Origin: Stieleria magnilauensis
GTDB taxonomy: Bacteria > Planctomycetota > Planctomycetia > Pirellulales > Pirellulaceae
Reading direction: 5' to 3'
Assembly: GCA_007753675.1 (NCBI GenBank)
Contig: CP036432.1
Span: forward strand, 10,263,381 to 10,327,380
Length of the DNA stretch: 64,000 nucleotides
Of the stretch, positions 1 to 64,000 are shown piece after piece. Position numbers and translations under genes: made by a program. The notes below the pieces were generated by a model that worked only from the letters and a program-made list of their open reading frames with translations, ran no database searches and was not told the origin of the DNA. Position 1 is the first letter of the stretch. Each line of letters starts with the position of its first letter.

Positions 1-702
1 ACGTTCTTTCAGTTCCGCGTCGCTGGTCTGGGCGATTTGATCGGCGAGCATGGTGCTGGCGTCTTCAAAGCGTCCGCGTCCGGCAAGCTGGTCCAAGCCT
101 TGCAGGATTTCCTGGAACTTCTGCTCGCGCTCCATGTCGGCTTTGAACGCCTCGCGATCCCAGCTGTCATCCAAGACGGCAGCCAACGGTTCATCGAGCT
201 CTCCCGGGTGACCGATCCACTCGATGACGCCCGTCTTGCCGACGATGAAGGAGGTCGGAATGCCGTTCTGGCCGGCCGCTTCCATGTAGTCGCGTTGGGT
301 CGAACCGTCGGGATCCGTCGTCAGCGTGTAAGCCGCGGTGACCTCGGCGAAGGAGGCCTTTTGTCCAGGATACGGTTTTGCCAGCAGGGCCTCGACTTCA
401 TCGACCGTTTCATCCGAGACGCTGATGATCTGGACGCCGTCGTTGCGATGTTTGGTTTGCAACTCGGCCAAGTGCGGCATGCTGGCGATACAGGGTCCAC
501 ACCAGGTCGCCCAGAACTCGACCACGTAGACCTTGCCGTCTTTGAATTCGGTGACACGCGTGTCGTCTTCGTGAAAATAATGCTCGATATCCAACGCGGG
601 GGCATCCGACCCGATCCCGAGCGAGGGCTCGGCTTCGGCAGGTCGCAGCGTCAAAGCAGCGACGACTGCACAACAAACGGCAAACAGGGCGATGCGTTTC
701 AT
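1..702 (-). CDS. Secreted thioredoxin-like (TlpA/ResA-type) protein, partial
   Basis: The gene runs off the left edge, so the C-terminus is missing; 234 codons are present. The ATG at 702 starts a typical signal peptide (Lys-Arg, then a hydrophobic stretch ending near AEA at residues 22-24). The thioredoxin-fold active site WCGPC follows at residues 67-71, inside VVEFWATWCGPC, with both redox cysteines (C68, C71) present. The cis-Pro region (GIPTSFIV) is also readable further on. This layout fits a periplasmic thiol-disulfide oxidoreductase of the TlpA/ResA group, which typically reduces disulfides in exported proteins or apocytochromes. A charged helical extension after the domain (rich in Glu, Gln and Ala) goes beyond the usual domain length. 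The specific substrate cannot be inferred. Confidence 0.85.
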   Translation of the reverse strand, partial: MKRIALFAVCCAVVAALTLRPAEAEPSLGIGSDAPALDIEHYFHEDDTRVTEFKDGKVYVVEFWATWCGPCIASMPHLAELQTKHRNDGVQIISVSDETVDEVEALLAKPYPGQKASFAEVTAAYTLTTDPDGSTQRDYMEAAGQNGIPTSFIVGKTGVIEWIGHPGELDEPLAAVLDDSWDREAFKADMEREQKFQEILQGLDQLAGRGRFEDASTMLADQIAQTSDAELKER

Positions 703-999
703 AAGTGATTTCTTGATGGAAGTGGGGGGAGTTGGGGTGGGGGACGACGCTTTGATTTCGCCGCTGGTAGGTTCCGTTGTCAGTTTCATTACGCAAACAT
801 TCTACGAACGGAGCAACCCGCGGCAGAGGGCAATTCGCCCTCATTGAAATGGATTTTGATCACCAATCCCCGACGCATCGCTCCGTCGACATGATAATCG
901 AGCCACATCGCTGCTTCCGACTCGCAATCGGCCAGTCCCATCGGGGTCCGGCCAGTCCCATCGGGGTCTGTCCCTAAAGGCCCCCGGGGTCTGTCCCCG

Positions 1000-1036
1000 G
1001 ACGCATGGGACGCATGGGACGCATGGGACGCATGAG
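1000..1036. repeat. 10-base tandem repeat GACGCATGGG
   Basis: Three exact copies of GACGCATGGG at 1000, 1010 and 1020, then a fourth that begins GACGCATGAG at 1030. It lies between the 23-base array and the first 116-base block and shows no coding potential. Confidence 0.8.
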
Positions 1037-1037
1037 G

Positions 1038-1153
1038 GAGAAAACCCACGGATAGCAGGGCGAACCCACGGATTTGCTACTGCTCCCCATCCGTGGGTTC
1101 GCGCTGCTATCCGTGGGCTTATTTAGATAGCATTTCCCTCGGGGTCTGTCCCT
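1038..1153. repeat. 116-base palindromic block, copy 1
   Basis: Direct repeat of 1272-1387, offset by exactly 234 bases with no gaps and only a few substitutions. Inside are nested inverted repeats of AACCCACGGAT and ATCCGTGGGTT, so the RNA would fold into a strong hairpin. A related CCCACGGAT stretch appears near 33530. Confidence 0.85.
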
Positions 1154-1271
1154 AAACGCCCTCGGGGTCTGTCCCTAAACGCCCTCGGGGTCTGTCCCCA
1201 AACGCCCCCGGGGTCTGTCCCCGGGCGCCCTGAGCAATTCTCCGGGGGTCTGTCCCCGGGCGCACGAAAGA

Positions 1272-1387
1272 GAGAAAACCCACGGATGGCAGGGTGAACC
1301 CACGGATTTGTTACTGCTCCCCATCCGTGGGTTCGCGCTGCTATCGGTGGGCCTATTTAGATAGCATTTCCATCGGGGTCTGTCCCC
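1272..1387. repeat. 116-base palindromic block, copy 2
   Basis: Second copy of the block at 1038-1153, ending in another GGGGTCTGTCCC unit at 1375. It lies 204 bases upstream of the propeller gene start. Confidence 0.85.
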
Positions 1388-1590
1388 GGGCGGGAGGGAC
1401 AGAACTGATTCATTGGGTTGTGGCTCGACTGAGATCCGTCGGAAGCCGTGAGCGTTGGGGGCTCTCCTCTGATCTGCAACAGACGCGACCGATCCTTCGA
1501 AACTTCGCCGCCTCGCTGGGGTTTAGATGCGTTGACCGCGTGCGGCGACTTCGCTTTTCCGTTCTTTTCCTTCTTTGGAGCTTTTCTAAC

Positions 1591-3096
1591 ATGACCGACC
1601 GATCCTGCCACCGACGTGCGTGGACATTGCGGCAGCGTTTCCTTTCGGCCGCCGCTTTGACGGGAAGCCTGGTTGCCGCTGCCTCGGCCACAACCGCTGC
1701 GGATTGGACCCGATTCTTGGGGCCAGGGGGCAATTCCATCAGTTCCGATTCGGCGCAGCTCCCCGAAACCTGGAACGACACCGAAAACGTCAAATGGAAA
1801 GCCAGCCTCCCCGGCCAAGGGGTATCGAGCCCGGTCGTCGTCGCCGGCAAGGTCTTTGTGACCAGTTACTCGGGATACGGAACCGGTGGCGAGAACGAGC
1901 AGATCGAGGACTTGAAACGACACGTGTCGTGCTACGACGCGGTGACCGGCGAGGAGCTGTGGAGCAAGACGATCGACGCGGTCCAGCCGGAAGATCCGTA
2001 CAGCGGGATGGGGGTGCCGGCGCACGGTTACGCCAGCCACACGCCCACCAGTGATGGCAAACACGTGTTCGTGTTCTTGGGAAAAAGCGGAGTCATCGCG
2101 TTTGACCTGGAGGGCAACGAGATCTGGCGAAAGAGCGTCGGAACGGGCAGCGGCCAACAGCGCTGGGGTTCGGCGTCGAGCCCGATCGTGTATCAGTCGG
2201 ATTCCCAAAACCTGGTGATCGTCAACGCATCGGACGAAAGCGAAACCCTGTTCGCCTTTGACGCCGCGACCGGAGACGAAGTTTGGAAAACACCGGCGGG
2301 CGATTTGGCCAGCACCTGGAGCACCCCGAACCTGGTCAAAGCCGGCGACCGAACCGATCTGGTGATCACCGTGCCGGGAGAGGTCTGGGGGCTGAATCCT
2401 GAAACCGGCAAGCTGCGTTGGTACTCGCGCGGCACGACCGACAACACCGCCTCGGCCAGCCCGATCGTGGTCGACGACGTCGTGATCGCGGTGGGCGGTC
2501 GCAGCGGGGATGCGGTCGCGGTCAAAGCGGGTGGCAAGGGCGACGTGAATGCGTCCCATGTCGTTTGGGATGCGAATATCCCCGGACGATTCGCCACACC
2601 CATCGCCTACGACGGTCACCTGTACGTTTTCAATAGCGGCGTGCTGTCCTGCTACGACGCGAAGACAGGCGAGCGGGTCAACCAGCGACGACTGTCGGCC
2701 AGTCGCGGCGGTGGCGGGGGACGTCCCGGCGGCTTCGGCCCTGGTGGTGACCGCGGCCCTGGTGGTGACCGCGGCCCAGACGCCGACCGTGGCCCTGGTG
2801 GTGACCGCGGCGGTGATCGAGCTCGCGGCGGATTCGGCGGCCGGCCCGGTGGCGGCGGCCGAGGCGGATTCGGCGACCGACGCAGCCAGGAGTACGCGAC
2901 CCCGGTGTTGGCCGACGGCAAGATCTACGTCGTCGCGCCCGGCGGCGAGGTGCATGTCATCAACGCCACGCCAGAGATGGACGTGCGACACACCAACACG
3001 CTGAGCGACGATTCGGGCTTTTCCGGCTCACCGGCGATCAGCGAGGGCCGGCTTTATCTGCGTAGCGGTTCCGCCCTGTACTGCATCGCCCAATAG
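1591..3096 (+). CDS. Secreted PQQ-type beta-propeller protein with Gly/Arg-rich insert
   Basis: 501 residues from the ATG at 1591, chosen because a GGAG lies ten bases upstream and the next residues form a signal peptide (Arg-rich start, hydrophobic core, cleavage near SATTAA). The frame stays open upstream to 1294, but that part covers the repeat array. Propeller blades of the PQQ-like/YVTN type repeat as (A/V)xDxxTGxxxW, for example YDAVTGEELW, FDAATGDEVW and LNPETGKLRW, as in membrane-anchored quinoprotein-like and BamB-like proteins. No cofactor site can be confirmed. Residues about 371-430 are a low-complexity Gly-Arg-Asp-Pro insert between two blades, coded by tandem 18-base repeats. 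It is likely a structural or binding protein in the planctomycete periplasm. Confidence 0.85.
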   Translation: MTDRSCHRRAWTLRQRFLSAAALTGSLVAAASATTAADWTRFLGPGGNSISSDSAQLPETWNDTENVKWKASLPGQGVSSPVVVAGKVFVTSYSGYGTGGENEQIEDLKRHVSCYDAVTGEELWSKTIDAVQPEDPYSGMGVPAHGYASHTPTSDGKHVFVFLGKSGVIAFDLEGNEIWRKSVGTGSGQQRWGSASSPIVYQSDSQNLVIVNASDESETLFAFDAATGDEVWKTPAGDLASTWSTPNLVKAGDRTDLVITVPGEVWGLNPETGKLRWYSRGTTDNTASASPIVVDDVVIAVGGRSGDAVAVKAGGKGDVNASHVVWDANIPGRFATPIAYDGHLYVFNSGVLSCYDAKTGERVNQRRLSASRGGGGGRPGGFGPGGDRGPGGDRGPDADRGPGGDRGGDRARGGFGGRPGGGGRGGFGDRRSQEYATPVLADGKIYVVAPGGEVHVINATPEMDVRHTNTLSDDSGFSGSPAISEGRLYLRSGSALYCIAQ

Positions 3097-3252
3097 ACGG
3101 CATCGCCGCAGCGGAACGAGTCGGGAGGCGGGGATCGGTGCTGACGAAAGCGTCAAAACGTGGTGCCGGCGATTATCGTTTTCCGCTCGATGCGGTAGGA
3201 TAGTTGCCCGGCCTGCCCATTTGCATCTACTCACTCCCCTTCGATCGTCACC

Positions 3253-3867
3253 TTGTTCGCTCGACTCTACGCTCGCACTGTTTTTTGGCCGACACTCGCC
3301 TGGAATCTGCTTCTTGCGCGGGTGTTGCGTCGTCGTCATTGGTGGAGCCGAATTGATAGCCACGTGATCGTCGGCGCCTATCCGTTCGCTGCCGATGTGG
3401 CGTCGCTGCGAGGCGAAGGCGTTCGCGCGGTGGTCAACACATGCGAAGAGTACAAAGGGCCGATCATTCAGTATGAACAGCACGGCATCGAGCAGTTGCA
3501 CATCCCCACGACCGACTTCACGCACCCTCGACTGCGCGACGTCGAAGCCGCCGTTGAATTCATCCAAAAGTACAAACTGCAAAACGATACCGTTTACATT
3601 CACTGCAAGGCAGGCCGCGCCCGCAGCGCGACGATTGCGATGTGCTGGTTGATCAAGTACCGCAACATGACGGCCCAACAGGCGCAAGAGCATCTGCTGG
3701 CCGCGCGCCCCCACATCAATCCCAGACTGACCAGCCGCCCGGTCGTCCAACAGTTCCAGGCGTCGCTCAAGGCCGCTGAAAGCGAAGCCGGTCTTTTCCC
3801 CGCAATTGAAGAGCCCTTGGGAACCGCCAGCCCCCCGGACAGCGAAAAACCCGATATCTTGTTGTAG
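3253..3867 (+). CDS. PTPMT1-like dual-specificity phosphatase
   Basis: 204 residues from a TTG start at 3253; no better in-frame ATG was seen upstream, so the start is uncertain. The protein tyrosine phosphatase loop HCKAGRARS (H117, C118 nucleophile, R124) is intact, and the general-acid region TTDFTHP precedes it. The surrounding motifs (a WWSRID segment, a VNTCEEY-like segment and the HCKAGRxRSAT loop) resemble mitochondrial PTPMT1, which removes phosphate from phosphatidylglycerophosphate in cardiolipin and phosphatidylglycerol synthesis. A hydrophobic N-terminus (residues 8-22) could associate with the membrane. A lipid substrate is therefore the better guess than phosphotyrosine, by resemblance only. 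dprA begins 50 bases downstream on the same strand. Confidence 0.85.
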   Translation: MFARLYARTVFWPTLAWNLLLARVLRRRHWWSRIDSHVIVGAYPFAADVASLRGEGVRAVVNTCEEYKGPIIQYEQHGIEQLHIPTTDFTHPRLRDVEAAVEFIQKYKLQNDTVYIHCKAGRARSATIAMCWLIKYRNMTAQQAQEHLLAARPHINPRLTSRPVVQQFQASLKAAESEAGLFPAIEEPLGTASPPDSEKPDILL

Positions 3868-3917
3868 ACGCGCCTCCCAACCCGCTTCTCAACCCCTTTG
3901 ACTGAGTCCACGCTGCC

Positions 3918-5060
3918 ATGGACGGACCCGACATCACCTCGGCGGAGCATCGTGGGCTCGATGACGAAACGGTCAGCACGCTGCGTCTGTCGATGCTGCC
4001 GGGCATCGGACCGCGAACCCTGACCGCCCTGCTGGACACCTTCGGCTCACCACGGCGTGTGCTGGCCGCCGACAACAGCCAACTGGCGGCGGTGCCCGGG
4101 GTGGGACCGAAATTGATCCACACGATCCGCACCGCTGCCGACTATGTCGACACGGACTCGATCCTGCAGTGGTGCCAGAGCCACGACTGCGATTTGCTTC
4201 GCAAGGGTCGCGGCGGCTACCCGCGACCGCTGGAAGACCTGTCTGACGCGCCACCGATTCTGTTTGCCCGCGGCACGCTGACCCGAACCGACGAACTGGC
4301 CGTCGCGATCGTGGGCACGCGGCACGCCACCGCCTACGGCACCCGCCAAGCCGATCGCATCGCGTATGGGCTTGCCAAAGCGGGGGTGACGGTGGTCAGC
4401 GGATTGGCCCGCGGGATCGATGCGGCGGCACACGACGGAGCGTTGTCGGCCGGCGGGCGGACGATCGCGGTGCTGGGCGGGGGCCTGGGACAGATCTACC
4501 CGCCCGAGCACGTCGGCTTGGCCGACGCGATCGCCGCCGACGGTGCCGTGATCAGCGAATACGCGCCGTACGCCAAACCGCGCGGCGGCATGTTCCCCCA
4601 GCGCAACCGGATCATCGCCGCCCTGGCCCTGGCGACCCTGGTCATCGAAGCCCCCGATCGCAGCGGATCATTGATCACCGCGCGACAGGCCGGCGAACTG
4701 GGGCGAGACGTCTTGGCGCTGCCCGGCCCGGTCACCAGCCGTGCCTCCCGCGGGACGAACCAACTGATCCGCGACGGCGCGACGTTGGTCCAGACCGTCG
4801 ACGACATCCTGGAATCCCTCGGCCCGATGGCTCGCAGCGTCAGCACCGACGACGGCCATGAAGTGCGAAATCCGGCCGAATTGAAGCTCAACGACGTCGA
4901 ACGCACGGTGCTCGAATCCATCGACGCCTCCAGCACCCTGATCGACCAGGTCATCGCCCGCTGCGGATTACCGGCCCACCAGGTGATGGCAACGATCAGC
5001 GTGCTTGAAATCCGCCATCTGATCCGCCGCCAAAGCGGCCACTACGTCTGCCGAATCTGA
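3918..5060 (+). CDS. dprA: DNA processing protein DprA
   Basis: 380 residues, full family length. DprA binds incoming single-stranded DNA and loads RecA during natural transformation. An N-terminal helix-hairpin-helix region (about 27-72, with LPGIGPRTL and VPGVGPKLI) precedes the Rossmann-like core (about 105-300). The core carries VGTRHATAYG (132-141), SGLARGIDAAAH (161-172) and the GGMFPQRNRIIA stretch typical of the family. A C-terminal winged-helix segment (about 325-380) is complete. No other competence gene is in view, so transformability cannot be judged from the window. Confidence 0.97.
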   Translation: MDGPDITSAEHRGLDDETVSTLRLSMLPGIGPRTLTALLDTFGSPRRVLAADNSQLAAVPGVGPKLIHTIRTAADYVDTDSILQWCQSHDCDLLRKGRGGYPRPLEDLSDAPPILFARGTLTRTDELAVAIVGTRHATAYGTRQADRIAYGLAKAGVTVVSGLARGIDAAAHDGALSAGGRTIAVLGGGLGQIYPPEHVGLADAIAADGAVISEYAPYAKPRGGMFPQRNRIIAALALATLVIEAPDRSGSLITARQAGELGRDVLALPGPVTSRASRGTNQLIRDGATLVQTVDDILESLGPMARSVSTDDGHEVRNPAELKLNDVERTVLESIDASSTLIDQVIARCGLPAHQVMATISVLEIRHLIRRQSGHYVCRI

Positions 5061-5315
5061 AGTGGCGTGAGCTTCCAGCTTGCGACTCCCCGCCGACTTG
5101 CGGACGGAAGCTGGATGCGGATGGGGTCGCTGTGAAGCATTGATTCCCTGCGTTTTACGAGGTGTTAGCGGCAGGGCGCAAGCCCTCCGGTTCCTCATCG
5201 TTGCCGAAACACCGGAGGGCTCGCGCCCTACCGCTAAGAAATACTTCACCGCGTTAGCTGATGGGGTCGCAAGCTGAAGCTTGCGTGGACGCAAGCTGGA
5301 AGCTTACGCCACTTG
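5061..5315. repeat. MITE-like composite repeat element
   Basis: A 255-base structure directly after dprA. Its ends are inverted repeats of about 25 bases (AGTGGCGTGAGCTTCCAGC on the left, GCTGGAAGCTTACGCCACT on the right). Nested inside, at 5129-5257, is an imperfect palindrome with GTGAAGCAT-type ends and arms reading GGCAGGGCGCAAGCCCTCCGG and its complement. The nested part matches 33555-33685 in opposite orientation. No transposase is encoded, so it is probably a non-autonomous element or an extended REP-type palindrome. Confidence 0.8.
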
Positions 5316-5404
5316 GAGGCTTGCGCTACTGGCGCGAGGGGCTTTAAAATCGTAGACTTGGCGTGCTGCCGTCCGCGACCGATTGCCACCATCCTTGGAA
5401 ACCC

Positions 5405-7111
5405 ATGCCCGAGACGACCACCGCAACGCTCTCTGCCAATCAAATCCACCAAGGCGACTGCATCGAAAAACTGGCCCAGATCCAGCAGGGCACGATCGAT
5501 CTTGTCTTTGCCGATCCGCCGTTCAACATCGGTTACTCCTACGACGTCTACGACGACCAGCAGTCTCACACCGATTACTTGGACTTTTGCCGTGACTGGA
5601 TCAGCGGTGTTCACCAGGCACTCAAACCGGACGGCTCGTTCTGGTTGGCGATCGGTGACGAATACGCCGCGGAGCTGAAGTTGCTGTCCCAGGACATCGG
5701 GTTCTCGTGCCGCTCCTGGATCATCTGGTACTACACCTTTGGTGTGAACTGCGTCCGCGGATTCAGTCGCTCGCACACGCATTTGTTTCACTTCGTCAAA
5801 GACCCCGAACAGTTCACTTTCAACGGCGACAACCCGACGGTGCGAGTTCCTTCGGCGCGGCAACTGGTCTATGCCGACGCGCGGGCCAACACCCGGGGAC
5901 GACTGCCAGACAACACCTGGATCTTGCGTCCCCAAGATGCTCCCCAGTTGGGCTTCAGTCCCTCGCACGACACCTGGTACTTTGCCCGCGTCGCCGGGAC
6001 CTTCAAAGAACGCGAAGGCTTTCACGGGTGCCAAATGCCCGAACAGTTGCTCGGCCGAATCATCCGCGTCTCCAGCAACCCCGGCGACCTCGTGCTGGAC
6101 CCCTTCGGCGGCAGCGGCACGACGCTGGTGGTCGCCAAGAAACTGGGACGTCGGTTCATGGGGATCGAACTCTCCGAAGACTACGCCGCGCGGATCAACG
6201 AACGATTATCGGTATGCAGCGCCGGCGATCCGCTGGACGGCCCGGCCGATCCGATCAAGAGCGCACCGACGACGTCCAAGGGGAAACAACGCACGGAATT
6301 TCGCAACGGACGCCCGGTGATTCCACTGGACGAACAAAACGAACGCGTCATCCAAGCCGCGTTTGCGGACGTTTCGAAAAACCATAGCGCCGAGGAACTG
6401 CTGTTCGATCCGATCCGCAACGCGCTGTTCGTTCGCTACTGCAAAGACGCCAAACTGCTCGGCGACGCACGCACCTGGAACGAGTTCCTGTTGCAGCTTT
6501 CGCGCGAGGAACGGCTGGTCGGTGAAGGCAAACACAAAAAGGTTTCGCTGAAGACGATCCTGCCGTGCTGCGACGCCGCCGAGATCGCATTTCAAATGCT
6601 TTCGGTCGACTACGCGATGGACTTGGAACAGATCCTTTGCACTCCCGATGCGGCCACGGAGTTCGATCAAATTGCCCAAGCGTTCGGCGACGGCCATTCG
6701 GAAATCGCGGCCCGCGAGGCGATCTGGCACTTCCGGCGCATCGCGACCAACGGCAAAATCACCCGTGCGGCCAAGAAACGTGCCGAGGAGTTTGCCAAGC
6801 AAGACGCCCCCGCCGCTGAATCCATCGACGCCTATCTGGACGGCTGTGGCGACGAACCGGTCGCCGGCGTGTACGCGATCTCCGACCCCGAATCCATCTT
6901 GTACCTCGGCCAAACGACCGATATCGCGGCGCGACTGAAACAGATTCGCGTCAGTGACGGATGGAACAAATTCGAACCGACCGAAGTCCAGGTTTGGCCG
7001 ATCAAGGATGCCAAAGAGGCACTGGTGTGTCGCTGTTTGTTGGTCACGCGGTGCAAACCCTGGCTGAACGCCCATTTCTTGCATCAACCGATCGCGACTA
7101 CACTCTTCTAG
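5405..7111 (+). CDS. Adenine-specific DNA methyltransferase with GIY-YIG-like C-terminus
   Basis: 568 residues from the ATG at 5405; a GTG 42 bases upstream is possible but less likely. The catalytic motif DPPF (37-40) precedes the SAM-binding DPFGGSGTT (about 232-240). This order matches beta-class N6-adenine or N4-cytosine methyltransferases, and with DPPF adenine is more likely. A helical middle region (about 290-480) of unknown role follows. The tail (488-560) reads as a GIY-YIG fold, with GVY at 488-490, YLG at 500-502 and the closing KPWLN. The position that normally holds the metal-binding Glu appears to be Arg543, so nuclease activity is doubtful. No restriction enzyme or specificity gene is adjacent, so it is either an orphan methyltransferase or a self-contained fusion. 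Confidence 0.85.
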   Translation: MPETTTATLSANQIHQGDCIEKLAQIQQGTIDLVFADPPFNIGYSYDVYDDQQSHTDYLDFCRDWISGVHQALKPDGSFWLAIGDEYAAELKLLSQDIGFSCRSWIIWYYTFGVNCVRGFSRSHTHLFHFVKDPEQFTFNGDNPTVRVPSARQLVYADARANTRGRLPDNTWILRPQDAPQLGFSPSHDTWYFARVAGTFKEREGFHGCQMPEQLLGRIIRVSSNPGDLVLDPFGGSGTTLVVAKKLGRRFMGIELSEDYAARINERLSVCSAGDPLDGPADPIKSAPTTSKGKQRTEFRNGRPVIPLDEQNERVIQAAFADVSKNHSAEELLFDPIRNALFVRYCKDAKLLGDARTWNEFLLQLSREERLVGEGKHKKVSLKTILPCCDAAEIAFQMLSVDYAMDLEQILCTPDAATEFDQIAQAFGDGHSEIAAREAIWHFRRIATNGKITRAAKKRAEEFAKQDAPAAESIDAYLDGCGDEPVAGVYAISDPESILYLGQTTDIAARLKQIRVSDGWNKFEPTEVQVWPIKDAKEALVCRCLLVTRCKPWLNAHFLHQPIATTLF

Positions 7112-7267
7112 TGCTCCATCTTCAAGGTCTTCGTCCACTTGATTCTGGACAGCGCACCAAGAACAGCGTTGGCACCGTCGGCCTCGGCTGCGGGAGCGTG
7201 CCGTCTGGCGCGAGGGTTCGTCGTCGGTTCGTGTTGATTATTTTTCGGGACAAACGTCGTTTCAGCC

Positions 7268-7948
7268 ATGGCTTCGCAACGCGATCAGCAGATTCCTCTT
7301 GAAGCCACCCGCGGCATGCTGGTGGTGATGGTCGTCGTCATGGGTGTCGCCTGGTTCGGCGCCACCGGCGGTCGGCCGGGCGGTCGCGACGGGCAACGGC
7401 AGAGCGACGCCTTCGGGTCCTGGACGACGCCCGACATCATGCCGATCCATGACAAGACGGTGGAATCCCAAGAATTGGGGCTGCGGATCGAAGCGGCCGA
7501 AGGGTTTTTGTTTTTCCTGTTGGACCATCCCGATGACGGACAGGGCCCGTCGACGATTTCGTTTATCAATCGCAAAGCGTCGATCCTGGGGCAGATCAAA
7601 ACCTTTGACCCCGCCGCATCGACCTGGCCGCCCACCGCAGCGGATTTCCCACCCTCGGTGCACCTCGACCTGGGCGACGAAAACGCGACCGAACCGGCGG
7701 TGTTGCGGGTCGGGGCGAGCGACGATTTTCAGCTGCAGGTGCAAACGATCCTGTACGACAACGCCACGATTGACTGGGCCTCACCACGCAAAAGCTCCGC
7801 GTGGCCACTGCGGGTCCACATCGGCAAATGCGCCTTAGGTCAACGGACATTGCTCGTTTCGGTGTACGAAATGGACGCCCAAACCCCGTCGCCGGACTAC
7901 CAGCGGGGACCGATTGCCGTCCTGGCCGGGGCACTGGGACCGCTGTAA
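7268..7948 (+). CDS. Membrane-anchored protein of unknown function
   Basis: 226 residues from an ATG at 7268. A single hydrophobic helix (about 17-31, MLVVMVVVMGVAWFG) follows a short polar start, which suggests an N-terminal anchor with the rest in the periplasm. The body is a mixed alpha/beta globular sequence without cysteine clusters or motifs I recognise. A segment after the anchor is Gly- and Arg-rich. The next gene, also an envelope protein, starts 136 bases downstream, so co-transcription is possible. A run of eight T residues at 7975 lacks a convincing stem. Confidence 0.75.
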   Translation: MASQRDQQIPLEATRGMLVVMVVVMGVAWFGATGGRPGGRDGQRQSDAFGSWTTPDIMPIHDKTVESQELGLRIEAAEGFLFFLLDHPDDGQGPSTISFINRKASILGQIKTFDPAASTWPPTAADFPPSVHLDLGDENATEPAVLRVGASDDFQLQVQTILYDNATIDWASPRKSSAWPLRVHIGKCALGQRTLLVSVYEMDAQTPSPDYQRGPIAVLAGALGPL

Positions 7949-8084
7949 GGCAACTTGCCGGCGATCCGAGGGTGTTTTTTTTCCCAACTCGCCTAACTCC
8001 ACCTGCAAATCCTTCGCCCTTTCACTATCTTCGCATCTGTATCGCACTTCCCGACCGCCGGTCCACCGTCAACTTGGATGTATC

Positions 8085-9938
8085 ATGACACGACCAAGCC
8101 TTCGCGTCCTTGCTTCGCTCGGCCTCTGGGTCGTCGCGCTGCTGAACGCCTCGCCTGCTCAATCGCTCTCCGAACAGATTGCCGAAGCGGCTCGGCAGTC
8201 GGCCGATCGACTCGATCCGAGCCGAATCGCCAGCCCGGATTCCAGCGCCGCCGAATTCCAAGCGGCGATTGATCAGCTGCGGGCCCACCTGGCCAAAACC
8301 GCAACCGGCGCCAACGCCCAGGCCTGGATCGACTACCTGGAAATCGAACCGGCCCTGCAGGCGCTGCAGTCCGAAGCCAGCGATGTCGAAATGGCCGGCA
8401 AAGCCATCCGCATCTCGCAGAAGGCCACCGGAATCCATCCGGGGCTTGAGGTTCCCGCGGTCCGACGCCTGCGCAGCACCGCCCAGCGATTCAGCGACGC
8501 GCTGCGGTTTCGCCGCAAAGAGAGAACGACCGCCTTGCTGGCACAACTGCTCAGCCGCACCGCCGACCAGTGGACCGAGATCAGCGGAAACCCGTCGCCG
8601 GACCAGATCGCGACGTTGCGGTTGCTGCTGGAACTGCTTGAGCGGACCGATCAATCGGTCGCCCTGGTCGATCGCACACAAAACCTATTCTCGTCGACCA
8701 ATCTTCATCTGACGATCGACGAATCATTGATCCAGCGGGCCGCCAATCGCCGAGTCGACCAATCCTCGGCGGTGCGCGAATGCATTCTCGGCACGCGAAT
8801 CATCGGCAACGCGTTTTTAACCGGCGACGTGACCACCTCGCTCTTGCCCTCGGTCGGCAGCATCCGCCTGCAGATCGCGCTCAACGGAACCGTCACCACG
8901 GCCAACCGGGGATACAACGGCCCGGTTCGGTTGCGGACGTCCGGCTATGGGCAAGTGTACGCATCGCGACTGCTGCAGATCCGTGAATCGGGCATCCAGT
9001 TCGAACCGGTCGTCGTCTCGGGATCGATCAACAACCGCATCACTTCGATCGAGCATCCGCTGCGATTGGTCCGACGCATCGCGCAGAAAAAAGCCGCCCA
9101 GCAAAAGCCGCTCGCCGATCGAATCGCTCATCGCAAATTCATCTCGCGGATGACCGAAGAATTCACGAAAGAAACCGACTCGGCCATCCCGCAGCCGACA
9201 CGCAATCTGGCCGCCGAGATGGAAGCGTACCTGCAACGCTTGGACTTGGCCGAACCGACTCGCACCATCGGCTCGACCGAACATTCGATCAATCTGTTCG
9301 CGACGATCCGCAAGAACAACCAGCTCGCCGCACCGACGCCGCCGCCGGCGATCACCGAGACCAACGACGCGACGGTCCAAATCCATGAATCCCTGATCGA
9401 CAACACCGTCGGCGCGCTGCTGGCCGGCCGCACGATGACGCGAAGCGAATTGCAACAACTGGCCAGCAAAACAAAACGCGGCGCTGAAATCCAAGCCGCC
9501 GCGGAAGACGAAGAAGAAGAACCCGAATTCGAGATCGACTTTCACGACAGCCGTCCGATCATCTTTGAAGCACGCGACGGAAAACTGCGGATCGGCATCC
9601 AGGGGACACGCTTCGCGCAAGGTTCTCGCGAGCTGAAACGATTGCTGGAAATCGTTGCGGTCTATGAACCGACCACCACCGAGTCGGGTGAAGTGGTGTT
9701 GCAACGCGTCGGCGAAACCGAAATCAACTTCCCCGGCACGAAACGCTTGAGTGTCGGGCAAGCCGGTTTGCGGGGATCGATCAAGAAAGGATTCGCCAAA
9801 GCGTTCCCGGAAACCTTGATGGACCGGCCCTGGATCATTCCGGCCGACGTCCAAGTCCCGGCGCTGCAGGGCCTGAATTTCCGCCCCCGCAGCTTCGACG
9901 CCCGCGACGGCTGGCTCACCCTCGGCGTCAGCTCCTGA
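8085..9938 (+). CDS. Large secreted protein of unknown function
   Basis: 617 residues from the ATG at 8085, which directly opens a clear signal peptide (residues 1-27, ending ASPAQS). The frame is open further upstream, but no other start is followed by a signal. The first 230 residues are helical and Ala-rich. The middle has beta-rich stretches, and an acidic patch (EDEEEEPEFEIDF) lies at about 470-485. The last third reads like a beta-sandwich. No catalytic motif or cysteine cluster is visible. Length and composition fit the many secreted proteins of unknown role in Pirellulaceae. Preceding gene and this one are both exported, which hints at an envelope function but does not prove one. Confidence 0.8.
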   Translation: MTRPSLRVLASLGLWVVALLNASPAQSLSEQIAEAARQSADRLDPSRIASPDSSAAEFQAAIDQLRAHLAKTATGANAQAWIDYLEIEPALQALQSEASDVEMAGKAIRISQKATGIHPGLEVPAVRRLRSTAQRFSDALRFRRKERTTALLAQLLSRTADQWTEISGNPSPDQIATLRLLLELLERTDQSVALVDRTQNLFSSTNLHLTIDESLIQRAANRRVDQSSAVRECILGTRIIGNAFLTGDVTTSLLPSVGSIRLQIALNGTVTTANRGYNGPVRLRTSGYGQVYASRLLQIRESGIQFEPVVVSGSINNRITSIEHPLRLVRRIAQKKAAQQKPLADRIAHRKFISRMTEEFTKETDSAIPQPTRNLAAEMEAYLQRLDLAEPTRTIGSTEHSINLFATIRKNNQLAAPTPPPAITETNDATVQIHESLIDNTVGALLAGRTMTRSELQQLASKTKRGAEIQAAAEDEEEEPEFEIDFHDSRPIIFEARDGKLRIGIQGTRFAQGSRELKRLLEIVAVYEPTTTESGEVVLQRVGETEINFPGTKRLSVGQAGLRGSIKKGFAKAFPETLMDRPWIIPADVQVPALQGLNFRPRSFDARDGWLTLGVSS

Positions 9939-9942
9939 GACC

Positions 9943-9972
9943 AAGTGGCGTAAGCTTCCCGCTTGCGAAATC
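9943..9972. repeat. Short repeat of the AAGTGGCGTAAGCTTCC family
   Basis: One arm of the family seen at both ends of 5061-5315 and within 14971-15112 and 46690-46745. Here it stands alone between two convergent genes and may serve as a transcription boundary. Confidence 0.6.
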
Positions 9973-9994
9973 CGTTGCGCCAGCAACCGGAATC

Positions 9995-11212
9995 CTAAAT
10001 CTCTTCGTCTACGAAGATCACATGACGAAAGTAGTTTTGTGACTCGAAGCTTGCCCCGAGCGCGCCGATCAGCAACCCGACCGAACCACTGAACACGGCC
10101 ATTTGCACGTAGTCGGCAAACGTCACGTCGCTGCCGGCCAACTGCGACGAAGCCGCCCAGCTGGCGATCAGGGGCGCGTCGAACAAAAACAGACCGACGA
10201 TCGCCCCGAGCAAGAACAGCGCAAGCCAGGTGACCGCCATTCCCATCAACACGATCCCGAACGCGGATGCGGCGGTGACGACCGATTGCTCGCTTCTGGT
10301 CTGGCTGCGACGAAGCAATAATTGTTGCCGCGTGATCACGTACACGGTGGTCGCGAGTAACGCAAACACACCGAGGCCGTGAACGCGAGCCCACGATTGT
10401 GAGAGCGCCAAATCCCACGCCTCGGCGGTCATCAGCAGCACGGCGACCGTCGAGACCGAGGCCAAGGTGAGTCGGCTCAGTCGGCGGGGGAACTGCCAGG
10501 CTCGCGCGGCCCAGATCGCTTGGGCGATTTCGCGGCGGTTGATCCAGGTCGCCCGTATGGCAAACATCGAATTGCTCATCGCTCGCCCAGAACCTTCTTC
10601 CAAACGTTGGTCGGCCACTTCCGCCAACGCCTCCGCCTGACGCGCCGTCTGGTCGTCATCCACCAAGCCCATCACATCCAGGTCCTTCGCCGTGGCGGGA
10701 TGATAGAGCAGGTGATCCGGCCGGTCGTCACGCGGCAAACCGAGCAGGTGCGCCAGAGAGTGCTGCATCAAGCGGGACACACGCAAGGCGATTTGGTCGA
10801 TCCGTGCCTGCGCCGAAAGGTCCACGCCGGCCGCTTGTGGATCAACCAACGACACCGAAATCACGGCCGCATCAAGCGGTCGGCTGAGCGCGGCAAAGCA
10901 GAACGAAGAATAAATACCGATCAACTCGGACGCCGTGATCACGAACACAAAATCCCAGTGCTTTGCATCGCGGTCTTCGGTGGCTTGTTGCAGCAAGACA
11001 CTCGGCTCGACCCGGCTTCCGGCGGACAGTTCGGGTCGCCGCACGCTGAAGAACTGGAACAGAAACGCGGGGAACCGCTGCTTCAATTCCTCTTGGGTCA
11101 TCAAGACGGCCTGCTGCATCGCTTCACGGTCGATCTCGTCAAACGGACCGGCGGCAACGACCCCGATTTCAATTTTCGTCGATGTGGCGGCGGGAAGTGA
11201 CTCTGTTGGCAT
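9995..11212 (-). CDS. Membrane protein with decayed metzincin-like motif
   Basis: 405 residues from the ATG at 11212; a TTG 30 bases upstream was rejected. The first 215 residues are cytosolic-looking alpha/beta sequence that resembles archaemetzincin-type proteases. At 151-161 it reads HSLAHLLGLPR, where active enzymes have HExxHxxGxxH. The catalytic Glu is replaced by Ser and the third zinc ligand by Arg, so hydrolysis is unlikely. Three to four hydrophobic helices follow (about 249-265, 278-294, 313-345 and 370-388). The role is unknown; a receptor or regulator built from a dead protease is one possibility. The fold assignment rests on the motif spacing and a general resemblance, so it is tentative. 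Confidence 0.8.
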   Translation of the reverse strand: MPTESLPAATSTKIEIGVVAAGPFDEIDREAMQQAVLMTQEELKQRFPAFLFQFFSVRRPELSAGSRVEPSVLLQQATEDRDAKHWDFVFVITASELIGIYSSFCFAALSRPLDAAVISVSLVDPQAAGVDLSAQARIDQIALRVSRLMQHSLAHLLGLPRDDRPDHLLYHPATAKDLDVMGLVDDDQTARQAEALAEVADQRLEEGSGRAMSNSMFAIRATWINRREIAQAIWAARAWQFPRRLSRLTLASVSTVAVLLMTAEAWDLALSQSWARVHGLGVFALLATTVYVITRQQLLLRRSQTRSEQSVVTAASAFGIVLMGMAVTWLALFLLGAIVGLFLFDAPLIASWAASSQLAGSDVTFADYVQMAVFSGSVGLLIGALGASFESQNYFRHVIFVDEEI

Positions 11213-11322
11213 CACCCAATAAACTCCGAGCTGTGGACGCAAACGAATCGACGAGTGTAAATATGCAAACCAAACGAACGACTGGCTGTCTGATTCGCAG
11301 CGGGCGTCGTTTCCAGTGCCCT

Positions 11323-12699
11323 CTAATGCTCGATCGGCACCGGCACCTCGTCCGGCGTGTCTCGATTGACGGTTTCGGGATACTTTCGGAACACGGCGAT
11401 CGCTAAGAGGAAGGCGACAAAAATCAAAATCCCGCCCAACAAGAATGGGGCACCGGCAAACTGGAACGGGGCGATGTCGCTGGTGAAGTAGCCGAACAGC
11501 CCGCTGGTGAACACGATCGGAGCGGCGATGCTGGTCAGTCCTTGCAGCGACGTCAGCGCCCCTTGCACTTCACCCTGTTCGGTTTCATCGACCGTCTTGG
11601 TGATCAAGCTTTGAATGGTCGGCCCGGCCAATCCACCCAGTGCACCGACCGCCGCGATCACCGGCAACATCCAAGCGGCGCTGGCAAAGGCGTAGCCCAA
11701 GAACGAGACCGCGGAGATCACCGTCGCGATCAACAACACGTTGCGTTCGCCGAATCGTTTGACGATCGGACGCACCAACCCGCCCTGCACGATGATCGCC
11801 AGAATCCCCACCCAGCCCAAGAACAAACCGACCGTCATTGCGGTCCAGTCGAAGCGAAATTCGGAGAACAGGACGAACACATTTTCCAACCCGCGTTGGG
11901 CAAACGCCTTGAGTAAAAACACAACCGCAAGCGCGGCGACCAGGGGATAGCGTCGCAGCGTTCCGACGGCACCGAGCGGCCGTGCGTTCTTGAGCGAAAA
12001 CGCCCTGCGTTTCTCCGGCGGCAACGACTCCGGCAAGATGAAGTAGCCGTACAACCAGTTCACCAACGCCAGGCCCGCGGTGACAAAGAAGGGAACGCGA
12101 ATGTCGATCGCGTCACCGAGCACACCGCCAAGCGGCGGCCCGAACGTGAACCCCAGTCCGAACGCCGCACCGACGAGCCCGAAGTTGCGGGCCCGCGTGT
12201 CATCGTTGGAGATGTCGGCGATGTAGGCGTTGCCGACGGTGAAGCTGGCACCGAAGACGCCCGAGATCAATCGGGCCAGAAACAACAACCACAAACTGTT
12301 GGCGAAGCCTTGAATCATGAAGTCGACGCCCAGGCCGAATAGCGCCACCAACAGAATCGGCCGCCGTCCGAATCGATCCGAAAGCCCGCCCAAGATCGGC
12401 GCGAAGAAAAACTGCATCGTCGCGTAAGAGGCCACGATCAGTCCGTAATACAGCGACGCGCCGGACTCATCCAAGCCCGACAATTCCTGGACCAGCGCGG
12501 GCAGCACCGGGATCACGATTCCGATTCCCAAGATGTCGATGAACAACGTCACCCAGATGAACAGCATCCCGGGCTGGCGCCGTTTGGGCGGGTCGACCGA
12601 TCCGCCGTCGTGCGGCGGGGGTGAAGTGGGCGGGGTGGTGGCGGGGTCGGAAGCGAGTCGATCGTCGCCGGACGTTTCGTTCGGCTCTGGCTGATTCAT
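11323..12699 (-). CDS. MFS drug exporter, TetA-like
   Basis: 458 residues. After a polar, Pro-rich N-terminal tail of about 44 residues, twelve hydrophobic helices follow in the pattern of the DHA1 family (12-TM drug:H+ antiporters). Motif A between helices 2 and 3 reads GGLSDRFGRRPILL, and the motif C-like stretch in helix 5 contains GFTFGPPLGG. The overall match is to the tetracycline resistance/multidrug subgroup (TetA-like), but the substrate cannot be told from sequence. The long soluble tail is unusual for the family. It sits downstream of an ABC permease on the same strand, 100 bases away, without an obvious terminator between them. Confidence 0.9.
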   Translation of the reverse strand: MNQPEPNETSGDDRLASDPATTPPTSPPPHDGGSVDPPKRRQPGMLFIWVTLFIDILGIGIVIPVLPALVQELSGLDESGASLYYGLIVASYATMQFFFAPILGGLSDRFGRRPILLVALFGLGVDFMIQGFANSLWLLFLARLISGVFGASFTVGNAYIADISNDDTRARNFGLVGAAFGLGFTFGPPLGGVLGDAIDIRVPFFVTAGLALVNWLYGYFILPESLPPEKRRAFSLKNARPLGAVGTLRRYPLVAALAVVFLLKAFAQRGLENVFVLFSEFRFDWTAMTVGLFLGWVGILAIIVQGGLVRPIVKRFGERNVLLIATVISAVSFLGYAFASAAWMLPVIAAVGALGGLAGPTIQSLITKTVDETEQGEVQGALTSLQGLTSIAAPIVFTSGLFGYFTSDIAPFQFAGAPFLLGGILIFVAFLLAIAVFRKYPETVNRDTPDEVPVPIEH

Positions 12700-12798
12700 G
12701 GAGTTTTTAGGGGAGGATGGTCAGACTGTCGTCGCACGGCCGATCTGTCCGGCCGGCGGCGATCGACTCGGCCACGCATGCTAATTGCTGCGCCGCCG

Positions 12799-14163
12799 CT
12801 ACGCGGCAAGATTCGTACCGACGTCGGTCCGATAGGCACTCGCCGCGGGCAGGATCCCCGCCAGCGCGGCCAGAATCAGAACGAGCGGGAAAATGTACCA
12901 CTCATAGGCGCTGGTCGTTAGTATCCCGACCTGGACCCCCGTCCGGTCCTCGATCAGGCCGCTGAACGCCCAGATCGAGGCATGTGCCAGAAACCATCCG
13001 GTCGTCGCTCCGATCACCGCGACCAAAAAACTCTCCAACAAAATCACCCCGGTCACCGTCCCGCGACGTGCCCCCAAGGCCCGCATCACCGCGATGTCGC
13101 GGCGGCGATCGTTCATCGAGTTGTAGATCGCCACCAGCACGCCGACCGCCGCCACCACACAGGTGATCAGGGTGATCACCAACAGCGCCGTCAGCAGGGG
13201 GCCGATGATGGCGTTCATCAGCTTGGCGATTTCACCGACCGGTGCGGCCGCCTGACTCCGCAGACTCTCGTTGACTTGGTTCTCCAGTACCACGCCCATC
13301 ATCGGCATCCCGGTGCGGACCAGAATCGAAGTGACTTCACGTTCCGGAATCGACAACGGCATGAACCCGTCGGGGTCCTCGGGCGCTTCGCTGGGCGGGA
13401 CGATCGTCTCCTGCCCGGTCAGGGGCTTGGCGTGGTTTTCTTGCAGATAAAACCCTTCCATGTTGACAAACGCGGCGCGGTCGTTGGGCGTGCCGGTCGG
13501 CGCCAACACTCCGACGACCGTGAACTTCTTGCCGTGCCCCTTGCCTTCGGGATCGCCGTGCGTCGAACTGAACTGATCGCCGACGGACAAGTTCAGCTGC
13601 CCCGCGACGCGTGATCCGAGCACGGCTTCGAAATACCCGTATTGCTCGGAGTGGGACACCAGCGCGCGGCCTTCGCGCATCACAAAGGGCTCTTCCAGCG
13701 TCGGACCGTGCCGCAGTTTTTCGAAGAAGTCCGGCGTGGTTCCGACGACACGAAAATCGCCCAGGTAATCGCCCAACGCCAACGGGATGGCATAACCGCC
13801 ACCGATCATCGGCACATAGACGCCGTCACGCTCACCGAGCGCCGGGTCGCCGCCGTACTTGCGAACCATTTCGGCCCGCGTCTCGGCGTCAAAGTACTCC
13901 ATGTATTCGGTGTACGGCAGGTTCTCGATCGGCTGGCTCAGGTAATAAACGCTGTTGAGCGTCAGCTGCAGCGCACTGCCTTTGGGACCGACGACCAGGT
14001 TGTATCCGACTTGTGCGTTACGCGAAAACGCTTCGGTCACGATCCCGAACACCGCCAGCACCATCACCACCAGCGCCACCCCGAGGGCCAACGAGATCGT
14101 CGTCAAGACACTTGAAAGCGATCGATAACAGAAGTTTCGCCAAGCAATTCGGAGCAGCCACAT
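12799..14163 (-). CDS. ABC transporter permease, FtsX/MacB-type
   Basis: 454 residues from the ATG at 14163. The N-terminal helix (about 18-42) is followed by a large extracytoplasmic domain (about 45-310). Three C-terminal helices then complete the FtsX-type permease, including the RRRDIAVMRALGARRG signature between them, where the ATPase couples. Permeases of this class use mechanical work to move lipoproteins, peptides or drugs from the periplasmic side rather than passing substrate through the membrane. The matching ATPase gene lies 81 bases upstream on the same strand, so the two almost certainly form one complex. The cargo is unknown; LolCE-like lipoprotein release and MacB-like export are both possible. 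Confidence 0.9.
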   Translation of the reverse strand: MWLLRIAWRNFCYRSLSSVLTTISLALGVALVVMVLAVFGIVTEAFSRNAQVGYNLVVGPKGSALQLTLNSVYYLSQPIENLPYTEYMEYFDAETRAEMVRKYGGDPALGERDGVYVPMIGGGYAIPLALGDYLGDFRVVGTTPDFFEKLRHGPTLEEPFVMREGRALVSHSEQYGYFEAVLGSRVAGQLNLSVGDQFSSTHGDPEGKGHGKKFTVVGVLAPTGTPNDRAAFVNMEGFYLQENHAKPLTGQETIVPPSEAPEDPDGFMPLSIPEREVTSILVRTGMPMMGVVLENQVNESLRSQAAAPVGEIAKLMNAIIGPLLTALLVITLITCVVAAVGVLVAIYNSMNDRRRDIAVMRALGARRGTVTGVILLESFLVAVIGATTGWFLAHASIWAFSGLIEDRTGVQVGILTTSAYEWYIFPLVLILAALAGILPAASAYRTDVGTNLAA

Positions 14164-14244
14164 GGTCAAGTTCTATGGGGGATGGCAGAGTGTGATTCGG
14201 TTGGATCCGCTGAACGATGGAGGTGGATCATTCAGCGGCAGAAC

Positions 14245-14949
14245 TTAGATCGTTTCAAAAATACGGTTGAGCTTGTCCAAATGTTCCACTCGTTCAAACC
14301 GCTTGGTCACCTCCATCGAGTGCGTGACCATCATCAACGCGATGTTCTCATCACGACAGGAACCGATGATCAAATCCAACACCGTATCGCTGCTGGCCGG
14401 ATCGACGTTGGCGGTCGGTTCGTCGGCCAACAGCAACTTCGGTTTTCCGGCCAACGCCCGTGCGATCGCCACCCGCTGTTGCTGGCCGACGGAGAGTTGA
14501 TTGGGACGGTAGGTCGCCCGATCGGCCAAGCCGACTTTGTCCAGCAGATCGTAGGCGCGATGGGTGTCGATCGCCCGGTTGCCGAACGCCATTCCCAACT
14601 GGATGTTCTCGATCGCGGAGAAGGCGGGCAACAGATTGAAGGTCTGAAAGACATAGCCGACGGTCGCGGCGCGACATCGATCACGTCCCTGTTCGGACAG
14701 CTTGGTCAACTCGATGCCGGCGACGCGAATGCTGCCCGAGTCGGGCGTCAGCAATCCGGCGATGAGATGCAACAGCGTGGTCTTGCCGCCGCCGCTCTGT
14801 CCGATCAGCGCCAGTTGCTCGCCGGCACGAATCGTCAGCTCGGGGATGTCCAGCACCGTCAGCTTGCCACCACCGGGCTGGTCAAACGTCTTGATCACAT
14901 CGGTGATCTTCAGCACATCAGATGTGTTCGAAGTGGTTTGTTCAGTCAC
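14245..14949 (-). CDS. ABC transporter ATP-binding protein, LolD/MacB-type
   Basis: 234 residues from a GTG at 14949; the nearest ATG (14966) is out of frame. All ATPase motifs are present: Walker A GQSGGGKTT (50-58), signature LSVGQQQR (152-159), Walker B LLLADEP (172-178) and the switch His in VTHSMEV. The size and the close match to LolD/MacB-type ATPases fit the FtsX-like permease encoded just downstream. This is the only stand-alone ABC ATPase in the window, so it could also be considered for the ATPase-less exporter operon at 18-25 kb, although the two clusters are separated by smpB and lipA. Confidence 0.93.
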   Translation of the reverse strand: MTEQTTSNTSDVLKITDVIKTFDQPGGGKLTVLDIPELTIRAGEQLALIGQSGGGKTTLLHLIAGLLTPDSGSIRVAGIELTKLSEQGRDRCRAATVGYVFQTFNLLPAFSAIENIQLGMAFGNRAIDTHRAYDLLDKVGLADRATYRPNQLSVGQQQRVAIARALAGKPKLLLADEPTANVDPASSDTVLDLIIGSCRDENIALMMVTHSMEVTKRFERVEHLDKLNRIFETI

Positions 14950-14970
14950 GGTCGGATCGGTGTCATGAGG

Positions 14971-15112
14971 ATCAAGTGGTGTAACCTTCCGGCTTCTAAG
15001 TGGGGTACGCTTCCAGCTTGCCGTTGCAGGAGGTTTGACAGGCTGGAAGCCTCTTCCACCGTGACAGGCTGGAAGCCTGTCCAGGGTGGCAAGCTGGAAG
15101 CGTACCCCACGG
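14971..15112. repeat. Palindromic repeat with GGGTACGCTTCCAGCTTGC arms
   Basis: A 142-base region between the ATPase start and the smpB stop. GTGGGGTACGCTTCCAGCTTG at its left (from about 15000) is mirrored by CAAGCTGGAAGCGTACCCCAC at its right end (15092-15112). Two copies of GACAGGCTGGAAGCCT lie inside. The right arm abuts the smpB stop codon and may act as its transcription boundary. Confidence 0.8.
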
Positions 15113-15622
15113 TTAGCCCCGTCCGCGCATCGCTCGCTGCAACCCTCGGTCGGAGTCTCGTTTTTTGAGTGTCTCTCGTTTGTCGTGAAGTTTCTTGCCC
15201 TTGACCAGCCCCATCACACATTTGGCCAAGCCCCGATCGTTGAAATAAACGCGCAACGGGATCAGCGTCAGCCCCCGCTCGTGGGCCCGTCCGGCGAATT
15301 TGTCGAACTCGCGGGCGTGGATCAGCAATTTCCGGGGGCGGCGCGGGTCGTGGTTCCACATCCCGGCGTTGTTGTAATGGGCGATGTCTGCGCCGATCAG
15401 CCACAGTTCGCGATCCTTGACACGGATGTGGGCTTCGTCGAGCGACAATTTGCCCTCCCGCATTGATTTGACTTCGCTGCCCATCAGCATCAATCCGCAC
15501 TCGAGCGAGTCCAAAATCTCGTAACGATGGCGGGCTTTGCGGTTTTCCGAGACCATCGTGAAGCCCGAGTCGGATTTCTTGTTTGCCGCTGCACCTTTCT
15601 TTTTTGATTTTTTCTTGGCCAT
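15113..15622 (-). CDS. smpB: SsrA-binding protein SmpB
   Basis: 169 residues. SmpB brings tmRNA to stalled ribosomes for trans-translation. The family core is complete: NRKARHRYEIL, the SEVKSMREGKLSLDEA segment, a WLIGADIAHYNN stretch, and the basic tail KRETLKKRDSDRGLQRAMRG that reaches into the mRNA channel. The Lys-rich N-terminal extension (about 20 residues) is longer than in E. coli. The ssrA gene itself, often a neighbour, was not seen in the window. lipA is divergent, with its start 116 bases away. Confidence 0.97.
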   Translation of the reverse strand: MAKKKSKKKGAAANKKSDSGFTMVSENRKARHRYEILDSLECGLMLMGSEVKSMREGKLSLDEAHIRVKDRELWLIGADIAHYNNAGMWNHDPRRPRKLLIHAREFDKFAGRAHERGLTLIPLRVYFNDRGLAKCVMGLVKGKKLHDKRETLKKRDSDRGLQRAMRGRG

Positions 15623-15738
15623 GGTGGGGGGATTGTATCCGGACTCGAGACGATAGCCATTGCCCTTCAGACAGACTCACTACAATACGAGCCCCGAAAG
15701 GGTTCACTTCGTCCACGCGTCTCTCCCCCTGTCCGTCC

Positions 15739-16659
15739 ATGGCCTTTCGATTACCCGTCGTCGCAGATCCTGAAATTCCCGCCGGAACCGCTCTCAGCGG
15801 CAGCGGCCGATTGCCCCGCTGGCTCAAGCGTCCCATCCCCAAGAGCAACGCGAACCATATGACCGAGGGGCTGTTGGAGGAATTGAAGCTGGAAACGGTT
15901 TGCGACAACGCCAAATGCCCCAACCGGATGGAATGCTACAGCCAGCAAACCGCGACCTTCATGATCCTCGGGAACGTCTGCACGCGACCGTGTGGATTCT
16001 GCGCGGTCCACCGGGGACGTCCGCCGGAATTGCCCGAATCAGATGAACCCGATCGCGTCGCCGAAGCCGCCGCCCGACTGGGGCTGAAACATGTCGTCAT
16101 CACCAGCGTCACGCGGGACGACCTCCCCGACGGAGGTGCCGACCACTTTTATCGCTGCGTCGTCGCCGTCCGCGAGCGATGTGGTGCGACGACCGAAGTT
16201 CTGACGCCGGACTTCGTCGCCTGCAAAGACGCCTTGGAACGCGTCATCCAAGCCAAGCCGACCGTGTTCAACCACAACATGGAAACGGTTCCGCGACTGT
16301 ACCGCCGCGTGCGAGGCCCCAAGAGTGATTACCGCTGGACGCTGGGCATGATGCGAAAGGTCAAAGAATACGACGCCGATGTCAAAACCAAGAGCGGCTT
16401 GATGTTGGGGCTCGGTGAAGAACGCGGCGAACTGTTGGACGCCCTGGCCGACCTGCGCGAGTACGACGTCGACTTCCTGACCCTCGGTCAATACTTGCAG
16501 CCGGGTGAAAAATACCTGCCCGTGGTGCGTTACGTCCCGCCGGAAGAATTCGAAGAACTGGGCGAGATCGCCAAGAGCATGGGGTTCAAAAAAGTCGCCA
16601 GCGGCCCCTTCGTCCGCAGCAGCTATCACGCCCGCGACATGGCCGAAACCGACGTCTAG
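15739..16659 (+). CDS. lipA: Lipoyl synthase
   Basis: 306 residues from the ATG at 15739. LipA inserts two sulfurs into octanoyl groups on lipoyl domains, such as those of pyruvate dehydrogenase. Both iron-sulfur clusters have their ligands: the auxiliary cluster CX4CX5C (C55, C60, C66) and the radical-SAM CX3CX2C (C81, C85, C88, in CTRPCGFC). The C-terminal GPFVRSSYHA supplies the conserved serine ligand of the auxiliary cluster. The length is standard. lipB is not in the window. A long hairpin follows 26 bases after the stop. Confidence 0.98.
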   Translation: MAFRLPVVADPEIPAGTALSGSGRLPRWLKRPIPKSNANHMTEGLLEELKLETVCDNAKCPNRMECYSQQTATFMILGNVCTRPCGFCAVHRGRPPELPESDEPDRVAEAAARLGLKHVVITSVTRDDLPDGGADHFYRCVVAVRERCGATTEVLTPDFVACKDALERVIQAKPTVFNHNMETVPRLYRRVRGPKSDYRWTLGMMRKVKEYDADVKTKSGLMLGLGEERGELLDALADLREYDVDFLTLGQYLQPGEKYLPVVRYVPPEEFEELGEIAKSMGFKKVASGPFVRSSYHARDMAETDV

Positions 16660-16685
16660 ATTCAAACAGGGGCAGGTTGTCGGTG

Positions 16686-16761
16686 GGTAGGAAGATTTTG
16701 GAGGTAAGAAAATTAGGGCTCCTCAGGTTCTTCATCTTCTTACCTCCGAAATTTTCCTACC
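16686..16761. terminator. Long inverted repeat between convergent genes
   Basis: Two 25-base arms (16686-16710, GGTAGGAAGATTTTGGAGG..., and 16737-16761) pair almost perfectly around a 26-base loop, midway between the lipA stop and the stop of the FG-GAP gene on the other strand. There is no long T-run on either side, so a two-way terminator or mRNA 3' end stabiliser is inferred from position and structure. Confidence 0.65.
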
Positions 16762-16789
16762 GAATCTATTTTTCTAGACGACCTCCTTT

Positions 16790-17959
16790 TCACTTTAACG
16801 GGTTTTCATACCAGACCACGTTGTTGCTGCCGCGTCCGGCGTTGAGTAGATCTGCGTCGCCATCGCCGTCCATGTCGACCGATCGCAGGTCGTAACTCTG
16901 CTGGCCGGTGTCGACGGTGTGCTGGGCAAAATTTCCGAGTCCGTCGTTTTCATACCACATCACGCGCTCGCTGCCGTAGCCGCACGTCGCCACGTCCGAG
17001 TCGCCGTCTTGATCGAAATCCGCGACCGTCAGACTGTGCGGAAATTCAATCTCGATATCGATGTCGTGAATCTTCCAGCTGGGATTTTCAAACCACAGCA
17101 CGCCCATACCGTGTCCGCGTGACGCGACCCAATCGACTTTGCCATCGCCGTTGACATCAGCCGGCAGAATGTTGGTCGCGGCGGTTTGATTTTCGGCCAA
17201 CACGACTTTCTCCCAAGCGCCATCGAGCTGTTCGCCGCCCGGGTGCTTCCAAAACGCAAACCAATTGCCGTCGGCGAACGGTTTGCCTTTCGCGCCGACC
17301 GCGATTTCTTTCCAGCCGTCGCCATCGATGTCACCGGCACCCATGTAATGGCTACCACCTCGCGCGTCACCATCGGCGAACACATGGCGCACCCATGACG
17401 TTGCGGTCTTGGGGTTTGCGGGACGACTGAACCAGGCCATCGAATCACCCAGTCCTTTTTCTGGTTCAAAGTTATTGATCACCAAATCGTCACGACCGTC
17501 GTTGTCGATGTCCGATCGCAGCAGACAATGGATCCCGGTGATCTGGTTGTCGATCGGTCGGGCCGTCCATGGACCTTGTGTCGCCGTCGCCGGGCCGGGG
17601 TTTTCCAGCCAAAACGGATGAGCGTTGGCGAGCGTGCCCGCCCAGTCCAAGTCGCCGTCGCCGTCGGCATCGATGGGAGCGGAGTGAATGCACGCCCCGC
17701 GACCGTCGAATCGATGGAGTACGATTTCTTGTTCCCAACCCGGCGCGATGAACAAACTGACCGTGCCGTTGGCACTGGCAATCACGTCCAGCAAACCGTC
17801 GCCGCTGACGTCGATCGCGATCGCGGTGTTGCAATGCCCTTGCTCGGTGACCACATGCTTCTTCCAGGGACCGAGGTCCGCGGCAAACGAGAACGTTGTC
17901 GTGGTGGCAACCAGGATGGCGGCCAGAAAGGGCCGAATGAACGTGGGCAGGCGTGTCAT
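16790..17959 (-). CDS. Secreted FG-GAP/VCBS repeat protein
   Basis: 389 residues with a clear signal peptide (1-26, ending TFSFAA). The mature part contains at least six calcium-type loops of the DxDxDGxxD form, for example DADGDGDLD, DIDNDGRDD, DIDGDGWKE, DVNGDGKVD and DFDQDGDSD, spaced about 45-55 residues apart. This is the pattern of a beta-propeller made of FG-GAP/VCBS repeats, usually an extracellular binding or scaffold domain. It is the last gene of the minus-strand exporter group, 51 bases after the permease, so it may be co-expressed with the exporter. No catalytic domain is present. Confidence 0.88.
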   Translation of the reverse strand: MTRLPTFIRPFLAAILVATTTTFSFAADLGPWKKHVVTEQGHCNTAIAIDVSGDGLLDVIASANGTVSLFIAPGWEQEIVLHRFDGRGACIHSAPIDADGDGDLDWAGTLANAHPFWLENPGPATATQGPWTARPIDNQITGIHCLLRSDIDNDGRDDLVINNFEPEKGLGDSMAWFSRPANPKTATSWVRHVFADGDARGGSHYMGAGDIDGDGWKEIAVGAKGKPFADGNWFAFWKHPGGEQLDGAWEKVVLAENQTAATNILPADVNGDGKVDWVASRGHGMGVLWFENPSWKIHDIDIEIEFPHSLTVADFDQDGDSDVATCGYGSERVMWYENDGLGNFAQHTVDTGQQSYDLRSVDMDGDGDADLLNAGRGSNNVVWYENPLK

Positions 17960-18010
17960 GTCTTGCGTTCGGTTGAGCGAAAGAAGGTGGTCAAAAGCTG
18001 GGTGGGTTCG

Positions 18011-19321
18011 TCACTCATGTCGCAGAGCTTCGATTGGATTCATCATGGCGGCTCGGCGGGCGGGATAGAGCCCAAAAATCAGGCCGGTCCCCAGGGAGAT
18101 GAACAACGACAACCCGATCGACCAGGGCGCGATCCGCGGCTCAAGCGTGTAAATGATCGGCGGCAAGGCGTCGGGAGAGATCGCGGTCACCGCAGCGCGG
18201 ATGGCACGAAACAGTGGGCCGCACATCAGCCCACACAACACGCCCAGCAATCCGCCGGTGCCGGTCAGCACCAACGTCTCGGTCAAGAACTGTTGAATGA
18301 TGTCCCGGCGTTTGGCGCCGATTGCCCGCCGAATTCCGATCTCGCGTGTCCGCTCAGTCACCGTGGCCAACATGATGTTCATGATACCGATGCCACCGAC
18401 CAGCAGCGAGATTCCGGCGATGATCACCAGCAGGATATTGAACATCGCACGGGTCCGCGCGGCTTGCGCCAGTAGCTCTTTGGGGACGACCACGGCATAG
18501 TCTTCGGTCTTGTGAAACTTCTTGAGCAGCGATTCAATGATCGCCGCCGTTTCATCCACGTTGTCGACATCATCGACGCTGACCGTGATCTGACTCAGCT
18601 CGACGATCTCACCGGTAAACTGTTGCCCGGAGCTGCGGGTCAACACCCGATCGCCGATGCGATCACGAAACGTTTGCAACGGGATATAGGCGTCCAAGTT
18701 GTAATCGCGGGCATCCAAGCTTCCGCCGATCGCCGCCGACGCGGTTCGCGGTTTGGTTTGTCCGATGACGATGTAAAACTCGCTGCCGACCCAGATCGAT
18801 TTGCCCAGCGGGTTTTGGTACCGAAACAATCGTGTCGCGGTCTGGTCGGCCAGCACGACGACTTTCTTGCCGCGATCACGCGGGGTCAACCACCGCCCCC
18901 GGGCGATTTCCAGTTGGTTCATCTGCAAGTGTTCTTCGCTACAGCCAACCAATTTGGCGTCGGCCGAACGGTTTTCCACTCGCAATTCCATCCTGGTCTC
19001 ACGCATCGGAATCGCGTCACTGATCCCTGGAATGGTGGCGACGATTCGCTCGTGGTCTTTTCTCAGCAAGCCAAATTTCTTGACCCGGCTGTTCGCGTTG
19101 TCTTCGGACGAATTCGGTTCGACCGATCGGACGATGATGTTCTTGGCGCCCAGTTCCAAGATTTGTTCTTGGGCGCGATGGCTGACCCCTTCGCCCATCG
19201 CGACCAACCAGATCACCGTGGTGGTTCCGATGAAGATCCCCAGCGCCGCCAACCCGGCGCGCATTTTCTGCAGCAGCAGACTCTTCACGCCGGTCGAGAT
19301 CGTGCGCAGCAGGGTGTTCAT
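18011..19321 (-). CDS. MacB-type ABC permease without ATPase domain
   Basis: 436 residues: an N-terminal helix (about 22-44), a periplasmic MacB-like core (about 48-280) and three C-terminal helices. Between them lies the coupling segment with TEREIGIRRAIGAKRRDI-like sequence (TERTREIGIRRAIGAKRR). Full-length MacB carries its own N-terminal ATPase; here it is absent and no ATPase gene adjoins. The start overlaps the end of the upstream adaptor gene by four bases (ATGA), so the two are translationally coupled. With the adaptors and TolC-like protein it should form a tripartite exporter. The cargo is unknown; drugs, peptides or siderophores are usual for the family. Confidence 0.93.
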   Translation of the reverse strand: MNTLLRTISTGVKSLLLQKMRAGLAALGIFIGTTTVIWLVAMGEGVSHRAQEQILELGAKNIIVRSVEPNSSEDNANSRVKKFGLLRKDHERIVATIPGISDAIPMRETRMELRVENRSADAKLVGCSEEHLQMNQLEIARGRWLTPRDRGKKVVVLADQTATRLFRYQNPLGKSIWVGSEFYIVIGQTKPRTASAAIGGSLDARDYNLDAYIPLQTFRDRIGDRVLTRSSGQQFTGEIVELSQITVSVDDVDNVDETAAIIESLLKKFHKTEDYAVVVPKELLAQAARTRAMFNILLVIIAGISLLVGGIGIMNIMLATVTERTREIGIRRAIGAKRRDIIQQFLTETLVLTGTGGLLGVLCGLMCGPLFRAIRAAVTAISPDALPPIIYTLEPRIAPWSIGLSLFISLGTGLIFGLYPARRAAMMNPIEALRHE

Positions 19322-20688
19322 GGCTTCGTCTCGTCGATCGTGCTGAGCGCGGCCCGTTGAGCCTGGTCGACGAACGACAACGGGTTGAGCACGACTTCCT
19401 CGCCTTCGCGGAGTCCTTCTTCGACGATGATGAAGACATCGTTACTGTCACCGAGCGTGATCACACGATGCTGCGGTTTGCCGTCGACCATGACCCAGCA
19501 CAGTGTTTCGGTCTCGGTCTCCAGAACGGCCGAGACGGGAACGGTCAGCACGTCTTGGTAGTCAGCCATCACGACTTCAACCTCCGCGCTCATGCCCGGC
19601 TTGAGCCCCGCGATCGATGGCAGCTGAATGATGCAGTCATATTTGACGATGTTACCGGTCCACCAACCCGTCGGCTGGGCCACCGAAGCGACCGAATAGA
19701 CGGTCGCGTCCATTTCCAGATCAGGCAAACTCACGGTGGCATCCATGCCGGGCTCGATGCGGTCGACGACGGATTCGTGGACGCCGACTTTGACTTGCAT
19801 TTTGGACAAGTTGGGCATCAGCATCAGGACCTGGTCTTTGTGCACCGTTGCGCCTTCGGCGATGTCTGGAGAATTTTTCCAAGCGGCCGCCGAAGGATAG
19901 ATCACCAGACCACTTTTCTCCGCCTTGACGACACAGTGCTCGAATTCTTCGAGTGCTTGATCGCGACGCGTCGCATCCAGGACGGCACGCTCGACGTTGG
20001 CGGCGTGTGTCGCCTTGATCGAATTCAGATTGCCGTTGAGCGTTTCCAACTCCATCTGTTTGGTATACGTCTTCAGCACCTCGATGCGTGTCTTCGTGGC
20101 TTTTAAGTTCAGTTCCGCCTGGGTCAATGCAAACTCTTTTTGTTCGACATCCAATTCGCTCACGTAGCCTCGCTCGGACATGCGTTTGGAGTGCGACAAC
20201 ATGTTCTTGGCCGTACGCAGATTGGACTCGGCGACCGCCAGATCTTTCTCCAGCGTTAACAACTCCGACACATAGCGTCCCTCCAGGTACTCGTCGATCG
20301 CGAGTGTCGCGCGGGCCACCTCGGCTTTGGAGTATTCCGCACCGCTCTGTGACCAGTGGGCGTACTTGGTCCGTTCGTTGATGGCGTCTTCGATCTCCAG
20401 CGTGTCCAACCGCACCAGCACGTCGCCTTGCTTGACTTGCGTGCCGTTTTCGATCACCCAAATGACCGTGTTCTGTCCGCGCACCTTGCATTTGATCTCG
20501 GTGTTCTCGGAACTTTCCAGAACGCCTTGTTCGGTCACCGTGACTTTCATGCCCCCGCGGGACACGGTATGCGTCAGCTTGGGGCCGCTGTCCTGGGTCG
20601 ACGACGTCGACAGCATCATGCTGCCGGCGGTGCCGAGGATGGCGAGAAACAGCACGGCAAAGATGCCGCGTGTGATCCACTTAGACAT
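19318..20688 (-). CDS. HlyD/MacA-type membrane fusion protein, second of two
   Basis: 456 residues. It has an N-terminal membrane helix (about 8-27), a barrel-sandwich half-motif (VTEQGVLESSENTEIKC), a coiled-coil hairpin (about 110-240) and a beta-barrel/membrane-proximal part. These adaptors bridge an inner-membrane pump and a TolC-type channel. It is a clear paralogue of the preceding adaptor (20681-22195): both share the TEQGxLES(S/N)NTEIKC, SGLVIYPS and TGWWTGN(I/V)VKYD-type segments. The gene overlaps its upstream neighbour by eight bases and its downstream permease by four, so all are in one operon. Confidence 0.93.
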   Translation of the reverse strand: MSKWITRGIFAVLFLAILGTAGSMMLSTSSTQDSGPKLTHTVSRGGMKVTVTEQGVLESSENTEIKCKVRGQNTVIWVIENGTQVKQGDVLVRLDTLEIEDAINERTKYAHWSQSGAEYSKAEVARATLAIDEYLEGRYVSELLTLEKDLAVAESNLRTAKNMLSHSKRMSERGYVSELDVEQKEFALTQAELNLKATKTRIEVLKTYTKQMELETLNGNLNSIKATHAANVERAVLDATRRDQALEEFEHCVVKAEKSGLVIYPSAAAWKNSPDIAEGATVHKDQVLMLMPNLSKMQVKVGVHESVVDRIEPGMDATVSLPDLEMDATVYSVASVAQPTGWWTGNIVKYDCIIQLPSIAGLKPGMSAEVEVVMADYQDVLTVPVSAVLETETETLCWVMVDGKPQHRVITLGDSNDVFIIVEEGLREGEEVVLNPLSFVDQAQRAALSTIDETKP

Positions 20689-22195
20689 GCTGCTCTCCCT
20701 CGACGGTCATCCGCTCATCGTCGGGCTTCCTGTCGTCAAACTTTTGCCGCACCTCGCCCTGCGCTTCGTCGACGAATTGCAGCGGATTGAGCACCACTTC
20801 GTCGCCTTCTTTCAATCCCGATTCGACGATGATGAACACTTCATTGCTGTCGCCGAGCATCACCACGCGGCGTTGGAATCCGGTCGGTGTCTGGACCCAA
20901 CACAAGGATTCGTCTTCGGTTTCGACCACCGCAGAAACGGGAACGGTCAGCACATCCTGGTGCGTCGCCATGATGACTTCGACTGCGGCCGTCATTCCCG
21001 GCTTGAGCCCGTTTACCGACGGCAGATCGACGATCGTGTCGTACTTGACGACGTTGCCTGTCCACCACCCGGCCGGCGCGGCAACCGTGGCGACCGATTT
21101 GACGGTCCCTTGGACAGACAGATCAGGCAGACTCACCGTCGCCGGCAACCCTTTCTCGATGCGATCGACCAGCGATTCGTGGATCGCGACCTTGACTTGC
21201 ATTTGCGTCAGATCAGGCATCAACAACAACACCTGATCTTTGCGAACCGTCTTGCCCTCGGCGATGTCCGGCGTCTCTTTCCATTGTTCCGAAGAAGGAT
21301 AAATGACCAATCCACTTCGCTCGGCAGTGATCACGCAACGGTCCAACTCACCAATGGCGCGGTCGCGGCGTCCTTCATCCATCGCCAACCCGGCTTCGTC
21401 GGCAAGCAGCTTGGACTTTTGTGCCCGGAGTTGGCCTCGAAGTGTTTCCAGCTGCATCTCCTTGGTGTACTTATCGAGCACCATGACCGCGGTTTCGCGA
21501 ACCCCCAATTCCAACTCGGCCTGCTTGACCGTGAACCGGTTGCCTTCCACTTCCAACTCGCTGACGTAACCGCGTCGAAACATGTCTTCGCTGTGGCCGA
21601 GCATTTTCTGCGCGGTTTCCAAGTTGGACTGAGCGATTTTTAGTTGCTGTTGCAGCCCCTGTCGTTGCGTCTTGTAAGATCCTTCCAGATAGGCTTCGAT
21701 CGCGATTTCGGCCTTGGCCACATCGGCCTTGGTCCGTTCATGGGTCGCTCGGGCCATGTGGGCGTCGGTCGTGTGTTTTCCGATCGCGTCCTCGATGCGT
21801 TTGGTATCCAAACGCACCAGTTCGTCACCCGGCTGGACAACGGTGCCGCCTTCGACGACCCAAATGATCGTGCTGAATCCCCGGATCTGGCATTTGATTT
21901 CTGTGTTGTTGCTGCTTTCAAGCGTCCCTTGCTCGGTCACCGAGACGACCAAGTCGCCGCGTGAGATGGTGTGGGTCAGGTGCGGGCCATTGACCGTCGC
22001 GAGAGGCAATCCCGGCAGAACCACCGTCCCACCGATCAGGATGCCCACGAAGGAGACGAGCAGAATGATCCGCAGCAGCCAGCGTTTTGGTCGCGTCGGC
22101 GTCGCCGCGGTGGTGCGCAACGATCCGGTCGCGTCGCCGTGACCCTGTTCGGGCGACGGCTCGCGTCTGGCGGGAGAGGAAGCGAGCGACATCAT
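20681..22195 (-). CDS. HlyD/MacA-type membrane fusion protein, first of two
   Basis: 504 residues from the ATG at 22195; a TTG 30 bases upstream was rejected, and a second ATG follows at 22192. After a polar N-terminal tail of about 35 residues comes a single membrane helix (about 40-62). A barrel-sandwich half (VTEQGTLESSNNTEIKC), a long coiled-coil region and beta-rich C-terminal domains follow. It is a paralogue of the next gene and overlaps it by eight bases. The tandem pair may form a mixed hexameric collar, or the two may serve different pumps. The polar cytosolic tail is the main difference between them. Confidence 0.92.
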   Translation of the reverse strand: MMSLASSPARREPSPEQGHGDATGSLRTTAATPTRPKRWLLRIILLVSFVGILIGGTVVLPGLPLATVNGPHLTHTISRGDLVVSVTEQGTLESSNNTEIKCQIRGFSTIIWVVEGGTVVQPGDELVRLDTKRIEDAIGKHTTDAHMARATHERTKADVAKAEIAIEAYLEGSYKTQRQGLQQQLKIAQSNLETAQKMLGHSEDMFRRGYVSELEVEGNRFTVKQAELELGVRETAVMVLDKYTKEMQLETLRGQLRAQKSKLLADEAGLAMDEGRRDRAIGELDRCVITAERSGLVIYPSSEQWKETPDIAEGKTVRKDQVLLLMPDLTQMQVKVAIHESLVDRIEKGLPATVSLPDLSVQGTVKSVATVAAPAGWWTGNVVKYDTIVDLPSVNGLKPGMTAAVEVIMATHQDVLTVPVSAVVETEDESLCWVQTPTGFQRRVVMLGDSNEVFIIVESGLKEGDEVVLNPLQFVDEAQGEVRQKFDDRKPDDERMTVEGEQHV

Positions 22196-22383
22196 CGGGA
22201 GGATTCGGGTGCCGAAGGGAGACAAGCCCCGTTAGGCGGGCGGACAAAGCGGGAAAGTGGAATACATCGTAAACCGATCCCAGGCCCAATAAGACCAACT
22301 ACGCAAAAGAAACGTGGACAAAAACCCGCCGGAATAGAGGAGCATCCGACCGGTCCCCGGCAGAGCGGGAGAGGCGTCGAGAG

Positions 22384-25110
22384 TCACTGATCCGCTTCGA
22401 TCAGACCTTCGGCGGGAAGCTGTGCCGCATCGATCAGCGTCTGACCGATCGGTGGTGGCAACGGTTCCACGTCCGTCGCATCGAATTCCAGCGGGGAGAC
22501 TTCGCCAGGCAGCGGCGTCTCGATTCTGCGGCCTTCCAGGTCAAGTTCCATCACGCCCAACTCGCGAGCGAGGCGTAACTTCGCCGCGTAGTAGCTCAGC
22601 CACGCCGTCAAGAATGAATCCTGAGTATCGCGCAGCGCGGACTGGGCGGACAACAAGTTGATCGCGGCGGTCGGTCCAAAGGGGGCCGAACGCTGGCCGG
22701 GTTGCGGCGGCGGAACGGGAGCGTAAAGCGCCGAGCCGGTCACGTCGACGCGTCGAATGGCGATCGCGACGGCACGGCGCTGGATCTCCAAGTTGGTCCT
22801 CAGTTGCTCGATCTCGCGGAGCAGCACACGTAACCCTAAATGCAACGAGTCGTGCGATTGAATCAACGCGCGGCGGCTGCGTTGGTAATTGATCAACGAT
22901 TCACGATACTGATTGCGTTCGACCAGACGCGTCAATGGCGCATCGAACCGCAGGCCGACCGCGGCGCTGCCCGTCGAACCGCGAAAGCTGAGCGGATTGT
23001 TGCGATCGGTCTGGACCGAACCGCTGGCGCTGAAATCCAAAACCGACTGCAATGCGTCGGCAGCAATCTGGATCTGCCGCCAGTCGTCGACCAACGCCGC
23101 ACGACCGTTCATGAAGTCCAATCGATTTTGAAGCGCGATCTGATACGCCTGCTCGGTCTGCAACGTGATCCGATCGACACTGACGGCCTCCAATCGGGCG
23201 CGTGCTTGGACCAGGATCGAGCCTTGGATCAGCCGCAGCATCTTGCGAAGCAGGATCACCGTGCGGTCGATGTCGCTGGTCACCTCGGCGGTCGGATTGA
23301 CCAACTCGGCGATCGTTGCAGCACCGTCGGGTGCATCACTGCTTGGTGCAATACTGTCTGGTGCAATACTGTCTGGTGCAATACTGTCTGGCTCATCCAC
23401 AACGGGCGCCACGTCATCTTCATCGGCATCCAGTCGGAGCGAGAATTCGTCGGGATCGGGAAGCCGCGGCAAACCTGCTTTCATCCGTTCCACTTCGATT
23501 TCGATGCGTTCCAACTGGATCAGTAGATCGGCGTAGCCGGTGTCCAGTTCGGTGATCTCGCGGGCGAAGGCTTCCTTGGCCGCGTCGTCCATCGCGCGCT
23601 GGCGTAGCGGAATCGAGTCTTTGGCCAACTTCAAATCGGTGGCCACGGTGACCAGGTTTTCGCGAAGGGGTTGGACAAGTTCATAGACGTCGCGACGGAG
23701 CGACTCGATGGCTTCCGGATCGGGGTTCTCGCCCAATTCGCTCGGACGCCGCTGGAATTCAGCGATCGTGTCTTGAATCGCAGTGGCCGCACGATCGACC
23801 AGTTGAAACTGATGGATCAGATCGTCATCCAATTCGACCGGCAAGTTGGGCGGCAGTCCGAGCGTGAAGGCTTTGTATTGGTCGAGTGATCTCAGGAAGT
23901 CGTTTCGGCTTTGTAACAAACTGGCCCGATCGCGTTCGACGTTCTGCCGGAATTGGTCGACTTGGACCAAATCGATCAGCCCCGCGACGAGCAACGCTTC
24001 CAACTGGGCGAGGGTACGAATTTGCAAATTCAAGTTGTCTTCGGCGTTGCGGATTTGTTGCAACTGTCGCAGCAAGCCGACGTAACCACCGAGCTGAGCC
24101 TGGCCGCCGAACACTTGCAGGCTGGTGCCGCGTCCGTTTCGCTGCGGACCGACGACGCCCAGTTCGCCGATGGCAACTTGCGTGTAAAAGCCTTGTCGAA
24201 ATTGCGCATAAGATCGCAGGTTGGCCAACAACGTGCGTTCGACTTGCGTCAGGCCTTCGAGCCCGATGTCACGGCCCGCACCGCGCAACAGGGGCTGCAG
24301 AAAGGTGAAGTTCAACAGCGAGGCGGAAAGTCCCGCGTCCGGTCCGGTGAACTCAAACACGAAGGAGTTGGCAAAGCCGGCCAACAGGGTTCCCGCGGTC
24401 GCGAATTGGCGCCGCGCCTCCAACGCCCGCCGCTGGCCGGTCGTGCCGATCGCGAGCAGATTGCGTTGCGCGCCTGTTTGGGGTGGAGCGATCACCCATC
24501 GACTACCGTCGTGATTCAGTCGCGCGGGAATGATCGAGCCGTTGTGGCTGTAGCCGATGTCATAGCCGCCAAAGAATTGGGTGTCCAACTCGAATCGCTC
24601 GCGGGTGACGTCCAACGACGACAGATAGAGTGTTTCGAGCTGTGTTTGATGATTCGGCGAGTGCACGTAGGCCAGACGTAACGCGGAATCGATATCCAGC
24701 ATCACTGAATCATCGTCAGCGAGTTCGACGTACTCGCCCAGCAACGCCTGCCAAGCCGGGTTTTCCAATCCGGCACGGATGCCGTTGTCGTACCAATGCC
24801 GCCAACCTTGCTTGCCGTCGACGCATCGCATGTACTGCCGCGAGGCGGGGTCGTCGACCGGGATCGGTGGACAGTCCGGGTCGTAGACGTCGGCGTAGCG
24901 GCTCCGCGGATCGGGCTCGATGCCATACTTGACCGTGCTCCAACGCGGGTCGCCGTTGCGTTGGGCGATCGCGTTGTACGCTTCCTGGTCAGCCGCCAAA
25001 CGGTACTTGGAACGGCTACACCCGATGCTAAGACTGCTGAGCATGAGTATGCATGCTAGCAATCGAATCGAGGATCGGATCGTGTGTGCGCAAGAGGGAT
25101 CTCGCATCAT
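22384..25110 (-). CDS. TolC-family outer membrane lipoprotein
   Basis: 908 residues, about twice a usual TolC. Two adjacent ATGs (25110, 25107) open a lipoprotein signal with the lipobox at SLSIGC (Cys31). TolC-type outer-membrane-channel repeats are recognisable: a first hairpin around 150-440 (AQLEALLVAGLIDLVQVDQFRQN...) and a second around 660-870 with LNLLSAQSALRDTQDSFLTAWLSYYAAKLRLARELG-like sequence. Between them lies a large extra region (about 450-640), including an Asp-Ser-Ile-Ala-Pro repeat. The channel should serve the adaptors and permease encoded downstream on the same strand (189 bases gap to the first adaptor). Anchoring by lipid as well as beta-barrel is typical of the family. 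Confidence 0.92.
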   Translation of the reverse strand: MMRDPSCAHTIRSSIRLLACILMLSSLSIGCSRSKYRLAADQEAYNAIAQRNGDPRWSTVKYGIEPDPRSRYADVYDPDCPPIPVDDPASRQYMRCVDGKQGWRHWYDNGIRAGLENPAWQALLGEYVELADDDSVMLDIDSALRLAYVHSPNHQTQLETLYLSSLDVTRERFELDTQFFGGYDIGYSHNGSIIPARLNHDGSRWVIAPPQTGAQRNLLAIGTTGQRRALEARRQFATAGTLLAGFANSFVFEFTGPDAGLSASLLNFTFLQPLLRGAGRDIGLEGLTQVERTLLANLRSYAQFRQGFYTQVAIGELGVVGPQRNGRGTSLQVFGGQAQLGGYVGLLRQLQQIRNAEDNLNLQIRTLAQLEALLVAGLIDLVQVDQFRQNVERDRASLLQSRNDFLRSLDQYKAFTLGLPPNLPVELDDDLIHQFQLVDRAATAIQDTIAEFQRRPSELGENPDPEAIESLRRDVYELVQPLRENLVTVATDLKLAKDSIPLRQRAMDDAAKEAFAREITELDTGYADLLIQLERIEIEVERMKAGLPRLPDPDEFSLRLDADEDDVAPVVDEPDSIAPDSIAPDSIAPSSDAPDGAATIAELVNPTAEVTSDIDRTVILLRKMLRLIQGSILVQARARLEAVSVDRITLQTEQAYQIALQNRLDFMNGRAALVDDWRQIQIAADALQSVLDFSASGSVQTDRNNPLSFRGSTGSAAVGLRFDAPLTRLVERNQYRESLINYQRSRRALIQSHDSLHLGLRVLLREIEQLRTNLEIQRRAVAIAIRRVDVTGSALYAPVPPPQPGQRSAPFGPTAAINLLSAQSALRDTQDSFLTAWLSYYAAKLRLARELGVMELDLEGRRIETPLPGEVSPLEFDATDVEPLPPPIGQTLIDAAQLPAEGLIEADQ
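23344..23388 (-). repeat. 15-base tandem repeat within the TolC-like gene
   Basis: Three exact copies of TGGTGCAATACTGTC (plus strand) at 23344, 23359 and 23374. They code for repeated Asp-Ser-Ile-Ala-Pro in the extra region between the two TolC halves. Each copy is 15 bases, so gain or loss keeps the frame. Confidence 0.9.
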
Positions 25111-25353
25111 TGCCGCCCGTGTGACTCGTCCGGAGCCACCTCGCTCGAGTCAATGCCAACGCCACCGATATTACCAGGCTCCTCCTCAGTGGCTTATCGA
25201 AGCGTCGGCACGAGCATCTTGAACGGGTTTATCGCCAAAGACGTTAAATGCGGTGAAGTCTTCCACCGCGTCTCCATTTCCGCGGCGCGGATCACGGCAG
25301 CCAGCGGCCAGAACTGGTCCTGGCATGATCCGATTGTGCGTCGCGAGGCGGGG
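25111..25353. other. Intergenic region upstream of the exporter operon
   Basis: 243 bases between the TolC-like start and the NIPSNAP gene stop, both on the minus strand. It presumably holds the exporter promoter. No clear -35/-10 boxes, operator palindrome or repeat was seen. Confidence 0.5.
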
Positions 25354-26112
25354 TCATTGGATCGGCGAGTAATCGGTCGCCTTCATGTAGATCGATTCGG
25401 GCTTTTTGGCCAAGCCACCGACACCGGATTCGCGGGCGGCTTTTTTCCAAGCCGGGTCCGATCCGAAGGCTTTCCAGGATTGCTTGGCCGCGTCCGCGCT
25501 TTCGTGCTCGATGATGTAGATCAACGTGTCGTTCGAATCCGGCTCATCGGTCGGATGCCAATAGGCGACGGACTTGATGCCATGCTTGGCAAATAGGTCG
25601 ATGGTGTGATCTCGGAACCGGGCATCGAGTTTGCCGAGGGTGCCCTCGCGGGCCTTGTAGATCCGCAATTCAAAAACGTCGTCTTCATCGCCTTCGGCGT
25701 TTTCGTAGTTGGGCGAGTAGTCGGTCGCCTCCATGTAGATCGATTCGGGCGGCTCAGCCAATCGTCCGACGCCGGATGCTGCGGCGGCTTTCTTCCACTC
25801 TGGATCGGCGATGAACGCTTTCCAGGACTCGGCGGCGGCTTCACGACTGGCGTGCTTGATCACGTAGATCAGCGTGTCCTTGGAGGCCTCTTCGTCGGTG
25901 GGCACCCAGTAGCCGATCGATTCGATCCCGTGCTTCTTGAACAGCCGCATGGTGTGGTCGCGGAAGCGAGCGTTGAGCGCGTCGAGTTTGCCTTCGGCCG
26001 TCTTATAAATCCGCAATTCGTAAACGTCGGCCTGTGCGTCGGGTGTCGCGATCAGTGTGGAGGCAAGCCAACCGAACGCGACAACAACCATCAATTTTCG
26101 AGTGAACGTCAT
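25354..26112 (-). CDS. Secreted double-NIPSNAP-domain protein
   Basis: 252 residues from the ATG at 26112, which begins a signal peptide (1-28, ending DAQA). Two NIPSNAP domains of about 105 residues follow (29-133 and 143-250). Each has the ELRIYK start, the FRDHT segment, a KHGI(E/K)S(I/V)(G/A)YW stretch and a DTLIY(V/I)I repeat. The halves are near-copies, so they arose by internal duplication. NIPSNAP proteins are dimeric alpha/beta barrels whose bacterial roles are mostly unknown. Two domains in one chain would allow a pseudo-dimer. Export to the periplasm is predicted from the signal peptide. Confidence 0.9.
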   Translation of the reverse strand: MTFTRKLMVVVAFGWLASTLIATPDAQADVYELRIYKTAEGKLDALNARFRDHTMRLFKKHGIESIGYWVPTDEEASKDTLIYVIKHASREAAAESWKAFIADPEWKKAAAASGVGRLAEPPESIYMEATDYSPNYENAEGDEDDVFELRIYKAREGTLGKLDARFRDHTIDLFAKHGIKSVAYWHPTDEPDSNDTLIYIIEHESADAAKQSWKAFGSDPAWKKAARESGVGGLAKKPESIYMKATDYSPIQ

Positions 26113-26187
26113 GCTGTGATCCAGGTGGGAGAGAGGGAAGCGACAGGGCATCAAGGATACCAAATCCACCCACCGAGGAAGCCGAGG

Positions 26188-26455
26188 GTCTGTCCCCATT
26201 CCCCCACCCGCGAGGAGAAAGACAGGCACGGGGTAAAAAATGGATTGGTCAAAAAATACGAGCACTCAGGTCAGTGGTTGTCTTGCAATCGGGACACCCC
26301 ATTTTTTGATCCACCAATCTTTTGACCAAGCTCTTCCGGGGTCTGTCCCCGTCCGGATCATTCGTGGTCTGTCCCCGGTCAACGAAAGCTCACCTGGGGT
26401 CTGTCCCCGGTCACCTGGGGTCTGTCCCCGTTCGGCGCGGGGTCTGTCCCCGGTG
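26188..26455. repeat. GGGGTCTGTCCC repeats, second cluster
   Basis: Units at about 26188, 26338, 26365, 26396, 26417 and 26439, mostly written GGGGTCTGTCCCC, the last three spaced 21-22 bases. Same family as 963-1256. The related phrase GGGGTCAG appears at about 26520, 46755 and 48882. Confidence 0.85.
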
Positions 26456-26635
26456 GGTGGCGAGAATTGGGTGCGATCACTTTGAAGACTGCGGAGGTGT
26501 CTCATTGATGGCGCGTGACGGGGTCAGACCGCGGAAATTCGATGTTTTTCCAATTGGCATTCAGGCTGCACCCTGTCAAACACGCACGTACCCACATCTC
26601 GCCCCATTCACTGAGACCCGTTCACTGAGACCCCG

Positions 26636-26722
26636 ATGCTGATTCGCTTGTTCGCCCTTCCGGCCGCCTTGCTCGCGCTGGCCCTTTATCTGGCAGCCTC
26701 CAATGCCCAGTCTCCGATCTGA
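26636..26722 (+). CDS. Possible 28-residue hydrophobic peptide
   Basis: An ATG at 26636 opens 28 codons ending TGA. The peptide has an early Arg, a hydrophobic run (LPAALLALALYLAA) and a short polar end, like a bare signal peptide or small membrane protein. No strong ribosome binding site precedes it and it lies in repeat-rich sequence, so it may be chance. Confidence 0.2.
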   Translation: MLIRLFALPAALLALALYLAASNAQSPI

Positions 26723-26786
26723 GCCAAAGGCGTTCGCAGTCCTTCACAGCAAACCGACCGCATTCCTCATTGCTACGGCGTGCAGC

Positions 26787-28139
26787 TCAAAACCCGTCGT
26801 GGTCGGCGCGATCACGTTCGGCGATCGTCAACTTGTACATGTCCTGAATCAGCTGGATATCGCATTCCCGCTGCTCGACTTTTCGGCGCGAGAACATGCG
26901 TTGTTGGGTGTTGACCATGACTTCGGCCGGCAGCAACGACTGCTGCCCGAACAGCCGGGCATAATTGACAAAGCTGGGAACGTTCGACGTCGCGAACCCA
27001 TACAACATGCTGCACACCCCGATGACCTTTCCGGTAAAGATGCTGGTGTTGATCGCCGTCTTGCTGTAGTCGCCCATGATGCAGCCGAGGAACTGCATGC
27101 CGGTGGCGATCTTTTCGTTCCCGTACTCGATATTAATTTTGCCGTACGTGTTCTTGAGGTCACTGTTGCAGGTCCCGGCGCCCAGGTTGATCCAGCTTCC
27201 TAAATAGCTGTGACCGAGAAACCCGTGGTGTTGTTTGTTTGTGTACGGCTCGATGACCGACGCTTCGACTTCACCACCGATTTTGACGGTGTGACCGAGC
27301 GAGACGCCATCCTTGAGCGCCGCGTGTTCGATGATGCGTGTCCCGCGTCCGGCGTAGACCGGTCCGGACAACAAACAGAAGGGACCGACTTTGACGTTCT
27401 CGTCCAACAGGATCGGCCCCTCGCTGGTATCGACGGCGGCATACTGTCCGATCGAGACGCCGTCGGCGACGAACACACCGTCGGCCGTTTCGGTGTATCC
27501 GCCGCGTGCCAGTCGCCACTGCATGGCCATCGGCATTTCCGTCATGTGCCAGGCGACGACTTCGTGGGGCCAACCGAACGCCGGCAGGTCGTCCGCGCTG
27601 ATCGGAAGCGAGTCGGTGGGCAGATCAGCGGCGAGTTCCAACAAGGATTTGGCCACACCGTCATCACTGAGCTTCTCCAGGTCGCCGACCGCTTTGCGAG
27701 CCGCTTTCTGAAACGGCGAAGCGGGCTCCTCCACCTTGTCGGCCGGGCTCGGCGGCAGCGCATCGAGCCGCGACGATTCCTTTGCCGTCAGACGAGCGGC
27801 CAAGATCGCACCGGTTCGATCGCAGCGGACCACACCGGCAACGGTGGCCGCACAGAGTGACTTGAGGGCCGCCAGGGTGTCGACGCGCGGGACCAATCGC
27901 GCGTTGACCAACAGAATCTCTTCGCCCCGAACCGAATCCCGCGAGGGAGCGGAAAGATCGGATTCCAGCAATTGAATCGGCGCCAAGTAGTTGCGAATGG
28001 AAACGGTCAATTCGCCGGGCAACAGCTTCAACCAATCGACCAACTGATAGCTCGCACACGTGATCGCATAAGCGGGCCGCGCGAGGGTGATCGGCTGGAG
28101 CTGGCTGACGGATTCGTCTTCGAAACAGATCAGTTTCAT
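26787..28139 (-). CDS. GlmU-like sugar nucleotidyltransferase-family protein
   Basis: 450 residues from the ATG at 28139; the frame is open further upstream without a credible start. The N-terminal 200 residues match the family known as putative sugar nucleotidyltransferases (LxPITxARPAYAI type). That family lacks the classic GxGTRM pyrophosphorylase signature. The C-terminal half (about 215-400) is a left-handed beta-helix of hexapeptide repeats with GlmU-like features (IEPYTNKQHHGFLGHSYLGSW, LGAGTCNSDLKNTYG). It probably handles an activated sugar for envelope polysaccharides. The exact substrate is unknown and acetyltransferase or nucleotidyltransferase activity is not proven by visible residues. 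Confidence 0.85.
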   Translation of the reverse strand: MKLICFEDESVSQLQPITLARPAYAITCASYQLVDWLKLLPGELTVSIRNYLAPIQLLESDLSAPSRDSVRGEEILLVNARLVPRVDTLAALKSLCAATVAGVVRCDRTGAILAARLTAKESSRLDALPPSPADKVEEPASPFQKAARKAVGDLEKLSDDGVAKSLLELAADLPTDSLPISADDLPAFGWPHEVVAWHMTEMPMAMQWRLARGGYTETADGVFVADGVSIGQYAAVDTSEGPILLDENVKVGPFCLLSGPVYAGRGTRIIEHAALKDGVSLGHTVKIGGEVEASVIEPYTNKQHHGFLGHSYLGSWINLGAGTCNSDLKNTYGKINIEYGNEKIATGMQFLGCIMGDYSKTAINTSIFTGKVIGVCSMLYGFATSNVPSFVNYARLFGQQSLLPAEVMVNTQQRMFSRRKVEQRECDIQLIQDMYKLTIAERDRADHDGF

Positions 28140-28328
28140 GGCGTGGTTGCTTGGCAGTGCAAAGGTTCGGCGTAGCGTTCGGGTTGTAGCGGTCGCGCAG
28201 TGTACCCGAACCGTTGACGTCTTCCGATGAGGATTTGGACGGTCAACGCGGCGTGGAAGCCGGTATCGACATCGGGACGGGCTAGGGTTTCTTACCTTGC
28301 AAACAACTCGATGTGCTCTTGATTGCCG

Positions 28329-29462
28329 ATGTGTCGACCCGATGCCCGTTTCTTTTGGCTCTTCACCCTCACGTTGACGGCGTTGATCACCGGCCGTGTC
28401 CAATCCCAAGCGCCGGCGTCGCCACAGACAGAACCGTCGGTTGAATTAGAAGCACTGGTCGCGGGATTGGCCGCCGATTCATTCTCCACACGTGGGCGAT
28501 CGGAAACGCGACTACTCGCAATGGCGATTGGCAGCGAAGTGTTGGCAGAACACATCAAAGCCCTGCTTCGCGCCAATCCGTTCCCGCCCCCGGACTTGGA
28601 GCTTTATCTTTCCAAGCAACGTTTATTGAGTCGTCTGGAAATGCGGGAGCGCGAGATCCTGATGGAACGTTTTCTCTACGACGCGTCGTTCGACGGTCGC
28701 GAGCTGACCGGATGGGAACAGTTTCGTGATGCCGCCGGGGGTGGTCATGACGCACGATTGATGTTCGCCGCGGCCGTCCAAGATCGCCCGGGGATCGGGC
28801 GTTTGCTGGCAGGAGTCTCGACCAATGCGACTCGCTGGGCAGAGATCGAAACCCTTGATCGACACGACATTGCGTCGTGGTCGGTCGTGCTTTCGTTGGC
28901 GTCGGCTCGCAAGCTGAAGACGGCCGACGGGGCGACGCTACGACTGGTCGCCCACTTGAGCAATCCCGGCAGCGGCCCGGAGGCGCTGCGTGACCACGAG
29001 CGCCGCGTCCTGTCGCGATTGGTCAGCAGTTTCTTGACCGACGCGCCGATCGATTTGCGTGACCGGTTGGTGATCGGGTTGCGGTACGATTGCGGTCAGC
29101 TGGTCGAATCGGATTGCCGACGGGTGTTGAACGATCCGGCCGAATCGCCGTCGCGAATTGCGACCGCTCTGTTGGCCGCGTCGAAGCTGAATTTTGCGAC
29201 AGCGGAAATCGACGCCTGGATCGCAAATTTTTCAGCCGACACGCGAATCAGCCACGTTTGGCGATCGATGGTACCGCCCAAGACGACTCATCGAACTCAG
29301 GTCCGCGACGTCGCACTGGCCCTGGCGCTGCATCGCGAGGGCATCGATCCGCGCACACGAGGTTTCGGTGCGTTGGTCGCCGATCCGATCCTGGTCTTTC
29401 GCCCCTACAGTTTGGGGTTCGAATCAGAATCAACGCGGCAGCGGGCCCACGCCAATCGCTAA
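28329..29462 (+). CDS. Secreted protein of unknown function
   Basis: 377 residues from the ATG at 28329 (a TTG two codons upstream is less likely). A signal peptide (1-25, ending RVQS) precedes an alpha-helical protein rich in Ala, Leu and Arg. The regular pattern of Leu/Ala pairs (about 45-330) suggests HEAT- or ARM-like helical repeats, but I cannot define units. No cysteine cluster or catalytic motif is visible. It is divergent from the GlmU-like gene, 189 bases apart, so the two may share a regulatory region. Confidence 0.75.
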   Translation: MCRPDARFFWLFTLTLTALITGRVQSQAPASPQTEPSVELEALVAGLAADSFSTRGRSETRLLAMAIGSEVLAEHIKALLRANPFPPPDLELYLSKQRLLSRLEMREREILMERFLYDASFDGRELTGWEQFRDAAGGGHDARLMFAAAVQDRPGIGRLLAGVSTNATRWAEIETLDRHDIASWSVVLSLASARKLKTADGATLRLVAHLSNPGSGPEALRDHERRVLSRLVSSFLTDAPIDLRDRLVIGLRYDCGQLVESDCRRVLNDPAESPSRIATALLAASKLNFATAEIDAWIANFSADTRISHVWRSMVPPKTTHRTQVRDVALALALHREGIDPRTRGFGALVADPILVFRPYSLGFESESTRQRAHANR

Positions 29463-29775
29463 AAAGTCCGCGAGCCAGAGTCACAGCAAGAGAGCTCTGT
29501 GCAAACACCGCACTCGGTTCACGTTGCACATCGGACGCCCGTGGTGCTGCTCAAGCTCCGCCGAGTGGGGGCCTCAACTGGTCGAGAAATCGTTGCGGCC
29601 GGTTTGCGCCGGCGAAACGTCTGCGGGAGAGGTAGCGTCGGCGACGGTCCTGAACCAAAAGGCCGCGTCCTGGGTCGGGGACAGGATAGCCGAATTGCCG
29701 CCGTTGGACTACGATTCGCGGGCATTGGCAACGTCCATTTCCACCCCAGGCCTAGCCCACGCGCGAGCCACCATC
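29463..29775. other. Intergenic region, nothing recognised
   Basis: 313 bases between the secreted protein and the aminotransferase. The frame of the aminotransferase stays open through it, but the translation is Arg/Ser-rich and unlike the enzyme family. I see no repeat, RNA or terminator. Confidence 0.5.
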
Positions 29776-30972
29776 ATGAGTCATCGTTTTTCCGTCATTC
29801 AAACCGCCCCCCCGGATGCGATTCTGGGACTCACCGAAGCTTTCAACGCGGACCCGAATCCAGGCAAGATGAACTTGTCGGTCGGGGTCTACAAGGACGA
29901 AAACGGGCAGACACCGATCTTGAAATCGGTCAAAGCGGCAGAGCAGAAGATCTTGGACAGCGAAGCGACCAAGGGCTATCTGTCGATCGATGGTTTGCCG
30001 GAGTACCGCGCCGATGTCCGCAATCTGGTCTTCGGGGAGACGTTGGCGGCCGATCGCGTGGCGGTGCTGCAAACGCCCGGCGGTACCGGGGCGTTGCGAG
30101 TCGCCGCGGATTTCATGCAGACCCAATTGCCAAAGGCCAGGATTTGGATGCCCAATCCCACGTGGGCCAATCATCCGGCGATTTTTTCCGCGGCGGGATT
30201 GCCGTCGGAAACGTATCGCTACCTGGGTGATGATCGCACGTCGCTGGATCTGGACGGCATGCTCGGTGCGCTCGACGACAACGCCAAACCCGGCGACGCG
30301 ATCCTGCTGCACGGTTGTTGTCACAACCCGACCGGCATCGACCCGACGCCCGAGGATTGGAAACAGATCGCAGCGGTGATCGCAAAAAAGAATCTGTTGC
30401 CGCTGATCGATTTTGCCTACCAGGGTTTCGGCGACGGGATCGAGCAAGACGCCGTCGGTTTGCGAACAGTCCTGGAACATGTCGACGAAGCGATCGTCTG
30501 CACGTCGTTCTCCAAGAACTTTGGCTTGTACAGCGAGCGGGTCGGCGCGGTTTCGCTGGTCGCGGCCGATGCCCCACAGTGCGCCGCGGCACTCAGTCAG
30601 CTGAAGCGAGTGGTTCGCACCAATTACAGCAATCCGCCGCGACACGGTGGTGCGATCGTCGCCACGATTTTGGCCGACGAGCAGCTGACCGAACTGTGGA
30701 AGGAAGAACTGGAAACGATGCGTTTGCGGATCACCAAACTTCGAGAACAATTCGTTGAAACCATGAAGTCGACCGGCTCGGGCCACGACTTCTCGTTCTT
30801 GCTTCGTCAGAAAGGCATGTTCTCCTACAGCGGGCTCAGCCCCATGCAGGTCGACGAGCTGAAGAGCAAGCACGGCATCTACATCGTCGGCAGCGGTCGG
30901 ATCAACGTTGCCGGCATGAGCGAAACCAAAATGAACTCCTTCTGCGAAGCGGTTGCTTCGGTCCTGTCATGA
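29776..30972 (+). CDS. aspC: Aspartate/aromatic amino acid aminotransferase
   Basis: 398 residues from the ATG at 29776, the family's normal length. PLP enzyme that transfers an amino group between aspartate or aromatic amino acids and 2-oxoglutarate. The catalytic lysine lies in SFSKNFGLYSERVG, and the NPTG motif (HNPTGIDPT), the DFAYQGFG aspartate/tyrosine segment and the C-terminal GRINVAG arginine for the substrate carboxylate are all present. It is of the E. coli AspC/TyrB type, and sequence alone does not separate these two. The last four bases overlap the start of the next gene (ATGA), so the pair is co-translated. Confidence 0.95.
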   Translation: MSHRFSVIQTAPPDAILGLTEAFNADPNPGKMNLSVGVYKDENGQTPILKSVKAAEQKILDSEATKGYLSIDGLPEYRADVRNLVFGETLAADRVAVLQTPGGTGALRVAADFMQTQLPKARIWMPNPTWANHPAIFSAAGLPSETYRYLGDDRTSLDLDGMLGALDDNAKPGDAILLHGCCHNPTGIDPTPEDWKQIAAVIAKKNLLPLIDFAYQGFGDGIEQDAVGLRTVLEHVDEAIVCTSFSKNFGLYSERVGAVSLVAADAPQCAAALSQLKRVVRTNYSNPPRHGGAIVATILADEQLTELWKEELETMRLRITKLREQFVETMKSTGSGHDFSFLLRQKGMFSYSGLSPMQVDELKSKHGIYIVGSGRINVAGMSETKMNSFCEAVASVLS

Positions 30973-31757
30973 GCAGTCAACCCACACCCTCAAGCCTTCG
31001 TCCCTCGGTTTGCATCGACGCCGTTTTTGAAGGCGTTGCGCCGCGCGAGGCGATCGCCCGCGTCAAAGCGTGTGGCATCGACGCCTTTGAATTCTGGGGC
31101 TGGTGGGACAAAGATCTCGCGGAGATCGAAGATGCCGCGGCGGAACACCAAATGCAAATCGCCGCCTGTTGCACCAAGTTCATCAGCCTGGTCGACCCGG
31201 CCAGTCGGGCTGCCTATCTAGACGGACTCGGCGAATCGATCGAAGCGGCCAGGCGGCTCGGATGCCCAACCCTGATTTCCCAGGTCGGCGACTTCCGGCC
31301 CGACGCCGGCAACGAAGCACAACACGATTGCCTGGTCGACGGGCTGCGCGAAGCAGCACCGATGTTGGAGCAAGCCGGCGTCACGTTGGTCTTCGAACCG
31401 CTAAACGATCTGATCGACCACGTGGGTTATTACCTGGTGCGGAGCGAGCAAGCGTTTGCGATCGTCGACCAGGTCGCCAGCGAAAACGTCAAAGTCGTCT
31501 TCGACATCTATCACCAGCAGATCAGCGAAGGCAACGTGATCCGCAATGCGACCGCCAACATCGGTCGGATCGGTCATTTCCACGCCGCCGGAAACCCGGG
31601 CCGAAATGAACTGACGCGGGGCGAACTGAATTATGGCGAGATCTTTCGCGCCATCGGTGAAACGGATTACGACGGCTACGTCGGGCTGGAATACTGGCCG
31701 ATCGGAGAGATCGAAGCCGGCTTGAAGGAAGCCACCCACCTGATGGCTGGGCGCTAA
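30969..31757 (+). CDS. hyi: Hydroxypyruvate isomerase-like TIM-barrel protein
   Basis: 262 residues, full family length. Hyi interconverts hydroxypyruvate and tartronate semialdehyde in glyoxylate use. The xylose-isomerase-like barrel carries the metal/acid residues in FEPLND (Glu), FDIYHQQ (Asp, His), HFHAAGNPGRNE (His) and GLEYWP (Glu), in the expected order. The overlap with the aminotransferase suggests a joint route for C2/C3 amino-keto compounds, such as serine, hydroxypyruvate and glyoxylate. That link is inferred. Related barrels act on other sugars, so the substrate is not certain. Confidence 0.88.
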   Translation: MSSQPTPSSLRPSVCIDAVFEGVAPREAIARVKACGIDAFEFWGWWDKDLAEIEDAAAEHQMQIAACCTKFISLVDPASRAAYLDGLGESIEAARRLGCPTLISQVGDFRPDAGNEAQHDCLVDGLREAAPMLEQAGVTLVFEPLNDLIDHVGYYLVRSEQAFAIVDQVASENVKVVFDIYHQQISEGNVIRNATANIGRIGHFHAAGNPGRNELTRGELNYGEIFRAIGETDYDGYVGLEYWPIGEIEAGLKEATHLMAGR

Positions 31758-31933
31758 CTACTGACAAGATATTTTCGCCCGTGTCGGAAACTTTTTGTGC
31801 AGACGAGATGATTTCCGCCGACTTCCGACCGGCTGCCCGCCGACGCTCGATTTTGCGAGAACTGTCGTAATTTGAGACGATCAGCCGGCGTAACACCCCA
31901 AATGGCGGCCTCGCTAAAGCGAGTGGCCAAGGA

Positions 31934-32182
31934 TTAGGTTGCCGTGAACGAGCCCATCCCCGGAACCTTGGGGAACTTCGGGCTCCCCGATTTGCCGAAA
32001 TTTCTCGGCCCGCGATAAAAGTTCTCTGGCGTGACAGAAACTCGACTCGCGTATCGCGACAGGTTTTTCATCAGCTTCATCTCTCTCAAATCGAGACGTT
32101 CATCACTGATTGCGACGCGGATGGACATCACCACCAACGCCAAACACAGCACAAATATCGAAGCGATCAAGACCCAAACCAT
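31934..32182 (-). CDS. Small membrane protein of unknown function
   Basis: 82 residues from the ATG at 32182, chosen because GAAGG lies nine bases upstream. The frame is open for 18 further codons. One hydrophobic helix (about 2-21, VWVLIASIFVLCLALVVMSI) starts the protein, followed by a basic, mostly polar tail with a Pro-, Gly- and Phe-rich end. It looks like a single-pass inner membrane protein with its tail in the cytosol or periplasm. No family is recognised. Convergent with the gene at 30969, divergent from ferrochelatase. Confidence 0.6.
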   Translation of the reverse strand: MVWVLIASIFVLCLALVVMSIRVAISDERLDLREMKLMKNLSRYASRVSVTPENFYRGPRNFGKSGSPKFPKVPGMGSFTAT

Positions 32183-32433
32183 GGTGGCACCTTCGTGGGA
32201 TTCATTGTTCACGGACGCGAACGCGCAAGAGTGCATTTTTCATGCCAATTTCGATGTTGCAGCGGGGTGATGGGAACCGGTGCTCGCCGACGTTTCTTCT
32301 GGAGCGAATTTCTGCTGCGGCCGACGATCGGCCCGGTCAACGATGCGACGACCAAGCCCCCTCTGACATCTGGATTGACGATCGGGGAGAATGTCCCGCC
32401 GGTTTCCATTCGCTCCGTGAACTCACCCGATCG

Positions 32434-33474
32434 ATGTCTGACCAAGACCTGCCCTACGATTCGTTCCTGTTGGTTTCCTTCGGCGGCCCGGAAGGCCCCG
32501 AGGACGTGATGCCGTTCTTGGAGAATGTGCTGCGAGGGAAAAACGTGCCACGCGAGCGGATGCTGGAGGTTGCCGAGCACTACAAGAGTTTTGGCGGCGT
32601 CAGCCCGATCAACGAACAGAACCGCCAGCTGCTGGCCGCGATCAAGACCGAGTTTGAATCCAACGGAATTGATTTGCCGGTTTACTGGGGCAATCGGAAT
32701 TGGCATCCGCTGTTCCCGGACACCTTGCGGCAGATGAAGGAAGATGGGTGCAAACGGGCGATTGCGTTTTTCACCAGCATGTTCAGTTGCTACAGCGGTT
32801 GCCGTCAGTACCGCGAAAACATCATCGCCGCGCAAGAGGAGGTCGGCGAAGGAGCCCCGTTGGTCGAAAAAGTACGGATGGGGTTCAATCATCCGGACTT
32901 CATCGAAACGATGGCGAGCAGTGTCCGCCGATCGCTGGCCGAGCTTGAAACCGAGCCGGGGGCGGCGACGGTGTTGTTCACCGCCCACAGCATCCCGATG
33001 GGGATGGCGGACAACTGCGACTACGTCAAGCAACTGCATGAAGCGTCGCGATTGGTCGCCGAGGCGGTGGGGGTCGAGACGTGGCGGTTGGTGTACCAGA
33101 GCCGCAGCGGCCCACCGCAGCAGCCCTGGCTGGAGCCGGATGTGTGCGACACGATCGCCGAGATGGATGATGCGGAGAAACTGAATCAGCTGGTGATCGT
33201 CCCGATCGGCTTTGTCAGCGATCACATGGAAGTGTTGTACGATCTGGACGACGAAGCGGCGACGCTGTGCCGAGAGCGTGGCATCAAGATGGGCCGTGCC
33301 GCAACACCGGGCATCAGTGCTGGTTTTGTCAGCATGATTCGCAAACTGGTGGAAGAACGCATCGGGCTTCGCCAGCAGAAGGACGCGGCCGGAATGTTGG
33401 GTCCGTGGCACGATGTCTGCCCGTCCGATTGCTGCCTCTACACCCCACGGCGGCCCCCGTCGCGGGCCCGCTAG
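32434..33474 (+). CDS. hemH: Ferrochelatase
   Basis: 346 residues from the ATG at 32434; the long upstream open stretch is not conserved-looking. HemH inserts iron into porphyrin in heme synthesis. The family signatures are present: LLVSFGGPEGPEDV at the start, the catalytic His in TAHSIP (about 190) and the GFVSDHMEVLYDLD segment, which holds the conserved acidic residues. The C-terminus ends with CPSDCC, a cluster of three cysteines. It might bind an iron-sulfur cluster, as in some ferrochelatases, but the spacing is not decisive. The substrate may be protoporphyrin IX or coproporphyrin III. Confidence 0.93.
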   Translation: MSDQDLPYDSFLLVSFGGPEGPEDVMPFLENVLRGKNVPRERMLEVAEHYKSFGGVSPINEQNRQLLAAIKTEFESNGIDLPVYWGNRNWHPLFPDTLRQMKEDGCKRAIAFFTSMFSCYSGCRQYRENIIAAQEEVGEGAPLVEKVRMGFNHPDFIETMASSVRRSLAELETEPGAATVLFTAHSIPMGMADNCDYVKQLHEASRLVAEAVGVETWRLVYQSRSGPPQQPWLEPDVCDTIAEMDDAEKLNQLVIVPIGFVSDHMEVLYDLDDEAATLCRERGIKMGRAATPGISAGFVSMIRKLVEERIGLRQQKDAAGMLGPWHDVCPSDCCLYTPRRPPSRAR

Positions 33475-33793
33475 TGCACCGTCAACTTTTAGGATTTGGG
33501 GTGCCGCGGAACTAATGCCCACCGATGGCAGCGCGACCCCACGGATGACAGGCAACGCTGTGAAGCATCTTTTAGCGGTAGGGCGCGAGCCCTCCGGTGC
33601 TTCGGGAACGATGAGGGACCGGAGGGCTTGCGCCCTGCCGCTAACACTTCGTCAAACGCAGGGAATAAATGCTTCACAGCGTTGGATGACAGGGTGCAAA
33701 AAATCCGTGGGTTCGCGCTGCCATCGGTGGGCCCAAATACCGTTTCCGAGACGCTCTTGACTCGATCTGCACCGATTGCGTATCGCGTCGGGG
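33475..33793. other. Intergenic region with MITE-like element
   Basis: 319 bases between hemH and a lipoprotein gene. Most of it is the repeat at 33555-33685. Flanks carry CCACCGATGGCAGCG and its complement, a distant match to the 116-base block at 1038. Confidence 0.7.
33555..33685. repeat. MITE-like palindrome, second copy
   Basis: 131-base imperfect palindrome with ends AACGCTGTGAAGCAT and ATGCTTCACAGCGTT and inner arms GCGGTAGGGCGCGAGCCCTCCGG / CCGGAGGGCTTGCGCCCTGCCGC-type. In reverse orientation it matches 5129-5257 over its whole length with few changes. The outer AGTGGCGT-type repeats of that copy are absent here. Confidence 0.85.
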
Positions 33794-34783
33794 ATGATTG
33801 TCACTTGCGTTCGTCCCCTCGCCCGTTGTGCCTTCCTGGTTGCGTGTTTCACGTCCCTGGGTGGCTGTCGCATGGGCGCTCCGATTCACGTTTGGTCGCC
33901 ACCAACGCTGCGTTCCACGGTGGGTCATTCGGTGATGGTTCCCAAGATCGTCGGTCCCCGGGAACTGGCCACGCCGATTCATGAAAAACTGCTGCAGGCC
34001 GCTCCCGCCGACGCCGGTCGTTCCACCCGCTTGGTTTCCGCCGAATCGATCAACGAATCGACGCCGGGCTTTGATCAAGGCGTCTCGCTGGTGTCTTACA
34101 ACGCCGACGACGAAAGTGATTTGGCGCTGGCCAAAAAGGCTCAACAAGGACACATCGACTTCATCTTGCGCGGCGAGATTCTGCCGGATCGGCGTCCCCG
34201 ATCCATCACCGAAGCGGGCAACCGGCTGACCGTTTCTTGGCGTTTAACGCCGGTCAGCGCGGACGTCCAAACACAGACCGAAGGTCGGCCCTTGGGCAAA
34301 CCGGTCGTGGTGGAATTGGAATCCGCGCTCAAACGCTACCCCGATTTAGCGTTGGCCGTCGACAAGGATGCGGCATTGCAATCGGCGCTCGTTCGCGAGA
34401 CCTTGCCGCTGATCACACCGTCGGTCGTGCGGGAACGTGTGCAGTTGGAAATCCCCTACTTGCTGCCCGGCACGCAAGCCATTCGTCGCGGCAATGCCTT
34501 GGCAGTCGCCGGGCGATGGGGTGAGGCGGAAGCGATCTGGCAAGAGGTTCAGCAGCGATATCCGTTTTCATCCGTCGCGGTGCACAATTTGGCGATCGCG
34601 GCGGTGGCCAAACAAGAGTTTGGACAAGCCAGGTCGTTGGCCAGTCAAGCTGTCCGGATGAAGCCGACCAAGCTGCACCAGCAAACCTTGGTCTGGGTCG
34701 AGCGAGCGCAGCGTGCCTACCACGAGGCCTTCGAGTTGCCGGATCCGCCGGAAGGCTGGTCGGTCACGCGGACAACACGTTGA
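33794..34783 (+). CDS. Lipoprotein of unknown function with TPR-like end
   Basis: 329 residues from the ATG at 33794; a TTG 18 bases earlier is a weaker alternative. The signal peptide ends in a lipobox (SLGGC, Cys25), so the mature protein is membrane-attached on the periplasmic side. The middle (about 60-220) is mixed alpha/beta. The last 100 residues contain two tetratricopeptide-like helical pairs (GNALAVAGRWGEAEAIWQEV... and HNLAIAAVAKQEFGQARSLA...), which usually bind partner proteins. No enzyme motif is seen. Confidence 0.8.
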   Translation: MIVTCVRPLARCAFLVACFTSLGGCRMGAPIHVWSPPTLRSTVGHSVMVPKIVGPRELATPIHEKLLQAAPADAGRSTRLVSAESINESTPGFDQGVSLVSYNADDESDLALAKKAQQGHIDFILRGEILPDRRPRSITEAGNRLTVSWRLTPVSADVQTQTEGRPLGKPVVVELESALKRYPDLALAVDKDAALQSALVRETLPLITPSVVRERVQLEIPYLLPGTQAIRRGNALAVAGRWGEAEAIWQEVQQRYPFSSVAVHNLAIAAVAKQEFGQARSLASQAVRMKPTKLHQQTLVWVERAQRAYHEAFELPDPPEGWSVTRTTR

Positions 34784-34798
34784 GCTTGGCTACATCGA

Positions 34799-34880
34799 TG
34801 AGGGGCCTCTCGCGCCAACGCGAACCGGCTGATCTCAAACGAATCTCAGCCGTTTGGCGCGAGCCTACGGGCCCTCACCT
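34799..34880. repeat. Imperfect palindrome between convergent genes
   Basis: TGAGGGGCCTCTCGCGCCAA at the left pairs with TTGGCGCGAGCC...GGGCCCTCA at the right, and an inner pair is CGGCTGATCTC/GATTCTCAGCCG-like. It is placed between two convergent stop codons and could act as a two-way transcription stop. No T-run follows. Confidence 0.7.
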
Positions 34881-34941
34881 TAGGAACCCAAGCTTGACTT
34901 AGCGGTATTGGGCTTCCATCGACAGGCCGTCACGCGGCCGG

Positions 34942-37900
34942 TCACTCAAGCGCCGGCCGGATCGTTCTGGCGATTCGAAATCCCATGTAGACCCAACGTG
35001 AATCGGCGCCGTGAAGATTGCGTTGGGAGGCGCGTGCGTCACCGGGCTGGTACAGCATCGCGCCGCCGCGCGTGATCATCCGGGTGCGCCCTTCGACGTC
35101 GAACCATTCATTGCCGGGATCAGTCGCCGGTGCAAGCGATTGCCGCGGGTACGCGAGACTTTGGGAGTGGCACCATTCCATCACGTTGCCCAACATGTCG
35201 AACTGTCCGTAGTCGTTGGGTAACAAGCGGGCAACGGGCTGGGTTCGGAACTTGGAATTGCTGACCGTCCAGGCATGGTCATCGAGTCGTTTCGGGTCAA
35301 AGCCGAACCAGCGGTTGCGATCCACGCCGCCGCGGCAGGCATATTCCCATTCCGCTTCGGTTGCCAACCGATAACCGATTCGATCCACCGATCCTGCCGA
35401 GACGACCATGCCCTGCTTGATCGCATCGATTTCGGGATAACACATCTCGTCTTCGGGAATGCCTTCTTGCTCGCTCAACCAGCGACAATATCTTGCCGCG
35501 TCATACCAGGTCAAATTGATCGCGGGGCTGTCCATCGATCGGGCATAGTCTTCGGGATAGTCGAAATCGCTGCGAAACGCCAGGAACTGCTCGACGGTCA
35601 CTTCGGTAGCCCCGATCGCGTAGTCATGGTCGATCACAAACGCCGTCCGCGGCTCTTTCTGTCCGTCACGCCCCGGTTCATTGCCGTACGAACCGAGCCA
35701 AACGGTTGCTTCGGGCCGAACGACCACCATCCGCTGTCCCGAGACGGCCAGGAACTCACGATCGGGATCACTCGGCGGCGGCAAGGGCAGATCCAGATTC
35801 CAAGCGACGGCCAGCGCGAGTGAAGCGGACCGAATGCCCGGGTCGGTCGTTCGCCGAAGCGGATCACGCCAAACCTCCGTGACCGACGACCGTTGTTGCG
35901 GACTGACTTGGTCGACCGGAATCAGCTTCAACGCCATCAGGCAACTGCGGACCCTCGTCGCGTCTTGCGGGGCTTGGTCATCTTGCGAGTTTTGAATCTG
36001 GTCGAACAACCACTCGGGAGGCAACATAAACTCGCCGAATCCAGCGATGACGGCGCCGCGCGTCTCTTCGCCCCAATGGCCGGCGAGCGCGGCTTTCACA
36101 TTCTGGTCTTGCTGCAGTCGCAACTGCGCCAGTGCCAGATTGCAGCGAACTCGGGCGGAGGCGACCTGGGCATCGATCTCCGGCAGCCCGCGCCACCAGA
36201 CCGAGTGAAATCGAAACGTCCGATCGTCGTCAAAGGCGGCCGCATCGAGCGAAACGGGAAAGTACCCCTCGGCCATCAGCTTTCCCGCCGCACGCAGGTG
36301 ATCGAGTCGTCCTTGGTGTTCCAGCAACTTCGCCTCCACGGGAAGATCATGCCACCAGACCGGAGTGACCGTCCCATCGCGTCGACCGTCGATCGCCAAG
36401 CTGGATCCCGCCACAAGCACTGGCGAGGATCGATTCCATTGGATGATCTGGCGACACTCGTCGGCCGACTGGTTCCAGGCGTCGGCGTATCGAATCCCGC
36501 GAGTCGTTTGCCAGCGAATGGACGTGAATTGCTCGGGCAGATCCGATTGCCGGACCGAAAGATTGAATCGCGGCAGTGACAGGCCCCGTTGCAGCATCGG
36601 CTGCCATCCGTCGCTCTGGTGATGGTTCCCCGGCACCTCGAGATACAGGTCAGCGGCGGTCACGCCGTTGTTCTGCGGCGGGCGAATCCAGCTGACGAAA
36701 TAGCGCAGGGTTTCATCTTCGTCGGCGTAGCCGCTGATACTATCGGGAAGAAAGCCTTCGTCACGATGGTCGCGATTGAGGGCGCGCACCTGATCGGCCG
36801 AGAGATCCAACGCATACTTCGACTCCAACGAGTCTCTCGTGAACAGGACAAAACAATAGCGCTGTGCGTCGTGACGATAGACGGCAAGATGTCCGATTCG
36901 ATAGCCGCTGTCGGCGAGTTCGGTGGCGAGTCCGGCCAGACCATCGCGAGGGACCTGGTGGGCCACGATCGCGTGCGGGCCGATCACCGATTGAAAGGAG
37001 TCCAGCTGAACCAAGAGGGCGTCGTCGATTGCCGGGTTGGGTGTCAAATCGACTCGATCACGATCACCGGCGACCCACCAGGGCGACCCCCAGGGACGAG
37101 TGACATCGATCACCGCGGTCTCGGCCTGACTGATCTGATCCCACTGCCGCCGCAGCGCATCACGTGCCCGATCCGGATCCGCTTCCATCGTTTCCAACAG
37201 CAAGTTGAATTCGGAGGCGTGGGCGGAGCGGACGAGGTCGGCGAGCAAGTGGAAATCCGTTTCGGCGAACTGACGCACCAAATTGACGGCGGTCAACGAA
37301 GGCTGCTCCCGCTGCGGATCGGACAAGTGTTTGGCAAGCCGCGGCAGCAACGTCTCCGCCAGCGGGGAAAACCCCAGCCCCCAGTTCTTCGACCAGACCG
37401 GATTTTCGGCCAGCAGCAACTGCACCAAAACCGCTTGATCGTCCGGATCATCGAAGCCACCGATGCTGCCGGGGTCGTTGGCGATCAGACAGGCCGCGCG
37501 AAGCAATTCCCCGCGCGTCGCGGTCTGGTCTCGCCACAGGCCGACCGCCAGCTCGTTGGTGGAGTTCATCAAGGGGACGATGTTCCGCGCGATCTGGACG
37601 ACCTCGTCGACCGGCGCGGTCAGCGCGTGCCTGGTCAATGTTTCTGCCGCGACGACGTCTCGGTCTGCATTGACCAGGGCCGCGCGGACACGAACCGATG
37701 GCCTGGAATTTGGATCGGCAACGAGTGTCGACGCCTGGGCTCGAATCCATGCATCTTCGCGCAGCGTTGTGGCCAACGGGATCGCTTCGGAAAGCTCGGC
37801 GTCGACCAGGCGGGTCAGCGCCGCTTGACTGTCCCGCTGTCGAATTTGGTTGAACACGAACGCGTAGCCGCCCCAGCTGACGGCCAACAACAATCCGACG

Positions 37901-40326
37901 ACCAGCAACCACGCCCCGAGCCGACCGAGATGGCGCTGTCGGGCGGCGTTCATCATCCTCAACTGCGGTCCGGTATAGGTCGATGGCGGGATGTGTCGAC
38001 GAACGGCAAGGTATTCGCTGAGCGTCGGCAGCGCTTGGGGCAGCGGACGAGCACGGTACAGTTCGGTGAATTCATCCAGCCGCAATCGCGCCTTGCCGGC
38101 TTTGGTGGTGCGGTTTCGCAATTCGGCCCAGTGACGGATGGGCGCAATCAAGAAATCATGCGTCAGCTGATAGCCGGTCGTGCCGATCTGGCTAGTCGAC
38201 GATTCGCTGCTAAAGCTGTCTTCTTCGGTCCGGTCGGTCGGGGTGATCAGATGCAGCTCACCATCGAGCACAGCGATCAGTCGACGGAACGCGGCTTTAT
38301 CGCGGTAGCCGGTCGCTTCCATCAGTTCCTGCTCGCTCCGCACGGCGCCTTTGATACTCGACCCCGATTCGGGCAACAGGGCGCGGAGAACATGCTCGGC
38401 GCCTTCGGCGAACAACCGGATCCGCCGCGGCGAACGCTCATTGTCGAAGGTCTCGTCCAGGAACCGGACCCCGATCCCGGTGCCGCCGTCTTTGAACAGC
38501 GACGAGCTGGTTTCCCAGTTGCGATGTTTGAGCATTTCGGTCAGCAGCGCCAACTGGACACAGATCACTCGACCGTCGCTGGCCAGGTAACGGATCGCCG
38601 AATCCAGGAATTGATTTTGGCGTGGACTGAAATGAGTCTGTGAATCAGGTAATCGCTCGTGCGCGGCGCCGAACAGCGCCAGCACATGACGGGCGTGACG
38701 GGTATCAAACAGATCCAACAGCGTCGCGTTTTCGTTCTCGGCGATCGGCAGATCGATCGCTTGCATCAATCGTGAAATGCCGAGCCAAAAGTCGTCGCGC
38801 ACCATCAAGATGCATTGCACCTGTACGCCATCGCACTGTCGCAGCGCGGCGGTCAACGATTCGCGTTCGATGTCGGGATGGGAGAACAGCCACTGTTCGA
38901 ACTGATCGATGAAGATCACGACCTTGGGTTGATTGCCGCGGCGGAGAGCGGCAATCAGGTCCGCCAGATCCGTGACCGATCCAAAACGGGCATCGCCGAA
39001 CTTCGATCGGATCGCACCGGCGAGGGCCGACTCGGTTGATTCGGGAGTCGCTTGCAGATAAATGCTCGTGCACGGACTGCCCAATCGCGGCATGATACCG
39101 GCCCGGACCAGCGACGTTTTTCCGCACCCGCTGGGTCCATAGATCAGTCCGACCGGGACGGCTCTGGACGCATCGTTCGACTCGATCCGCGCCAACCAAA
39201 ATCGGACAATGTCCGGCAAGCCGTCGCGGTCATAGGGTCCGGGCAACAATTCCAAGTAGTGCTCGGCATCTCGCAAATCAAACGGGCGAAGTCCTTTGGG
39301 CAGGGTGCGGCGCTGGCGGTGGCTGTCTGCCTGAGTTGCGCCCGGACCAAACGCCGACGGAGCCGACGCGATAGACGTGGACGACTCGCCGTCGATCGAT
39401 TCGACAAAGTGCGCCAAGTCATCGACCAACAGTTCACAACTGGCGTAGCGGTCGTGAACGGACTTCGAAAGCGACTTGAGACAGATCCGCGCGAGTTCCG
39501 CCGGCACCTCGGGCTCGATTTCACGAGGGTCGACCGGATCGTGATAGATGATCTCTTGGAACAGGCTGTCGCGGTCTTCGCCTTTGAACGGTTTGCTGTC
39601 GGTCAGCGATTGATACAACACCGTGCCGAGGGAAAAAATATCCGAGCGCCCGTCGACCCGGTGGCCTTCACCCCGCGCCTGTTCCGGACTCATGTAGGCC
39701 GGCGTTCCGACGTAGGCGCTGCGGCCTTCACGCTCGACGTCGCGCAATGCTAAACCGAAATCGACGACATACGGACAATCCTCTTCGTCGATCAGAATAT
39801 TGCCCGGTTTGATGTCGCGATGGACGATGCCGCGGGAATGGGCGTAGGCAAGCGCGTCGGCGACGTAGCGAAGGACGTCGGCAAGCTGTCGATAGGAGGG
39901 ACGTTTTCGCCGAAGCCACTGGCCGAAGGGACAACCGTGGATCAGTTTGGTGACCAGATAACAGGCGACCTGTTGCGTCGCGGCGGCCCGATACACGGGC
40001 ACGATATGGGGATGGTCCAAGCTGGCCATCGCGCGGGCTTCACGCAGATACGCCGCGGCGAGATCGGATTGATTGACCAGGCGTTGATGCGGGACCTTGA
40101 GCGCGACCTCACGTTGCAGCAAGCCGTCATAGGCGCGATAGACCGTTCCGAAACCACCCTTGCCCAGAAACCCCAAGACGGAAAACTCTTCGATCTTTGT
40201 CAGTTCCTCTTCGGAAGCATGTTGCCGGGCCGATTCCAAAGAGTAGTCGCCGGTGGCGACCTGATCGTCGAGTCTGGAAGGGGTTTGAGACGCGTTGGTC
40301 GGCTGGGTGATGTCGTCTTCGCTCAT
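34942..40326 (-). CDS. Ser/Thr kinase-STAND NTPase-SUMF transmembrane protein
   Basis: 1,794 residues from the ATG at 40326; a GTG 90 bases upstream is possible. Kinase (about 47-310): glycine loop GKGGFG (55-60), Lys77, HRD (169-171) and DFG (189-191) are all intact, so it should phosphorylate. NTPase (about 365-650): Walker A GPSGCGKTS (397-405) and Walker B VVIFIDQFE (469-477), of the STAND type used in signalling hubs. One membrane helix lies at about 805-826. A large extracytoplasmic region of no recognised fold (about 830-1520) follows. Last comes a SUMF domain (about 1530-1790) with LATEAEWEYACRGG and MLGNVMEWC; the copper-binding cysteines of true formylglycine enzymes are missing (the site reads ARASQRN). 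It is likely a receptor that senses outside and signals inside. Confidence 0.93.
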   Translation of the reverse strand: MSEDDITQPTNASQTPSRLDDQVATGDYSLESARQHASEEELTKIEEFSVLGFLGKGGFGTVYRAYDGLLQREVALKVPHQRLVNQSDLAAAYLREARAMASLDHPHIVPVYRAAATQQVACYLVTKLIHGCPFGQWLRRKRPSYRQLADVLRYVADALAYAHSRGIVHRDIKPGNILIDEEDCPYVVDFGLALRDVEREGRSAYVGTPAYMSPEQARGEGHRVDGRSDIFSLGTVLYQSLTDSKPFKGEDRDSLFQEIIYHDPVDPREIEPEVPAELARICLKSLSKSVHDRYASCELLVDDLAHFVESIDGESSTSIASAPSAFGPGATQADSHRQRRTLPKGLRPFDLRDAEHYLELLPGPYDRDGLPDIVRFWLARIESNDASRAVPVGLIYGPSGCGKTSLVRAGIMPRLGSPCTSIYLQATPESTESALAGAIRSKFGDARFGSVTDLADLIAALRRGNQPKVVIFIDQFEQWLFSHPDIERESLTAALRQCDGVQVQCILMVRDDFWLGISRLMQAIDLPIAENENATLLDLFDTRHARHVLALFGAAHERLPDSQTHFSPRQNQFLDSAIRYLASDGRVICVQLALLTEMLKHRNWETSSSLFKDGGTGIGVRFLDETFDNERSPRRIRLFAEGAEHVLRALLPESGSSIKGAVRSEQELMEATGYRDKAAFRRLIAVLDGELHLITPTDRTEEDSFSSESSTSQIGTTGYQLTHDFLIAPIRHWAELRNRTTKAGKARLRLDEFTELYRARPLPQALPTLSEYLAVRRHIPPSTYTGPQLRMMNAARQRHLGRLGAWLLVVGLLLAVSWGGYAFVFNQIRQRDSQAALTRLVDAELSEAIPLATTLREDAWIRAQASTLVADPNSRPSVRVRAALVNADRDVVAAETLTRHALTAPVDEVVQIARNIVPLMNSTNELAVGLWRDQTATRGELLRAACLIANDPGSIGGFDDPDDQAVLVQLLLAENPVWSKNWGLGFSPLAETLLPRLAKHLSDPQREQPSLTAVNLVRQFAETDFHLLADLVRSAHASEFNLLLETMEADPDRARDALRRQWDQISQAETAVIDVTRPWGSPWWVAGDRDRVDLTPNPAIDDALLVQLDSFQSVIGPHAIVAHQVPRDGLAGLATELADSGYRIGHLAVYRHDAQRYCFVLFTRDSLESKYALDLSADQVRALNRDHRDEGFLPDSISGYADEDETLRYFVSWIRPPQNNGVTAADLYLEVPGNHHQSDGWQPMLQRGLSLPRFNLSVRQSDLPEQFTSIRWQTTRGIRYADAWNQSADECRQIIQWNRSSPVLVAGSSLAIDGRRDGTVTPVWWHDLPVEAKLLEHQGRLDHLRAAGKLMAEGYFPVSLDAAAFDDDRTFRFHSVWWRGLPEIDAQVASARVRCNLALAQLRLQQDQNVKAALAGHWGEETRGAVIAGFGEFMLPPEWLFDQIQNSQDDQAPQDATRVRSCLMALKLIPVDQVSPQQRSSVTEVWRDPLRRTTDPGIRSASLALAVAWNLDLPLPPPSDPDREFLAVSGQRMVVVRPEATVWLGSYGNEPGRDGQKEPRTAFVIDHDYAIGATEVTVEQFLAFRSDFDYPEDYARSMDSPAINLTWYDAARYCRWLSEQEGIPEDEMCYPEIDAIKQGMVVSAGSVDRIGYRLATEAEWEYACRGGVDRNRWFGFDPKRLDDHAWTVSNSKFRTQPVARLLPNDYGQFDMLGNVMEWCHSQSLAYPRQSLAPATDPGNEWFDVEGRTRMITRGGAMLYQPGDARASQRNLHGADSRWVYMGFRIARTIRPALE

Positions 40327-40460
40327 CGATGCGCCATGGTGTTGCCGTCTGCAGTGCTCTGGCCAGAGCGCTCGCGTCCGTCCGCGGCTGGTGCGGCGCA
40401 GGACCGTCCGATTCACCCCGGAGCCATTCTAGTTGACCCGCCATCACCCTGCGCGCATGT

Positions 40461-41354
40461 TCACTCTGGAAGCTTCAAGCGGTGCTTGTTTTGCTCGTAG
40501 AACTTGGTGATATCCAGCGACGCCCGGCGTTCCTCTTCCATCAGCTGGATCCGGGCCTCCAGCCGCTCGATTCGCCGAGCCATCTGGGGAATCAGATCCT
40601 GGGTCTCGTCCGCCGGGACGGGCTTGGGAACGGCGGGATAGCCGAGGTGTCGCTGCAAGGCGCTGAACAGGTACAGCGGATCCTTGCGGCGATTGGCCAG
40701 CGCGATCCGGCCTTCTTTTTCGCCAAACAGGAATGGGCCCTTGTCGTCGACAGGTTTACCGGCCGCTTTGAGTTTGTTGCGGTAGTCCTCGCTGACCAGG
40801 AAGACGAGGTCGGCAAAGTCGATCAGACCGATTTGGGCGCGGAGGCCGAGGATCCACTTGCTCCAACGGTCGTCATAGATCGGATCGCCGCTCATCGCCG
40901 TCAATCCGCGATCGTAAGAGAGTCGATTTCGGCATAGGACCTCGAACTGAAAGAAGAACATTCCGGCCGGATTGGCTTTTTCGACACGGTACTCCGCTTC
41001 GGCCTGCATGACTTTGAAGGCGGTGTTCATCATGAACCGGCCGGTGTCCGATTCACTCTGGTCGACCAAATAGGTTTGGAACGGGGTGAAGTAATGGGCC
41101 AGCTGTCGCATCGCCGGCCCCAGCAATCCGGAGTGTTTGACCTCGGTCAGCAAGTACTCCATCGCCATCGGCAACCGTGTGGTCGCCAAGACTTCGTGAC
41201 GCAGCTGTTCGAGCAAGTCCTGGATCGGAAACTTACCCCCGGCCTGTTCGTGCAGCAATTCGAACAGGTGGGCCTGTTCGATGTACTCGTCACGATCGAG
41301 GATGTTTCCCCGCTCGGGCGGATGGGTCGCGTTTGGCGGTTTGAGAGGTGGCAT
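40461..41354 (-). CDS. Conserved-looking protein of unknown function
   Basis: 297 residues from the ATG at 41354. Soluble, acidic, mainly helical. The last 50 residues (about 240-290) form a coiled coil (MARRIERLEARIQLMEEERR). The middle contains aromatic, well-structured sequence (YFTPFQTYLVDQ, MFFFQFEVLCRNRLSYDRGL). No motif is recognised. It lies 134 bases upstream of the kinase-STAND gene on the same strand and could be its partner or only a neighbour. Confidence 0.7.
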   Translation of the reverse strand: MPPLKPPNATHPPERGNILDRDEYIEQAHLFELLHEQAGGKFPIQDLLEQLRHEVLATTRLPMAMEYLLTEVKHSGLLGPAMRQLAHYFTPFQTYLVDQSESDTGRFMMNTAFKVMQAEAEYRVEKANPAGMFFFQFEVLCRNRLSYDRGLTAMSGDPIYDDRWSKWILGLRAQIGLIDFADLVFLVSEDYRNKLKAAGKPVDDKGPFLFGEKEGRIALANRRKDPLYLFSALQRHLGYPAVPKPVPADETQDLIPQMARRIERLEARIQLMEEERRASLDITKFYEQNKHRLKLPE

Positions 41355-41422
41355 GGCAATAGCGTACCAGCCGACGCGGTGTTTTAGGGAGCGGCTTGCC
41401 GCGGCGGACGACGTTTGCCGCG

Positions 41423-42712
41423 TCAGCCGTCGAACCGACCAACAACGATGCAGGCGTTGTGGCCACCGAATCCGAAGCTATTGCTCATCGCGACTTTGAC
41501 GGCGCGTGACTTGGCCTCGTTGGGGGTGTAGTCGAGATCGCAGTCGGGATCGGGCGTTTCCAGATTGATGGTCGGCGGGATGACTTTGGATTCGATGGTT
41601 TTACATAGAATCACGGCCTCGACTCCACCGCTGGCACCGAGCGAGTGTCCCAGTGCGGACTTGGTGCTGCTGACGCTGGTCTGATAGGCGGCATCGCCGA
41701 AGACGCGTTTGATGGCGGTGGTTTCGGCTTTGTCGCCCAGAGGAGTACTGGTGCCGTGGGCGTTGATGTAGTCCACGTTTGCCGGATCGATCCTGGCATC
41801 GGCAAGGGCGGCGGTCATCGCGGCAGCGGCACCGATCCCATCGGCGTCGGGCGCGGTGATATGCCCGGCGTCGCTGGTGGTTCCGTATCCGAGGACTTCG
41901 CCGTAGATCTTTGCCCCACGCTTCTTGGCGTGTTCGAGTTCCTCAAAGACCAACACCCCGGCGCCTTCGCCGAGCACGAAACCATCGCGATCGGCATCAA
42001 ACGGCCGGCTGGCCTTGGTCGGTTCCTCGTTTCGCGTCGAGAGGGCCTTCATGTTTTGGAACGCGGCCAGACCCATCCGGGTCAACGCCGCTTCGCTGCC
42101 ACCGGTGATGACCAGATCGGTTTCGTTGAGCCGGATACTGCGGAGCGCATCGCCCATCGCGTTGGTCGCACTGGCACAGGCGGTGGCGACGGCATAGTTG
42201 GGGCCTTTGAGCCCGTAGGTGATGGAGATATTCCCGCCGGCGGCATTGACCATCATCTTGGGCACGGTGAAGGGACTGACCCGCGAGGGCCCCTTGGTCA
42301 GCATGCGTTCGATCTGGTTTTCGATTTCGATCAGCCCGCCGATACCGCTGCCCAGGATGACGCCGCAGCGGGTGCGGTCGACGGATTCAAAATCGATGCC
42401 CGAATCCTGAATCGCTTGGTGGCCGGCGTGGACGGCGAACTGGGTGAAGCGATCGAGTCGTTTCGCTTCACGCGGATCGGCCACACCGTCGAGCGTGAAG
42501 TTCCAGACTTCACCGGCGAAATGAACTTTGTACTCGGACGTGTCGAGCAACTCGATCTTGCCGACGCCGCTTTCCCCGGCGATCAATCGGTCCCACATTT
42601 TGGGGACTTCCAGAGCGAGCGGAGTGACGGCGCCGATGCCTGTGATGACCACACGGCGATCACCTCGAAAAATCTGTGGTTGTGACACGGTGTGTGATGA
42701 ACCCTGGGTCAT
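41423..42712 (-). CDS. fabF: Beta-ketoacyl-ACP synthase II
   Basis: 429 residues. Condenses malonyl-ACP with acyl-ACP in fatty-acid elongation. The catalytic triad is complete: Cys179 (TACASA), His319 (NAHGTSTP) and His356 (KSALGHSLGASG). The N-terminus has an extra 18 polar residues compared with E. coli FabF. It follows acpP in the cluster, as in many bacteria, with a 182-base gap. Confidence 0.97.
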   Translation of the reverse strand: MTQGSSHTVSQPQIFRGDRRVVITGIGAVTPLALEVPKMWDRLIAGESGVGKIELLDTSEYKVHFAGEVWNFTLDGVADPREAKRLDRFTQFAVHAGHQAIQDSGIDFESVDRTRCGVILGSGIGGLIEIENQIERMLTKGPSRVSPFTVPKMMVNAAGGNISITYGLKGPNYAVATACASATNAMGDALRSIRLNETDLVITGGSEAALTRMGLAAFQNMKALSTRNEEPTKASRPFDADRDGFVLGEGAGVLVFEELEHAKKRGAKIYGEVLGYGTTSDAGHITAPDADGIGAAAAMTAALADARIDPANVDYINAHGTSTPLGDKAETTAIKRVFGDAAYQTSVSSTKSALGHSLGASGGVEAVILCKTIESKVIPPTINLETPDPDCDLDYTPNEAKSRAVKVAMSNSFGFGGHNACIVVGRFDG

Positions 42713-42894
42713 CGTGATGCCTTGGCGATGCGTTCAATTGATCAAAGCTGCGAACGTGACGAATCAGAGGTTCGAGAGGTCCGAATGAAAAAAATGCCGC
42801 CCACAATGATCGGCAAGCGGCTGCTGGAGCCGGATCACCACAAGACCATGAGGCGGCAATGCGATTGAATAAGGTGGTTCGAACGAGGGACGAA

Positions 42895-43140
42895 TCAGGC
42901 GTCTTCGCCTTTGGCATTCTCGATGAAGTCCACCGCCTCGCCGACCTTTTGGATCTTTTCAGCAGCTTCGTCAGGAATGCTAATGTTGAATTCCTCTTCA
43001 AGCTCCATCACTAGTTCGACGGTATCCAACGAATCGGCACCCAGGTCGTTGACGAAGGACGTTTCGCGGCTGATCTTGTCTTTCTCGACACCAAGTTGTT
43101 CAGCAACGATATCGACCACGCGCTCTTCGACGGTAGCCAT
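42895..43140 (-). CDS. acpP: Acyl carrier protein
   Basis: 81 residues from the ATG at 43140, chosen over an in-frame TTG six bases upstream. GGAG lies eight bases before the ATG. The phosphopantetheine attachment Ser37 is in [18 protein letters not shown], an almost universal ACP sequence. Acidic throughout. It carries growing acyl chains between the Fab enzymes encoded around it. Intergenic spaces on both sides (182 and 249 bases) suggest it may have its own promoter. Confidence 0.98.
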
Positions 43141-43389
43141 AAGCAATCTCCAATGGTTTGATCTGCAAGGGAAGTTATCGAGGGAACGAAACGCCCCTCA
43201 TCTGTAGGGAGGAACGAGACGGCAGGGTTTGGAGCCCGGAGACGCTTCGTTGATTCGCCGAAAAGATAGGGGAAACAAGCAAAAGGCGTCAATATGCCGG
43301 GATTCCCGACTCACCATCTCGCGAAGGTTTTCAGTCGGCTAAGGTGGCCGAAAGTCGCTGCGGCACCCGCTACGGGGCCGATCGACTCG

Positions 43390-44148
43390 CTATCCGGTGA
43401 TTCCCCCGTCGACGACGATCGTCTGGCCAGAAATATATCCGGCGGCCGGGGAAGCGAGAAACAGCACCGCGGCAGCGACATCTTCGGGGTTTCCGATGCG
43501 TTTGGCGGGAATTGTTTTGATCACTTCGTCCAAAATCCCGGCGGGAATCGCGTCGGTCATGTCGCTGGCGATGAAACCCGGGGCCACCGCATTGACCGTG
43601 ACACCGCGATTGACCAATTCTTTGCTCATCGTTCGGGTCATGCCGATCATCCCGGCCTTGCTGGCCGAATAGTTGGCTTGGCCCTGGTTGCCGATCAGCC
43701 CCGAAATGCTGGCCATGTTGATGATTCGGCCATATTTTTTCTTTCGCATGATCCCCGCAGCGGCCCGGCAGCAGACAAAACAGCTGGTCAGGTTGGTCGC
43801 GATCACGCTGTCCCATTCTTCGTCGCTCATCCCACGCATCGTCTTGTCGCGTGTGATGCCGGCGTTGTTGACCAGAATGTCCAGCCGGCCGTGCTCCTTG
43901 GCCACGCCTTCGATCGCCGCGGCGGTCGCTGCACGGTCGGTCACGTCACAGGCCAAGGCGATGCCCTTGCCGCCGACGGCTTCGATTTCCGCGACCGTCG
44001 CCGCCAGTTTTTCCGCATTGCGGGCCATGCAGGCGACCGTGGCGCCGTTCATCGCCAGCGCTACCGCGACGGCTTTACCCAATCCTTGTGACGCGCCGGT
44101 GACAATCGCGACTTGGCCGGACAGATCGGCTTTGAGTGTCAGTTCCAT
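43390..44148 (-). CDS. fabG: 3-oxoacyl-ACP reductase
   Basis: 252 residues from the ATG at 44148, normal for the family. NADPH-dependent short-chain dehydrogenase reducing 3-oxoacyl-ACP. Coenzyme motif TGASQGLG (17-24), the NNAG motif (94-97) and the catalytic Ser147, Tyr160 and Lys164 (YSASK) are intact. The C-terminus [14 protein letters not shown] is typical. Between fabD and acpP in the cluster. Confidence 0.96.
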
Positions 44149-44226
44149 GTTTCTCGTTCGGGGAAAATCTTGGGAGTCGGGAAGACGGGGCAATCGGTCT
44201 GACGATTGCATATTCCTGGAAACGCT

Positions 44227-45147
44227 CTACTGGTCGCCAAATCCATCGGTCGGGATCTTACGCTGAATCCGCTTCAGCGTTCCTCGCAGCACGCGACCGG
44301 TGCCGGCTTCGAGAAACCCTTCGATTCCATCGGCGATCATGCGGCGAATACTCGCCTCCCACATCACCGGCTCGGTGACTTGGCGACTGAGCAGGTCGCG
44401 GATCTCATCGGCCGATTGATGCGGCGCCGCGTCGACGTTGCTGTAGACGGGAATGCGGGTGTCGCAAAGGGGGATCTCTGCCAGGGCTTGCTGGAGCGAC
44501 TCGACCGCCGGCGCCATCAGCGAGGTGTGGAACGCGCCGGCAACCGACAACGGCACCACCTTCATCGCTCCGGCCTCGACTGCGGCGGGCTGCAAACGCT
44601 CGATGGCCGTCAGGTGGCCGGAAACCGCGATGTTGCCCGGGCACAGCAGGTTCGCCGGACGCAGGACCTCATCGTCTTGCCGTACCTCGTCGCACAGGGC
44701 TTGCAGCTTTTCCAGCTCCATCCCGATCACGCTGGCCATCCCGCTTCGGACGGCGTCGGAAGCCGATTGCATCGCCTGGCCGCGGCGTTGGACCAATTTC
44801 AATCCGTCGGCAAATTCCAGCCCACCGGCAAAGCAAACTGCGGTGTATTCACCGAGGCTCAGCCCGGCACTGGCGCTGATCCGTTCGACCCGCTCGGGAT
44901 GCTCCGCTGCCAACACCCGGGCCGCGGCGATGCCGACGGTGAACAAGGCGGGCTGACAAAATTCGGTCGCATCGAGTTTTTCGGACGGGCCGTTCTGGCA
45001 CAGATCGGTGAGATCGTAGCCGAGAACCTCACCCGCTTCGGCGAACGTCTCGTTGGCGATCGGATAGGTTTCGCACAGCCATCGACCCATGCCGACGCCC
45101 TGTGCCCCCTGACCCGGAAACAGAATTCCGGCGGAATTTACGTCCAT
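44227..45147 (-). CDS. fabD: Malonyl-CoA:ACP transacylase
   Basis: 306 residues. Transfers malonyl from CoA to ACP. The nucleophile Ser97 is in GLSLGEY (commonly GHSLGE; the Leu variant occurs in active homologues), the catalytic His207 is in GAFHTSL, and the early GQGAQ (12-16) is present. 78 bases upstream of fabG. Normal length. Confidence 0.96.
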   Translation of the reverse strand: MDVNSAGILFPGQGAQGVGMGRWLCETYPIANETFAEAGEVLGYDLTDLCQNGPSEKLDATEFCQPALFTVGIAAARVLAAEHPERVERISASAGLSLGEYTAVCFAGGLEFADGLKLVQRRGQAMQSASDAVRSGMASVIGMELEKLQALCDEVRQDDEVLRPANLLCPGNIAVSGHLTAIERLQPAAVEAGAMKVVPLSVAGAFHTSLMAPAVESLQQALAEIPLCDTRIPVYSNVDAAPHQSADEIRDLLSRQVTEPVMWEASIRRMIADGIEGFLEAGTGRVLRGTLKRIQRKIPTDGFGDQ

Positions 45148-45266
45148 TGATAACAGCCGCTAAAAAAGAAAACCGCCGAACAACCTCATGCCGGTGCCAC
45201 AAACGACACCCGGCAACACGGCACGGCGGAAAGCGTCGAAAAGAATCGTCCCATCACGCCGGACGA

Positions 45267-45449
45267 TTACTCGTCAACCGGCTCGACAACGGTACGCCCT
45301 TGGTAATAGCCGCATTTCGGGCAAATCGTGTGCGTCGGCACCGAGCTGCTGCACTGCGGGCAATACGCAATTTGGCGTTTCTTGACGCGATCGTGGCTGC
45401 GGCGTTTGCCGGTTCGACTGTTGCTGTGTTTTCGCTTGGGGACAGCCAT
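45267..45449 (-). CDS. rpmF: 50S ribosomal protein L32
   Basis: 60 residues: MAVPKRKHSNSRTGKRR start and a zinc ribbon CPQC...CPKC (C30, C33, C43, C46), so it is the zinc-bound form. rpmF next to fatty-acid genes is a common bacterial arrangement. plsX and fabH, which often lie between rpmF and fabD, are absent here; fabD starts 119 bases downstream. Confidence 0.97.
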   Translation of the reverse strand: MAVPKRKHSNSRTGKRRSHDRVKKRQIAYCPQCSSSVPTHTICPKCGYYQGRTVVEPVDE

Positions 45450-45657
45450 TGCTGCTTGGGGGGGTAAGTATGGTGTTGATTTCGAATCAAATTTGGCTCA
45501 GCATCGTAGAAATTCTGAGTCGGTTTCGTCAATCCACGATTAAAAAAAAGGGCGACTCGGGGGCAAAGTAACGCCGATCGCCCGCCTCGACCGACCGCCG
45601 ACGGACTCGGCAAACCGAGCCACAGCACCAGCTCCCTGCGTTCTCCCTGCACTCTCG

Positions 45658-46674
45658 CTACGCTTTTTCGGCCACCATCATCCCCAGTCCGGCTTCGCTG
45701 GCGGCCAAGTACGTGAATTGTATTCCCCCCAACCCGGCAGCCTGAAACATGGCCTGGCACTCGCGCAAATCGCGGACCCGGCCCTGCGGGGTCGCCAGGT
45801 GGATCGACAATCGCCCCAGCGATTCTTTCAACCCGGCCCGCCCCGGTCCGATGTAAAAGTCCGGCACCGCGATCCGACCGCCAGGTTTCAGGGCCGCCGT
45901 TGCTTTTTCCAACAGGCCGGCGGCTTGATCGTCCGAATAACCGGACAGCATCTGGGCCAACACGACGAGTTCAAACTGTTGCTCGCCCACGGTGACAGCC
46001 AGCGGATCGCTTTGAATGGTTTTGAAGCGATCGCCCAGCCCGATCGACTCGGCCGTGCGTCGCGCCGCCTGCAACGACGCCGGTTCATCGACGGCGACAA
46101 CACTCGCCTCGGCGTCCCGATGCGCCATCGCGCAACTCCACACGGCCGACCCGCAACCCAAGTCCAAGATCTTCGGGCCGGGCGATGCGTCTGGGCCGCC
46201 GATGTCCAGGATTTCGGCCGCCTGCATCGCCGCGGCGGTGTGAATCCACTGGGTCGCGGCGTTGCGAGCGCGGTATTCCGCGGCATCGGCGAACGACGCG
46301 GTTTCGGGGTCGCTCAATCGGTCAACGAGACCTTCCCAGCGGCGGTCGCCCAAATCGTCATCGTATTGGCAAAGCAGATGCCCGGCCCTGGCCAGCGCGA
46401 AATCTTCCCCGTACTGCTCGACGAACCCGATCGCCACCAAGGCGTCGAGCAACAGTGCGGTGGTCTCGCGCTGCAGCGACAGGGATTCGCAAAGTTCTTC
46501 GAGCGTGTGTTGCTTTTCACGCAACCGAGCGGTCAGCCCCGATTGTCGCGCCGCGCGCATCAAATGAGCCGCCGCGTTGGTCTGCATCCAGTTCTGGTAT
46601 TGCTCGATCGTGCGGTCACCGGCGGCGCGGACGGCGGACTCGCTCGCTTTGACTTGTTCGGGACTCGGGTTCAT
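45658..46674 (-). CDS. O-methyltransferase-like protein
   Basis: 338 residues from the ATG at 46674. The N-terminal 110 residues form a winged-helix dimerisation domain, as in plant- and polyketide-type O-methyltransferases. The SAM-binding domain follows with LDLGCGSAVW at about 165 and an acidic end of strand two (VVAVDEP). A PDF(Y) motif and YSDDQA suggest a standard class I fold. The usual catalytic His of this family is not evident, so methyl transfer is plausible but the acceptor is unknown. No biosynthetic cluster surrounds it. Confidence 0.85.
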   Translation of the reverse strand: MNPSPEQVKASESAVRAAGDRTIEQYQNWMQTNAAAHLMRAARQSGLTARLREKQHTLEELCESLSLQRETTALLLDALVAIGFVEQYGEDFALARAGHLLCQYDDDLGDRRWEGLVDRLSDPETASFADAAEYRARNAATQWIHTAAAMQAAEILDIGGPDASPGPKILDLGCGSAVWSCAMAHRDAEASVVAVDEPASLQAARRTAESIGLGDRFKTIQSDPLAVTVGEQQFELVVLAQMLSGYSDDQAAGLLEKATAALKPGGRIAVPDFYIGPGRAGLKESLGRLSIHLATPQGRVRDLRECQAMFQAAGLGGIQFTYLAASEAGLGMMVAEKA

Positions 46675-46689
46675 GACTGAAATGGATCG

Positions 46690-46745
46690 CGGGGTAAGCT
46701 GAAAGCTTGCAAGCTTAGCCGATGGCACGCTGAACGCTTACCCCA
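46690..46745. repeat. Short palindrome of the GGGTAAGC family
   Basis: GGGGTAAGCTGAAAGCTTGC is answered by GCTGAACGCTTACCCC after about 15 bases. It belongs to the same family as 14971-15112 and lies between two minus-strand genes. Confidence 0.65.
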
Positions 46746-46793
46746 CGGGTCGAGCGGAAAAGGGGTCAGGCACCCCTAACTCTAGCCGGAGCA

Positions 46794-48779
46794 CTAGCGC
46801 CTGAACTGGAGCAGCTGGTCGATGTAGATGGTGGGCGTGACGCCGAACCCGCCGACGAAGGCATCGTTGAACGATTTGCCGTCATCGAGCGATCGGAACG
46901 TGGCATCGAGCATTTTGCGGCGGCTGCGGTCTAACATCGACATCGCCAAGGCGGTCCCGAACGAGTCCGCTTGCTCGGGCGTGAGCTTGTTGTCCAAGAA
47001 GGCCTTGGCATCTTTGACCGCCGATGCAGCTTCACCAGCCAACACCCGCAATTTTTCTTTCTCGCTGCGGCTCTTGGCGTTCTGTTGCATCGCGGTGGCC
47101 GAACCGATCCCTTCGGCGAACCAGCGTGGGACATCGCTGCCGCGGCTGGCCACCGCCAGGCTCACGATCGGCGATAGAAGTCGAGATTCAATGGCCTCTT
47201 CGTCCTCGGTTTCCGACGCCACGGTAGCGGCGTAGGCGTCGATCCCGTCGTACTGCCAGTGGGCCGACCAATCGCTCGGTACGCTGCGTTGCTCGACCAT
47301 TTTGGCAAACTCGCTGTAGTCATAGCGGCGTGGCAAAACAAAGATCGTCGCGCGGCCGTGGAAGTAATCTTCGGCGGCCGTCGCTGACGCCGGTCGCGCG
47401 ACCGACTTGGCGATTTTGAGATGTTTTTCTGCCGCCCGGCCGACCACTTCCAAGGTCTGCTGCGAACCGGAACCGACGACGCGGAAGTGGTCGGTTTGGT
47501 ATTCGGTCAGCGCGGTCGATGAGTTGGCCAATTTATAATTTCGATCGGCCAATTCGGCTCGCTTGGCGGACATCTCGGCACTCGAGGCGCGTGAGGCCCA
47601 GGCGAGTTTGCTGATCACTTTGATCGGCTGCGATTGGTTCGCATCGAGGGTCGCGCCTTCGTCGATCCATTTGGAAATCAACGCGATCGAATCGTCGCTC
47701 AGCGGTGGCCGCCCACCGGCCGGCATCCGTTCGCCGTCGGTCGCGGTCCCGCGCAGTTTCTTGACCAACAGACTCGCTTCGCCACGCCCCGGCGTGATGA
47801 CCGCCCCGCTGTCACCGCCGCGCATCATTTGCACAAACGTGTCCATTCTCAATCCGCCGCGGACCTGCATGGCGTCGATGTGGCAACCGCCACAATGCTC
47901 GACCAGCAGCGGCGCGATATCGAAGGAAAAGCTAACCGTTTCGTTGCCTGTCGCTTGCGTGATCACCGGCGGCTTGGTTTCCATCGCCGGGGCGGGCGTG
48001 TTGCCGGCGGCGAGCATTTGATTCGGATCGTTGCCATCAAATTTGGCGCCTTGGGTGATCCATGTTTTCAACGTATCCAGTTCGGCCGCGCTGACCTTGG
48101 CGCCGCCGCGCGGCATGTCGCCCGTTTCGATCGTTTCGATCAGCCGGCTGCCGATGACGTCACCGGCGAACACGACGACGCCTTCGGGTGGCCCTTTCAT
48201 CAACGCGGTGTAGCTGGACGTGCTAAATCCACCGCGGCGTTCGCTGATGTGACAACGACCACATTTGCTGCTCAAGATCGGCGCCACGTCTTTGGTGAAG
48301 CTGACCAGGGTGCCCGATGGCGGAGTGCCGGGCGTGTTGGGATCGGGTGAATTCGGATCGGGCGGATCGGACGACGCCATCGGAGTCGACGCCGTCCCGG
48401 TCGGACGCGGCGGACGTCGAAACGGCGGCAGCGAGATCCCTTCCAACTCCAGCATCGCGTGAGCCCGCGAGATCTTGTCGATGTGCACGACAATGGCGTC
48501 GTACAGCTCGGGGCTCCCCAGGTCGACCGCGCGTTCGACCTGCTCGAGCGCCTTGCGAATCTCGTTGCCCGACGAATCGTACTTGCCTTCGAAGTAAGCC
48601 TTCCCGGCCCGGTTGATCGTCGCACCGATCGTCGACACGATCGCTTTTTGACGTCGATCCAGTTCGACCGCATGGGCTGTTCCCCCACCGATCACCCCGC
48701 CGGCAACCAGATCGACCATGAACGTGGCGAGGAGCAGGACGCAACGCGTCGCGAGGGGGATGATTCGTTTCATCTTCAT
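46794..48779 (-). CDS. Secreted di-heme-type protein with C-terminal peptidase-like region
   Basis: 661 residues. A signal peptide (1-37, ending AHA) precedes a helical part, then a Pro-rich linker (about 122-157). Two heme-binding CxxCH motifs follow: CGRCH (C173-H177) and CGGCH (about 294-298), each within a planctomycete-type cytochrome domain with conserved GDMPRGG and ERMPAGGRPPL methionine ligand loops. The last 280 residues lack heme motifs and resemble a large peptidase-like domain; a WFAEGIGSA stretch sits where the zinc motif would be, with only a distant resemblance. Possible roles are extracytoplasmic redox sensing or binding. Confidence 0.85.
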   Translation of the reverse strand: MKMKRIIPLATRCVLLLATFMVDLVAGGVIGGGTAHAVELDRRQKAIVSTIGATINRAGKAYFEGKYDSSGNEIRKALEQVERAVDLGSPELYDAIVVHIDKISRAHAMLELEGISLPPFRRPPRPTGTASTPMASSDPPDPNSPDPNTPGTPPSGTLVSFTKDVAPILSSKCGRCHISERRGGFSTSSYTALMKGPPEGVVVFAGDVIGSRLIETIETGDMPRGGAKVSAAELDTLKTWITQGAKFDGNDPNQMLAAGNTPAPAMETKPPVITQATGNETVSFSFDIAPLLVEHCGGCHIDAMQVRGGLRMDTFVQMMRGGDSGAVITPGRGEASLLVKKLRGTATDGERMPAGGRPPLSDDSIALISKWIDEGATLDANQSQPIKVISKLAWASRASSAEMSAKRAELADRNYKLANSSTALTEYQTDHFRVVGSGSQQTLEVVGRAAEKHLKIAKSVARPASATAAEDYFHGRATIFVLPRRYDYSEFAKMVEQRSVPSDWSAHWQYDGIDAYAATVASETEDEEAIESRLLSPIVSLAVASRGSDVPRWFAEGIGSATAMQQNAKSRSEKEKLRVLAGEAASAVKDAKAFLDNKLTPEQADSFGTALAMSMLDRSRRKMLDATFRSLDDGKSFNDAFVGGFGVTPTIYIDQLLQFRR

Positions 48780-49096
48780 TAAGTCGTCGGCGGGGCGTCA
48801 GTCGCGTTCTTGCGACCGTTGCGGGACCAGAAAGGTAGTTCGTTGTCGGCTTTGAATGTTTGGGTTGCGTCTGTCGAGCGGAAACGGGGTCAGGTACGAA
48901 TGACACGGGCCTTAGTGTTGGTGTGCAGGCTTTAGCCGCCCACGGTCGCTGCGACGCAGCGACCGGGAATCGCCTCAAGGCTAGACACCAACGGTTGCTG
49001 AATCTCTTGTTGCTTCGAGTTGACGAAGCAATCGGCGTGTCTGTGGACCGCGCCTCCCTTGGCGAACGAAATTTGCGGTCGCGAGAGCCCAAAATT
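48780..49096. other. Intergenic region with palindrome
   Basis: 317 bases between galE and the di-heme gene, both on the minus strand. It contains the palindrome at 48915-48994 and a GGGGTCAGG phrase at about 48887; nothing else was recognised. Confidence 0.6.
48915..48994. repeat. 80-base palindrome
   Basis: Outer arms GTTGGTGT and ACACCAAC, then AGGCTTTAG/CTCAAGGCT, enclose a perfect inner hairpin GTCGCTGCGACGCAGCGAC. It appears REP-like or a terminator for galE transcripts; no T-run follows. Confidence 0.8.
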
Positions 49097-50089
49097 CTAG
49101 TGCAAAGCGTCGGAATAGCCGTTCGGGTGGCTTTGGTGCCACTTCCAGGCGGTTTCCACGATGCTTTTGACATCGTTGTACTGGGTTTTCCAACCCAGCA
49201 ACTCCGCCGCCAGACTCGCATCGGCAACCAGTTCCGGCGGGTCGCCGGCGCGGCGGGCTCCCATCACTTCGGGGATCGGATGGCCGGTGACCTCGCGGCA
49301 GGCCTGAATGATTTCGCGGACGCTGGTGCCCCGGCCCGTCCCCAGGTTGACGCAGATGCCTTTGCCGGGCTGCAGTTTTTCCAGCGCGACCAGGTGAGCC
49401 GCACCGAGATCGTCGACGTGAATGTAATCGCGGACGCAGGTGCCATCGGGTGTCGGGTAGTCGTCGCCGAACACGGTGATCGCGTCGCGTTGGCCGAGCG
49501 CCACTTGCAAGACGATCGGGATCAGATGCGATTCCGGGGTGTGGTCTTCGCCGATCGACCCGTCCGGCCGCGCACCGGCGGCGTTGAAGTAGCGGAGTGC
49601 CGCGTAGCCGAACCCGTACGCCGCGGCGTAATCGGCGAGCGCTTGTTCGAAGACCAGCTTGGTAAACCCGTAGGGGTTGATGGGCTGTTGAAGCGTCGTT
49701 TCAGCAATCGGAATCGTGTCGGGTTCGCCGTAGGTCGCCGTCGTGCTGCTGAAGACGATTTTCTTGACGTCGGCTTCGCGCATCGCGTCAAGCAATTCGA
49801 TCGCCGCGACGACGTTGTTGCGATAGTACAGGGCGGGATCATTGACCGATTCATTGACCAACGCAAAGGCAGCAAAGTGCATCACGGCGTCGATCTGTTT
49901 GTCTTTCAACACGCCGGTCAATTTTGCCCGGTCGGCCAATTCGCCTTCGACCAGCATGCCGTCCGGCACCGCCTGACGGTGCCCCCGCGAGAGATTGTCG
50001 TAGACGGTGACCCGGTGGCCAGCGTCGGTGAGCAATCGAACGGCGTGCGAACCGATGTAACCGGCACCACCGACAACCAAAACATTCAT
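49097..50089 (-). CDS. galE: UDP-glucose 4-epimerase
   Basis: 330 residues from the ATG at 50089, the family length. Interconverts UDP-glucose and UDP-galactose using bound NAD. The Rossmann GGAGYIGSH (7-15), the SSTTATYG segment and the YGFTK motif (catalytic Tyr and Lys) are present, and GTCVRDYIHV is typical of GalE. Supplies UDP-galactose for envelope sugars. xerD begins 111 bases away on the other strand. Confidence 0.96.
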   Translation of the reverse strand: MNVLVVGGAGYIGSHAVRLLTDAGHRVTVYDNLSRGHRQAVPDGMLVEGELADRAKLTGVLKDKQIDAVMHFAAFALVNESVNDPALYYRNNVVAAIELLDAMREADVKKIVFSSTTATYGEPDTIPIAETTLQQPINPYGFTKLVFEQALADYAAAYGFGYAALRYFNAAGARPDGSIGEDHTPESHLIPIVLQVALGQRDAITVFGDDYPTPDGTCVRDYIHVDDLGAAHLVALEKLQPGKGICVNLGTGRGTSVREIIQACREVTGHPIPEVMGARRAGDPPELVADASLAAELLGWKTQYNDVKSIVETAWKWHQSHPNGYSDALH

Positions 50090-50199
50090 GAAATCCACTT
50101 CAGGCATTAAGGGCAACGGATGTGGCGACGTGGTGTGCCGACCAAGAGATTACGGAAACCATACATCAATCTTCCCCCGATATCGGATGAAATCAATCG

Positions 50200-51153
50200 G
50201 TGGCCAAACGACGAACCAAGTTGCAATTGATGCAGGAGTCGGGGCCGCCCGAAAAACCGTCGCACTCGGCCGATACCATCCGCGAGGAGTTTTTGAACTA
50301 TCTGCGCGGTGAGTGCCACCTGGCCGACAACACGATCGAAGCCTACGGGCGGGATCTGAACCGTTTCATCGGCTGGGTGGGAAAGAAACGCCTGGACTCG
50401 ATTCGCGTCGGTGACCTGACGCAGTTCATGGGCACCCTGTCCGAATCCGGCCTCGCGCCGGCTTCGGTGTCACGCGCGGTCGTCGCCATTCGCACGTTCT
50501 TCAAGTACCTGCAGCTGGAAGGGACAGTCAGCGAAAACCCGGCGGAACTGCTGGCGGCCCAAAAGATGTGGCAGCGGATGCCGGGCGTGCTGTCGCAGCG
50601 GCAGGTCGATTTGTTTCTCCGCGCCCCGCGCCGGTCCGACGCCTTCTGGCTCCGCGACATCGCGATGCTGGAAGTCTTGTACGCGACCGGATGCCGTGCC
50701 AGCGAAGTCTGCTCGCTGCGGGTCCGCGATCTTTCCTTGGACCAAAAACATCTCAAGTGCACCGGCAAAGGCGGCAAGCAACGCATGGTCCCGATCGGCG
50801 GCCAAGCGATCGCGGCGATCGAACGCTATTGCGAAGAACTGCGTGGCGAACTGGCCGCGAAACCACCGCACCCGCCGGACGAACTGTTTCTATCACGCAG
50901 CGGACGGGCGCTCGATCGCATCCAACTCTGGCGTCTGGTCAAGCACTACGCCAAACGAGTCGGCATCGATTCGGCCATTAGTCCCCACTCGCTGCGCCAC
51001 AGTTTTGCCACGCACTTGTTGGCCGGCGGTGCGGACCTGAGACAAGTGCAAGAGATGCTCGGCCACGCCAGTATCCAGACGACGCAAATCTACACCCACG
51101 TCGAGCACTCGCGACTGAAACGGGTGCATCAGCAGTACCATCCGCGGGCTTGA
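50200..51153 (+). CDS. xerD: Tyrosine recombinase XerD
   Basis: 317 residues from a GTG at 50200. The N-terminal SAM-like core-binding domain (about 22-115) and the catalytic domain follow the family layout. The active residues are all in place: Arg166, Lys190, His263, Arg266, His289 and the Tyr298 nucleophile (TQIYTH). The ending HQQYHPRA matches XerD better than XerC. Resolves chromosome dimers at dif with XerC and FtsK. It is not next to a phage or integron, so it is the housekeeping enzyme. Confidence 0.93.
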   Translation: MAKRRTKLQLMQESGPPEKPSHSADTIREEFLNYLRGECHLADNTIEAYGRDLNRFIGWVGKKRLDSIRVGDLTQFMGTLSESGLAPASVSRAVVAIRTFFKYLQLEGTVSENPAELLAAQKMWQRMPGVLSQRQVDLFLRAPRRSDAFWLRDIAMLEVLYATGCRASEVCSLRVRDLSLDQKHLKCTGKGGKQRMVPIGGQAIAAIERYCEELRGELAAKPPHPPDELFLSRSGRALDRIQLWRLVKHYAKRVGIDSAISPHSLRHSFATHLLAGGADLRQVQEMLGHASIQTTQIYTHVEHSRLKRVHQQYHPRA

Positions 51154-51171
51154 ATCAGGGGCGTCCCGCAA

Positions 51172-51834
51172 TCATTCGCCATTCCAATCGGGGTCGGCGA
51201 TCTTGCGATGCATTTCACCCAGACGTGCTTGAACACCCAACAGTCGTTGCCAGGAACTCAGCTTCAAGGTGACCGATTGGCTGGACTCGTCGATCTTGGC
51301 CGTCTCCACCAATTTGCAGAGACGGTGCTGCAGGAAATCCAAAATCTCGCACAGTTGTGCTTTTTGCCCCGGGCTCAAGTTGTCGGGGATCGAGGGGATT
51401 TCTCGGACCGACGCGATGTCCATTTGGAAGGGCGATTTCTCCTGACTCAACTCGAGTGCAACGGAACTCTCCGACGAAGACATCTCCCGCGACATGGTGG
51501 GGTTTTCGCTGCCCAGTGCCGCCAAACGCGCCGCAATCTCTTCTTCGGATCCGACCAGCATCAGGCTTCGACCGACCGAGATCAGGTCACCGCTGCGAAG
51601 GATTTTGAGCGGATATTCCACTCCGTTGACCTTCGTCCCGTTGGTGCTGTCCAAATCTGTCAGGACCAATCGGTCGTTGTCACGCTGGATCTTGAAGTGG
51701 CAACGGCTGACACGCTCGTCGTTGAGTTGGATGTCATTGACTTCTTCTCGTCCCACCGTGAACGGTGGGATGAGATCGCCGAAGACTTTGCCGCGATCGG
51801 CGCCGTGAAGAACTTTCAACGTCACACCCGACAT
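51172..51834 (-). CDS. FHA-domain protein
   Basis: 220 residues from the ATG at 51834; another ATG 51 bases upstream is possible. The FHA domain (about 3-95) has all hallmarks: GR(E), SRxH-like SRCHFKIQ and the DxxSTNGTKVNG motif, which bind phosphothreonine. The rest is a helical acidic region (about 100-215). It is likely a cytosolic reader of Ser/Thr kinase signals; the kinase at 34942-40326 is a candidate partner, but there is no direct evidence. Convergent with xerD, 18 bases apart. Confidence 0.9.
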   Translation of the reverse strand: MSGVTLKVLHGADRGKVFGDLIPPFTVGREEVNDIQLNDERVSRCHFKIQRDNDRLVLTDLDSTNGTKVNGVEYPLKILRSGDLISVGRSLMLVGSEEEIAARLAALGSENPTMSREMSSSESSVALELSQEKSPFQMDIASVREIPSIPDNLSPGQKAQLCEILDFLQHRLCKLVETAKIDESSQSVTLKLSSWQRLLGVQARLGEMHRKIADPDWNGE

Positions 51835-51923
51835 GGGCAGACCCCGAGATGAAGAGGATCGAGAAAGAGGATTGTCGTGATGCATCAATATATCTGGTTG
51901 TTTGACGTGCGTCTGCCAGAATT

Positions 51924-53147
51924 CTAGACCACCTGGGCGATCACGCATTTTAAATAGTCACTTTCCGGGCAACCGACGGCCAGCGGGTGATCCGGAGCCG
52001 GCCCTCGATTTTCCAAAACGATGATGTCGCGACGCTGTCGACGCCCCACATCGACCAGCATGTTGAGAAACTCGCTGCGTGAAACACGACCGCTGCAGCT
52101 GCACGTGACCAGGATCCCACCGGGGGGAAGCAAGTCAACGGCCAAACTGTTCAACCGCCGGTAGGCCCGCAAGGCTTGGTCGACCTGGTGACGCGAGCCG
52201 GCAAAACGCGGGGGATCCAGAACCACGGCGTCGAAGGTTTGCCCCTCGTCGCCGAGCCGTTTGAGGGCGTCAAAGCAATCTTCCTGCAAGAACGACATCC
52301 GATCGGAGACCCCATTTCGTTGTGCCGACTCGGTGGCCGCCGCAATCGCCGACGCACTCGAGTCGATGCCCACCACGTTTTCCGCACCCTGTCGCGCCGC
52401 CACCAATCCGAACCCGCCGGTGTAGCAGCACACATCTAAGACGCGTTTTCCACGCAAATAGCCCGCCGCCGCTTCGTGATTGAGCCGCTGATCCAGGTAG
52501 CCGCCGGTTTTTTGGCCGCCGACCAGGTCGACCGTCAAATCGAGTCCGTTCTGGCGGTACTTGACCGGCTCATTGAGTTCCACCCCCGCGATCGCCAGCG
52601 TACCCGGCTCGGGATCCAGCCCTTCATACTTGGCAGTTTTTTCATCCACGCGGACCACGATCTGGCGGCACTGCGTCACCTGCTGCAGGTGATCGAGAAT
52701 CGGCTGACGCCATTTCATCAATGCCCCGGCGGTAAATTGGACGCCGAGACAATCGGCGTATCGGTCCACGATCAGACCGCTGATCAGATCCGATTCGCTG
52801 AAAATCAGCCGTTCGGCTTCGTCGGCTTCCGCTTTCCGCGATAGCCGACGCCGACCGATCGCCGCGTCAATCCGCTCGATCCAAAGTGCATCGTTGATCG
52901 GCGTGGCGCTCTCATATGTGTACAAACGCACCCGCAAGCGGCTGTGGGGATTGACCAATCCGCGGCCCAGAAAATTTCCGTCCATGTCCACTAACTCGAC
53001 GATGTCCCCACGCTCCAGGTTGCCGCCGTCACTGAACCGGTTGCCGTCGCTGATCAACGCGTGGGCATGCACCCAGGGGTGTCGGGAGAGAAAAGGAAAC
53101 TGTCGTCCCGGTTTGACACGGAGCTGTTGGGGGGTGGGTTGGGACAC
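51924..53147 (-). CDS. RlmI-like rRNA methyltransferase
   Basis: 407 residues from a GTG at 53147, the only good start before the sequence overlaps the ferredoxin promoter. A PUA-like RNA-binding domain (1-75), a middle segment and a SAM-binding domain follow. The latter has VLDVCCYTGGFG, VVGIDSSASA and LDPPRFAGSR, the class I MTase acceptor loop, and TCSCSG with the cysteine of 5-methylcytosine enzymes. RlmI of E. coli makes m5C1962 in 23S rRNA; homology to that enzyme is close across the whole chain. The position modified here is inferred. Confidence 0.92.
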   Translation of the reverse strand: MSQPTPQQLRVKPGRQFPFLSRHPWVHAHALISDGNRFSDGGNLERGDIVELVDMDGNFLGRGLVNPHSRLRVRLYTYESATPINDALWIERIDAAIGRRRLSRKAEADEAERLIFSESDLISGLIVDRYADCLGVQFTAGALMKWRQPILDHLQQVTQCRQIVVRVDEKTAKYEGLDPEPGTLAIAGVELNEPVKYRQNGLDLTVDLVGGQKTGGYLDQRLNHEAAAGYLRGKRVLDVCCYTGGFGLVAARQGAENVVGIDSSASAIAAATESAQRNGVSDRMSFLQEDCFDALKRLGDEGQTFDAVVLDPPRFAGSRHQVDQALRAYRRLNSLAVDLLPPGGILVTCSCSGRVSRSEFLNMLVDVGRRQRRDIIVLENRGPAPDHPLAVGCPESDYLKCVIAQVV

Positions 53148-53309
53148 GGCAGGCCAGGGTGCGAGTCGAAGGTATTGGTCAGAATCTTTGAAGAATGACC
53201 GATCGCTGCCTCGTTGCACAGGTTGGGGTGCAGCCAATCGCTTCTCCGGCCGATATATTGGGCGAAGAGCTGATTCTTGAGTGGTTCCCGTTACGAAAGG
53301 TTTTTGAAC

Positions 53310-53588
53310 ATGACTCATATCGTCGCCGAACCCTGCGTGGGTTGCAAATACACCGATTGTGTCGTCGTTTGCCCCGTGGAATGCTTCTACGAGGGCGAGC
53401 AAATGGTTTACATCCACCCCGAAGAGTGCATCGATTGCGAAGCCTGCGTACCCGAATGTCCGGTCGAGGCGATCTTCCACGAAGACAATCTGCCCGAGGA
53501 GTGGAAGAGCTACATCGAATTGAACGCTCAAAAGTCTGAAGAGTGCGAGGTCATCACCGAAAAGAAAGAGCCTCTGGCAGACGATTGA
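53310..53588 (+). CDS. fdxA: Seven-iron ferredoxin
   Basis: 92 residues from the ATG at 53310; AAAGG lies nine bases before. [18 protein letters not shown] and [16 protein letters not shown] provide the cysteines of a [3Fe-4S]/[4Fe-4S] pair, closely matching Azotobacter-type FdI through to the ITEKKEPL tail. Electron carrier; the partner oxidoreductase is not in view. A strong terminator follows 43 bases downstream. An rRNA methyltransferase gene is divergent, with 162 bases between starts. Confidence 0.96.
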
Positions 53589-53631
53589 TCGCGATTGGGA
53601 CGATCCATGTTTGGCCCCCAGCCAAACAAAG

Positions 53632-53667
53632 AGCCTCGTCGGTGATTCACCGACGAGGCTTTTTTTG
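53632..53667 (+). terminator. Rho-independent terminator after fdxA
   Basis: Arms AGCCTCGTCGGTGA and TCACCGACGAGGCT pair perfectly over at least 13 bases with a tiny loop, followed by seven T residues (53661-53667). This is the clearest intrinsic terminator in the window. It also sits between fdxA and the opposing HNH gene. Confidence 0.95.
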
Positions 53668-53681
53668 ATGCGGCAGCGATT

Positions 53682-54287
53682 TCAACCGGCGGCCGGCAAA
53701 AACGTCTTCCAGCAATCGTAACGCGGGTCATTGACCGAATGCGTGACGAGCGGATTGAACCGTGGCTTGGCCGGCTTGGTTCGCAGCTTCATGCCCGCTT
53801 GCTTGGGCGTTCGGCCGCCCTTGCGACTGTTGCACCGCAAACAACACGCCACGATGTTTTCCCACGTCGTCGGTCCTCCCTGGCTCCGCGGCACGACGTG
53901 ATCCAAGCTCAACTTGTGTGTCGGATAGTCCTTGCCGCAGTACTGGCAGGTGTGTTCGTCGCGGGCAAACAGGTTCTTGCGATTGAAACGCACCGTCTGC
54001 ATCGGCATCCGATCGAAACGAGTCAATCGAGCGATCCGCGGAACTTGCATTTCAAACCCGACCGCTTGAATGAAGTCATCGCCGGGCTGCTTCTCGATCG
54101 CGTTGAGCTGACTCATCTCGCACCAGCTGTCAAAGTCATAACTGATGAACTGGCCCGCCTCGTGGCTGATCACCTCGGCACATTGGCGATACAACAGCGT
54201 CAACGTTCGACGTACATCGACCACCCGAATGGCCATGTAAAATCGGTTCAAGATCAAAACGTGACTGTCCAGCAAACTCTGACTCAT
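53682..54287 (-). CDS. HNH endonuclease
   Basis: 201 residues. The HNH motif reads CQYCGKDY...LDHVVPRSQGGPTTWENIVACCLRCNSRKGGRTP. The zinc CxxC pairs and the catalytic DH, N and NSRK residues are intact. The N-terminal 100 residues (LILNRFYMAIRVVDVRRTLTLLY start) are a helical domain found in stand-alone bacterial HNH proteins. Substrate and role unknown; such genes are widespread and often not mobile. The start at 54287 has no clear ribosome binding site. Confidence 0.9.
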   Translation of the reverse strand: MSQSLLDSHVLILNRFYMAIRVVDVRRTLTLLYRQCAEVISHEAGQFISYDFDSWCEMSQLNAIEKQPGDDFIQAVGFEMQVPRIARLTRFDRMPMQTVRFNRKNLFARDEHTCQYCGKDYPTHKLSLDHVVPRSQGGPTTWENIVACCLRCNSRKGGRTPKQAGMKLRTKPAKPRFNPLVTHSVNDPRYDCWKTFLPAAG

Positions 54288-54865
54288 CGCTGCGAAATCC
54301 TTGCACTTGTTGCAGGCCTAGCGGCCGGCCGGGGTGACACGATCGGGATGATGTTGCGTGTTGCAATCCGCACTGTCTTCTGATGAACCACATCAGCATT
54401 CACATTCTAGTCAACCCGACAGCGCGGATGGGCCCCCAATTGAGCCTCAAACGCCCTCTGAAACGTCGACTTTTGCGAAACCTTCATCTCCGCCGGCGGC
54501 TTTCGACCCTCAAACGCCCGATCCGCCTGGCAGCGAGACACTTGGTGCCCCCGTCCGGGTTCGCGGTCTGGGTTCGCAGTCGGGGTTCACAGTCGGGCAG
54601 TTTTGAAGTCGGTGACCGCAAGGGATTTTGGGCACTCCCCCCCCTGAGCATCGTTGTCGACACATCTGAGCATCGTTGTCGACACATCTTTGATGCGTTC
54701 CCGGGGGCCGGGCGTGGGAACCCGATTGACCCGGTCCGGCGGTTTTTCGTAGGAACTCAGAGCGACGATTTCCCCGTTCCCGCTGGAAGCAGCCAACGCC
54801 GTTGCTAGCGTTACAGGCTCCAGCATTACTGCCGCCTTCGATCGACTCGACCGCCCCCGTCCTTC
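54288..54865. other. Intergenic region, possibly with decayed coding sequence
   Basis: 578 bases between divergent genes. A frame at 54358-54606 has a Ser/Pro/Thr-rich start with plausible composition, and another at 54383-54808 is Arg-rich; neither has a motif, ribosome binding site or clear codon bias. I see no gene I can support. The 22-base tandem at 54645 is the main structure. Confidence 0.5.
54645..54688. repeat. 22-base perfect tandem duplication
   Basis: Two exact copies of a 22-base unit (TGAGCATCGTTGTCGACACA plus TC) at 54645-54666 and 54667-54688. Each has a TGTCGACA palindrome, which could serve as a binding site. It is 178 bases before the start of the next gene. Confidence 0.9.
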
Positions 54866-56686
54866 ATGTCCCAACTTCGCCGCACCACGGATCGCCGGCG
54901 GCGCGTGCTGTACCATTCGCACGTGTCCCCCCACACCCCTTCCACCCCGGCGACGCGTCGCGCGGCGGCGGAACTGCGTGCCGCACGGCAGCCGGCCCAA
55001 CCCTTCGGGTCGCGCGTCCATCAACATCTCCGCGGACGTTGGTTTTCGTTGGTACCGGTCTCGCGCATGGCGATGGGGGTGACCGCAGTGATCGTGTTGG
55101 CGATCTCGATCGCGCTGACGGTGCTCCATCACGCGGCGTTCACTTGGCCCACACTTGCCTATCGCGCCGATCTCGCCCGCCCCCTGCTAATCCATCGGCC
55201 GGACAGCTTTGCCGCTTGGTGGACGACGATGCTGCTGCTGCTTTCGGCCGGTGCCACCCGTTTGATCTACGTGCTTCGCCGACACCGCCGCGACGACTAT
55301 CGCGGCCACTATCAATTGTGGCAATTGACGCTGGTGGTGTTGCTGTTGGCCAGTGTGCATGCGACCGTCGATCTGGTCGGTTGGCTGGGCGCGTCGCTGG
55401 ATCTTCTGGTCGGCGATCGCGCGGTGCTATCCGGGGCGAATTGGTTGCGGATCGTGCTGGACGTCGGCGGCATCATCCTTGCCATGCGACTGATCGCCGA
55501 AGTCTATCTTTGCCGCCCGGCGTTGATTGCCATGATCGTCTCGGCCGTGCTGATCGGTTTTTCAGAACTGGCCCATTGGCAGATCGTGGTCGTCGATGGG
55601 GCCGCCAAGGCGACACTGGTGACTGCCGCGCCGATGCTGACATGGTCCTGCTTTCTGGTCGCCGCGACGCTTTATTTGCGGTCCATGTACCGCCAGATCC
55701 GCAACATCCCCGCGGCCCCGTCGCTCCGCGAACGCCTCGCCCAATGGGTCGCCGAGCATCGCAACCGTGATGAGGAAGACTTCCCGTCGGAGTTCTTTGA
55801 GCCGCAAGACACACCACGTCCCGCGGTCGCCAGCGTCGCACCCCGGCGTTCCCCCGCGGTTGCCCCGGCGGCGAAAACCGACGTCGTTGCTAAGAACGTT
55901 GATGACCATACAGACGTCGAAACCGATCTCGATGAAAACGATTCGGCGCGGCCGGACAAGCCGGGTTGGTTCGCCCGCTTGAGACGCCGCGGCGGGAAAA
56001 AACCATCCGATACCGATTCCAACGACGCCACGCCCGACGACTCGTCCCAGGCCGATGCGGCCGACAACGATGCCGTCGATGACGACGGCCCTGATCAACC
56101 CAAACCCAAACGCCGTTGGTTCGGCCTTCGCGCGGCGCGTTCGACCGAGCCAACCGACGATGCGGAGGAAGCGGCAGCCGAATCCGAAAACGATTCCGAC
56201 GACCAAGCGGACAGCGAACGCCCGGCGAAAAAGAAAGGCTGGTTCTCTCTGCGGCTGAAACCCCAACCGTTGGCGGACTCCGCGGACCAGGACGGCGACT
56301 CGACCGAGCCGGTGGCTGACGCTGACGCGGAGACCGAGACGCAGGAGAAAAAGAAAGGATGGTTCGGCGGGCTGCTACGACGCAAGAACGTCGACGCCGA
56401 GGAGTCGGATGACTCGGAGACCGAAGCGACAAACGGCAGCTCCAAGCCCCAGTCATCCGGTCGCGCGCCCGCTCGCGGTGCCGGTTCCCCGTCACGCGGC
56501 TCGGGCCCGCTCAGCTCCGCCGCTCGACAGCAACGCAGCTCGCAGACCGCGGAACCGTCGCGCGGTAATCAAACGCAAGCCCTCGACGACGACATCGATC
56601 CCGATGACATCGACTGGGAATCGATGAGCAAAGCGGAACGGCGACGGATGCGAAAGCACCTCAAACGCACCGGCCGAGCGGCTTAG
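54866..56686 (+). CDS. Membrane protein with repeated WF motifs
   Basis: 606 residues from the ATG at 54866. The N-terminal half has about six hydrophobic helices (about 68-88, 113-134, 149-170, 192-210, 215-235 and 245-270). The C-terminal 300 residues are soluble, acidic and disordered-looking. Inside this tail a short aromatic motif recurs four times: [32 protein letters not shown] and [11 protein letters not shown], each preceded by Lys/Arg and separated by Asp/Glu/Ser-rich linkers of about 30-60 residues. It ends with a basic helix ([13 protein letters not shown]). No family is recognised. The motif could bind a membrane or a partner protein repeatedly. Confidence 0.8.
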
Positions 56687-56775
56687 GATCGGGCACCGCG
56701 GCGCCGCCCTTCGTTTCAACCGCGGGCGCTGATATCGTGTCGCTATTCCCGTCCTCCCGTTCCCATTCAAATCCC

Positions 56776-58326
56776 ATGATTCGAACCCGTTTTGCGCCCA
56801 GTCCGACCGGTTACTTGCACATCGGCGGTGTCCGTACGGCCCTCTTCAATTGGCTGTTGGCCAAACAATCCGGCGGGCAGTTTATCCTGCGGATCGATGA
56901 CACCGACGCGGGACGCAACGTGACCGAGGCCCTGCAGCCGATCCTGGAGGGTTTCAAGTGGCTCGGCATCGACTGGGATGAAGGCCCCGAGGTGGGCGGC
57001 CCCAATGGTCCCTATTATCAATCCCAACGCATCGATCTTCACAAAACCGCCGTTGCCCAATTGCTCGCCAGCGGACACGCCTATCGCGACTATGCGTTGC
57101 CCGAGGAATTGAAGGCCGAGCGCGATGCCGCGGAAAAACGCGGCGAACGCTTTTTCTACGATCGGCGTTGGATGGCGGCCGACGATGAAGCAGCCAAGGC
57201 CTATGAAGCGGAAGGTCGCCAAGCAACCATTCGCTTGAAGATGCCGCGTGAAGGCGACTGCGTGATCGAGGACCTGGTCCGCGGGACGGTGACCGTGGCT
57301 TGGGAGACCGAACAAGACCATGTGATCGCCCGGACCGATGGCAGCCCGCTGTACCACCTGGCCAGCGTCATCGACGACCATGCCTTCGGGATCACACACG
57401 TCGTCCGCGCCGAAGAACACCTGCCCAACACGCCGCGGCAAATTTTCATCCTCGAATCGCTCGGCTACCCGCGTCCGCAATACGCCCACCTGCCGTACGT
57501 CGCCGAACCGGGCGGGACAGCCAAACTGAGTAAACGCAAGCTGAAGAAGTATCTCAAAAACAAAGACTTTGCGAACTTGCTCGAGCACGGCAACCGGATC
57601 GCCCAACGCTGCAACCTGGAAACCGATGACGAGACCTTCAACCCCGTGATCGTCGACTTCTACCGCGACATCGGTTTTACCGCCGACGCGTTGTTGAACT
57701 ATCTGTTGTTGCTGGGTTGGTCGCTGGACGGTGAACGGGAAAAATTCTCCGTCGACGAGATGATCGAATTGTTCTCGTTGGCCCGCGTCACCAAATCACC
57801 GGCCTCGTTTGACCCGCAAAAGTTGATGGCGTTTCAAGCCGACCACTTCGCCTCGCTCTCGGCCGAGGCTCGATTGCAGGCGGCGGCTCCGTTCGCGATC
57901 GCCGCGGGACTGGTTGAATCGAGCGACGACCCGAAACTCGCCGCGGTCGTCGCCGCCGCCGGGGATCGGCTGAAGGTCGCCGGAGACATCATCGACTTCG
58001 ACTATTGTTTCGTCGATGCGATCGAGTATGACCCCAAAGCCTTCGCCAAACGGATCACCAAGCCGGCAGACGCCTGCAACCTGTTGGCGGGTTTTCGTGA
58101 GGTGGTATTGGCGGCCGAGTCGTTCGATGCCGCGGAGGCGGAATCCCTGCTCAAAGGCTACTGTGAAACCGCCGATATCCAGATCGGACAGATCATTCAC
58201 GCCGTCCGAGTCGCCGTGACGGGAACCGCCGTCGGGTTTGGCGTGTTTGATACACTGGCCATTCTCGGTAAAGAGAACGTGGCCGAGCGGATCGAAAACG
58301 CGTGCAAAAAAGCCGCAGAAGCTTGA
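56776..58326 (+). CDS. gltX: Glutamyl-tRNA synthetase
   Basis: 516 residues from the ATG at 56776; an upstream GTG frame adds only 13 residues. Class I synthetase with HIGG (15-18) and KLSKR (250-254), the family signature pair, and the [12 protein letters not shown] start. GlnRS is also encoded nearby, so this enzyme may be specific for tRNA-Glu; discriminating features cannot be read here. Full length. Confidence 0.96.
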
Positions 58327-58532
58327 TTCGGTTCCCGAAATGGCGCAGGTTACAGGATGCCGGTCGACCACCGAGCAACCGGATCCCGATCAAACCTGCA
58401 CCACTCCGTCGAGCCACCGAGGATGGATCGCTGGCCTGTAGACTCGCGTGAAACGGCTGATTTCCTCGCAGAATCAGACGGTTCGCCGCGAGCGCCCGGG
58501 CCTGTCCCGCGTACGTTCCCCGTCGAAATCCC

Positions 58533-59891
58533 ATGAAAAACTACATCCTTTCCGCCCTGCTCCTGCTTCCGATCGCCTTCGCCGGATGCAGCCGACAACC
58601 GACCGAATACCCGGCGGAGTTCGAGCCGAATCTGGTCCATGCGATGAAGTACCAGATCAAAGAAGGCATTCCGATGGAGCAGGCGCTCGAGGACGCCAAC
58701 TGGATCATCGACGGCATGTTCGGCACCCCGGACGAACCGACCCTGCCCGAGACTTTGCAGGACGACGAGTTCGCCGACTTGATCTCGCTGGACCGAATCA
58801 AGAAAGCAGCCGGACCGAACGCCAAAGGCAGCGGGCTGTATCGCAAACACTGTGTCACCTGCCACGGCGTCACCGGCAACGGACGCGGGGAAAGTTCGGC
58901 CCTTTATGATCCCTATCCGCGAGATTACCGGCACGGGATTTTTAAATTCAAATCCACCAAGCGGGGGTCCAAACCGGTCCGCGAAGACCTCGCCCGCGCG
59001 ATCCGTGATGGGATCGCAGGCACGGCGATGAAGAAAATCCCTGGGCTGAGCGAAGCGGACATCCAAGCGCTCGTCGACTACGTGATCTATCTGTCGATCC
59101 GCGGGGAACTGGAGCGGACGCTGATCGACGACGCGATCTTTGAATTGGACCTGGAAGGTGGTGACCGGATCATCGATCGCCAGCTCGGAGAAACCCTGGC
59201 CGCCGGCGGTCGCGAGCAAATCGAAAAACAAATCGAAGCGTGGGAAAAGGCCGGAGAACCCGAGGACGCTCCAGCGGCGGAGCTCGCCGAGCGATTGGAG
59301 AATTTTGACGAGTCGATGGAAATTGCGGTCGAGATGCTCGAGGACATCGCATTTGATTGGCTGGACGCCGAAGAAGACGTGGTCGAAGTCCCCGAGCCGC
59401 CGGCCGACATCCCCGTCGCCGATAATTACGCCGAGTTCGTCGAACTCTCCAAGGGCGACCAAGCCGAAGCGCTGGCCGCGTCGATCAAACGGGGCCAAGA
59501 AATTTTCACCGGAAAAGTCGCTTCGTGTAGCAAATGTCACGGCGAAAAAGGCTACGGCGACGGCCAGAACAAAGACTACGACGACTGGACCAAAGACTGG
59601 ACGACCCGGGCCGGGCTGAAACCCGAAGACACCGAGTCGCTGATCCCCTTGATGGCCCGGGGAGCGATGCCACCGAAGAACGCATTGCCGCGTAATTTCT
59701 CCGAAGGCGTGTTTCGCGGCGGAGAAGCCGCCGAAGACCTGTATCGTCGGATCCTGCAAGGCATCGAAGGCACCCCGATGCCGGCGTCCACCTTTGTCCC
59801 CGGCGAGTACGAAAAAGACGACATCTGGCATTTGATCAACTTCATCCGCTCGGTCAAAAAGCCTGAACCGGAGATCACCGAGGCGATTTAA
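58533..59891 (+). CDS. Di-heme c-type cytochrome lipoprotein
   Basis: 452 residues from the ATG at 58533. A lipoprotein signal ends at AFAGC (Cys19). Two CxxCH motifs, CVTCH (C107-H111) and CSKCH (C332-H336), lie in separate cytochrome c domains (about 95-190 and 315-440), each with a distal Met in GTAMKK- and GTPMPA-type loops. A long acidic helical region (about 190-300) separates them. It is membrane-anchored in the periplasm and suits electron transfer to a terminal oxidase or other partner. Between two aminoacyl-tRNA synthetase genes on the same strand. Confidence 0.93.
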   Translation: MKNYILSALLLLPIAFAGCSRQPTEYPAEFEPNLVHAMKYQIKEGIPMEQALEDANWIIDGMFGTPDEPTLPETLQDDEFADLISLDRIKKAAGPNAKGSGLYRKHCVTCHGVTGNGRGESSALYDPYPRDYRHGIFKFKSTKRGSKPVREDLARAIRDGIAGTAMKKIPGLSEADIQALVDYVIYLSIRGELERTLIDDAIFELDLEGGDRIIDRQLGETLAAGGREQIEKQIEAWEKAGEPEDAPAAELAERLENFDESMEIAVEMLEDIAFDWLDAEEDVVEVPEPPADIPVADNYAEFVELSKGDQAEALAASIKRGQEIFTGKVASCSKCHGEKGYGDGQNKDYDDWTKDWTTRAGLKPEDTESLIPLMARGAMPPKNALPRNFSEGVFRGGEAAEDLYRRILQGIEGTPMPASTFVPGEYEKDDIWHLINFIRSVKKPEPEITEAI

Positions 59892-60071
59892 CGCCCTGCG
59901 GAGATCAACCGGACCGGGCGTCCCACCCGTCCAGACCGTCGCATCCTGCCGTTGCGTTTTCGGCAGATTTGTTGTTTGATCCTGGCAGTGGACGTGCGCA
60001 CGAACCCGAACCGGTCGTGGCACGTCGTCTTCCCGTAGAACTGCTTTATCATCCAACGCAAAGCCGACGCC

Positions 60072-61778
<1,707 letters not shown>

Positions 61779-61800
61779 ATCGCCGATAGCGTAGGCCGTG

Positions 61801-62934
61801 ATGTGGGATGACTTTGATCAAGCGTTAGCCGAACTCCGTCGCCGCGGAAGGATGCGTCAGTTGCATCCGCGGCGGCTGGACGGTGTCCACTTGGTCGACG
61901 AAGCGGGCCGGCGATTGATCAACTTCGGCTCCAATGACTATCTGGGTTTGGCCTCGTTTGCGGCGTCCAACTCGATGCACGTTGATTCGGTCGGTGCCCA
62001 GGCCAGCGGGCTGGTCTGTGGCTGGACCGATCGGCATCAGTTGCTTGCTGAAGCGATCGCCCGTTTCGAACAGACCGAGTCGGCGGTCGTCTTCCCGACC
62101 GGATTCGCCGCCTGTTCGGGCACGGTGTCGGCGGTTTGCAGACAGGGCGACTTGATCCTTAGCGACGAATTGAACCATGCGTCGCTGATCGACGGTTGCC
62201 GGTTGTCCAAAGCCTTACGACACGTTTACCCCCACCGGGACGTCGACGCGGTCGCCCGGTTGCTGGCCGAGCACCGCAGTGCGTATCGCCGCGTTTGGAT
62301 CGTGACCGACTCGGTGTTCAGCATGGATGGACACGTCGCGCCACTCGGCGAACTGTGCGAGTTGGCCGCCGGGTACGACGCGACCCTGATCGTTGACGAA
62401 GCGCACGGGACCGGCATTTTGGGCGACCAAGTTTCGGGGGCGTGCGAAGCCTGGGGAGTGAAAGATCGCGTTCCGATTCGAATCGGAACACTCAGCAAAG
62501 CGCTCGGCGGCCAGGGCGGGTTCGTCGCCTGCCCCCGCGTCGTTGCGGACTATCTGGTCAACCACTGTCGTCCGTTGATCTACAGCACCGCGTTGTCGTT
62601 GCCTGCGGTCGAGTCGGCGCTGGCGGCGTTGGCGCATCCCGAGGAGATGCGTCGCCGCCGTGATCGGGTGTGTGCGCTGGCCCGAAACGTTCGCGCGCAG
62701 CTGGGGCTTGATTGCCCGGCGATCGAATCCGGGATACCGATCGTTCCGATTCCGATCGGAACGGACGCCGATGCCGTTGCGGCGTCGCAGCGGTTGTATG
62801 AACTGGGGATGTTTGTGCCGGCGATTCGACCGCCGACGGTCCCCGAAGGCCAGGCACGACTGCGTCTATCGCTCTCAGCCGACCACAGCGACGAAATGGT
62901 GCGTCGTCTGATCGAGGGTTTGCCGTCTTTCTGA
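61801..62934 (+). CDS. bioF: 8-amino-7-oxononanoate synthase-like enzyme
   Basis: 377 residues from the ATG at 61801 (a GTG one codon upstream is equally open). PLP enzyme of the alpha-oxoamine synthase family. The PLP lysine lies in TLSKALGGQGGF, and the DEAHGTGILG and NHASLIDGCR segments are conserved. BioF joins pimeloyl-ACP/CoA with alanine for biotin. Related enzymes (Kbl, HemA, SPT) share these motifs, but the length and FGSNDYLGLA start fit BioF. No other bio gene is in view, so a different condensation is possible. Confidence 0.87.
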   Translation: MWDDFDQALAELRRRGRMRQLHPRRLDGVHLVDEAGRRLINFGSNDYLGLASFAASNSMHVDSVGAQASGLVCGWTDRHQLLAEAIARFEQTESAVVFPTGFAACSGTVSAVCRQGDLILSDELNHASLIDGCRLSKALRHVYPHRDVDAVARLLAEHRSAYRRVWIVTDSVFSMDGHVAPLGELCELAAGYDATLIVDEAHGTGILGDQVSGACEAWGVKDRVPIRIGTLSKALGGQGGFVACPRVVADYLVNHCRPLIYSTALSLPAVESALAALAHPEEMRRRRDRVCALARNVRAQLGLDCPAIESGIPIVPIPIGTDADAVAASQRLYELGMFVPAIRPPTVPEGQARLRLSLSADHSDEMVRRLIEGLPSF

Positions 62935-63104
62935 TTGACGGACACTTTTCACAGTTTTGCTTGACTCTGTCGCGGAGTGACCAACCCTTCACCAGAACAC
63001 TCCAGTGCTTTCGCTGTCGTCAACGGCGATCTCTCGGAGCGTTCTTCCCGCGGTAGGTCCATCTCGCCATGGAGCTATCGAGAGAGGCGTGCGGCCGGAA
63101 ATCG

Positions 63105-63190
63105 GCGCTCGCGAACAGGCAAGCCGGCCGTGAGGCCGTGCACGCAAAGTGACGGATCTCGATAGAGATGGCCGCATTACCGAACGAACC
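63105..63190 (+). ncRNA. c-di-GMP-I (GEMM) riboswitch aptamer
   Basis: The sequence contains the hallmarks of GEMM-I in order: ACAGGCAAGCC, a hairpin GGCC-GTGA-GGCC capped by a GNRA tetraloop, GCACGCAAAG, a second hairpin GATCTC-GATA-GAGAT, and the ending GCCGCATTACCGA. These match the conserved CAGG(G)CAAACC, GNRA loop, ACGCAAAG and TACCGA of the Vc2-type aptamer. The position in the leader of a receiver-domain gene is fitting, since c-di-GMP riboswitches often control signalling genes. Confidence 0.82.
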
Positions 63191-63222
63191 AACCCCACGC
63201 CTTTGCCTGCGACCGACCGTTG

Positions 63223-63236
63223 CCGGCATGCCGGAG
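63223..63236 (+). promoter_or_regulatory. Expression platform hairpin over the ribosome binding site
   Basis: CCGGCATGCCGG (63223-63234) is a perfect palindrome whose right arm covers the first bases of GGAG (63233-63236), the ribosome binding site seven bases before the ATG at 63244. Alternative pairing could hide or free the site, so control is probably at translation. Confidence 0.65.
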
Positions 63237-63243
63237 TCAATTG

Positions 63244-63675
63244 ATGACTGCAACGAAACCGACCGCCGGTATCGCCGCCCGCCGCGGCGCCTCTTCCACC
63301 CAGTCGGATCAAACGATCTTGGTCGCCGACGATAGTCGCACCGTCTTGCGACTGCTCGATCGAACCCTTCGCGACGCCGGCTACAACGTCGCCTTGACCG
63401 AAGACGGCCGCCAAGCGGTGGAAGTGGCGACGGAAACCAAACCCGACTTGATCATCCTGGACATCAACATGCCGGTGCTGGACGGCTATGGCGTCTGCCA
63501 CGAGTTGCTCGCCGATGAAACCTGGGACCGCTCGACGCCCGTGATCTTTCTGACCAGCGCCGATGCTCCCCACCTGGAAACACTCGGCAGTCAACTGGGC
63601 GCGTTCCTGTCCAAACCGACCGAGCCCGACTTGCTGCTCGAAACCGTCCAAACGCTGCTGCGGCGCACCGTCTGA
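63244..63675 (+). CDS. CheY-like response regulator, receiver only
   Basis: 143 residues from the ATG at 63244 (GGAG seven bases before). After a 22-residue Thr/Ala/Arg-rich tail comes a receiver domain: acidic pair Asp29-Asp30, phosphoacceptor Asp73 (LDINMP), Thr104 and Lys124 (SKP) are all present. No output domain, so it acts as a CheY-type relay or through protein contact. Its leader carries the c-di-GMP-I riboswitch. The next gene starts 57 bases downstream and is likely in the same operon. Confidence 0.93.
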   Translation: MTATKPTAGIAARRGASSTQSDQTILVADDSRTVLRLLDRTLRDAGYNVALTEDGRQAVEVATETKPDLIILDINMPVLDGYGVCHELLADETWDRSTPVIFLTSADAPHLETLGSQLGAFLSKPTEPDLLLETVQTLLRRTV

Positions 63676-63732
63676 CAGCGATCCGGTGATCCGATCTGAC
63701 TCAACTTGTCTCCTTGTTCCCGTGCGTTCGCC

Positions 63733-64000
63733 ATGCCCCAAAACCCGCAATTCACAACCGATGACGATCTCGATCTGAGCCTGGAAACGCTCGATCAGTG
63801 GGAAACCGAGTTGGACCAGTTCGCCGCCGGGATCATGAAACGTTTGTCACAGGCGAGCGGAAAAACGATCGACGTCAGTGGCCTGATCCCCCAGTCCCAA
63901 CTGGCCGCGGCACCACAGGCTGCGGCAACACTGGCTGATCCGGTCGACACGGACGACACGGACGACGAGAGCGAGGCGATGCAACTGCTGAAGTCCTTGC
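63733..64000 (+). CDS. Acidic protein of unknown function, cut by window end
   Basis: At least 89 residues from the ATG at 63733; the rest is beyond the right edge. The start is acidic (DDDLDLSLETLDQWETELDQF), followed by a short helical basic stretch and a Asp-Thr-rich segment. Lies 57 bases after the receiver gene on the same strand, so it is probably co-expressed and could be under the riboswitch. Nothing is recognised in the visible part. Confidence 0.7.
   Translation, partial: MPQNPQFTTDDDLDLSLETLDQWETELDQFAAGIMKRLSQASGKTIDVSGLIPQSQLAAAPQAAATLADPVDTDDTDDESEAMQLLKSL

Follow-up and report, generated by a model that had tools for sequence, protein, structure and literature searches.

A probable receptor-less c-di-GMP class I riboswitch at the head of a chemosensory operon in Stieleria, with sister switches ahead of Tad pilus genes

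Chemosensory operons of the Pil-Chp and Pix types, found in Pseudomonas and cyanobacteria, bring together genes for a receiver, CheW, an MCP, a CheA with a receiver domain and a REC-DUF4388 protein, DUF4388 presumably being the PATAN domain. The life cycle of planctomycetes alternates between swimming and attached cells. A class I c-di-GMP riboswitch ahead of a chemosensory gene is described in the Bacillus cereus group, where Bc1 lies upstream of the MCP gene mcpE and combines a GAAA loop and a receptor with a dual terminator (PMC11218506). A “type II” subtype of c-di-GMP-I, described in the same paper, usually lacks the receptor and carries a GYRA loop (PMC11218506). For the classical aptamer Cd1, loss of the tetraloop contact is reported to abolish binding (PMC9262584), and the residues contacting c-di-GMP in Vc2 are given as G20, A47 and C92 (PMC4744006; PMC11218506). 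Planctomycetes and c-di-GMP riboswitches are both mentioned in one article (PMC2864571), whose passages on them leave the two unconnected. Searches of open-licence literature by title and abstract opening yielded no c-di-GMP riboswitch before a Tad or chemosensory operon of planctomycetes, whose c-di-GMP riboswitches are, as far as these searches show, hardly described.

The window analysed here is a stretch of 64 kb of the Stieleria magnilauensis genome, and all its features given below lie on the forward (+) strand. Its only Rfam match at gathering level is an aptamer at 63108-63184, which covers 87 of the 87 positions of the c-di-GMP-I model RF01051 and scores 46.0 bits against a gathering threshold of 35 (E 8.2e-6). 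The initial annotation had recognised the GEMM-I motifs in order and had proposed a covariance-model search with RF01051 and a search for covarying homologues in relatives as checks. All the motifs are indeed present (CAGGCAAGCC, a P2 capped by GUGA, ACGCAAAG, P3 and UACCGA), the model score lies above the cut-off, and covarying homologues were found. At the equivalents of Vc2 G20, A47 and C92 in the model alignment, the window aptamer and 21 of 21 leaders carry G, A and C. The core also departs from the consensus in a lineage-specific manner: a conserved A is replaced by C in the four closest sequences, the window among them, and A/G is replaced by G/C at two core positions in 12 of the 13 genus sequences. 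Rfam score, contact letters and covariation identify the element as a c-di-GMP-I riboswitch, and c-di-GMP is its expected ligand. The genome encodes GGDEF proteins, with seven matches over the cut-off, of which two share a reading frame and the three best contain GGEEF, so that synthesis of c-di-GMP is expected. The reading that we favour, at a probability of about 0.83, is that a chemosensory operon has as its 5' leader a receptor-less class I riboswitch with a GYRA loop, which sets translation of the operon as part of one regulon with Tad pili.

An orthologue of the receiver gene that follows the aptamer was identified, at E 1e-20 or better, in 13 of 14 genomes of the genus, and all 13 loci carry an aptamer of the same clan upstream of it (best-model E 4.6e-11 to 1.4e-6, with 1.2e-5 for the weakest). 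In the family, a receiver profile recovered 31 of 198 genomes at E 1e-30 or better, namely the 13 of the genus and 18 others. Seventeen of these 18 loci were scanned: the aptamer precedes the receiver gene in eight, and none was detected upstream of the receiver and chemosensory genes in the remaining nine, so that some members of the family can do without the switch. A receiver search of the genome contigs returned 80 loci. Only L052 from Roseiconus nitratireducens, at 62% identity, was used, and it was counted once since it duplicates G156; the other 79 are receivers of at most 44% identity. Among the 21 aligned aptamers, 8 of the 18 predicted stem pairs show compensatory changes, that is, at least one sequence altered on both sides, for example columns 20/29 (GC in 11, AU in 10) and 44/82 (GC in 12, CG in 8, UG in 1); pair 49/76 has two broken cells. 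Because of these changes, the aptamer fold is, by the measure of the alignment, under selection. A separate case is locus L201 (genome G082), where an aptamer stands ahead of genes for a small protein, CheW, MCP and CheA and no receiver was detected; here the switch may have persisted after the receiver gene was lost.

That the aptamer lies ahead of a receiver gene was already stated in the initial annotation, whose picture of a receiver-only protein with an unknown acidic protein proved too narrow: by Pfam and synteny the two are encoded at the start of a chemosensory operon. The CheY-like, receiver-only protein of 143 aa (63244..63675; PF00072, E 7e-24) is followed by a small acidic protein of 94 aa in translation, which extends past the window end (63733..64000) and has no Pfam family over the cut-off. 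Then come, outside the window, CheW (PF01584), MCP (PF00015), CheA (Hpt, HATPase, CheW and receiver domains), a REC-DUF4388 protein and an FHA protein, and the whole set is presumably co-transcribed. With CheA, CheW, MCP and receiver genes and a REC-PATAN protein in one cluster, the array is Pil-Chp-like. The order receiver, CheW, MCP, CheA, REC-DUF4388, FHA recurs in 7 of the 8 aptamer-bearing loci of other genera, the contig of the eighth being too short, and also in 8 of the 9 loci where no aptamer was detected, the ninth contig stopping after CheA; the cluster is therefore older than the switch, or the switch was lost in places. Small proteins of similar plan to the acidic one can be seen by eye at the corresponding position in some of the other genera, and a tblastn search with the acidic protein matched only the window's own gene, L176 and L177. 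By eye, again, a stretch resembling the small acidic protein can be made out in a 287-aa protein encoded behind the switch in L226, some 0.8 kb along this region when read in the direction of the switch.

The leader outside the aptamer holds several further elements. A block TTGACT...GTGACCAACCCTTCACCAG at 62961..62995, conserved by eye in the genus leaders that reach that far, is a candidate promoter or operator; its pattern occurs once in the genome, its reversed control does not occur, and no sigma-70 consensus promoter was found. A near-palindrome at 62977-62995, GTGACCAACCCTTCAC in the window and TGAnACATGTnTCA-like in other genera, might be an operator or an unusual promoter. Closer to the aptamer, GGCGTG (63086..63091) and CACGCC (63196..63201) could form an outer stem enclosing it. 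The whole 5' and 3' flanks of nine genus representatives pair better with their own partners than with those of swapped species (mean -22.6 versus -19.5 kcal/mol; permutation p 0.011, uncorrected), some single swapped pairs being stronger than the own pair. Between this candidate stem and the aptamer, the sequence allows a small hairpin, GCCG-GAAAT-CGGC (63094..63106), whose place holds a hairpin in the predicted folds of L039, L041, L042, L045 and L046 and which is absent from the window's own minimum-energy fold. A hairpin between the aptamer and the Shine-Dalgarno (GCCnGCGAC/GUUGCnGGC; 63204..63228) is the candidate expression platform; each of the 13 genus leaders is predicted to form a hairpin here, its sequence varying from leader to leader, with individually weak z values (0.08 to -3.13).

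The Shine-Dalgarno itself, GGAG at 63233..63236, lies 7 nt from the ATG (63244), and CCGGAG or CGGAG precedes the ATG in all 13 genus leaders. A CCGGCATGCCGG hairpin overlapping this GGAG had been proposed in the initial annotation. The palindrome (63223-63234) does overlap the GGAG, and its role as the switch did not hold: the first half is altered in L039, L040 and L041 and the element is missing in L042-L044, so that, not being conserved, it is unsupported as the switch and was rejected as a conserved sequester of the Shine-Dalgarno. Pairing of the Shine-Dalgarno region with an anti-Shine-Dalgarno 5' of the aptamer found no support among nine representatives of the window's own genus (own -16.54 versus swapped -16.43 kcal/mol, permutation p 0.43). 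As an observation apart, the region 5' of the aptamer does pair more strongly with its own Shine-Dalgarno region than in swapped combinations in eight leaders of other genera (L158-L165; own -18.34 versus swapped -16.08 kcal/mol, p 0.014), the test pooled over 15 representatives giving p 0.004. A GGGACTCTGA-like element is the best duplex partner of the Shine-Dalgarno in only three of these eight (L160, L161, L164), and for this reason the pairing is kept as a side observation on the other genera.

Since no terminator-like site of the intrinsic type was found in 62900-63300, translational control appears most likely for this leader. An alternative would be a switch that attenuates transcription, through an intrinsic or a Rho-dependent terminator, and does not act on translation. 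Class I switches of the terminator type are on record, namely Bc1 (PMC11218506) and Cd1 together with pilM (PMC9262584), and the roughly 60 nt that separate the aptamer from the ATG are structured, which also counts in favour of such a device. The count of zero intrinsic terminator-like sites, and a Shine-Dalgarno at 7 nt from the ATG with predicted structure flanking it, nevertheless make attenuation unlikely. In the favoured reading, that of a leader setting translation, c-di-GMP would bind at the junction of P1, P2 and P3, the ligand-bound aptamer and the outer stem would be stabilised, pairing of the flanks around the Shine-Dalgarno would be altered, and translation of the receiver, perhaps of the whole operon, would be set thereby, with one or the other sign. 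The ON/OFF sign was not predicted by constrained folding: the pairing with the aptamer forbidden was about the same as with the aptamer forced, the forbidding constraint being ineffective. In the window, with 75 nt upstream included, forcing the aptamer costs about 3 kcal/mol relative to the unconstrained optimum (-91.4 versus -94.2).

The aptamer does not have the textbook combination of a GAAA loop with a tetraloop receptor. Type I members have a GNRA loop and a tetraloop receptor; the window aptamer has the loop, GUGA, and no receptor recognisable by a strict 11-nt motif, a pattern that a diverged receptor would escape, and it was consequently placed in the receptor-less subtype. This is also the rule in the family: the P2 loops of the 82 aptamers that could be parsed, out of 84 given, are GYRA in 76, GAAA in 4 and GAGA in 2, and none of the 82 contains the receptor pattern, again as the strict 11-nt motif, with which diverged receptors would be missed. 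Together with the changed core letters, the missing receptor counts against the favoured reading, given that Cd1 loses binding without its tetraloop contact. These many natural receptor-less aptamers provide material for work on P2 loop docking where the classical receptor is missing.

Variant families of the same clan raise the question whether the GEMM fold serves here another cyclic dinucleotide, such as 3',3'-cGAMP, or some other ligand. The c-di-GMP-I-GGC model RF03167 is the best clan model for 12 of the 13 genus aptamers, that is, for the window's locus and 11 others (RF01051 for the remaining one), 7 of the 8 aptamers from other genera score above its threshold of 59 bits, and core letters are off consensus in the window's lineage. 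All 12 genus aptamers fall under that threshold, however, and the window's locus (L035), with 39.8 bits, lies outside the family by its gathering score, whereas its 46.0 bits on RF01051 exceed the 35 required there. The letters equivalent to G20 and A47 are moreover kept in 21 of 21 chemosensory leaders, where the RF03167 consensus reads GCGAA, and the genome encodes GGDEF enzymes. A different ligand is accordingly quite improbable. A GGC-variant assignment of L004 and L052 was likewise rejected, the key position being A in both (aligned CGCAAA).

RF01051 matches the genome at four places, and the genes behind the three sister switches belong mostly to Flp/Tad pili. One precedes an Flp pilin gene (PF04964) followed by genes for a prepilin peptidase, CpaB and a CpaC-like secretin, the second lies ahead of a TadG-like protein and TadE, and the third ahead of a 214-aa protein of no known kind, with TadG-like and TadE proteins. 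That the window's element arose as a copy of the Tad-operon switch and has since decayed out of function here is very improbable, for although it has the lowest score of the four (46 against 55.5-62.3 bits) and changed core letters, the aptamer is kept in 13 of 13 genus orthologues, compensatory changes occur in the 21-leader set, the A/G to G/C core change affects both positions together in 12 of the 13 sequences of the genus, and L201 retains the aptamer where the receiver is undetected.

At least one switch is present in 116 of 199 genomes of the family and in 100 of 294 in the phylum sample. We classified 60 further switch regions (L178-L237), drawn from the best 66 places of the family scan, down to G046:C59, after leaving out the chemosensory loci G087, G028, G131, G066 and G046 and also G140:C9. 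In this non-random sample, to which several genomes contribute more than one region, Flp/Tad genes lie behind 47 of the 60 switches (43 by tblastn matches of Tad proteins and 4 more by an Flp pilin), an Flp-like pilin motif being found within about 1.1 kb behind the switch in 26. Among the other 13 regions, L201 lies ahead of chemosensory genes and 12 ahead of other or unassigned genes. The protein of about 214 aa encoded at L051:4906-5547, which has no Pfam match, is found repeatedly with a c-di-GMP-I switch on one side and TadG-like genes on the other, with homologues in L178, L182, L184, L193, L199, L218, L219, L227, L232 and L237. Elsewhere in the phylum, family f44 shows at least 14 c-di-GMP-I matches per genome in ten genomes of 2.9-4.2 Mb (G247, G268, G319, G350, G365, G392, G413, G444, G454 and G470), some of them closely spaced, for example G470:C6:102953 and 103133.

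As the sister switches stand ahead of Flp/Tad genes, one second messenger would set the surface organelle, the Flp/Tad pili, and the chemosensory array together. The likely role of the window's switch is thus in a regulon through which c-di-GMP links Tad pili with a Pil-Chp-like array, which, to go by the shared switch and the domain content, may act on the pili. For Pirellulaceae at large, we see even odds that class I switches form a surface regulon with two arms, one for Flp/Tad pili, beginning with the pilin gene, and one for the chemosensory array, both under RNA-level control by receptor-less aptamers, perhaps with an anti-Shine-Dalgarno upstream of the aptamer in other genera. If this holds, c-di-GMP sets at the RNA level both the organelle and its steering machinery; in any case the conserved switches name a concrete and testable regulon of Tad pili and a chemosensory operon.

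Compared with described elements, the window aptamer shares with RF01051 (GEMM) the full-length match, the letters equivalent to G20, A47 and C92 and the architecture of P2 and P3, and differs by the missing recognisable receptor, the lineage-specific core letters and possibly an additional outer stem and hairpin that surround the aptamer. With the RF03167 model it has the receptor-less shape in common, and it differs in an A where the RF03167 consensus (GCGAA) has G and in its score of 39.8 against 59 bits. From the “type II” subtype, with which it shares a GYRA-type loop (here GUGA) and the lack of a receptor, no decisive difference was found; relative to this subtype, the gene context is the new part. 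The operon behind it resembles the Pil-Chp and Pix types in the genes that it unites, whereas its gene order is different, small acidic and FHA proteins are added, and a riboswitch stands at its head. Like Bc1 (PMC11218506), the switch is a class I element ahead of a chemosensory gene, but in the window leader no terminator was found, and receiver, CheW, MCP and CheA genes lie behind it. The aptamer class being already known, the interest lies in the wiring, a predicted regulon of Tad pili and chemosensory genes.
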